From: Mya arenaria
Taxonomy: Eukaryota > Mollusca > Bivalvia > Myida > Myidae
Assembly (NCBI RefSeq): GCF_026914265.1
Contig: NC_069132.1
Span: forward strand, 68,834,993 to 68,898,992
Length of the DNA stretch: 64,000 nt
Reading direction: 5' to 3'
Numbering within the stretch: the first letter of the stretch is position 1; every line of letters begins with the position of its first letter. Of this stretch, positions 1 to 64,000 are shown in pieces. The notes beneath the pieces were generated by a model. That model did no database searches and was not told the DNA's origin. It saw nothing but the letters and a program-made list of their open reading frames with translations. The position numbers were made by a program, and so were the translations under genes.

Positions 1-14398
<14,398 letters not shown>

Positions 14399-14654
14399 TT
14401 CATAAATGTAGTTCTTCAATAAGTTTGCTACGTCATATTTCAAGTATTAAGATGTATAATTAATGTATACAATTCAATAATTTTTGTAATGTTTTTGTTT
14501 TTCCCGCTGAGACATCTTTGTCTTGTGAAATTCACAGACCATCGTATATCAAGCAAAACGCCCCATTCTATACCGGGGTTCGTACAGTATGCTTTAATCG
14601 ATCGTAGCGCTTGGGAGTATGTTTTTTTTTGGTCCTTGGTAGCGCCTATTTTTT

Positions 14655-14890
14655 ATTCCGTGGCCTAGTGGTTAAAGTGGGCGGGATGTTGTCGGTTTGA
14701 TAGTTGGTACAAGTAGCTCCCGTGCCAGGTGCTGGGCATTTAAAATGTAATGTAGTGTTTGGTGTACTCAGTGCTGGTTTACAAGGAAAAGTTGTATCCC
14801 GTGCTAATCACCAAGCACGTAAAAGAACCAAGTGGTCTTTTCAAAATAAGCGGTAGCTAGGTATCGCTCATGGACTTCATTGCATCCCGC
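14655..14890 (+). mobile_element. tRNA-derived SINE
   Basis: A tRNA-like A box (ggcctagtggttaaagtg) is followed by a body whose tail (aaagttgtatcccgtgctaa, caccaagcacgtaaaagaac) matches that of the SINE at 59133-59395, which places both in one family. It lies just upstream of the kinase start codon. Confidence 0.65.
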
Positions 14891-14927
14891 CACTGTCTCT
14901 TCCCCGTACGGTCCCTTCAGTATAATG

Positions 14928-15233
14928 GACCAGTCAATTGTAACCACAGACCCCCAGGTCCGAGGAAAAGCGGGGACTTTCCGACCAGTCAAGCCCGCGT
15001 AAAATCCTCGCCCTGCGGGGACGAACTGTTCGTAAAATCCACGCCAAATGTCCCCGCACCCAGGGACCCTGGGTAAAGCCCCCCCCCCCCGCAATTTTGG
15101 CGCGAAGACAAAACCACCGCATTCACCTGGCACTGCGGGGCCACCTGCCGGAAGGTAAAAACACAGCCCATTTCCTCAGCTATCCCCGGTATACCCCCGG
15201 ATCTAGGGGGGCCGTGGTTACAATTGACTGGTT
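14928..15233. mobile_element. GC-rich MITE, CAGTCAATTGTAACCAC family, copy 1
   Basis: Inverted ends ccagtcaattgtaaccac and gtggttacaattgactgg bound about 300 bp of GC-rich sequence that contrasts with the AT-rich surroundings. The interior (gtaaaatcctcgccctgcgg) matches the copies at 29357-29685, 31408-31710 and 35157-35300. All open frames here are composition artefacts. Confidence 0.85.
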
Positions 15234-16079
15234 CATAAACACAAAAACGAGTAGGTAATATGTGCTTGCACTTTCACGGGTTTAAGTTGACCGAAGGTGT
15301 AAAGAAATACATACATAGGACAACGGTAAAACCTTTGTTTGAATTGTTGATACCACGAGACGCTTACTAGGCACTCTCACAATTCATGGAGGTGTAACAG
15401 TCCGCTGCAGGTGGCGGATATGCGTTCATAGTGTAACGGTCCGTCACCTGTAGGCGGCGGATGTGCGTTCATAGTATAACATTCCGTTATAGACTGAAGT
15501 ACGTTCATAACTTGTGCGTTTGTTTACTTGGTTGGTAATATGCAATTAAGCAAAGCCCGGTATATGTGTGGATTGAGAATTTACTGAATATTAACATCAG
15601 CGAAACCTTTAGGGCTGAGCATGCTTTTCTCTGAAGGGATCTGTTGGTGTCTGTTTGACGTCGCACATTACAGAGGGAAGACTCCACACATTGATTTAAT
15701 CCTTGTCTATATAGTTTGCTATCATTCATTACCCTATACATTAGGTATTTTACTGGCCAATGAATGTCGGTCAGTTTTTTTTTTTCAACATATTTAGCGC
15801 AGTTAAACCTAAGTAGAATCTAATATAATATAACACTTGTGAGCTGAATCTAGTCAGTTTCTCCCATTTCTACGGGACGGCAAACCTTTAGATAAATGAG
15901 ACTAGGCAATACAAATAATTCGGTGGACAATGTCAGGTCACTTGCCAACCCGAATGTATGCCTGCCGCAACAAATTAAATAGAAAAGATGTATATAGGCT
16001 TTCCCATCAGAAGGCTTAAAAAACTTGGGGTTGGTTTTGTTTCATTCAGTCAGTAATAGTTGGCGTCGGACAGTGCCAG

Positions 16080-16460
16080 AGTTCAAGATGAGGTAGCGGA
16101 TCTCCAAAGTGCGCCCCCACTTTTGTCAAGTATTGGGATCGCCCCTGTATCCGTACATAGTACATACACATGTATGTACTTACTTACTTCAATGTGTAAA
16201 TTTGACTTCGGACAACGACAGAGCTAATTGGTTTGCGAAAAAGTATCGAACATGCAGAAGCGGACCCCAAAGTCCTACCCATTTAATGCTAAATTTTAGG
16301 TCCGCCCCTGTTTATTGCCATATGTACTCACTTTGATGTGTTAATTTGACGTCGGACAGCATATTGCTTGCGAAAAAATGATTCGAAATGAGATAGGGAT
16401 TCCCAAAGTGCGCCCCTCTAATGCTAAATCTTGGGACCGCCCCTGTAAATGTACATATGT
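16080..16460. repeat. Diverged tandem units of about 130-150 bp
   Basis: The string 'gaccgcccctgt' or a close variant recurs near 16135, 16300 and 16435, each time followed by a short spacer and a block like 'ttgacgtcggacagc' and 'tttgcgaaaaa'. Three copies are visible and there are no clear transposon ends. Confidence 0.5.
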
Positions 16461-16750
16461 TCTGACTTCGATCTGATATCTTATAAGGGGGTATCAAGCC
16501 ATGCCATTTGTTTGTCTTTCCTCAATCGTTGGCGCATTGTTAAGCTAGTGTAACAGATGGCCACAGCGGCCACGTTCTAAAGCCTGCTGAATGTATATTG
16601 ACCAATTTTATGGATGTTCTTACAGACCCTCGTAATATCATGCTCATGTTTAAATAGCATTTGTTCAAGCTGTCGCTCTTTGCTCTGGCACAAGTATAGA
16701 ATTTCCTACAATTATCCGTGCATCACTAAGATCTACTTAGATTTTACTGG

Positions 16751-16820
16751 CCAATCGGATCACCTCGGCCATTATCCAACAGGTATGACTTGCCGGAGAT
16801 GGCCGAGTTGTTACGATTGG
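16751..16820. mobile_element. Short palindromic MITE, CAATCGKAACAACTCGGCCAT family
   Basis: About 70-80 bp with imperfect inverted ends ccaatcggatcacctcggcc and ggccgagttgttacgattgg. Relatives are at 23655-23735, 28108-28152 (partial), 36284-36362, 39059-39120 (decayed) and 51507-51595. Confidence 0.7.
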
Positions 16821-17071
16821 AAACTGACGACATGTTTTTTTCTTGAAATCAATTAATACGCTTTCATTTACAAGTACTGCTGATGAATACACATACTGTT
16901 ATGTTAAGGGAATAAAAGGTTTGAAGAAAAAATAATCGCCTTTTAATACTTCGAAACATTAATCCACGGGACTTACCAAATAAACATGTTTTGAGAAGTT
17001 TTGGAGCAATAGCAACGTCATTGTTTTGTATTTATAGATTGCTCAGAATTGACTCAAACTTACTAGTAAAA

Positions 17072-17716
17072 ATGATTGGTTTGTGTTTTGTTGGTGTACT
17101 TATAATGTGCAGTGTTTCCGCTAGCGGAACAGCTCTGATGTTTGAACTTCCGGACCGGAAACGATTTTGTCTCAGCGAGGAATTTGAGGGTCCTAAAGAT
17201 TACGTGCTCGAATATAGGGTCATGAAAGGAGGAAAAAATGACGTAGACGTCTCCGTAAGAAGTCCGAATGGAAAAATTATTCATAAGAAATCACAAGTGA
17301 AAGAAGGGAAATTTGAATTTGAAACGTCAAGAGGAGCCTATCAATTTTGTTTCAGCAACGAGTTTTCTTCTTGGGTTCATAAGACGGTGTTCTTTGACCT
17401 TCGACCTGCGGACATTAACTCATTGGCAGGGGAAGCCGGAAATGAGGTTCCGTTTGTTAGGAATTCAGCGGAAAACTCTTGTGACGAAATCCACGAGACT
17501 ATGACGTCAGTGATGCGATATCAACGCGACTTCAGAATCAAAGAGTCCATCGGACGTCACATCGCAGAGACGGTCCATTCCCACGTGTCTTGGGTTTCCC
17601 TTCTGCATACTTTCGCCATTCTGCTGACGGGCCTTGGACAATCATTTCTTCTCAAACGATTTTTCACTGAAAAGTCTTCAGACAGTGTAATAAGTTCAAT
17701 TAAGGCGGAAACTTAA
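17072..17716 (+). CDS. p24-family transmembrane cargo receptor (TMED3/TMED7-like)
   Basis: This encodes 214 residues in one exon. p24 proteins are type I membrane proteins of COPI/COPII vesicles that sort cargo such as GPI-anchored proteins and Wnts between ER and Golgi. Visible parts: signal peptide about 1-18, GOLD domain about 22-110 with paired cysteines C33 and C93 and the p24-typical motif CFSNEF near C93, a coiled-coil stretch before the membrane, a membrane helix about 174-194, and a cytoplasmic tail starting KRFF. The tail has the double Phe used for COPII binding but no C-terminal KKxx, as in TMED3 and TMED7 of the gamma group. An upstream in-frame ATG at 16991 would add 27 residues before the signal peptide, so the ATG at 17072 is preferred. 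The lack of introns could mean a retrocopy that stayed intact. Confidence 0.88.
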   Translation: MIGLCFVGVLIMCSVSASGTALMFELPDRKRFCLSEEFEGPKDYVLEYRVMKGGKNDVDVSVRSPNGKIIHKKSQVKEGKFEFETSRGAYQFCFSNEFSSWVHKTVFFDLRPADINSLAGEAGNEVPFVRNSAENSCDEIHETMTSVMRYQRDFRIKESIGRHIAETVHSHVSWVSLLHTFAILLTGLGQSFLLKRFFTEKSSDSVISSIKAET

Positions 17717-18057
17717 TAACTAGTTTCATTTAGAATACATTTACACTGAAACATATTTTAAGAGACGAGAGAATAACACTGTCAACATTGTTATTGACTA
17801 CGCTAATCATTATTCTGTATCAACAAAGTTGTAAGGTGTTTATGAATGTTACTTATATGTTTATATGAAATCACCTTTAAACCCCTTCTGACTTTATTTT
17901 TTCCCAAGCGTTATCTTCAACGATAAGGTAAATACCTTAGCGCCCTAGTTCTACCTTAGTTCTGAACTGGTTCATCACCATTTGTTGGATATCAACCTTC
18001 TTTCCTTGAATGTCAACAGCAAATGGGTGGCGTAAATCACAAGCAAATTATCTGTAC
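17717..18057. other. 3' flank of the TMED gene
   Basis: This 340-bp AT-rich stretch between the stop codon and the satellite probably includes the TMED 3' UTR. I see no canonical AATAAA in it. Confidence 0.4.
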
Positions 18058-20037
18058 GTCTATACGTGCATGTCAAGTTCGCAATCTTACTAAATGGCAA
18101 GTTCTTCTTTGCTTGCCACGCATATATTGAGGATATGATTTTAGATTAGGTTGGTCAAGTCCATTATCTTACTAAAGGGCACGTTCTTCTTTGCTTGCCA
18201 CACGTATATTGAGGATATGATTTTAGATTAGGTTGGTCAAGTCCATTATCTTACTAAAGGGCACGTTCTTCTTTGCTTGCCACGCGTATATTGAGTATAT
18301 AATTTTAGATCAGGTTGGAGAAGTCCATTATCTCACTAAAGGGCACGTACTTCTTTGCTTGCCACGCGTATTTTGAGGATATGATTTTAGATTAGGTTGG
18401 TCAAGTCCATTATCTTACTAAAGGGCACGATCTTCTTTGCTTGCCACGGGTATATTGAGGATATGATTTTAGATTAGGTTGGTCAAGTCCATTATCTTAC
18501 TAAAGGGCACGATCTTCTTTGCTTGCCACGGGTATATTGAGGATATGATTTTAGATCAGGTTGGTCAAGTCCATTATCTTACTAAAGGGAACGATCTTCT
18601 TTGCTTGCCACGCGTATATTGAGGATATGATTTTAGATTAGGTTGGTCAAGTCCATTATCTTACTAAAGGGCACGATCTTCTTTGCTTGCCACGGGTATA
18701 TTGAGGATATGATTTTAGATCAGGTTTGAGAAGCCCGTTATCTTACTAAAGGGCACGATGCTCTTTGCTTGCCACGAGTATATTGAGTATATGACTTGTG
18801 ATCAGATTGGATAAATCCATGATCTTACTAAAGGGCACGATCTTCTTTGCTTGCCACGCGTATATTGAGGATATGATTTTAGATCAGGTTGGAGAAGCCC
18901 GTTATCTTACTAAAGGGCACGATCTTCTTTGCTTGCCACGCGTATATTGAGGATATGACTTGTGATCAGATTGGATAAGTCCATTATCTTACTAAAGGGC
19001 ACGCTCTTCTTTGCTTGCCACGCGTATATTTAGGATATGATTTTAGATTAGGTTGGTCAAGTCCATTATCTTACTAAAGGGCACGATCTTCTTTGCTTGC
19101 CACGCGTATATTGAGGATATGACTTGTGATCAGATTGGATAAGTCCATTATCTTACTAAAGGGCACGATCTTCTTTGCTTGCCACGCGTATATTGAGGAT
19201 ATGACTTGTGATCAGATTGGAGAAGCCCGTTATCTTACTAAAGAACAAGTTCTTCTTTGCTTGCCACGCGAATATTGAGGGTATGATCTGAGATCAGATT
19301 TGAGAAGTCACTTATCTTACTTAAGGGCGCGATCTTCTTTGCTTGCCACGTGAATATTGAGGATATGATTTTAGATTAGGTTGGAGAAGTCCGTTACCTT
19401 ACTAAAAGGCACGATCTTCTTTGCTTACAACGCTATACTGAGGATATGATTTTAGATTAGGTTGGTCAAGTCCATTATCTTACTAAAGGGCACGATGCTC
19501 TTTGCTTGCCACGCGTATATTGAGGATATGATTTTAGATCAGGTTCGAGAATTCCGTGATCTTACTAAAGGGCACGATGCTCTTTGCTTGCCATGAGTAT
19601 ATTGAGGATATGATTTTAGATCAGGTTGGTGAAGTCCGTTATCTTACTAAACGGCACGATCTTCTTTGCTTGCCACGCGAATATTGAGGATATGATTTTA
19701 GATCAGGTTCGAGAATTCCGTGATCTAACTAAAGGGCACGATGCTCTTTGCTTGCCACGCGAATATTGAGGATATGATTTTAGATCAGGTTCGAGAAGTC
19801 CGTGATCTTACAAAAGGGCACAATCTTCTTTGCTTGCCACGAGTATATTGAGGATATGATTTTTGATCAGGTTGGTCAAGTCCATTATCTCACAAAAGGG
19901 CACGATCTTCTTTGCTTGCCACGCGAATATTGAGGGTATGATCGGAGATCAGATTTGAGAAGTCACTTATCTTACTTAAGGGCGCGATCTTCTTTGCTTG
20001 CCACGCGTATATTGAGGATATGATTTTAGATTAGATC
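18058..20037. repeat. 82-bp satellite array, about 24 units
   Basis: A head-to-tail array with unit length of about 82 bp. Each unit contains cttctttgcttgccacgcgt, attgaggatatgattttaga and ttatcttactaaagggcacg. Variants differ at a few positions (for example ttaggttggtcaagtcc against tcagattggataagtcc), and these variants alternate in places, suggesting higher-order units. It begins about 340 bp after the TMED stop codon. There are no separate spacers, so it is a satellite and not a CRISPR-like array. Confidence 0.95.
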
Positions 20038-20276
20038 GATGGAGTTCGCAACTCCCACGCACATGCAATATGAAAGAGCCTGACTGTTTCTTTGCGCTAA
20101 CTTACGACCCACACTGTCCGAGATAAAAAAAATGCTTCCCAAACGAAACGTTTAGCTTGCGTCTTTTGTGTCTACTGTACTGAACCAGTAAGTCCCGTCA
20201 TATTCTCTAAATATTTAACTAGGCATCAGCTTCCTAGGTAATTTGCCGTAGTTACTACACCCATTTCCATGCTCAT

Positions 20277-20317
20277 TTAAATGATACACGAGCGCGAAGC
20301 GCGAGTTGTATCATTGT
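20277..20317. repeat. Hairpin with gcgcgaagcgcg centre
   Basis: A stem of about 15 bp: atgatacacgagcgcg pairs with cgcgagttgtatcat across a short loop. It is isolated, with no array or coding context. Confidence 0.6.
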
Positions 20318-20454
20318 ATTACTTACTGTTTTGGACCATATTGGGCAGATATTTAGAACTTTCTTAAACTTAACAACGTGATTAACGACATCGTTGTTAA
20401 CTGTTAAAGATGATATATTTCATCATGTGCTCAAATATTTAAAGCAAACAAGTT

Positions 20455-21290
20455 AAACACTGGTTACCGTTCTGATATGAGAATTATTGAACAACAGAAA
20501 TCTAAGAAAACCCGTATGGTGCACATTTGAGTTAATTTCTCTGAATTATTTAGATAACTCTTATAAAAATTGTATTGGGTTAAGTAACTGTTTTGTACCA
20601 TGTATCATGTACCATGGACAGCGTTCATAAAGTAACGTGCCTATAGGTGAATATCGTTGTAATGTATCCGCACGATACGCATTGCACGTACGAGCACTGG
20701 TTACCGTTCTGATAGGAGAATCATTGAACGGCAGATAAACAAGTAAACGCTTCCGAATATGGGACAACTTTAAGTAAATGTCCTGAATTACTTGGATATA
20801 ACTGCAGCAAGAATGGTATTGGGTTTAGTAACTGTCTTGTACCTTATATCAAGGACAGTGGTCATCAAGGTACGTGCCTATTAGTGACTATCGTTGTAAT
20901 GTATCCGCACGCTACGTATTGCACGGTAAGAGCTCCACCCACATGTTTCCGTTCTAATTCGAGAATTATTGAACGACAGAAAAGATAAAAGCTCTTTTCA
21001 GTATGGTACAGATTTGAGTAAATTGCACTGAATTATTTGGACATAACTCTAACAAAAATTGTATCGGGTTTAGTAACTGATTTGTACACACCATAAACCA
21101 TGGACAGTGTTCATAAAATAACGTGGCTAAAAGTGAATGTCGTTGTTATTTATCCGCACGGACTATTGCACGGTAAGAGCTATATCCACTGGTTACCGTT
21201 CTGATATAAAAATTATTGAACGAAAGAAAACAAAGTAAACGTTTCCCAGTATAATTCAAATTACAGTTAATTTACACGTATGAGTTGGAT
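20455..21290. repeat. Four diverged tandem units of about 240 bp
   Basis: The block 'actggttaccgttctgatat' and variants recur at about 20457, 20695, 20938 and 21188. Each is followed by 'gaattattgaacgacagaaa', a 'tgaattatttggatataact' block and 'gtaatgtatccgcacg'. The region lies between the satellite and the 3' end of the small two-exon gene and shows no coding signal. Confidence 0.75.
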
Positions 21291-21827
21291 ATAATTCAGA
21301 TAACTCAAGACTCGTATAAGAACAAAACCAACATTAAGAAATACTCCTTTATTTTATTTGAACAACAGGTTTTAATACTGATCGGTATGTTCAATACTGC
21401 ACAACGAAATTATATGTTTTTAGTAAAAAGCAAAATTGTAGAAAAAGTCAATAATATAAATAAATATTACACTTGTTAGGGTGTATTAAATAATATGTGT
21501 CCGCATTGATTATATTTGACAGTAATATAAAAAGACACCACACAGTTTGCCCAAATTCGACAAAATTCTTTATATTTGTATGGTATAAAATCTACAGCAC
21601 TATGTAAATCTAATATACAATGCAATCAATTTCGCTACAATGGCAAATGTAGAGAATGTCAGAAGTAATTCTCCATGAAACGGTAAGAAAATAGAACAGC
21701 TATTCTATTTGTGCTTGACTAAAATGTTTAATACATGCCGTCATAATACTTTAAATGTCTTTATTACTGACATCTGAGGCTTGAAGTAGACCCACAAAAG
21801 AAATAAAAATATATTCGTGCAAAATAG

Positions 21828-21833
21828 TTTATT
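21828..21833 (-). terminator. Candidate polyadenylation signal AATAAA
   Basis: An AATAAA on the minus strand lies about 165 bp after the stop codon of the small two-exon gene ending at 21997. It is a plausible but untested 3' end. Confidence 0.35.
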
Positions 21834-21996
21834 TAAGAATAAAGATTCTAAAATTTTAATACTGTTTAAGACTGAGAATGTTTTTTTTTTTAAATAAATA
21901 TTAAAAATGAGTGTAAAATGAGCAATGGAAAAATGAACACACAAAAATTGCAGCACGCAGCAGACGACAAAATTGATCGACCGGAAGTGAGGGCGC

Positions 21997-24900
21997 TTAG
22001 TGAAGTTTGTACAGTCGGTTTGTCAGGTGCATGTCGTCTACGTATCTGCAACGAAAACAAAGAAAGATTTGATATCATATAGATTAAACAGTGAACTACC
22101 TAAAGCACACGTATAAATATGTAACGATTGTATGTGACCAGGGGCGAATCCAGGATTCGACGTTAGAGGGGGGCGTTACTAAGGGGCGTACCCTTTTGAC
22201 TTGCACCATTTCCTCAGAAACGAAATGTATTTGGTTTAAAGTGTTGGCAAATTTTAACAATTTCTAGTCCGAAATGATGCATTTTAGGCGTATTTTATTA
22301 CTTTTCTTCTCCTATATTTAAATAAAAAGAAATCTTGGACAATTAAAGGGGGGATGGGGGTTGCGGTTGCTAGTGGTGACATATCTATGATATGGATGGT
22401 CTTAATGTTGTTTTTTATAAGAAACCAAAGACTTCCGAATGGTAGGACGTCACACGTCGCTCAAGGGACCCGATTACATAAAGATCCGTAAATTTCCAGA
22501 CACCGTTTTTGGCTTCAACTGCGTAACTTACAGTTATTGTATAGATTCTGTCAATAGTCTTACTGGTGTCATGAGCACTCTTTTGCAGCGTAAGGTTTGC
22601 GACTAAGTCATTATATTGAAACAGAAATCTTAATTTAGTAAATTGCATATTACATTAAAATTAAACAAGAAAGGCCGCAAGGCGACGAAACCAGGTTTAT
22701 AGCCAAGATTGGTTGGAATATCTTAAAATCTGACTACGTAGAAAACATGTTTCTATTTTACGAGCAGTTATATACATTATACAAAGTTCAGTTATAATAA
22801 ATGAACTGCAATTAAAGATATTCAGTTTCAACTGTTTTTCTATTTTTTGTAACAGTGACCTTGACCCTAGAGGCCCAAATTGCAATCCAAAGAAAGGTAT
22901 CCATAAACTCTTCCTAAATATTAAGTTTGGTCAAGATATGTCAACCCTAACTGAAGTTATTCGGTTTCAATCGTTTTTCTCTTTTTAGTTACAGTGATCT
23001 TGACCCTAGGGCCCTATTCGCAATCCATGAAAGGTCTCCATAAACTCTTCCTATGTACCAAGATTGGTCAAGATATGTGAACCATGACTAAAGTTATTAA
23101 GTTTCAACTATTCTTCTTTTTTTAAACACAGTGACCTTGACCCTAGGGACCCCAAAAGCAATCCCATGAAAGGTCTCCATGAACTCTTCCCTTATACCAA
23201 GTTAGGTCAAAATATGTCAATCCTAACTAAAGTTATTCAGTTTCAACCGTTTTCTATTTTAAGTAACAGTGACCTTGACCTTGACTGTAGGGACCCCAAA
23301 CGCAATCCAATGAAAGGTATACATAAACTCTTAATATAGACCAAGTTTGGTCAAGATACGTCAACCGTAAATGAAATTATTCAGTTGCATAGGTTAGATT
23401 ACCGCCGCTCGGCCGCCCGCCCGAACAACGACTTTTGTCATTCAAATAACCAGGTTTCACTATGTCAAAACCTGGTTAAAAATATTAGTTGCATATTTCC
23501 ACATTCAGCTTACTGGGTGTTATGCATTCTCCTACAACATGCAAAACATTCCGTTGCTACATAAAAGCCGCAGACCTCAGAGGCCCCAGTAATTAATCAC
23601 GTGCTACCATGATGAATGTTTCCTCGTCATAAAAGAGGTAGAAGAAAGCGGATTCAATCGTAACAAGTCGGCCATTTCCGGAAAGCTTCGAGATAGGCCA
23701 ATTCCTGTCGGATACTGGTCGAGGTATTCCGATTGAAGCGGATAGAAAGAAAGGCACGAGGCATGAATAAGGGCGGAGGAATACAATAAAGCAGTGGGAC
23801 TGAAAAGGCGAGTGAGAATTTAGATAAGGGGTTGCACAATCATATGGTGGAGGGATGAAATGTATTGTATATGTGTGGGCTGACCGAACACATTTGGTGG
23901 GGGGATGGGGCCGCCTGACCGATCACATTTGCATTTGGTTGGGGGGGGGGGGTGACCAAAAACACATTTGGTGTGTGGGGGGAGGGGTGCGCTGACCGAA
24001 CACATTTTAAAATATAAAACATAAGGTGGTATATATGAAAATAGAATGAAAAAAAAGAACATGATTAAATAAATGGGCGAAGGGAATAGGCACGGAATGG
24101 ATTAGGCAAGAAGAGAGAGAAACCTTAAGGAGAGATTACAAGTTTAATGACAAAGGCAGTGTAACATATGCACAAAGCCGTTCATTATATGTATTGTTCA
24201 CCGTATGTCGTCTTTCGTTCAACAGAACCCAAACTACCGTTCACACAAATACATGCACCCCGGATCAATGGTCGAGGTTCAAACAAATACATGCACCCCG
24301 GATCAATGGTCGAGGAGTCGTTATTGAACAAGCTTTAAGATGTTTGTCGATACGAGCATTAATAATTCAAAACAGGTAATGGAGCACCTAATCTTACTAC
24401 TTATTTATGTAAATATTTCAAGATAAGAGCACTAACATGCTGATAAAAACATTTTTTCTCACAACCAAATTGTGTTAAACAGACGGTCTTTTTCAATCAT
24501 TTAAATTAACTGAAATGGCCATGTCACGATGCGTTAATTATACAAATGTACATGATTGGGTAATACATGTATTTGGTCGAAGAAAGACCTTATTAATAAT
24601 CAAATATTTACGAAACTAAACTTTTCATAACAATACTCCGAAGTACCAGTAGCTTACTTCTTCACGACACACTCAGTCATTTAGAAGTCAAATATTTATA
24701 CTTCTCCATTGATCGAGCGTTTAAAAGTTTATGTTTGAATACACTTTAAATCAGGAGAATAACTTACATAAAAAAGAAAGGCAAATAAAAGCTACGCCTG
24801 AAAGCTTTTCTACAGACGGCGGTTGAAGCCTGAAAGCTTCTCTAAGGACGGGCGGACGGACGAAGAGGGGTGGGGGTATTAGTTGTTAGTGATTTAAATT

Positions 24901-25711
24901 AAGCATGGTTTAATGGACGAACAGACGGACGGTTTAATTGAGATGGTGTGCGAGTTTTGATTGAGGTGAGTATATTTTAGCAACACTCTTTGACGAGGAG
25001 TACAGAAAAAAACATTCAGTTATATCGAACAAAATATTACAAAGCATGTATAGTCATTTCACGTCCATTTTAGTCGAAGGTAGTAAAATAAAAATGGCAA
25101 TAAGTTACTGAAATAATTATTTTATGAGCGATCAATGCCTTTTCAAATGATACAAAAATTGTGTGGGGTCACAAGGTATCAAAAAAGAACATTAATAAAA
25201 CACACATTTTTACATGAGAGACACATTAAATGTAACTATACCTGGTCATTGGGCTGTTTACAAGTGGAAATCTTCTGGGCGCGTTTTCTGAGATGAGTGG
25301 TGGCAGTGAGAGGTGGGTTCCCCAGTTGGGCGGGTTCAGCTTCCCTATACTTCCTCTGGAGGGGAGCATCTGTCGGAGGGTGGAGTAATCCTCACAGCGC
25401 GTGGCGGGATGTGACTTGTAGAAAAAATCGGAGCGAGAGCGCTCGAAGCTTCGGAGCGGCGGGTCCATGCTTGGGATCCAGTGTCGCTCAGCTGCCGGAA
25501 GTTGCCTAGGCGCGAGCAGCTTGTGTCGGGGCACAGGGGCGGAAGAGCGCATATCCAGCGGCGTATAACGCTTCGTGACCCACACTGTCTCTACTTCGGG
25601 AGCATCTTCGCCGTTTTCGGCTAATTCCCTTTCTCTCTCCTCTAATTCCTTTAAATATTTACTGTACGCCTGTTTGTAAGCGCCGAACGCTCCCATACTC
25701 ACCGCCGCCAT
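21997..25711 (-). CDS. Uncharacterised 172-residue protein, two exons
   Basis: Exon 1 is 25242-25711 (start MAAVSMGAFGAYKQAYSKYL) and exon 2 is 21997-22045. The exon 1 donor (CAG|GTATAG) and exon 2 acceptor (TTCGTTGCAG) join in phase 2 to give the C-terminus MTRYVDDMHLTNRLYKLH and a stop. The N-terminal third is a charged helix (YLKELEERERELAENGED) and the rest is rich in Pro, Arg, Ser and aromatics. There is no signal peptide or membrane segment. A short, basic, Pro/Tyr-rich intracellular protein of this style resembles many ciliary or sperm-axoneme microtubule-associated proteins, but that is only an impression and I recognise no family. The 3.2-kb intron contains a pearl-like element (22.66-23.49 kb), a short MITE and G-rich repeats. 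Confidence 0.72.
22660..23490 (+). mobile_element. Pearl-like element, about five 120-bp units
   Basis: The leader (aaggccgcaaggcgacgaaa) is followed by about five core units with 'cagtgaccttgaccctaggg', 'atgaaaggtctccataaact' and 'aagtttggtcaagatatgtc'. Next come a gctcggccgcccgcccg run and a terminal hairpin (aaccaggtttcactatgtca with aaacctggtt) followed by aaaa. The leader motif aaccaggttta is complementary to the 3' aaacctggtt. It lies in the intron of the small two-exon gene. Confidence 0.7.
23655..23735. mobile_element. Short palindromic MITE, CAATCGTAAC family
   Basis: About 81 bp from caatcgtaacaagtcggcca to gtcgaggtattccgattg. The inverted ends agree at most positions. It is the same family as 16751-16820 and 36284-36362. 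Confidence 0.75.
23878..24008. repeat. G-rich tandem units of about 45-50 bp
   Basis: Three to four copies of gaccgaacacatttggtgg with long G runs (an 11-12 G run near 23941-23952). The G runs could form quadruplexes on the plus strand. It lies in the intron of the small two-exon gene. Confidence 0.6.
24233..24312. repeat. Two 39-bp direct repeats
   Basis: Two adjacent copies of 'acaaatacatgcaccccgga' followed by 'tcaatggtcgagg', almost identical, within an intron. Confidence 0.75.
24313..25241. other. Intron remainder of the small two-exon gene
   Basis: AT-rich sequence with one short element-like tail near 24790-24930 (gcctgaaagcttctctaagg and ggacgggcggacggacg runs). I see no exon or RNA gene in it. 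Confidence 0.4.
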
Positions 25712-26253
25712 TTTGCTACTGTGTTGTAGTTAGGGTGACGACGTCGCTATTCGGCTCGCCTCTGTCTTTACCCAGTGCAGTAATAAGTTTAAATAACGCT
25801 TAAATGACAGACATTTAAAATCGATTTATTAAAAAAGATTAACAGCATTCACATGAAAGCATATCTTTTCAGTGCAATCAGGAATTGTTTGATTTAAGTT
25901 ATTGGATCGATTTTCAATACTAAATATTCAAAATAAGACAGATTTAAAACGGTTTAACCATTGTTTACTTTTATAAGCATGACTCTCACATAATAGAACA
26001 GCTAATACATTATTTATTTATATTTGTAACACAATAGCTGAATTAAACATTGAATAAGGAATTGTCAATAAATATTGACATTTTCTACTTTAAATACAAA
26101 CTGTGAAAATCATTAAAGTTTGTTTCAGAATTCCTGCCCGGTATTATAAAAAAATGATGTTTTGTTCGACGGATTAACGGCACAATTTTTAGGGAATTCA
26201 TTTTGTTTTCACCTAAAAATCGAAAACATGACAATAAAACAACAACCCTTTCT
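25712..26253. other. 5' flank of the small two-exon gene
   Basis: The first 100 bp hold the probable promoter and 5' UTR (tgtagttagggtgacgacgt near 25725). The rest is AT-rich with no recognisable feature. No TATA box is evident at a convincing distance. Confidence 0.35.
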
Positions 26254-26604
26254 TAAAGCTGCACTCTCACATATTGGATGTTATGACAACTTCTTTTGTC
26301 TTGGAATGAGCCAATTTTGTCGTTAATAACTGCAAACAAGTAATATAAGACTGTTGACAAAAGATCAGATCGCAGTTTTTCATATTTCCGTTCGAAAATT
26401 ATTTTTTTATGGCTAAAAGCGTTACTAACGGTTTAGAAAAATGCATAAAACATCAATTTTTGAACGGAAATATGAAAATCTGCGATCTGATTTTTGTCAG
26501 CAGTTCTTTTCACTGGTTTCAATGCATGTTCGCATAAATTGGCTCGTTCAAAGACGAAAATAAAAATGCTGTCATTACGTTTAATCTGTGAGAGTGCAGC
26601 TTTA
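26254..26604. mobile_element. Long-stem MITE, TAAAGCTGCACTCTC family, copy 2
   Basis: Starts taaagctgcactctcacata and ends ctgtgagagtgcagcttta. The two halves are nearly complementary throughout (aaaagatcagatcgcag against ctgcgatctgatttttg), so the transcript would fold into one long hairpin. A tta flank on each side is compatible with a TTAA-like target. Confidence 0.85.
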
Positions 26605-27030
26605 AATGTCTCAACTTTCGCGTTATAAATAAAGAAATAGCCAAGGTTTAAGTTATAAATATTCAAAATTATCATTCTAGACCATTATAAATGATAATAT
26701 AATAGGAAATTAAAGTGGCGACTTCCACCGCTTCTTTCTTTCAACAAAATGGGATTTTTATTATTAACATTTTTTATGAGTACGCTCGCTCCAAATCCGA
26801 GAACAAAAATGAATAAATCATATGTGGCCTATTAGAAGAACTGTACTAGTGCTTGTATTAAATTGCAGAAATCTTTTAATTTTCAACGAAGCGCAGATGC
26901 ATGTGTGCACGTGTTTTTAACAAGCATTTATTTGAGGTAGGGGTGGGTGGGTGTGGGGATGAGGGCGGGGGTGGGACTGTGGGTTAAACAACATCAAAAA
27001 GCATAACTCTTAACAATTGAAAGGCATATG

Positions 27031-27034
27031 ATAC

Positions 27035-27122
<88 letters not shown>

Positions 27123-27132
27123 GAGTAGTAGT

Positions 27133-27215
<83 letters not shown>

Positions 27216-27280
27216 TAGTAGTAGTTATAATAATAGTAGTATCAGCAGCAGCAGCAGCAGCAGCAGCACTAGTAGTTTTT
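27031..27280. repeat. (AGT)n/(AGC)n trinucleotide microsatellite
   Basis: About 250 bp of tag/agt repeats switching to agc/cag and back. The poly-Ser frame across it is a by-product of the repeat. It faces a complementary block at 27360-27510. Confidence 0.95.
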
Positions 27281-27359
27281 GTAAATGGTTGAAAGGTCTT
27301 CGCACGCAACTTTGAAGTTAATTTATATGCTGTTATATGTGTTACTTTTATGAAGTTTA

Positions 27360-27453
27360 CTACTACTACTACTACTACAACTACTACTACTGCTACTAGC
27401 TGCTACTGCTACTACTACTGCTGCTGCTGCTGCTGTAACTGCAACTGCAACTG

Positions 27454-27485
<32 letters not shown>

Positions 27486-27509
27486 GCTACTACTACTACT
27501 ACTACTACT

Positions 27510-27545
<36 letters not shown>
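27360..27545. repeat. (ACT)n/(TGC)n then (ATA)n microsatellite
   Basis: Tac/act repeats with an internal tgc run, followed by about ten taa units. The act and tgc parts are the reverse complement of the block at 27031-27280, leaving an 80-bp loop between the two. Confidence 0.95.
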
Positions 27546-27547
<2 letters not shown>

Positions 27548-28425
27548 CAATTTTTATTTTAAGACGATAACACATCATAATATCATTACAGTATTGTCTA
27601 TAAAACATCATATTTTCAACGTGGCCATCAAAAGTTTTGAAATAAAATATGAACACTTCACACATGTATACAAGAAATAGCTTAAATAACACATCTTTAC
27701 AATGACATATATAGACATCAAATGAACCAATCATGGAATATCATAAATAATCAGTTGTAATTTATCAATATATTAAGTAGTGCAGCCTAGTTAAAAACAG
27801 ACATCATAAATAAACAAAATATTATCAATTTATAAGTCGTAATCCTTGCACACACCGACATATCAAATTATTTGGACAATAAGTGAAATGCATTGTATCA
27901 AAAAGATTAGTTTGGAAAAGTTTTTACAAGTACTTTGCATTTTAATATATTGACATAAACAAGGAAGAGTTTATGGACAACTAAAATATCTACAGGTATC
28001 TATAAGGTCACATTTGATAAGTAGTTCACCTGGCGTTTCTCGACGAACTCCAGCCCGCGATTCGAACGTTTATTAGCCTTTCCGTGAACCTCTCGGCTAT
28101 TATCAAACAACAATCCCGGAGCTTGCCGGAGATGGCCGAGTTGTTACAATTGTTTCCGTTGGTCTTATTTTTTTAATTTTCCCAATATTAACCGAGCTAT
28201 AACCCACACATAAAACGGTTGTTAAGAGCAACCCCTAACAAGCCATTTATTAAGTGTGGCCTAACGTTCATTAAATATTCCACACTGACTAGATTTTCAC
28301 ACCAAACCATTTCTAAGCATATATATTGCTTTATAAAGCAAAAGAGGTATTGGACTGATTTTTTTTTTTGTATTTCTTTGGTCACAGAAGCACTATTTTC
28401 TCTTTTAATACTGTTGGTATTTCGT
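27546..28425. other. Intergenic region downstream of the EGF-repeat gene
   Basis: AT-rich sequence with a partial short MITE at 28108-28152 (ggagatggccgagttgttac). Nothing else is recognised. Confidence 0.4.
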
Positions 28426-28431
28426 TTTATT
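28426..28431 (-). terminator. AATAAA directly after the EGF gene stop codon
   Basis: The minus strand reads TGA AATAAA with no gap between stop codon and hexamer. If used, the 3' UTR would be only some tens of bases long. Confidence 0.4.
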
Positions 28432-31400
28432 TCAAATCACAGACTGCGAAGGTGTGTCTTTTCTAAAACCGAGAGACGAGTAACGCGGTGGTGGAGTAAA
28501 TGTTAGATCTCTCAGGGACGAATCAGAACGGGCCGAAACTGCTGAGGACGGACGTTTGGTTGCCGGGCAACAGCGAGGACGCAGTAGGTAGTGGAAAATG
28601 GTGCAGAGGATGGCGCCGAGAACCAGTCCGGTGGGATAGGCAATTATTCCTGAAAACAACATCATTTTTTTGTTATAAGAATACTTAAAATTATTATAAA
28701 TTTAAACAAGATCGCCAAAAGCCAAGTCTCGTTCAATGTTTTGCCCGGGGTGTTTGTGTGCGTAGAGGCGGGGGACAAATTGCATAATTTGTTGTGGGAA
28801 AACCCTACCTTGAGGTAGTGTTATCTGTACAAAATCATGGGGTCGAGTTTGTTCTAGGCATCAAAAATCATATTTGGGGAAAAATCGGCCAATTCTGTTG
28901 TTTTTTTCGAGCAGCGGTTTCAGGGGGCCTGATGCTTTTATTTTCAGACGACTAAGATAGATTTCATCCAGCTCGATGTGGCTTGCTTGTGTACCATGTT
29001 TCATGATGTGATAATCTGTGCCATAGTGTACTATGTTATAAGTGAATTTAATAAATGGCCTCGACAATTAAGCCGACAGTGGCGGCCACACAAAGGCTAT
29101 GACAATACTAAGACAATTTATAATAGCAATATTATACTAAAATATATAACCAACAAACAAAACAATATATCATAAAACAATAAAACAATTTGGAAGAGAA
29201 ATAAGAATTTGAGCTCATACCGGTAAGAAGATATCTTTCCCTCTCGTCGTCCCGGAAGGCGTCTGGCACGGGGACATGAATGGGCGCTTCGTCAACCATG
29301 CACGTGCAGAAAGACTCGTCCCCATCGCACATCTGAAACGGGAAACGTACAAGTTATGCACCAGTCAATTGTAGCCTCGCCCCTCCCCCGGGTCCGGGGG
29401 GTATACCGGGGAAGGCGGAAGAAATTGGCCGTGTTTTTACCTTTCACAAGTGGCCCCGCAGTGCCGAGTGAACGCGGTGGTTTTGTTTTCGCTCCAAAAA
29501 TAGCGTGGAATAGGCCTTACCTAGGATGTCCCCGGGGTGAGGAGGTATTTGGCGGAGATTTTAAGAGCAGGTCGTCCCCGCAGGACGAGGATTTTACCTG
29601 GGATTGGCTGGACCGTAGGTCATAGTCCCCGCTATTCCCCAGGGCCCGGGGGGGGGGAGGGTCGTGGTTACAATTGACTGGTGCAGTAAAGAAATGTATT
29701 AGAAATCGAAGGGGTCAGTGACATTTACTTTTTTTTTTAAATGTAATGAATGCTTTGATATTTCTAACTTAGAATGTACCTGTTGAATAGGGAGTTCACA
29801 ATTTAGGCCTATGACGTCATCGGGACAATCGCAGACGTAACCAACGCCTTGCAGACGACATGTCCCGCCATTTCTACACGGTGAAGGGTCGCAATAGTCG
29901 ATCTCTGAAAACGCATTTTCAAATTTAAACGTTTGACGTTTGGTCTCAATTTGCATATTCATGTATACATGGATAATGGTATCACTGTTTTCAAGATGGC
30001 TGATTTTTGCATTTCGTTTTTTATCATGACAAAATGATGGCGTATGGTCGTATTTTTGCCCCTTCACTTTCCGCCGTATTTTCTCGTTTTCATCTCCCGG
30101 TATGCATAAGCGAACGTCATGCCATTTTAGACATGTGTGCTCATGTAACTTTTCAAGAGTACTACTGAAAGAATACCGTTGTCGTACGAATTGCATTGAA
30201 CTTTCCTCCACTTTGGGTTATCAAATAGATGCTCATTCGGAGCTCCTCGCCCATTTTTATCGAAGTTGTTTCCGATAAAAATGGCCGAGGAGTTCCGAAT
30301 GATGGATGCTCAATCGTTTGCAAATGCCTTTAAAATACACCCTGTGGCAGGGCGAAAAATCATATTGTCGTATTTTCGCGGCAAAGAAATTAAATGGCAG
30401 ATCCCGGAGCCACCATACTTTTTGTAGATATTGTTTTAAAAGTCATTGCAAGACTATGAGCGAGTTACCGCCAGTGTTGATTTATTATCAAAAATAGCAG
30501 AAACGATGAAAAAAAATATAGTTAAAACGAGTCTCACTGGTCTGGCAGTGTTTGTCCGTAAACTCCGGCGGGCACGTGCACGTATAATCCCCCACGAGGT
30601 CCTGACACGTGGCCCCATTTTTGCACGGTGAAGTCAGACATGCGTCAACGTCTGAAAAGTTACAGTAGAAGTACAAACACCGGATAGTTAAAATTGTGGT
30701 CAATTAAATTTGTATTATAAACTGTTAATGTGTTTTTCTGCTCATCTACATGTATTTTTAACGAATCCTAGTTACCACTTGTCTATAATAATCACGGACA
30801 GCCCTGACACCATTAAGCAAAATAACTAAAATATTTCCTCAGACATTAAAATGCTATTGCAACGGCTGCTACGCCTGAATATTCTGTATACATGTATTAT
30901 GATGATAAAAACACGAAACCACTGTAAATCCCACATTTGTTGAGAAAAACAATCCTTACCAATTTGGCAAGTTTGTCCACTGTAACCATGGAAACAATCG
31001 CAATAGAATGACGTCACATTATGATGACATTGACCTTGCCCTTGACATGGATTGGATGCACAGAAGTCTGGATCTATTGTGTATAAGATATACTTAAATT
31101 AATAGATATTTTTAATATATAAATATCAGTGACGAATCCAGGATTTAATAGACACAACTTCGATACCGCAAATTTTATGATTTATGTGCGGTTAGGGAGT
31201 TTGGTAGAAGACAATTTGGCTATTTTAAGTCACAAATAGTGCCTTCTGATGTATTCTATTCACACATGTTCTCTCAGATTGAAATTATCACTTTGAACAG
31301 TACGTTTGATGCGAACAAAAATATTAGCGTTTACAAGTAAAACATGGGCGTTGATAAGCGATTGATTTTGTAATATTATGTCAGTTCTAAAATTATGAAT

Positions 31401-32693
31401 CAATAATCACCAGTCAATTGTAACCACGGCCTCACCAGGTCCGGGGAATAGGCGGGGAACTTTGACTTTCAGCCCAGCCAAGCCCGGGTAAAATCCCCGC
31501 ACAGCGGAGACGAACTGATGGTAAAACCCCCGCCAAATGCACCCGAACCCAAGGGACGCCAGGTAAGGCCTAATTCTCCGCTATATTTGGCGCGAAAACA
31601 AAACCACCGCATTTACCCGGCACTGCAGAACCACCTGGAAGGTAAAAACACGGCCCATTTTCCCCGCTATATCTCTGGACCTGAGGGGCCGTGGTTACAC
31701 TTGACTGGTGCATAACAGCGGCAACAAAACAAGACATTTACCAGAGCAGTTTTTGCCGGCGAACCCGGCCCGACAGAAGCACGTGTAATCACCAAACGTG
31801 TTGTGACAGAGCGCGTTGTTAGCACACGGGGAATGGAGACACTCGTCAACATCTGTAGAAAAACATAACATTCCGAAAATTAAAATATGTTTTGTGACAG
31901 AAATAAATGAATAATATTTGAATACAAATATACAAGAGTGTGTGTACGTGTTAAATAAAAAATTAAACAAATAATGTCGATAAACAAAAATATAAAAAGA
32001 TATGTGACCAATCGTCGATTCCCTGATAATATTATATCAACTTTTCGATAGCTTGGGGTCCGGACGGCTGATAACGCCTAATCGCCATCGTATAATTATA
32101 TTCATGAAAGAAAGAAAAAAAAAATTGGCAGAAGCGTGTGAATGCAGCTGTTTGACGAAACTTTACATATTTATGCGAAATACATGTATTTCTTCCAACG
32201 TATATTCTTTTCTCTTTGCTATTATTATTATTCATAATCAAAAGAATACATAACATTATTATTAGATAATGAAAAAATAAAATAGTTCCATGAAGTTGTA
32301 TGAACTAATTGCCTTTTCTCACAAAGTTCATACCATTTTCGCAGCGCGCCCCTGTGAAGCCTGGCAAACACTTGCACGTGTAACCGGAAGAGCTACCCGC
32401 GCACGTGGCGTTGTTCAGACATAGACTTCCGGCGCACGGGTCAGGGGTGGTCGTCTGTGCGGTGGATGTTGAGACTGCTATGAACGAATATAAAACGATT
32501 TATATACATCTATATAAATGTTGCATTGAAAAAAAACAAAACAGAAAATATTGTAAAAAATAATAAATAATAAATTATAATTGATACAAATATTTACATA
32601 TGACTTATATTTCAAATACTTACAACTTGTCGAAGCACAAAGACTTGATCTTACGAAGAGAAGACTAACCAACAGTTGCAAAAACCGACACAT
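28432..32693 (-). CDS. Membrane protein with five EGF modules and PPxY tail
   Basis: Eight exons join in phase: 32624-32693, 32334-32477, 31742-31852, 30960-31073, 30538-30651, 29780-29904, 29221-29332 and 28432-28649, giving 335 residues. Order: signal peptide (MCRFLQLLVSLLFVRSSLC), a Ser/Thr linker, then five six-cysteine EGF modules, one per exon with phase-1 borders between them, as is typical of shuffled modules. The second starts DVDECLHSPC and has the Cx(D/N)x4(F/Y)xCxC hydroxylation pattern of calcium-binding EGF. A short Cys-containing juxtamembrane exon follows (MCDGDESFCTCM), then one membrane helix (GLVLGAILCTIF) and a tail of about 47 residues with CC after the helix and PPRY, a PPxY motif for WW-domain partners. 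No DSL or other Notch-ligand domain is present. A cell-surface adhesion or signalling role is inference. Confidence 0.85.
29357..29685. mobile_element. GC-rich MITE, CAGTCAATTGTAACCAC family, copy 2
   Basis: Ends tgcaccagtcaattgtagcc and ggttacaattgactggtgca are inverted repeats. The interior is GC-rich with long G runs. It lies in the intron between exons 6 and 7 of the EGF-repeat gene, 25 bp from the exon at 29221-29332. Confidence 0.88.
30233..30303. mobile_element. Minimal fold-back of the ATTCGGAACTCCTCGGCCAT family
   Basis: Two 30-bp arms, tcattcggagctcctcgccc and gccgaggagttccgaatga, with the inner ttttatcg and cgataaaa, flank a 10-bp loop. It has the termini of the longer elements at 34143-34475 and 45206-45686 with the interior lost. 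It lies in an EGF gene intron. Confidence 0.85.
31408..31710. mobile_element. GC-rich MITE, CAGTCAATTGTAACCAC family, copy 3
   Basis: Ends caccagtcaattgtaaccac and gtggttacacttgactggtg. It lies in an EGF gene intron and ends about 25 bp from the donor of the exon at 31742-31852. Confidence 0.88.
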
Positions 32694-34142
32694 TTTCTCA
32701 ACTTATTTGTTCGCGTTTTAGTAAGTTATTTTCCCGGATTTATGCAGCGTGCAAAATCTTTCTTTTTGAAATTCACACTATATGCTTATAAGGACTGGAG
32801 GTCTTTATATACGAAGCTGTATATAGGGGAAGTTTGGAACTTTCTGCTGTGGACTTAACCTTTCAGATTTAAACCATTTGATTGGCGGATAGCCACAATT
32901 AGTTCTGACATATTTATCTTTTACTTCAAAATGTTTCCAAATACATCATGCCGACTTGGACAGAATGTTCCTGGTGTATTTATAGTTTTAAAGTGGCATT
33001 TTTGACTAACAGATAAATGGATGATCTCATGATATATAAAAATGTTTCATTTCGTAGATAAAGAAATGCCGTTTTGTTTAAACTAATTTATGTTATCTCT
33101 TTTGATGAAGGCCGATATCTTATAAAATAATGCATATATAGACCTTTTCCTGGTTAGAAACCAGTACTGGTGTCTGTAAAGAGAGGTCATGAAAGTACAC
33201 TGGTGGTAATCGGGCCAAAAACCAGACCGTCTACGGTGTCCTATCTTGGCTGTAATTTTCAACCCATGCATTTGCTATTTTAGGTAAAAAAAACAATAAA
33301 TAAATTACCTACATATTTAATAGACAGATCGACCAATTTGCAGGTGAAATAACATTGATTTCAGTACTTAATGTCTTCCAACACCATACATGGGTAGAAA
33401 GTTACACTTGTATACCAAACATTAAACAAGGCTAAAAAACCGTTTCTCTCAAGAAATATAAAATCGGTTGAACGTAACCGACAAATTAACAAAATTCGGG
33501 CAGGAGTACAAAAAATGCGGTGGAGATGCAAATCAAAAAGATCATTTCACTGTCACACTTTTTAAAAAAAAAACCCATGTAATTTTGTATGGTCACTTCG
33601 TATTGGTATAATTAGCCAATTAGACCCACTCGCACACCCATTCGGAACTCCTCGGCCATTTTATCGAATATCGCACACCACGTTCCTAAAATGCGGAAAG
33701 GTTAAAAACTGCAGCGCACATGTTGTTACAAAAGCGAACGCGTGTCCCTTTAACGCTGTGTCATTCTTTCACTTTAACCTGTTTATTTTTTGTCTGCAAT
33801 ATCGCTAAATCAGATTTCAATTTCAAAACACCTCTAATAATGAATGGATCCTGGCTGATCTTGTAAGTTGTATTTTTATTGAGATGGCTTTCATGTTAAA
33901 TATCGATAATTTACTGCGTACTACATGCTCAAATTCTTTGAGTATTTCCTTATTTGAAATCAATTAATTTTTATAAGGAAGTACAAAATTTCAGTGCAAA
34001 TCTATTATAGATATCTGATGCACAAATACACTGGCTGTTTGATCAGCCGCTGATATTTATGCTTAGTAAATGGTGATACCGGGTGATCCAATTTAATTTG
34101 GGTATATTCCTTGCAGATAACTTATGTTATGTTATTGTTGTT
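32694..34142. other. 5' flank of the EGF gene and intergenic DNA
   Basis: The stretch just upstream of the start at 32693 should hold the promoter. A TATA-like run (cctttatatacg on the minus strand reading from about 32815) is too loosely placed to call. A truncated tRNA-SINE tail on the minus strand (33145-33235) and a single terminus of the ATTCGGAACTCC family (33639-33670) are visible. Nothing coding is supported. Confidence 0.4.
33145..33235 (-). mobile_element. Truncated SINE tail
   Basis: On the minus strand the sequence gtactttcatgacctctctt and cagtactggtttctaacca matches the body of the SINE at 5585-5775. The tRNA-like head is missing. Confidence 0.6.
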
Positions 34143-34475
34143 CATTCGGAACTCCTCGGTCATTTTTTTCGAAAACCTCGGATGTATTTGGGCGTTAAAT
34201 ACATACTCAAAAAGCGGTACCTTAAGTCCGCTGCAAGTAGATCGCGTAGTAATTTTATTAAGCAGTTAAACTTTATTACTTTATAACTTTTGGAAATCTT
34301 GATTATGTTTGCAATAATACTGGAAATCAATTGAAACTTAGATCAATAAATACAACTCTAAAACACTACATATAATTAATGATATAATTAAAAAAAAATA
34401 CGAACTACTTCAACTGAGGGACCGGCGTACATCCGAGGTTGTTTTCGATAAAAATGGCCGAGGAGCTCCGAATGA
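34143..34475. mobile_element. MITE, ATTCGGAACTCCTCGGCCAT family, full copy
   Basis: Inverted ends cattcggaactcctcggtca and ggccgaggagctccgaatg, extended inward by ttcgaaaacctcgg and ccgaggttgttttcga. About 330 bp with no coding capacity. Confidence 0.85.
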
Positions 34476-34707
34476 TTGTTTTTGAGTCCATAAAGGTCTG
34501 TCGAGCCCTCGTGGCCCAATCCTTTGATTGATCATGCTAGATTATTTATTATTTGTCTCAAATTCTATGTATACCTGACTATTTATGTTGTTACATATCC
34601 AGTGGTTCAACAGCTCTGACTATTGATGTGGTTTCACTTCTCTAGTCTTAACTAGTTGTAATTTAAAATAATAATATGTTATGAACATCACCGAACATAA
34701 ATACCCG

Positions 34708-34925
34708 TCTCCGTGGCCTAGTGGTAAAAGCATCCGCTTACGGAGTGGGAGACTCGAATAACCGGTTGCCTACCCAGCAGCTAATTTAATCGAGGGTACA
34801 ATTTCCCTTCTGCCAGGCGACTGGCATATGGGATAGGAATTTGGGTAAAGATGTTCACGAGTTAAGGTGTCTCTTCAGCCAGCGGTCTGGCACTTAACTG
34901 AAATGGGTGACGCCATAATAAACAA
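34708..34925 (+). mobile_element. tRNA-derived SINE
   Basis: A tRNA-like A box (tggcctagtggtaaaagc) follows ccgtctccg, then comes a 150-bp unrelated body and an A-rich end (cataataaac). A B box is poor, so this is not a functional tRNA gene. Confidence 0.6.
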
Positions 34926-35156
34926 ACACTTTACACCACTTTAAATACTTGTAAAGGTATAAGTTAAAGCAGTTTGTGATTTTGTTTTTTATTTGATCAC
35001 AAATCGGAGGTGAAGTGTCCCAATCCGTCATATTTAACGGTAAAAAATAATATTGTAATATAATTTTTTGAATAAATCTCGTATAATATATTCTCTCTCT
35101 ACATAAAAAACCTTTCCCATGATACTAAAATAATATATGGGATAACAAGGCATAAT

Positions 35157-35300
35157 TGTTCATAAAATGGCGGGGATTTTACCAGCAGTTCGTTCCCGCA
35201 GGGCGGGGATTTTACCCGGGCTTGACTGGTCCGAAAGTCATAGTCCCCGCTATTCCCCGGACCTGGGGGAGGTGGGCGTGGATTCATTTGACTATTGCAT
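35157..35300. mobile_element. GC-rich MITE, CAGTCAATTGTAACCAC family, half copy
   Basis: Only one half is present (ggcggggattttaccagcag, tccccgctattccccggacc, ggcgtggattcatttgacta). The other terminus is absent. Confidence 0.75.
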
Positions 35301-37269
35301 AATCAATCCACCATTGATACAAAATGCTACTGGTCAAGTTTCTTTCTAATGTTACAAAATGCTAAGTTTAAACATTTTGAAAGATGTCATCGAGAGTTTT
35401 TTTTTATAAAAATAAATATACCTCATGTTACTTATGACACACATTAATTAATTGCTGTATGATTATGGTAAATATTTACTTATATATCATATCGTAGCAA
35501 ATGATTTTCAACAATATTTTTAGTAAGATTAATACACTTTTGACGTTTTTTTGCGCGCTCCGCGGTATCGACTTATTATCATGAATGGAACATAACCATA
35601 ACATACAGCATAAAGCATTTACAAGTTGTAATGAAAGTCCGCATAATAGTTGACCACCCATCAGATAAGAACGTATTTGTGAAGTCCGCGTGCACCTAAC
35701 CGTCGGACTATGGCACAACATGAGCTAAAATGTAAACACTTTTATCAAAGATTTAATATACGGAAATGAACAGCTGCAATATTAAGTACTACCTTACATA
35801 AGGGCACTTGAAAAATAATGACTTAACAGTTTATTAGACGTATTCCTGATTGATTGTGGTGTACTCAAAGTCTTATCTTGGTGTGCGCATAAGGTTTTTA
35901 ATATTTATCTTAAAACTATACATCTTCCTTAATTTTGACGGAGAAAGATTATTTTTTTGAATAATAATTATCTTCATGTCAACTCAAAATAGGCATATTT
36001 AAAAACAACCTACATTTTAAACCAATGAAATTGCAGGTAGGCAATTAATCAGTAATAAACTAAATCATTAAGAACTTCCCCTTTCCCGGGTGTTTAAAGG
36101 TCCGCCTACTGCCAATCATCCGATACACAAAGCCTGAGTCGGATTTTGTGTTGTAAATGCATCAGCCAATGAGGTTGTATTTTAACTATTACTTGCTTTT
36201 TTGCTATGGATGAACCGTTATTCAAATGATGTCGACATTGCGTGGCGTTTAGGAAAATAAATTTCCAGGCATATTTCGATTGGCAATCGTAACATCTCGG
36301 CCATCTCCGGCAAGCTTCGTGAAAGACAATTCTGTTGGATACTGGCCGACGGGTTCCGATTGAAAGATGTATTAGAAAATATATGATATAACAATCAGGG
36401 GTTCTAACAGCTGATAGTTGTCAATCCTTAAAGACGGGTATCTGTAAAAGTATAAGATTTTCATGCCCAACACAGGGTTAACGGGCTTAGACCTCTTTTA
36501 AAAGCGTTTTCTCAATCATTAATGAATTATCATGTATATTCATTTCAAGGTACTTCCGTAAAACAAATCTTTCCTACTGAATAATAGCCTGTTAAAAGTT
36601 AAAATAGTTCAGTCCTAATTTCAGAATTAATTCGGAACTTTAACATTGACTTGTGCACAATACACACCTAAATACTTTGTAACCGGTTTATCAGGCGCCA
36701 ATTTCTCGATAAATCATAAGTTCCTTATAAAAGGATCAAGCTAAGAACACTATTTTTTTATGGATTCTCATTTTGAAATGTTTTGAGACTCCGTAAAGAA
36801 TTGATCTGTATCATATTCACAATAAACTTATTCTTATTAGGTGGCTATAAATTAATTGCTAATTTTTCATCCCTGCTCACCCCATCTGTCTTCCGCTACC
36901 CTTAAGTTTATTGACCCAAATAAAAGGAGATGTATTTGGGTTTCGGTCCGGTACTGTCCGGGAACGGCGTTTATTCATACCTACGGTGTCGATGTATAAC
37001 ATTTACATGTAAAAAGGAGAAATGTTAACAATCATGTTCGTGGTTCGTCTAGAAACACATCACACACATGTATATGGTCCCTCATGCAATAAGAAAGAGC
37101 ATGAACACATACTCAACGGTGAAACAGTCGCCTTATAAATGTTGACCCCGCCCCAATTTAAATATAAAGTTGGATGAAAATCTAGCTATTCATATATATT
37201 GGCCTTATGTAAAAATCAAGCTAAAGTTGGTATTCCGGCTAAATGAAATAAGATCCTCGATTAAGCTTG
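35301..37269. other. Intergenic AT-rich DNA
   Basis: It contains a short palindromic MITE (36284-36362). The remaining sequence is unique-looking and AT-rich, without supported exons. Confidence 0.4.
36284..36362. mobile_element. Short palindromic MITE, CAATCGTAAC family
   Basis: 79 bp from caatcgtaacatctcggcca to ggccgacgggttccgattg. It is closely similar to the copy at 23655-23735, including the inner block ccggcaagcttcg. Confidence 0.78.
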
Positions 37270-37752
37270 TTCAGTGTATGTATACCACTTGATAAATTGC
37301 GTCATAAATGCTACGTCGGAAGGCAATACTTTGATTTGATTTTTTTTTAAACAAAGATAACTTCACTATTACTTCACCATTTTAAATGAAACTTAGCGCA
37401 GTCTACGCCGCTTACGGAGCCCCATCTTCGGTCTTTACGAGAATTTGATTGCGTGTTTAGTTTCTTAAAACACTTCGACAAACCTTTTCACAATACGGCC
37501 GTCTGACGGAGCACTGTCAAAATATTATTTTGGAAACAGGTTTGTCGAAGTGTTTGATGAAACTAATGACCTCATCAAATTTCGGAATTAAAACGCGGGG
37601 CTCTTTAAGCGGCATAGACTGCCCTTTGTTTCATTTAAAATGGTGTGGTAAATGAAGTTATCTTTGATTTAAGCTTTCATTTGAAGCAATTTTTTGCCTT
37701 CCGACGTAGCATATATATGACGTAATTTATCACGTGGTATACACACAGTGTT
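37270..37752. repeat. Large inverted repeat with arms of about 230 bp
   Basis: The left arm (gtataccacttgataaattg, gctacgtcggaaggca, caaagataacttca) and right arm (tgccttccgacgtagc, aatttatcacgtggtatac) are reverse complements over most of their length. They enclose a core with a second inverted pair, aacacttcgacaaacc and ggtttgtcgaagtgttt. It is either a long-arm fold-back transposon or an inverted duplication. Confidence 0.85.
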
Positions 37753-37902
37753 GTTACGCTTAAGATTTTCCGAGAGTAGGGGATAGCTGTGATGTAATGT
37801 TATGTCCAGATACAAAATAACCCACGTCATCGTGACGAAAACCAAGAGGCCCATGAGGGCCTGTGCTCTAACCGTGACTTTTTTAAATTGTGTTTTATCC
37901 AA
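37669..37902 (-). CDS. Possible single-pass membrane protein fragment, uncertain
   Basis: An open frame of 77 residues starts MDKTQFKKVTVRAQAL and has one hydrophobic segment (LMGLLVFVTMTWVILYL), as in a type II membrane protein with a short cytoplasmic tail. The C-terminal third lies inside the right arm of the large inverted repeat at 37270-37752. No family is recognised and no matching downstream exon was found. It may be a first exon captured by the repeat, or chance. Confidence 0.22.
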   Translation of the reverse strand: MDKTQFKKVTVRAQALMGLLVFVTMTWVILYLDITLHHSYPLLSENLKRNNTVCIPRDKLRHIYATSEGKKLLQMKA

Positions 37903-40900
37903 ACCAAAGCATTAACATACTAATGATTAAAAATATAGTGAATATACTGAACCCACATTCAAAGAGAAGCAATCAACGAACAGTATTTGTAACGAAGGGA
38001 GAGTAACACCTTAATAATTCACAACTGTACGAGTTGTCTCCCTTAGAATACTTATGGTCTACATTAGCAGAGCTGGCTGGTTAAAGAAAGGAACCAAGCT
38101 CTCATGTATATAATACTAGAACCAAGCTCTCCTGTATATAATACTGTTCAATCAAAACTGAAGATTGTATCACGTTCACAAGCAGTTGTTTACGGACAAG
38201 CCCAAGGACAATGCATACAGCTCCTTTGGTCAGTAGAGCTTAAACAAAAAGTCGTTTTTCAAAATACAGCTTTCAATTTATTTCTTCATTGTACATCATG
38301 GACATTCAATGCTTCCAAAATAATTTATCAGTTTTTTTAAAATAATGCACCTGCCTATGTGTTGCTCAACCGGTGGCTACGGGCACACACGAGGGATTAA
38401 GACAAACGACTCATTTGGTTATCCAAATCCTACCCATACAGCAGATTTTTTTTGTCAAAATCCCTGGGATTGGGTTGCATGCAATAAAAATGTGGGAAAA
38501 AAATCGGGCTTCGTCTATTTGCCGGATGGCGGTCTCACCAGGTTTGTCAAAATCCCGATCGCCGGGAAATCACCCATTGTCCCTCACAGGCCTGCCGCAG
38601 CCTCCCTCCACCACCTTAGTGCCACCACATTGATAGGTGCATAATACTTTAACAAAAATCAAAGAATTGAACCAATGAAAATATAAACAAAGATGACGTC
38701 ATTATTGAGATCATCGTTATTGAATGGTACATTTCACAGAAAGGAAAAAAAGCTTCACATCTTCAAGGAAGTCGAAGACAAAAATCTCACAAAATGTGTT
38801 ACCTTGTTTACATATTGTTTACCTCTATCATTTGACACATAAATGTTACTGTGATAAAGAGAGGTACTTCTTCAAGTATGTTACACTTTATAGAATTGAG
38901 TTGTTTAAGAACTGGTATTTTTGCATGCAGTTTTATTATTCCTTTAGTATATTAGAAATTTTGAAGGACATCCTTTCCCTCTTTCTATTCAAATCATACA
39001 TTGCGAGAAAAACATCTCACAATAGGTCACATGAACATGCCATAGTTCTTGCATATTTGTCAATAGTAACAACTCAGCAATCTCCGGGAAGCCTTCTGAA
39101 GGATAATGTCGAGGTGTTTTTGTCTGGCATATTGGTGTGAAGATCTTATTTCTGTGAAATTTACAGTTCAACACAGTATTGTCATGAACTTATAAAACTG
39201 GAAAGGCCTGTGTTCAAATTGACGATTTTAGTTTTTAGTGTTATCATTTTCTATTAAATATCTTTTTATTAGGAATTACCATCGAAATAAGCACTGGGTA
39301 GTCCCCTCAAGAATATAAAAACATACTTTTTAGGCCATAATTAATAAATGTTTGCGAGTGAGTAGGTAGGTAGGGATTTTTTTTCTTAGTACCAAAAGTT
39401 TTTTTTTTTTTTCCAATAGTATCCCCCTTTGATAATAGACTGAAAATTTGTTGACACCGCAGATGGCAATTTATTTTTTGGAGGCTGTACAATTAAACCA
39501 GTTGGTTGGGCACCGCAAACACTTTTTTAAAGATGGCCTCAAGTTTAGTACACACAGTCAGACACACACAAAGTTCTAAGTTCTATCTCCGGTGTAGATG
39601 TCGCTTAATATGTACAGAGATGAGTGAATTTATGACATGGATATTTTACAATGTGTCAAAATGAAGGAAAAAATGAATGTACTTAATAGTAACTTAATAA
39701 TCTGTACAAAACTATAATGCATGTCTCATAAAGAATCTACACTTTGCACTTCCCGAATATCAATGAAACACAAATGAAAAACAATCTGGGAAAAATAGGT
39801 GGTAAACAGCTGCCAGATTTATCTTATACCTAAATACTTAAAAAAAATATAATTGTCATGGAAACATATTGTTTTATACAATTGGTCATTTAGCACACTT
39901 CTAATTGTCACACTGCTAAAATATGAAAAAAGATTGTAACTTTAATTTAGACACCACCTTCTCCACTGAAAGTATTTAAAACATCCAGTAAATGCAAGAT
40001 TGCACAAATATATATATATATAATTCTATTCTAGACTACTACAATACTTAAATTTATACACGAATGGTCATCCAGCCAGCCAGAACCACCATTATCTCTC
40101 CTCTCCCCCCACCCCCCTTTCTATTCCCCAAACAACCCCATTCCTGCCAGCACTTGATTGACTAGTCTAAAACAAACATTTAACACAACAAGAGCTCCCC
40201 AGACCAAACATAAACGCTTGTCTTTTATTTTAACGCACAAAAAGTACAATTCATTTATTAGTAAAACCACAGCTTTTGTTCTTGTTTTACATGTGTGTAT
40301 TGTCTAAGGCAACAAGTGTGCCAAGTTTCATTTGAATATCTTGAACAGTTTGTGAGTTATGAGCCCAGGTATCAAGGCTATGACAAAACCTTGACAAAGT
40401 TATCTAATGCAGTTATTACGTTACAGAACTTTTTTATATGCCTTCCTGTGGTTAATAAAGATTTATCATTGAAATTTTAAATGATATTTCACTTTTTCAA
40501 ACAGTGAAAATATGAATTTGATATTTTCACTGTTTTGAAATTTAGCCTGTTCTCTCATTCAAATCAAACATCAGCTTAATGTTTTATTTGGTAATGGCCA
40601 TGATAAAAGTTTTGCAAAATGACACAACAACAGGCAGTAACAAAACCTTGACTTTTTTTCTTTAAACTCATGAAGTTGTTTTAAAATCCCACCCCCAAAA
40701 TACCAAACACATCTCAAAGTATACTTCGTACTGAACGAGTATATCTATTTTCGAAAATTTTATGAAATCCCCCTGAAATTAATTCGAGTTCCCTACTTCA
40801 AAGAAGTAAATTGGTAGTCATAATGCAATAAATAGTGTCCACAAATCTTATCACTTCAATGGTAGAAATGAGCACAAGCCCACAAGCTCTGTACTTGTAA

Positions 40901-41356
40901 ATTGTTTGCAGGGCCTGGTCAAAGTCTGAATATTCCATAGCCAGGCCTGTCACTATTTCTTTAGCCTAGTAGTTATGTAAGATTTGATTTCAGGCTTGCT
41001 CAATCAATTTGATGAATATACAAATTTGATGACAATGTCAAGTTGATTGATGTAAAGAACTAAAGAAATACATTATAGCAACTCAAACAAAATGTACAAC
41101 ATGCTGGGAATTTTATTTCATATAGATTTGTGTGGTTAATGCCTCTGCTTTTCATCAAGAATAGCTTTTTAGACATGCATATGAATTAGCAATGGGCTCT
41201 TTAGTTTGATTATGATAGAAAAATTCATACCAAGTATCAGAAATGGAAAAATTGCACATCCATTTTATCATTGTATCAACAAATATTTAAACAGAGTAAT
41301 GGAACTAACTACTTATATGTGTACATACTTAACATAGTTTGCAAGTTATACACATG
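37903..41356. other. Intergenic region between GPATCH2 and the large inverted repeat
   Basis: AT-rich. It holds two short direct copies at about 38090-38142 (aaccaagctctc and tgtatataatact) and a decayed short MITE at 39059-39120. Several T and A runs are present, and no exon can be supported. Confidence 0.4.
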
Positions 41357-41730
41357 CATCATTAACATTTTTGTGAATTGTACAAATGCATCATTAACAT
41401 AGTTTGTGAATTGTACACATGCATCATTAACATAGTTTGTGAATTGTACACATGCATCATTAACATAGTTTGTGAGTTTTCTTCATACATCATTAACATA
41501 GTTTGTGAGTTTTCTTCATACCTAACTAACATAGTTTGTGAGTGTTCTTCAAATATCATTAACAAAAATGATAACCTTTCCTCATACATCATTAACAGTT
41601 TTTGAGTTTTTCTACAAACATTCATTAACATAGTTTCTGAAATTTTCTCAAACATCATAAACAGTTTGTGAACTTTCCACAAAAAAATATTAACAAGTTT
41701 GTGAGTTTTTCTCTTACATAATAGCATAGT
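41357..41730. repeat. 33-bp minisatellite, about ten units
   Basis: Units of catcattaacatagtttgtg plus a variable 13-bp part (aattgtacacatg or agttttcttcata), fading outward on the right. Because 33 is a multiple of three it keeps an open minus-strand frame with 11-residue repeats (NSQTMLMMYEE), but nothing else supports coding. Confidence 0.9.
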
Positions 41731-43251
41731 TTATAATGTTTTCCCTTTCTAAAAAATATATACAGCATCTAAACATCCAAACATTACATAGTAACATCGG
41801 GAGGATAACAGGGGGGTTTTGTAGTGGTTTAATATTAACATCTTAGTCACACGGGGCTTATCATACAACATTTAGCAAACGTCGGTCATAAAATCAGAGA
41901 ATAAAAAATACACATGATAGCATACACAGTATAATAAATGTACAAGCCTCACATATCAAATCTGTTTTGAATTCTGTCCTCCTAACAGGCATAACATGGA
42001 ATTTGTACCAACAGTCAATTGAAGTAAACTGATAACTTCTTTGGTTTGGTCAAAATTAGCCTAGGCCAAAACAAAATGTTTAGTTAGGGTTACGTTCTTT
42101 TTAAAAACAGGTAGAGTAGGTAGGCTTTTTTAGTTTGTTTATTAGACTTTATGTTAAAAGGTTATACTCACCAATTGGGAATGGCCTTAAAATTATCTTC
42201 TGTATAAAGCTTTACAGGTTTTAAACTACTTGTCAAAACATTTAAAATATATTTTTTGAATTTTTTCTTCAATTTTTTTACCAACAAACAATAAAAAGCG
42301 GTGGGCCTATTTCCAAGGTAGGGTCGGGTAACCTGAACCAAATGTTTTTTATTTAAGGCCAAATGATAAATTTTTATCCAAGAAGAACTATTATCCGATC
42401 AAATCAGTTAAACAGCAAACTAAAAAACGCTTACCATCGGACAATTTACCAATGTTTTATACAATTGACTGCTGCAAATTATAAATTTGATAGGTAATTT
42501 ATGGCGGCATATCAAACGTTAATATACTTTATGAATAGAAAAATAGATCTAAAATAACGTCATTTCATGATAATATTAAAATTATTTGTGCATATACTGG
42601 TAAGCAATTATCAATTGTAATATCTCAGAACGTTACATAATTTTGCAATCGGTTAAAAGTTAAAAGTTTTTGTTATTTTCCAGCCCTCTACAAAATTTAA
42701 TTTGCCATGGTCATTCAATATAGCCCTAAACACACAGGAATAATATATCAGGAGTGTTATTTAAGGACAAACATACTCAAACAATAGCTAAGCTCACAAT
42801 TTTTGTTATGTTATAAATTGTGTATTCTGTATTCGTATTGTATCTTTACCATATTTAAAAAATTTTGATAAAAAGTTCTTAAGAAAATTTATTATAAAGA
42901 TAAACAAGATAAAAGTTTGTCTACATGATTAAGTTTAAAAAAGTAAAATTAAGCTAAATGAAATATGATAATTAAACCTGTGAGGCTTAAGACACAAACT
43001 ATCATGTCCTACCTGTTCTAAGGGTAACGTTCAGTTTACAAGAATATCTATTTTTACAATTTCTAAATTTTACAGCAATCAAATACAGAAATTCCATAGC
43101 CAAAAGTATAAAACTTATCTATTCTTCGGTTTTGTTTATTGATTGGTCAATATTTATCCAAATATTAATGTCAACCTATCCAATTGTTTAATGCTCAAAC
43201 TAGCTAAACCTAGATAAATTATCCACTTGGCTGCTAATGATGACAAATGAT
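41731..43251. other. Downstream region of GPATCH2
   Basis: AT-rich intergenic DNA with no recognised repeat or exon. Confidence 0.4.
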
Positions 43252-43257
43252 TTTATT
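43252..43257 (-). terminator. Candidate polyadenylation signal AATAAA for GPATCH2
   Basis: A minus-strand AATAAA lies about 150 bp beyond the GPATCH2 stop codon, a normal distance for a short 3' UTR. Confidence 0.4.
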
Positions 43258-43406
43258 AAAATTGTGTATAATATTTTTTTGAGATCAAATATTAGTACGT
43301 AAATGTATTTTAACTAATTATAATCATGTTTGTAAATAAAATTTGATTGGGCAAGAGATGAAACAAATTCCTGTGTGCCCTATGTAGCACAATGTACATG
43401 TATTTA

Positions 43407-46400
43407 TCAGAACAATTTACTGGGCGGAGATCCAAGAGTCTGAGAGCCAGAAACCCTGGTCTGTTCCTGATTCCTAGATTGCATTTTGACCGGGAAACCA
43501 GCCCCCGACGTTAAAAGTCTTGTCCCAGTAACATGCAAGTTTGCCACTGTCCTGGCATTTGACTGGTTAATACTGACATTTCCACTTGTCCCTGACCTAC
43601 TTAGACCTGACGTTCCTGTATGAGTGACAGCTCCGACACTCCCACTACTTCTAAGCCCCTCCCTCACACTACCGGTTGTCATCGGGCCAACATTTCCTGA
43701 ACTGCCAATCACTCCGGTCAAACTGAATGCCCCTCCCCCTGAAGATAAAGTCCCGCCCCCGCTGGTTAATCCACCACCCCCACTCCCATGTCCCTGGGTC
43801 GAGTTGTCACACCCCAGCCCCTGCCTGTGGGGCCTGGTACTGGCCAAAACGGGGGTCCTGATACCCGTCCCGTCTATACCAAGGCCCTGCCCGGGGTTCC
43901 AGCCCATCTGCTGTAACATACGGTTCCCAATATTGGTGTCTGGAATTGGCTCGGAATCCCCACCTACTAATCCTGAAAAGATATAAGATTGATACTAGAC
44001 AAGTGAAATGACACTAATTCGGATTAAGACTGCCCTCAGTAATTAACTACTTTGTTTAGCAGAAGACTATAATGATACCAAATATTTGTCAGTCCAGGGT
44101 TATCATGTGACTAGTTAATAAATCCATAAGTGTAATAGTTATGAGTATTTATATAAGGTTGGATTGGGGTCATGTTACTTGTTTTGAGCCTAATACCAAT
44201 GTTATACAGCCTACTTTAAAGGAAGTCACACATGTTGTTAAATGTGTAATTTCTGTGAGGATAGATAATACCAGATTCACAAACTGCATGTCGTTAACTT
44301 ACTTATTCCTATCCATACATTGTCAAGGGTTTTTGCTGCAGCCCCAACACATTACCACTAATTTTAGGTCTCTTATGCATTCTCTCGAAATTAATTCAAT
44401 AAAATAATTTTTTAAAAAGAAAGAAAATATATCGATATAAAGTGTGAAATATTATTATCCTACCAAATATTGGTGGTGGTGTTTTTCTTTGGCGTTTGCT
44501 GTCAGTAAGTGTGTTAGATGTTGGAACCCCTGTAGGGCTTGTGAATCGGGAAGCAAGTTTCCCTTGAATACTGTTCCACTTGTGTCGCTCTTGGATAAAA
44601 TGCTGGACCGTGTAGCCAGGTATCTGGAACATAGAATTAAATTTTGGTAAACTGGGAAGCAAGTTTACTATTAGATGATATAAATAAAGTTCCGATTGAC
44701 AGCAGAGGTTAACTGGAAAGTAAATTTTCCCTTAATATTGTTTCAGTTGGGTGTCTCTTGTATTAACCGCTGAACATGTATCTAGAACATGAGAACATAG
44801 AAATATAGTTCCTATTGATAGCTGAGGTGATCTGGGATGCCACTTTTCCTTAAATTTTGTTTCAATAATGGATAATTTGCTGAACTTATAACCAGGTATC
44901 TAGAACACAAATAGAGTTCCTATTACTAGCAGAGGTATGAAATGTTGGTGAACACTGTAGCAATTTTTCCTGGAATACTGTTCCACTTGCTGCACATTGT
45001 GGCTAGGTATTTAGAACATGGACCTAGAATCCATATTGTATGGGGTATTTTAGTAAATGATAGCAGTAGAGATAATCCTTTTAAAGTGAACAGGAAAACA
45101 AATTTTCCCTAAACACTGTTCCACCTGTGTTGCTAATGGATAATCTGTGAACCATGTAGACCAATATCTAGAACAATACATTGGAGTAAATAGTGTCTGA
45201 ATGACCAATCGGAACTCCTCGGCCTTTTTCCATCAAAAACAAACTCCTACAGTCAGATTTCATTCAAAAAATTAATTGTGCTGCAAGTAGATTGTGTAGT
45301 GATCTTAACAAAGCACTTTACCCATTGGAGTCTTATTATTTATACAATAATACACTTGCAATCAATTTGGTCTAAGGAAAAAACATTACATGTTAAAACA
45401 CTACAATCAGTCATCAAAATTAGACTTTTAAATGAACAAGCCTGAATCCTTATACTATTGCTTGGCATCAATTTTCTTAACAAGACCAGCTACCGAGCTC
45501 TATAATATTTAGAATTTTAACAAGCCCGGAAGATATTTTACCATTGCAGGGCTTGTGGGCTTGTGTTAATTTCAACTTCTGCACAATTAATTAATAATAT
45601 TAATTAAAATTTTATCAACAACTTCCGCTGATGTCCCAGCATACACCCGAGATTGTTTTCATTGAAAATAACTAAGGAGTTCCAATTTTCTGATTGACTT
45701 CAGAAAATAAGATTTTATAAACATTTAGTGATGTGGGAAGCAACTTTTCAGTGAATACTTGGATTTCAGAGACAATTGGTGAACTAGATAATCCTCTGAC
45801 CTGTGCATATGGTCTAGTTTTTATAACCTGAAAACTTTGTCATACTGCTTTTAAGTATTTTTAAGTAAATTGTAAAGTCATTAAATAAACTTATATCAGG
45901 ACATACCTTTCCTCTTAGCTTTCTTCTACCGAATCGTATTTCCCTTCCACACTGAAATAACAAATACATGTACATGTAATACAGAATGTCATATGTGAAA
46001 TAATATCTGACCTCATGAATGTACATTGTATTTTATTTCTCTTTTCTGAGGGAGGTGTGATATTTTTTAAAGAGTTCAGTTACGTTGTGTGAAATTTCAA
46101 CAAACTTCAACTATTAAAACAATACATGTGTTTACTACCCCATAGCCTTTGATCTGTATTGCTGATTTCGAGATTTAATCTCTTGCCATTTTGGCGAAAC
46201 CAAAATTTATTTGTACGCCTGAAAGTATTTGGAGTATGCCTAGGTACGCCCCTGCTCAACAATTTTTCTACGAAATGAGACGAGCCAATTTACATGTACA
46301 TACATGTCTCATGATCCGTGTCATGCGAGCTTTGAAGCCGACTTGCGAGGACCTAGAAAGGTGTTGAAAACTGCCAGTTAGGATCTGCTGGAAGTGTTTG

Positions 46401-49400
46401 TCCGACACCATCGTCTCATCACCGCTGTTCACACCGTCGTTTTCCCACCATGGTATGACGCCAGGGATTCCACTCGCTGGCCCACTCTCATGGAAGAAGT
46501 CGCTCTGTTCATCATCAGCTGAGAGTAAAAATGGTATTTTTAATTGATTTTAATAACTTTAATGTTTTCATCAAGAGGTAACATAGATGGATCGAACAGC
46601 TTCTGATGTTCAAAAAATGGGCAAACAATGAGTCGATGATACCTTTTACCCTTTGCCATTGTTTAAATTTTGGTCCATTTTTCTAAAAAATTCTACAGCA
46701 AAACACATCATTCAGCCAAAAAACAGGCCTACAGATGAACTTGATTTTACAATCAAAACTTTTGTGATTTATAATCTTTAAAATAGTTTCCTTTAACAGT
46801 TTCAAAACCCTTTTATAAAAATGAGAATATTAGACATCTTAAAAAATACTTTGCTGGGCTTGATCCTGTTTTAAGGGACTTTAGATTGTTAAAGAAAGTT
46901 GGGCCTGTTCTATTAATAACTTTTATTTAATACAAATAAATATTTAAATTAAAATCAATCTGTGCAATCAAGTCCCCTAAGATACAAACAGATGATATTA
47001 TCAACCTATTTTCATGTTTTGATGACATGTGTCTATATTGAATACCTTTACTTTAAATTATGGCAAAAAAATAAAATTGTTAGTTGCCTAAAAACATACT
47101 GTCAGTCAGTAAGGGTTTCATTTTTAAGATTAAGATGTCTCTGAATGTCATTTCCACACTTTTAAACTGTTACTATTTTGTCTAAGTCAATTTTTATGAT
47201 AGCCCTCTTTAAAAACCTGTCATTTAGTGGTCTATAAAGAAAATAGAGTTAAACAAATAAGGTTTGTCAGGAGACACGATATGAGAAACTTCATATATAT
47301 ATTTACCAAAAAGTAAAAAAAGTCAGAAATAACTGTTAATGAGCAATAACAGAATAATAAGGGTTTGGTTAAATAAATAAGGGTCCATCAGGAAACTAGA
47401 AACATAACAATTTCGTTTACACCTAATCATACCTTCTGCAGTTACACAGTACTCATCCCCAGACACCGAATCACTGCTGCAGCTGCTACTTATAGTTGAA
47501 CTACTGCTCTCTCTGTGGTTAAGAAAAATATTATAAATATAAAAAATCCAGATTAAAACAACTGTTAACTACAAACCAGCATAACTTTTTTTTTTTATGA
47601 AGACATTCCCAAAACAAGAGGCACATCAGTGCCTGTGCTCCACTGGCCAAAAGGTTCAAGCAAAGACCACCTAACGAACATTTTCGTCAAGTTTCATAGA
47701 AATACAATCATCAATTTTTGAGGAGAAGTTATTTAAAAATTTTTTTTACTTTAATAGCTCTGGCTGCCATGTTGTGCAGTGGACCGAAATGATTTGGGCA
47801 ATTTGAGTAAAGGAGCACCAAACAAACATTTCTGTCAAGTTTTATCGAAAAAAGGTCATCGGTTTCGACGACAAGTCGTATAAAGTTTTTTTTATTTTTT
47901 AGCTCTGGCAGCCATGGTGTGCAGTGGACTGGAACCATTTAACAAATTTTGGTTAATGACCACCCAAGGAACATTTCTGTCAAGTTTCATCAAAATCTGA
48001 TCATCGGTTTCTGAGGAGAAGTGGTGTCAAGGTTTTTCCTATTTTTAGCTCTGGCTGCCATGTTGTGCAGCGGACCGGAACCATTTGGGCAATTTTGGTT
48101 AAAGGGCATCCCGATGAACATTTATGTAAAGTTTCATCAAAATCTGATAATCGGTTTCTGAGAAGATGTAGTTTAACGTTTTTTTCTATTCTTAGCTCTG
48201 GTGCCCATGTTGTGCAGCAGACCAGAACTGTTTGGGCTATTTTGGTTAAGGACTACCCAAGTAACATTTCTGTCAAGTTTCATTGAAATACGATCATCGG
48301 TTTCTGAATAGAAGTCGTTTAAAGGTTTTTCTATTTTTACCTCTGGGGGCCATCTTGTGCAGTGGACCGGAACCATTTGAGCAATTTTGGTAAAGGACCA
48401 CCAAAGGAACATTCCTGTGAAGTTTTGTCAAAATCCGCTTATCAGTTTCAGAGGAGATGTCGTTTAAAGTAAAAGTTTACGCACGCACGCACGCACTCAC
48501 GACGGACAATCTGTGACGACATAAGCTCCATGGCCTTCGGCCAGTGGAGCTAAAAATGTCTCATTCACAACTCCATGAAACAGAATAAATAATTAAATTT
48601 AAAAGCATTTGATTTGATTTTTTAAAACTTAGCTGCTGTTGCTATTTTTATATACTGTAACCAAACATAACTAAACATTTAAACCCTTCACCCACATACA
48701 TGTACATACATTTACATGTTATTATTGCTGAAGTAATTTTCAATATACATGAACAAACTTACTGAGAATTCATGGTTGAATCTTGAACAGAGTCATCATC
48801 TTTATTAAAGCAATCGTCTGCCTGAAAGTCAGTCTTCCTGGAATTTCTCTTCCTTTTCCCTGGTACTGTATCTTCCGTCACCCCTTCTTTGTTTATCTGG
48901 GGAAATCCTCCACCATCCATTGGACTTGTACCCATACTACATCGTGGCAGCTCCATTGTTTTGCTACGTGGTCTACTGAACTTAGGTTTGCCTTGTATGG
49001 GCGAGTCATGTTGAGACGAAGATGGGTCAGGATCAATTGCCATTGTCTTGTACTTCTTTCGTCTTCTTTGTGGCCGAATTGGAGAAAACAGAGACTCGTT
49101 TACTGAATCTGACTCAACTTGTGTTGGTACATAGTTAATACTAAGTGGCATTGTTAATCTCACTATATGATGTGCTATAGTGAGATCATCAGAGTCACTC
49201 TGTGCACAATTCTCCATGTAGTCTTTCAAAGCTTCATCGATACTGCTTTGTGATGTTTCGCTGAAATTCCCATTATCCGGCTGGTGACGTTTCCTACGAC
49301 CGCGACGTTTTCTTGGATGGCGACGTGTACTTGATGAAGATGCTCCATGTCCCCCGTCACTCTTGGAACGCTTGTGTGAGGCTGCATCTTCCAGAGCCAT

Positions 49401-49798
49401 GCTGAGATCATGCACAAGGTCGTCCATCTTACCAATAGAGCTGGAGAAAACTCGCAGCCGCTCAAAGTCTGACACTATGTTATTCTCCATATGAACAGTT
49501 TTGGGGCTTTCTAAAACAGAAGAAATATGAAAAAATGTTAATAGCTGATGGGATCGCTATAGCGAATTAGTCTATAGTAACATTACATTTCATTTTTCGA
49601 CATTTACATGATACAGAACTTTTTTCTTTTCTTTCTATTTGTCAGAAATTATTGTTTTTCTGTTAGTTATTGTTAATTTATGAGACATCAATTAATATAT
49701 ATTTGGAAAACAGGACTAGAGGGTGTTGAATCTTTAAGGCTCAAAGATCCTTCTACTTATAAAACTAGGAATGCAGGCTTACCGCTGGCGTTTGCCAT
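43407..49798 (-). CDS. GPATCH2: G-patch domain-containing protein 2
   Basis: Seven coding exons join in phase: 49783-49798, 48763-49510, 47433-47512, 46304-46518, 45907-45951, 44464-44623 and 43407-43972, giving 609 residues (human about 528). Conserved blocks follow the vertebrate order: the N-terminal MDDLVHDLSMALEDAA motif, an RKRRGRRKRH basic run, a Ser-rich acidic part, DDEQSDFFHESG, IPGVIPWWEND, ILTGSFQHLSRSSQVGFKAR, SKRQRKTPPP, and the G-patch starting NIGNRMLQQMGWNPGQGLG. G-patch proteins activate DEAH RNA helicases, and GPATCH2 is linked to DHX15 in nuclear RNA processing. The first coding exon encodes only MANAS. After the G-patch there is a Gly/Ser/Thr-rich tail of about 110 residues, longer than in vertebrates. 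The intron between exons 5 and 6 holds decayed copies of the exon 6 boundary. Confidence 0.93.
44650..45800. repeat. Tandem decayed copies of the GPATCH2 exon 6 boundary
   Basis: The exon 6 part at 44541-44640 (gggaagcaagtttcccttga, atactgttccacttgtgt, ccaggtatctggaacatag) recurs in the adjoining intron at about 44651 (short), 44709-44795, 44830-44914, 44950-45020, 45088-45180 and 45728-45800, with a spacing near 120 bp. The copies keep traces of the acceptor (aggtatctagaacac) and of the coding part (aaattttccctaaacactgttcc). The MITE at 45206-45686 is inserted between the last two. Confidence 0.8.
45206..45686. mobile_element. MITE, ATTCGGAACTCCTCGGCCAT family, diverged copy
   Basis: Ends caatcggaactcctcggcct and aactaaggagttccaat, with the inner block cccgagattgttttcattga matching the copy at 34143-34475. 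It is inserted in the exon-derived array in a GPATCH2 intron. Confidence 0.75.
47612..48556 (+). mobile_element. Pearl-like element, about five 150-bp units
   Basis: The leader (gaggcacatcagtgcctgtg, ctccactggcc) is followed by about five core units (tagctctggctgccatgttg, tgcagtggaccggaaccatt, gtttcatcaaaatctgatca), a cgcacgcacgcacgcac microsatellite and a terminal hairpin (ctccatggccttcggccagt) followed by ggagctaaaa. The leader is complementary to the 3' end. It lies in the GPATCH2 intron between exons 2 and 3. Confidence 0.75.
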
Positions 49799-51109
49799 TT
49801 GTGACCAAATCGCAAAAGTGGTGACAAGTTTTTCAAATTTGGCGAATCTATGGTTATAACGATTATTTTCAAAATGTTTTCTTAAAATGATGTAAGAAAC
49901 GACCATGCGGCCTGCATAACAATCGATTTAGTCATTGCAATTAATCAAGCACATACGCTTGTGTGACAACAAATCCGATAATTGGGGCATGCAGTCACGG
50001 TCTGGTTCTTTCGGAATTTTATTGCTTTCAAGGATTTACAATGAAATCCTTTATCATTATGGTTCATAGTAGCAGAACAATTTTTATATTTAGCTCAACA
50101 GCTTGTTTGTTGCGTCATTAACTTCTCAGTTAAAAATAGGTATTTGACATTGTGCGTGCTAAATTTAGATTTGCTTTTGGTTTTGTTGCAAATTGTAATT
50201 GCAAAGATTCAAAAGGTTAAGAGAAGTCATTTAGGTATTTCTACAAATAAATAAGTTATGATGGTAAAACATAATGGGACATGCTCTATGAATAGGTTGT
50301 CAATCATTCTCATTCATCAGAGGTTTGATAATGATAAATCTAACTGGTACGCATAGCATCATCACTTGGGTGTACGAGAATGGTTGTGAGTTGGTAGGTT
50401 AGATAAGTTGATGAGGATTTCCCTAGAAACTAGAAAGGTAGATGACTTCCTGTTTGATAAGGCCTTAGAGAAGTTGGCTGCCCGCTGGAGTAGACAATTT
50501 TTTTTATTAGGGGTATGATAGAACCCATGGTTTGACAAAGTATATTTGTTTGAGTTACCATTTATTTTAAGTTTATCTCATAATTTCATTATTGTATTGT
50601 TTAATTCTATGACACTATTGTTTGCAGGCATTAGAAAGAAATAAACTAGAAGTGCTTATAACATGTGCCTCTTCTACAATAATTTTTTTGTTATTGCATG
50701 ACAATGTGCTAACTAAATGTGTTATTCTTATAATAAAATTTAAATGGCATTTCGACTTTTTGTTTGTCTTATATTAGCATGTATAGGTATGTTTTAATGC
50801 AATCTAAGGCTATTAAAATGCTTAAACCCCAGGAGCCTCTGAACATCGATAAAGGCGCTGCCCTAGACTGTAAGGGTGCCTAACTCCCGGCTAAAAGTGG
50901 TGACAACTTTTTGGAACCCAGGGGAAACCCTGGAATGTCTAAACAAGCCAGATACCATTGAATAAGTGAAAGTACAACTATATCAGGTCGAAAATATAGG
51001 CAGCTTATTAACACATTATTATGTGTAAATTTGCATATTCAACAATGTGTAAATTTACACTCCATTATTAAAATGTTTCCTTTCTAATAATTGAACAAAA
51101 CAATAACAG

Positions 51110-51215
51110 AAAGATGGGGAATTGCATGTCTGTTATGCTATGGCCTGAAACCCATGACTCCTGAAACACTTGCTTAGCACTCTAACCAACTGCACTAACC
51201 AGGCAGCTGGTTCGT
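51110..51215 (-). mobile_element. tRNA-derived SINE fragment
   Basis: On the minus strand the sequence tggttagtgcagttggttag followed by agtgctaagc, and later atgggtttcaggcc, resembles tRNA A and B boxes. The acceptor stem does not close, so it is not called as a tRNA gene. Confidence 0.5.
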
Positions 51216-51506
51216 ACCCTAGTCTAAAATAATAGACGTGTTATACGGTATTCTTTTAATCCCTAACGTCTAAACGGGAATGTGCAAAAAACGGGGGTGT
51301 TTTAAAAATATTGAAATTGTTTTAAGTGAAGTATTTTATGGTTGAAATTGATCATAAAGAGTTATATTCATATTTTGCCATGTAAGTGAAATGTTATTTT
51401 GCACTAAACAAGCATTTAGTGCATTAAAACAAGTTGTTTACCTTTCCAATGAAACGAAAGTTGACTGACACAGACAACAATTATGCGAAGGGGAACAACT
51501 CGATAC

Positions 51507-51595
51507 AATCGTAATAGCTCGGCCTCCTCCGACAAAGCTTCGAGATAGACCTCGTTATACAATCGTAACAACTCGGCCATGGCCGAACTGTTCCG
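51507..51595. mobile_element. Short palindromic MITE, CAATCGTAAC family, rearranged
   Basis: Two left termini occur in tandem (caatcgtaatagctcggcct and caatcgtaacaactcggcca) with ccgacaaagcttcgagatag between, ending gccgaactgttccgag. Confidence 0.65.
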
Positions 51596-52664
51596 AGCGA
51601 TTTAAAACTGTGCCCTAAAGCCTTGCAGGTGCCCTTCATGTATATATCGTTATGTTTTGACAGAATGAAATGAAAAAAAGCCGTCAAACTCATTATTATA
51701 AGTTGGATATTTATTTTTTTGTGTACGGAACTAATATAAAATAACATTATCTGGTAATATTTCTTGTTTTTATGATATTTTATAGACGCTATATGCTTTA
51801 ACCCGGAATCCTGATCGGAACAACTACCCACTTTTGATACTAAACAGTTTGAACGTGAAGGATTTGCCATATCAAAAATCTAAAAAAAATCCGTCAACGT
51901 ACAATTATTTGGACTACAGTAGTTCTTACCCACACACACTGTACAGCTATATTTATGTGTATATTTATGTGTGGAATTTGAATGTTTTATACCGTACAAA
52001 CTTCACAAGGTAAGTACTTTTATGTTGGGATGAAAAATATAACTCAACATAAATCTTCGTTTAAATCATTGATAAAAATGACATCTTCCTGAATATTAAG
52101 AAATTATCATATTTCCAAGTCGAAACGTCAGGGAAAAGAAAATATTTCTAATTTTCGTCATAAATAAACGGACCAATGACAACTGATTGAAGAATTTCAT
52201 TTATTAACAATGCGTCTCACCCTTTGCATAGCGTAAAAGAACAAAAACGCTGCTTTTAACTTTGTATTATGACAAAAACTATCGCTGAAATTGTCAATAT
52301 TTTGGTTTCTTCGCCATTTTGGTGCATTTGATCAAAAGTGTGACCAATTCTTAATCGATTAAACCGGGCAAGGTCAAGCAGCAGGAAACGTTTCCGGTTT
52401 TCTAAACTTGTGCAAGAAGGGCTTTCGAAATGTTTAGGCCATACTATTTAGTTTTGTTTGATAACTGCATGAGACATTTATAAAGGGTTGAAACAAAAGA
52501 AAGTTTAACCCCGTTTCTTTTCTATCAACACTGATTCTGTGCAGTTCGGTATCTGTATGCACCATACACCGCGACCAATACTAGCTTTTCACACGACGGG
52601 ACAGTGCGTGTAAACATTTTGTCACTAAAGCTTATAGATTTTTGAGAGTTAACACTATAATAAT

Positions 52665-54210
52665 TTACTGTTCAGTCACAGATATTGTTTTAATCGTTAA
52701 AATTTCTGATTTTGTTGAAACACTTTTCAAGTGATTGTTACATACTGATATTTTAACAAGATTGCCACTGTTATGGTCAGTAAAGTGTGACCCATTTTTG
52801 AACGTCTCTGGCGCTGTGGTGTGAGGGTCTCGTAGTTTATATCTGGTACTTCCGCTACCCGGTATAGGAAAGTTAAGCGCTGAGCACTGCTTTCTTTTAT
52901 CTTTGAAATGTGGTAGTTCTAGTTGTTTCAGCATGTTGGTAACGCAGCCTTCTTGTCTTGAAGAATAGTCTTTGTTGATGAGTCCTGCAGCTGATCTTTA
53001 AATATGTTCAATTCGTTTGTGTAGAGATCCCATATCAGGCTGCCGTATTCAAGTTTGGAATGTGCACTTCCGAGGTAGGTTGTTTTCCTGCGTGTTTTGG
53101 GGCAATGTCTAACATGTAGTTGCGGCTAAGGCCAGTGAAACTGAGTGTAAAATTTACTGATGTTGGTTATGTGCGTTGTCCACCTTATATCGTCCGAGAA
53201 GGCAATTCATATGCTAACGCTGCACTCTCACAGATATACCATTTTTACAACTTTTTTAATTTTTCGTCTTGGAAAGAGCAAATGTTTGCGTAAATATCTG
53301 CAAACCAATGATAAAAGATTGCTGACAAAAGATCAGATCGCAGATATTCATATTTCCGTTCGAAAATTAATGTTTTATGGCTTAAACCGTTACTAATGGT
53401 TCAAGAAAAATGCATAAAACATCAATTTTTGAACTTAAATATAAAAATCTGCGATCTGATTTTTTTGTCAGCAATCTTATATAACTGGTTTCCATGGATT
53501 TTCGCCAATATTGGCTCGTTCCAAGACAAAAGATAAAAAAGTTGTCGAAATGTTCAGTCTGTGAGAGTGCAGCTTTAACATGGAGTTGATAGGGTATATC
53601 ATTGCCGAAGAAAAATAAGTGGTTTAATTAAATTTTGTCTTTAAGCTAAGAATTTAACACCCGCTTTATATATGTTGTAGTGAATACTATTAAGTGTGTT
53701 AATGTTTTCGTGTAGTTGTAGGTGGTCTTTTTTATGGTACAGTAAAGAATGCAGTCGTCCGCAAATGGCCTCAGTTGGGACTTCACTTGGGACTTAGGAC
53801 GAGCAAACGCTATCATACTGTGCCTTGGCGGGCGCCTGTTTCGACGTGGACTGATATTGACTGATCACCCTCGATGACTTCGTGAATCTCCCATTGCCGC
53901 GTGATCAGAACATTGCTTACAAGAGCTAGTAGATGACCTTGATTGGAGCTTGTGTAGAAGTTTTGTGAACTTGTGATTCGCTGTGTCGAACGCTTTGCTG
54001 ACGTATAATATAACGGAATCTACTTGTTGATTTTTTAAAGATTTTAAATACGATTTGTGACGACCATATGAGAATCTGCATGAATTGATACATTGTAATC
54101 CCGGTGCCACATGTAGACATACATAATTGAGCTCTTCCCTATTTGGTTTATTTTTTTTTACTAGTAGAAAAATAGGCATTCCAAGAAAACCCTTGTCGAA
54201 TGATGTCAAT
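52665..54210 (-). pseudogene. Decayed CR1/L2-like LINE reverse transcriptase
   Basis: Broken minus-strand frames read like a non-LTR reverse transcriptase. In order from 54210 down: VILYVSKAFDTANHK (RT block with the first catalytic Asp), PFADDCILY at about 53748-53771 (the FADD catalytic box), a MITE insertion at 53214-53578, then KLEYGSLIWDLYTNEL and NMLKQLELPHFKDKRKQ, which match the C-terminal part of Jockey/CR1-group proteins. Several frameshifts and stops make it inactive. No endonuclease domain or intact ends are visible. Confidence 0.75.
53214..53578. mobile_element. Long-stem MITE, TAAAGCTGCACTCTC family, copy 3
   Basis: Starts taacgctgcactctcacaga and ends ctgtgagagtgcagcttta, with near-complete self-complementarity. 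It is inserted in the decayed LINE. Confidence 0.85.
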
Positions 54211-54599
54211 GGTGTAACATGTGACTCAGAAGTCTCAATATGACATCCAGTGACAGCTACAGCTGTGATTTATTGCTGTTCATGCATTCCAATGTATAGA
54301 TACACGCGGCTGTAAAATGAGCTACTATGTAATAAAAAAGCGGTATAAAACTTAAAATTGCAATAGTTAATATGCAAAGCGAAAACTTATTTGGGGAATA
54401 GTGTTTTTGTGTGTAATTTTCAGAAGAAATCCCGGACACTGTTTGAACTTCTCTATCGTGAAGAATTGATTATCACATATGAAAGTTCATATATATAATT
54501 ACTGTAAGACTGAAAGTTAAAACAAAGATTCATTCATGTTGTGAAATTCAAAGCATTTTTTTATGAAATCGTTTTTGTAATCGTTGATGTCAAGAAAAA

Positions 54600-55385
54600 A
54601 GAAAAACACACATTATCAGCGCAGCACGAGGAACGAATTTCCAGCCGAGCAGACGTTTTCCACACATAAACACTCCGGAAATAATGCGAGCAGTGGAGCA
54701 TACTGGGACTTACTGTAGATGATAGATATCCCACTAACATTGGGAAAATTAGCAATAACGATATCTGGCTCACCCAAAGACACAAAATACCTGAAAGAGG
54801 TTTGTTCGACGAGCCTAGCTATAGACACAAATATGAATTAAGATCAAGTTTCACGACTAAATAAATCTGGAATATCAGTGGAAATAAAGTTTTGACTTTA
54901 TTTCAGGGGTCGAGAGATAGTAAATCTGGAATTTGAATGACCGTGTTTATTTGGAATGGTATTAAATGCTAGCTACAAGCTAGTTTAGTAGTATGATTGG
55001 AAACAAATGGAAAACAGGCCATTTAATTTATATATATTAAGTGTTTGAGCGGACGTTATCTGAGAACAATATTTTTGCATTGATTTTTGGCTCATGCGCG
55101 TAAAAATCACCTTGTTTCAAGTGTTAATGTAAACAAGAGATCAGAATCTGGAGAGGCCGAGCATCACAGCGTGATGCCGGCTGTTAACACGCTTTTGAAA
55201 AACCTGGAGCTTACCATTAATAAAATCTGTTTCTAGGCAGCCGAACCAGCCGATCACAGGGTAATTGTGATGCAAATGAGTGATATCGAGATTGGGACGT
55301 GATGCTATATTGAACTGATTGTTATATCCGAGTTCACTTTGTGGATTTGATCTTAATGTTCCTTATAAATCATACAAATTGTATG
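54600..55385. repeat. Duplicated block upstream of PPP1R27
   Basis: This block matches 63282-64000 in the same orientation. Near-identical islands occur at ttatctgagaacaatatttt (55056 and 63678) and gtttcaagtgttaatgtaaa, and at gccgaaccagccgatcacag, with diverged sequence between. No consistent open frame spans both copies. Confidence 0.8.
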
Positions 55386-57237
55386 GGCGAGGGATCTAAG
55401 GTGCTGGAATAGTGCGACATTTTTCTCGTAGACTCTGATGTATGTATGTGAGCTGAATTCTGATGTGAAATATATGGATATTAGCAACGCCAATACAGAG
55501 GTACGTGTTGATTTTAAGAGCAGGGTATTGCAGAAATTAGGCAGGGTGGTTCCGAAGGTGAAAAGGGCAAATACATTGTACCGGGCTGTATTATAAATCA
55601 AATAAAATATTATATGATTTAGAGAGGAAATGTTAAAAATGTGTTTATTGTGTACAACAGCCAAAAAGGTAATGTTTTGTATACGTCAATGAAAATAAAA
55701 CAAGTCTTTAAGCAAACTGAAATATTTATGTGATAATCATGATAAAGCATTCGAAGTATTTACACAACACAAGTATATTTTGATTGTTAAATTTTATTAA
55801 ATGGTGTCCAACAGGCCGCGGGATTTACGAAAAAAGGGCAGGCAGCAGCACCCTTCTTAAACTCTTTAAATAAAACCCTATATGTGTTGCAAGCCTTAAT
55901 ATCGTTGTTAACCAATCTTAAATATACATGTACCATTATTAAATAAATATTAAATAATTGGTCGATTCTTCAGTTGAATAACATCCACTTGTTTGCTATG
56001 AAAGCTAATATCGTCAAAAGCTTGCCCATTGAACTGACGAATTATGAGCTATACTTTCTTTAGTTGCTCTTATTTGTTTAGGTGATGAAAGAATGCTATT
56101 TTATTAATGTACGATAATGATATCACAATGTGATAAAATGTGTAAATCGTGTTTGCTTTGTCCCTTTTCCGTGGTCACTGTAATATGACTTGTTTTATAT
56201 AGGGTCAGCCATCAAAACGTTTAATTTAGTATTCAACGTCGCCAGCATTAAAGGTTAAAGCAACGACTCAAATGAAATAACGCTTTTCGAAAAAACGTAA
56301 TAGTTTCTTCAACATTTCTTGATATTTATTTAGTATATAATGGCATTTTCTCAAATATTGTTACATCTTGGGCTGGAACGGGATCTATGAAATTGTTAAA
56401 TTCCGTAACTAACATATACTGTCACAATTATGCTTGTATACAAATGTTTTCCTTTTGTATAGTTCTGATATACTAGTATAACACTTATGCGTGACCTATC
56501 AAAATAAGGACATTGTTTGTCTTTAAGACTGTTAGTTTTAGAATTTCAGAGACTTAACAACCGCTTGAAGCTTTCTGTAGTATTATGTAACATTATTAAT
56601 GGCATCAGCTATCTCTCTTTATCTGTGAAACTTTGTTTGCAGCATTTAGTTTGTGAACAATGTAAGGAACATTATCTTTGTGAACATACTCAGTGACTGA
56701 GGCAGCGTATAAGTACGCGGTCATTTATCAGTTTAACTGTTCATATTACATTGTTGTTGATAACCGGAATACAACTCGAAAAACAATGAACGATGCCGAC
56801 TATGGTCCAAACTTATAAACTTCGTAGATTTATACACCTTAGACGCTTGATTTAATTTAATCCGAACCATCAACTTAATTAGATGTTGAAAAGATTCACC
56901 GATCTCGACATTACTGATGAATTTTGAATCCAGTGTTTTATCATAACGTTGTGTCAAATGTTTCGAAAACAATCTGTGAGCGAGTATCTTTAAATCTAAA
57001 AAAACGGCATCATCACCTAAGGTATACGCTAGTGGAATAGTAATGCATATAAGACAGGACCTAGGAACAACTTATTGTTGCTTTTAATCAGGCAATGATG
57101 ATTCAAATCAGTTTCATGATGAGGAAATATACTTGAAGAGATTGTGATAGTATCCTAAGACGCTAATGGAATTCTTATACATTTGTACTGTCATCTCTTT
57201 GTTTCCAGTTGTATCTATAACACTGTTGTTTTCAACA
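55386..57237. other. 5' flank of PPP1R27
   Basis: AT-rich sequence in which the promoter and any non-coding first exon should lie. A ttgtttccag at about 57199-57208 could be the acceptor of an untranslated exon ending before the ATG at 57238. No clear core promoter is recognised. Confidence 0.4.
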
Positions 57238-60200
57238 ATGAGCCGCCGAGCGAGTTTGTTCGCAAAACAGAACCCGGAAGAAAAGAAACCTAAGGGTGTC
57301 CGCTTTCCAGACGAGCTTGTCTTTCTTGACAACATAAAAGAGAATGACGTGCATGCCCTTGGGTCCATGCTAAGGAGAGCAAGTCTACAAGTGGATATCA
57401 GTGCAGTTAACGACGCAGGTGTGTAAGAGTTAAGACATGACAAAATGTAGAGTATAGCACTGAGTGTCATATGGTAAGGATTGGATAATAGCGTTGTGAA
57501 TGTTTGGTTTGAGTTTAGTATAGTAGCTGATGCCATGTTAAAAGTCTACAAGTGGAACCAGTGCAGTCAACGACGCAGGTGGTTTCAGTTCTTAGAATGT
57601 GGAATTAAGCGCTGGGTGCCATGTGTTAACAATCAAAAATAGTGGCTATAAGCCATATTAACGACGCAGGTGTTAGAATGTTGAATATAGCGCAGTTAAT
57701 AAGAGGCAGTTTAGAAGTAGATACGCCGCGGATTGGTTCGGCATAGCTTGGAATTGTTTGATTGGGAGAATAAATATAATTATTGATGAGACACATAAAC
57801 AGTAGTTTGGTGTATATATCACTCCATATTGTATGGACTGCGGAAAAAATAATGATAAATTATTCTGTGTTGTTTCCAGGTCTGACGCCGTTGCACCAGG
57901 CGGTTCTGGACGGGAACGAGGCGGCTGTACGACTGCTCGTGGCTCACGGGGCGACGGTCAACAAACAGGACGAGGATTCTTGGACGCCGCTGCACGCTGC
58001 ATGCGCAGAGGGACACGCAGATATAGTCAGGTAGGTAACACTGTCCAGAATGCCTTGTCCTGAGATGGTCCTGGAAAAAAATAATCGTTTGAATTTTCAA
58101 TTTAGTTGATCATGATCAAGCCTGACACATGTGACCCCCAGTCACATCAGTTTTTCCCCAAAAACATATAATACCACATTCTCTCTTAACAGTCTGTCAA
58201 CGAGCGCGATCAGGGGACCCGTGTTTAATAGATAATAAATATTGTAATACAGTCCTGATATAAATCGGGTCCATATCCCCCAGGTCAAGACTATTAACCA
58301 GTACGTGTGAACTAAGTTCTTATGTAAGGTCCATGTCCAGTATTATTACTTAAGGATTAAGTGAATGAAATCTATGGGTAAATTGCTTCATTGGATATTA
58401 AGAATGTCTCTCGCAAATTGGCACCCTAGAATTGGATACGTCCTGTCTGTGTTCATGTCAGCAGATCGCTGGAAAGCAGAACACCAAAATCTCTGTCAGA
58501 TCGATTGGCTCTCTTGCTTTAGGTTCTCTTGGAAAGCTGAACAACCAAGTATAATATAACTGGCAGACTGACTGATGATTTGTCATAGCACTTAAAAGAA
58601 TATCCTGATAGAACCTTTGACTCAAGCTGTCTCTTGGTATTATCGATGGTGCGAAACAAGTGTTTTTGAACCATAATTATGGTCTTGTCCAACATTGATA
58701 CTTCTGGTTGTAATACATGTATGGCATGTGGATTTAAAAACCCTACTTTCAATAGGTCTATGAATACGGTCCGCTTTAGCTTATTGCTATAGATGAATGC
58801 TAAATAAATCCAAAAAAAATGCTTTTCCGACTACTGCACTTGTTGTTTCAGGATATTTCTTTCACGTATAATGTCTATCTATTTTATGATTTATTGTGTT
58901 AGTCTAGTGTATCAATATGTTATTGTTGCTGCAAATGCCCAAGAACATGTTAATACTGCCCTTTATGCTTGTCTACTAGTACTTCCACTCGTAAATTAGC
59001 TGATAAAAGCATGCAAAAAAATGTGCAACGACGAGTCAATTTTCGGCAATGTTTCTATTTAATTGATCAATCTAAAGCCGATGCAAAGTGTACACGTATG
59101 TATCCTTTGTGAATGTACCATCCTCGCTGTCTTGATAGCTCAGTGGTAGCGCGTTCGCCCTGAGTGCGGAAGGTTTTGGGTTTAAACCTCGTCCGCATCA
59201 AACCAAAATGCGTTAAAATATGGTAGCAGTAGCTCCATTGCCTAGCGCTGGAAAAATGCTGTATTTAGTACTGGTTCAACCCAGGAAAGTTGTATACCAT
59301 GAATCGGTGCTTTTACCAAGCGCGTTAAAGAACCGAAAAGTTTAATTGCAAAGAGCTAGGGTATCGCACCCGGACTTAATTGCAATCACTTCTATCTGAA
59401 TTCACTAATGGCATTTAAACATAATTTCTGACTTGAGGTCAAGCCACAATGCAACCAAAAGCACGGGCAGACATTATTAACTCAAATAAACAAGCAATGC
59501 CTCCGCCTCTTAGTTGCAAGTTACATGTTGAACAGTGGCAGTGGGCTTTCTATGATGTTTGCAGTGGATTGACTGGCTATAGTTGCACTTGATTCGGTTT
59601 CACTGCGTGTATTTGGGCGGAGAAAACGTTCCTATCATTCAATACAGCAATAACCTTCAAATTCTCATATGCAACGGGTACTTTCACGGCTAAAATGCGG
59701 TCACCATTGCAATTCATACTAGTTAGGTTTGACGAACCAAGTGGCTCAAAGTGTACTATCAAAACGGTAAGACAATAATATAACTTCAGCTCCAAATATA
59801 TAGCCACAGCTGTATTTCATAGCTGCATCTGTAGTCAAAGTACACCATCAGTCGTAAAATTACAGCTGTAGCTGTATTTGCTACACCTATCAACTGCAAC
59901 AGTCTGATGTAAATATACGGCGGTAGCTGTATTTTTGGCGACAGAAGAGTAGCTACAGCTGTATTTTATAGCTGTAGCAAAGCAATGAAATACAATTGCA
60001 GCTATAATGTACAACTATAGCTATTAACACATATATGTTATTTAATTTGAAAGGTCACTGTTATAATATCGTGACTTTTGATCCACGTGGAACGCCATAG
60101 TAAGCACTTAGTTATTTATTGTTACGTTGTGTCTCTTGTTTGTTTAGTCTTGGCTTATACCTTGAAGCAGGGTTTTGGTCTGGGCATCTTGTAACATTGT

Positions 60201-61323
60201 GTCTCTTGTTTGGTGTTTGTTAAGCCCTGGTTCTTATACATTTAAACATGGTTTTGTGGCTCTTGTTTGATGCCTGTTTACCTTAATGTTTTCATTGGAT
60301 TTCATTCCATTGTGTTACTGGTAGTGCTCACAAGACCAAAGAACATTCTGGTAGCCTGAACCTTTTGCAGGAAAACAGTAACATGAAAAAAATCTGGCCA
60401 TCATTATCTAGATTTTATAAGAAGGCATTTAGCTTATTCACAAGAAATTTTATCTTTATGTTTTGTTCATGAATTACATGACATTTGAGCTGTACATGAA
60501 CATTTCCAAGATGTTCATCTGTTGTTTCAGACTTCTTTTTAAATAGAGTTAGCAAGGCCACTCACTTTATTCATGGAATAAGCAATTTCTTGGTTTTTCT
60601 TATGGGGCCTATTCATTAAGCTTTTTAAATTAAATTTTAAACTTATTGGATCATTGTCTTTTTTCTAAGTTGGTGTTAAGGCATTTTACAATAGTTAAAT
60701 ACCAAAGCTATGAAAGCAACAAGAAAGTTGTTTATATAATGACTACATTTGAACAGAGTTGATGAAAACTTAGAGTGGATTTAAAATAGTAGTATTAATC
60801 ATGAACAAAAATAATTAAGGAAAATGCTCTATGGCCCAAGGTTTATGCTTAGAAGTTAGATCAGTAAGAATAATGCTAAGTACAAGTATATGCTGTCTCA
60901 GGTTTCTCCATTTAGATAGGCTTACCGGACTGAGGAGTATTTAGGATGCCGAGCAAACTTGTTCTAGAAAAAAAGAATACCATTTAATCACTATGTTCAT
61001 CTGTTCTCTCGGGTTTCCACTTGAAAGAGGAACTGCCAAGCGTAGCCAAATAAATGGTTTCAGGTTTCGATGTTTAGTAGGTTTCCTGTAGCGAAAGGAA
61101 TTAACAATCCTGATAATTATGAATCTGCTGTTCCAGGTTTCTACTTGAAAGTGGGGCTGACAAGAACATCTTGACAGACGAAGGCGAGCGACCCCTGGAT
61201 CTGGTGGAACCGTCTGACCTCCCAACCATCCGGGTCATGCTAAGTGACGTGAAACCAAATACTGATAACCAATCAGAAGACGAGTTGGACGATGACGTCA
61301 CTGATAATGATGTCACTGGATGA
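57238..61323 (+). CDS. PPP1R27: Protein phosphatase 1 regulatory subunit 27
   Basis: Three exons join in phase: 57238-57418, 57880-58030 and 61137-61323, giving 172 residues (human about 154). The N-terminus has KGVRFPDELVFLD (K19 to about 31), which contains the RVxF docking motif for the PP1 catalytic subunit (KGVRF), as in human RSVRFPNDVLFLD. Two ankyrin repeats follow, at about 62-94 (LTPLHQAVLDGNEAAVRLL) and 95-127 (WTPLHAACAEGHADIV and FLLESGAD), then a DLVEPSD block like human SDLIDPD and an acidic C-terminal tail (DDDVTDNDVTG). The start is the ATG before SRRASLF. The upstream in-frame ATG at 57166 lies before a candidate acceptor and adds a hydrophobic stretch foreign to the family. 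Both introns contain decayed copies of the neighbouring exon boundary. Confidence 0.93.
57540..57720. repeat. Decayed copies of the PPP1R27 exon 1 donor boundary
   Basis: The exon 1 end (gtctacaagtggatatcagt then gcagttaacgacgcag|gtg) recurs at 57545-57585 (gtctacaagtggaaccagtg then cagtcaacgacgcaggtgg) and at about 57655-57675 (catattaacgacgcaggtg). A still weaker trace lies near 57710 (tttagaagtagata). Intron sequence downstream of the donor is also repeated (tagaatgtggaattaagcgc and tagaatgttgaatatagcgc). Confidence 0.85.
59133..59395 (+). mobile_element. tRNA-derived SINE
   Basis: The head has an A box (gatagctcagtggtagcgcg) and a B-like box (gggtttaaacc), then a body and tail (ccaagcgcgttaaagaacc) that match the SINE at 14655-14890. 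It lies in the second intron of PPP1R27. Confidence 0.75.
59790..60020. repeat. Diverged tagctgtattt repeats
   Basis: The strings 'agctgtatttcatagctg', 'agctgtagctgtatttgcta', 'ggtagctgtatttttggcg' and 'agctacagctgtattttata' repeat irregularly. Several can pair with each other. It lies in the second intron of PPP1R27. Confidence 0.6.
60508..61110. repeat. Decayed copies of the PPP1R27 exon 3 acceptor boundary
   Basis: The exon 3 start (tctgctgttccag|gtttctacttgaaagtgggg) recurs in the intron at about 61005-61045 (tctgttctctcgggtttcca and cttgaaagaggaactgccaa), 60892-60935 (tgctgtctcaggtttctcca) and 60518-60560 (tctgttgtttcagacttctt). In the nearest copy the acceptor AG has become GG. The next keeps AG but has an in-frame stop soon after. 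Confidence 0.78.
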
Positions 61324-62269
61324 CATAGTTATATGTCTCGCGTTTTGGTGCTATTGTAAATAACTGATCAATTTGTGAAAACTCATAATTCATCATATGT
61401 GTTTATGGTACCCGATATGAAGAACTGGACACTTTTTATTTTGTATGACTTTATCATGGTCATATTTAAAAACTCATATTACGCTGCAAAATGCCTGCAT
61501 CAACATTGATGTGTACATATTGATCAATCATTCAAATACGGTATGATAAAAGGGTGTTTTAAATGTATTTACAGGCATTGAATAAGCCAATGTTACAGAA
61601 AATTGCAGTGTTTATATAAATCAGAGTGCTTTCAACTGTCTAGAATTTAAACATCATCTAAGAAATCAATCCTCTTTTTTCTAAGCTTACGTACAAGATC
61701 TAGGCTTGGTCATCATGTTCATTGCAAATGTATATTCAATTTAGGTCAATTAAAGCCACATTTCACCAATCCCTTTGCCATGTTGGTAAAATTTTCCAAA
61801 TGAAAAATGGGGAAATGAACCAATACCAATCAAGTTGCTATATATATTGCAATCGGCTTGCAATGTTAGAGCTATTAACCACCATTTATTATAAATCCTT
61901 TTTTATAAGATCGATTTCAATAACTTTGCCATTTAAAACAATATTAAAAACAATATAATATACATAATTTAAGATATTGATCATAACGTACGACCCTGTC
62001 AGCTTAATAGGATGACTCTAATAAGTGACTTGTTATCAAAACTTCGCTATGAAATCGTTGTAAATATGCAATGGACACATTCTTTTTTACGGAATTGAAA
62101 CAGTCAGGTGCTATTTTATATTAAAATTAAGGACTTTAATCCTGTGTTATACGATATATCGGATACAATACTGGCTACGATACATGAGTATTCATGTAAT
62201 GGTTTTGTTTTAGGACTACAATTTTATTTTAATGTTAAGAATTATACAATTTATAAACGTTTGTCGTGA
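61324..62269. other. 3' flank of PPP1R27
   Basis: AT-rich sequence likely to include the 3' UTR. No canonical AATAAA close to the stop codon and no exon are recognised. Confidence 0.4.
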
Positions 62270-62665
62270 GTTGCGTCAAACCGCTCTATTTATTTGATAT
62301 TAACATATACATTACACCATTGAATGAATCGTTTGAAGCGCTCTATATGATAGCTTTATCAATACCCTGTGATTAATTTCAATGAGTTTTGTAAATTTTT
62401 AAGTGTTTATTGGATATCCCTTAAATCAAATAAAATTGTTATGCACTGCATAAACAAATCTTGATTGTTTAAGGCTCGCTTTACACCATTGATACTTAAT
62501 CCAACCCGTCCGGAGTACAACACGATGAAAGAATTGCCAGCTAGCAGATATTTACCACATAATTATATACTATGGAAATAAATTGAGCAGTGGAGCATTC
62601 TGGGCCTTACAGTTGATCATATAGCAATAACTATCACTGGCTCTTTGAAAAAGACGTGTCTCTTT
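62270..62665. repeat. Partial copy of the duplicated block downstream of PPP1R27
   Basis: This matches 63030-63440 (gatagctttat, taagttttgctaatt-like blocks, ccagctagcagatatttacc, acataattatat, gagcagtggagcattctggg). It is a tandem duplicate about 770 bp upstream of the longer copy. Confidence 0.75.
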
Positions 62666-63029
62666 GGTGTACCATGTTTCGAGGTTCTTAGAGCCGAAAA
62701 TATTTTTTTGATCCATATTTATGTGAAAAACTACAGAAATAAGCTCAGTAGCCAAAGGTTTAAACATAAACCCCGTTTAATGGCACAGGGTAAACGCAAA
62801 AGACATATAGAACACAAAAAAAAATCACAAACAAGAAACATGGAACAACGGAAAAAAACTCGTTTTGAATATGCATTGCAAATACACTCTTTTCTAGAAT
62901 TTAAGCGGTAAGGTGTGCCGTTACATTAAACTTAGGACTTTTATATTGTATTACAAGTTATATCAAAACCAACTTGTGTTATGCTACATAAGTTTTCATC
63001 TACTCATGTACTGGTTGCAACAAAACCCT

Positions 63030-64000
63030 ATACTTATTTGATAACATATCCATTACATCACTGAATCAATCGTTTTCGTTATTTGAAGCGCTTTATTTGA
63101 TAGCTTTATAGCTTGATTAATTTGCGATGAGTTTTGCTAATTAATTAGTAATTATTGAGAATCCTTCAAACCAAATAACTTGTTATGTACAGCTTAAAAA
63201 GATCTTAACGTTTAAGGTTCGTTATTCAGCATTACTTTTGAAACTAAAATGTTGAGCACACTTGATTTATGCCCGCCCAGAGTGCAACACGAGTAAAGAA
63301 TTTCCAGCTAGCAGATATTTACCACATAATTATACACGCTGGAAATAAAGTGAGCAGCGGAGCATTCTGGGCCGTACTGAAGATCATATAACCATAGCGA
63401 TCATTTTGGCTCTATGAAAAATACAATATCTCTTAACGAGGTTTGCTTGTATGCTGCGAGGTGCTTATAATTATAGTAAAAAAATAAGGCATATCTGGAA
63501 TATAAGGGAAAACAATGTTTTGAATTTGTTTCAGGATTAGCGAGTTAGTAAACCAGGAATTTGAACGGCCGTGGTTATTTCAAATGGTTAAAATTGTTAG
63601 CTACTAGCAAGCTAAGAAGTAAGATTCATTGCAAATGGAAAACAGTATATTTCATTTATGATAGTAAGTGTTAGAGGTTATCTGAGAACAATATTTTTGC
63701 ATTGATTTTTGGCTTATGTTTCAAGTGTTAATGTAAACAAGAGATCAGAATCCAAAGAGGCCTACAAACACAGAGGGGATACCGGCTGTTATCACGCTTT
63801 TGATTCCTATATTCATTCTTTTGAAAAACCTTGAACTACCATTAATAAAATTCTTATAAGGAAGCCGAACCAGCCGATCACAGGATAATTGCGATGTAAA
63901 TGAGTGATATCAAGATGGATTCCTCGATGTTATATTGAACTGCTTGTTATATCCGAGTTCACTTTTATGTTTATGTTCCTTATACATTATACAGATTGTA
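63030..64000. repeat. Duplicated block downstream of PPP1R27, running off the window
   Basis: The first 400 bp repeat 62270-62665, and from about 63282 to the right edge it repeats 54600-55385 in the same orientation. Conserved islands are described under the upstream copy. Confidence 0.8.

Follow-up and report, generated by a model that had tools for sequence, protein, structure and literature searches.

The intron upstream of exon 6 of a GPATCH2-like gene in Mya arenaria contains an array of five decayed copies and one partial copy of the first 83 nt of that exon together with its splice acceptor. The structure of the array suggests that repeats that copy a splice junction, which have been described in amphioxus under the name of mirages, also occur in a mollusc. 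The array probably arose by tandem duplication across the acceptor and then decayed beside a constrained exon, which would make it an old mirage without a function visible in the sequence. All positions below refer to the window, the whole stretch of 64,000 nucleotides that was analysed.

Predicted exons and the array in the intron

The gene lies on the minus strand, and thus the upstream intron is found at higher coordinates than exon 6 (44624-45906). Exon borders were set by reading frame, matching phases and AG/GT, which gives a predicted gene model, and the exon numbering was taken over from the first-pass annotation. The G-patch exon, with its upstream border at 43972, joins in frame with exons 5 and 6, and the joined protein (exon 5, exon 6, the G-patch exon and the preceding exon) contains a G-patch domain (Pfam PF01585, E 1e-16). 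Judging by this domain, the naming in the first-pass annotation and the human protein, the gene would be GPATCH2-like. The features of the locus are collected in Table 1.

Table 1. Predicted exons, intron copies and the insertion at the exon 6 locus, in window positions
Feature	Position	Strand	Remarks
Exon 6	44464..44623	-	160 nt; phase 0 in, phase 1 out; open frame, flanking AG/GT
Repeated part of exon 6 (terminal unit of the array)	44541..44623	-	83 nt
Acceptor region of exon 6 (TTCTATGTTCCAG)	44624..44636	-	common to the copies
Partial copy c1b	44647..44678	-	acceptor position lacks AG
Linker (intron-only part of the unit)	44682..44709	-	recurs at 44801-44828 and 44909-44936
Copy c1	44708..44794, outer end approximate	-	acceptor AG kept, stop inside
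Copy c2	44827..44912, outer end approximate	-	acceptor AG kept; in frame with exon 6, one stop between
Copy c3	44948..45023, outer end approximate	-	acceptor AG lost (TTCTAA), internal deletion
Copy c4	45086..45180, outer end approximate	-	acceptor AG kept, out of frame, stops
Inferred insertion splitting the array	45205..45690	.	inverted arms 45207-45238 / 45656-45687, 75% complementary
Copy c5	45728..45823, outer end approximate	-	most diverged, beyond the insertion; acceptor state depends on the alignment
Exon 5	45907..45951	-	45 nt, phase 0 on both sides; from frame and splice sites only

Direct repeats of the exon 6 start begin at 44541 (the exon itself), 44647 (partial), 44708, 44827, 44948, 45086 and 45728, and repeats of the acceptor side are found at 44606 (exon 6's own), 44882, 44993 and 45150. 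The spacing from start to start is 167 bp (with the partial unit in between), 119, 121 and 138 bp, followed by 642 bp across the inferred insertion. The first-pass annotation had counted about six copies at a spacing near 120 bp; the repeats are real, but they comprise five copies and a partial one, are mostly 119-138 bp apart, and the last of them lies beyond the insertion. The units are on the same strand and form a minisatellite-like tandem series. The unit reaches across a predicted exon-intron boundary, with the acceptor and the first 83 nt of exon 6 in it, and the splice signal is retained in many but not all units, with the AG present in c1, c2 and c4 and lost in c3 and the partial copy. 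Tandem Repeats Finder at a score of 50 did not list the array.

The significance of the repeats was assessed with 300 dinucleotide shuffles for each of seven blocks, namely five with copies, the insertion (45200-45690) and the downstream intron. The 83-nt start of exon 6 scored 59, 48, 52, 76 and 36 in the c1b-c1, c2, c3, c4 and c5 blocks, respectively, and none of these scores was reached by any of the 300 shuffles of its block. The earlier proposal that the copies repeat an exon boundary of a GPATCH2-like gene and have decayed is upheld. In the insertion, 223 of the 300 shuffles reached the score of the 83-nt start, and in the downstream intron all 300 did. For the remaining 77 nt of exon 6, between 100 and 284 of 300 shuffles equalled or exceeded the observed score over all seven blocks, and for exon 5 between 49 and 272 of 300 did so over the same blocks. 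The repeat is therefore confined to the first 83 of the 160 nt of exon 6, so that the copied part does consist of the exon start with its acceptor, as first described, but only up to this limit.

The probable insertion, the dispersed repeat and the second genome copy

Inverted arms delimit a segment of about 480 bp that is located between the copy starts at 45086 and 45728. Inside it, at about 45408-45587, is a dispersed repeat of about 170-180 bp which was found with 75-88% identity in at least 41 other places; this count is a lower bound, as 40 of 3877 candidates were scored, and 41 of the 43 matches are the dispersed repeat while the other two are the locus and its copy. Presumably an older array was later split by the insertion, which thereby cut c5 off from the rest.

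A dispersed repeat thus does sit within the span first reported for the array, as would be expected if exon 6 were an exonised member of such a family. The stretch that contains it shows no match to exon 6 (the 223 of 300 shuffles given above), and no further place in the 1.2-Gb genome (1,216,080,610 bases in 18 contigs) matched the exon DNA (44470-44650) or the array DNA (44632-45200) at E values up to 10, a search that may miss strongly diverged members. Both matched only their own locus and one further copy, and the exon 6 protein was found in the same two places only, with 100% identity between them. A dispersed-repeat origin of exon 6 was rejected on these grounds, and we give it next to no credence. 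The case that the first-pass annotation had named against itself, a dispersed family matching the copies better than exon 6 does, was likewise not encountered, since nothing beyond the locus and its near-identical copy was matched genome-wide. Relatives of exon 6 or of the array elsewhere in the genome were not found, strongly diverged ones possibly being missed, and among stretches in IMG/VR compared with exons 5-7, 17 fit the pattern and none was confirmed as a relative.

The second copy lies near 67.911 Mb on contig C11, about 968 kb away, and is 99% identical. In the array (44624-45200), the two genome copies differ by 9 substitutions in 577 nt without a gap, and in exon 6 by 1 substitution in 160 nt, which is synonymous by codon reading. 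No length difference was seen between the two copies, which may be alleles (0 gapped columns in 44624-45906). The window as a whole recurs mostly collinearly at 67.83-67.97 Mb of the same contig, with 93-99% identity among the 24 BLAST matches listed and gaps between them. Several PDZ-domain matches are likewise paired on one contig at a distance of about 0.25-2.1 Mb, the two members scoring equally or almost so. Such second copies may stem from haplotypes that were left in the assembly, and not from true duplication.

Direction of copying

We compared the exon and its copies by counting, for each unit, the departures from the consensus of the other units. In the alignment to the exon, which favours the exon, exon-to-copy identity is 75-80% and copy-to-copy identity 64-76%, and the exon departs from the consensus in 4 of 79 columns compared to 13/75, 12/75, 10/68, 10/79 and 19/80 for c1 to c5. 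In two reference-free MAFFT alignments the exon again departed least, with departures of 8/72 for the exon and 23/79, 16/76, 17/70, 20/80 and 28/76 for c1 to c5 in the first, and 6/72 for the exon and 19/78, 15/79, 13/68, 16/79 and 26/76 in the second. When each of the five copies served in turn as the alignment reference, the fewest departures were always those of the reference copy; of the remaining units, the exon (11-12 of 62-81) ranked lowest in three of the runs, was tied in another and came second in the fifth.

The exon's departures at codon positions 1, 2 and 3 are 0/23, 0/23 and 3/21 in the alignment to the exon, and 1/23, 1/22 and 4/17 and 1/23, 1/22 and 3/16 in the MAFFT alignments. 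This third-position excess is small (one-sided Fisher p 0.028, 0.043 and 0.108 in the three alignments), and the copies lean the same way, with summed departures for c1 to c5 of 17/110, 15/109 and 25/100 at positions 1, 2 and 3 in the alignment to the exon. Judged from the alignments, the pattern of departures is in keeping with an exon under stronger constraint than its copies.

The direction of copying had first been argued from the vertebrate-like SKRQRKTPPP region of the protein. This argument fails, as SKRQRKTPPP is encoded in the non-repeated half of exon 6, and the match of this region to what we take to be the human protein segment (DSKRQRKTPP versus DIKRRRKAAP) has a shuffle p of 0.08. 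The placement of SKRQRKTPPP solely in that half is also what would be expected if the array came first, as a locus-specific tandem repeat within the intron, and exon 6 grew upstream by taking up the acceptor in the last unit, so that its first 27-28 residues would be an exonised repeat that has been constrained since. The repeated half showed no significant match to segments of human GPATCH2 and GPATCH2L (shuffle p 0.09 and 0.80, respectively), so it need not be ancient, which gives this order of events some room. On the other side, the exon unit is near the consensus, and any exonisation would have to fall early in the life of the array. There are four AGs in the unique part of exon 6 and none of the four is in phase 0; since exon 5 ends in phase 0, a junction in frame requires an acceptor that lies within the repeated part or beyond it, and an earlier acceptor is not obvious. 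We consider an array that preceded the exon unlikely. The favoured reading is that the exon preceded the array, with the qualification that an array exonised early would look alike. Exon 6 as the source, which had been thought likely from the start, is thus preferred for its least departure from the consensus in three alignments, and not for the proof originally offered.

Counterparts, coding capacity and origin

The arrangement had at first been called not a standard repeat type, which no longer holds, as the amphioxus mirages have the same structure (PMC3087553). There the name mirages is said to have been coined for the Adh3 case, and the mirage of the amphioxus globin gene BflGb6 is given as having 6 units in one haplotype and 3 in another, which are 81-100% identical and 150-160 bp long; many, but not all, of these units keep the splice signal, and RT-PCR suggests no interference with regular splicing (PMC3087553). 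Imperfect mirage-like repeats are described for lancelet PGBD5, in a source that also names a troponin C case (PMC3902484), and internal tandem repeats at exon-intron boundaries for human genes in segmental duplications (PMC2812944). The clam array resembles the BflGb6 mirage, as described there, in having several units across an exon-intron boundary with the splice signal in part of them. It differs in its mollusc host, its shorter unit (about 119-138 bp compared to 150-160 bp), the lower identity of its units (64-80% compared to 81-100%) and the absence of a gap between the two clam genome copies, whereas the BflGb6 unit number varies by haplotype (PMC3087553); such length instability between haplotypes is reported for known mirages but is no part of their definition. 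The PGBD5 repeats have fewer copies (3 x 108 bp) and belong to another gene and phylum (PMC3902484). The human boundary repeats are likewise tandem expansions at an exon-intron boundary, but their units are described as 30 bp on average and as recent, and they are linked to novel introns with RNA support (PMC2812944). No such array in a mollusc was described among the titles and abstract openings listed, and GPATCH2 combined with bivalve gave 0 papers. By its structure, the clam array fits the amphioxus mirages and would be no new class.

It had also been suggested that the copies could supply alternative acceptors or lengthen the exon. Reading from phase 0 at the acceptors of c1 (44782), c2 (44900) and c4 (45168), all three run into a stop before exon 6, which does not bear out this suggestion. 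The copies lack the 3′ half of exon 6 and therefore its donor. Alternative or mutually exclusive coding exons were rejected on the stops behind the three clear AG acceptors and on the missing donor, and a coding extension of exon 6 from the copy acceptors was rejected on the stops. With any of these three acceptors in use, the protein would end ahead of its G-patch domain. The AG kept at the acceptor position of c1, c2 and c4 could still be read as a set of alternative 3′ splice sites with a role in gene regulation, by way of poison or extended exons; the stops in all three rule out a coding extension, though not a poison exon, the AG is gone in c3 and the partial copy, and amphioxus mirages with kept splice signals are reported to leave splicing undisturbed (PMC3087553, PMC3902484). 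A regulatory role of this kind is very unlikely. Instead, the copy acceptors look like fossils, in an array that shows no sign of being kept or active, and splicing presumably ignores the copies. This suggests that mirages, once decayed, can survive as fossils next to a functioning exon with no evident effect, and the array would serve as an example of intron growth and of tolerance of decoy splice sites.

For the origin by duplication of the exon border, a segment made up of a short piece of intron, the 3′ splice site and the 83-nt start of exon 6 would have undergone several tandem duplications, for which slippage or unequal exchange is the presumed mechanism. The copy adjoining the rest of the exon would have stayed the working exon, held by selection on the protein, while the upstream copies turned into plain intron and decayed, and the insertion later split the array. 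Local direct repeats are frequent in the window: of 737 segments of 83 nt that were tested, 160 have a match on the same strand at a distance of up to about 1.3 kb, 90 have two or more matches and 36 have four or more on one side, as counted with a threshold borrowed from the 83-nt shuffle test in place of a shuffle control of their own, and with simple repeats included. Tandem Repeats Finder gave 25 rows in the window, some of them overlapping. Local tandem duplication is thus common here and is expected to catch an exon border now and then.

The copies tend to differ from one another more often at the third position of codons than at the other two (permutation p 0.054-0.094 for three alignments and two sets of copies). 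Neutral copies of the same age should not show such an excess, and it is therefore a weak hint of staggered shedding. A wider version, in which copies shed from the living exon at different times form a fossil record of its synonymous history and mirages are widespread in bivalves as a route of intron growth, is a long shot.

As a separate observation, Tandem Repeats Finder reported a tandem array with an 82-bp unit at window positions 18084-20031 (23.8 copies, 89% matches) and, at higher coordinates than the exon-copy array, a 145-bp tandem array at 47665-48470 (5.5 copies).
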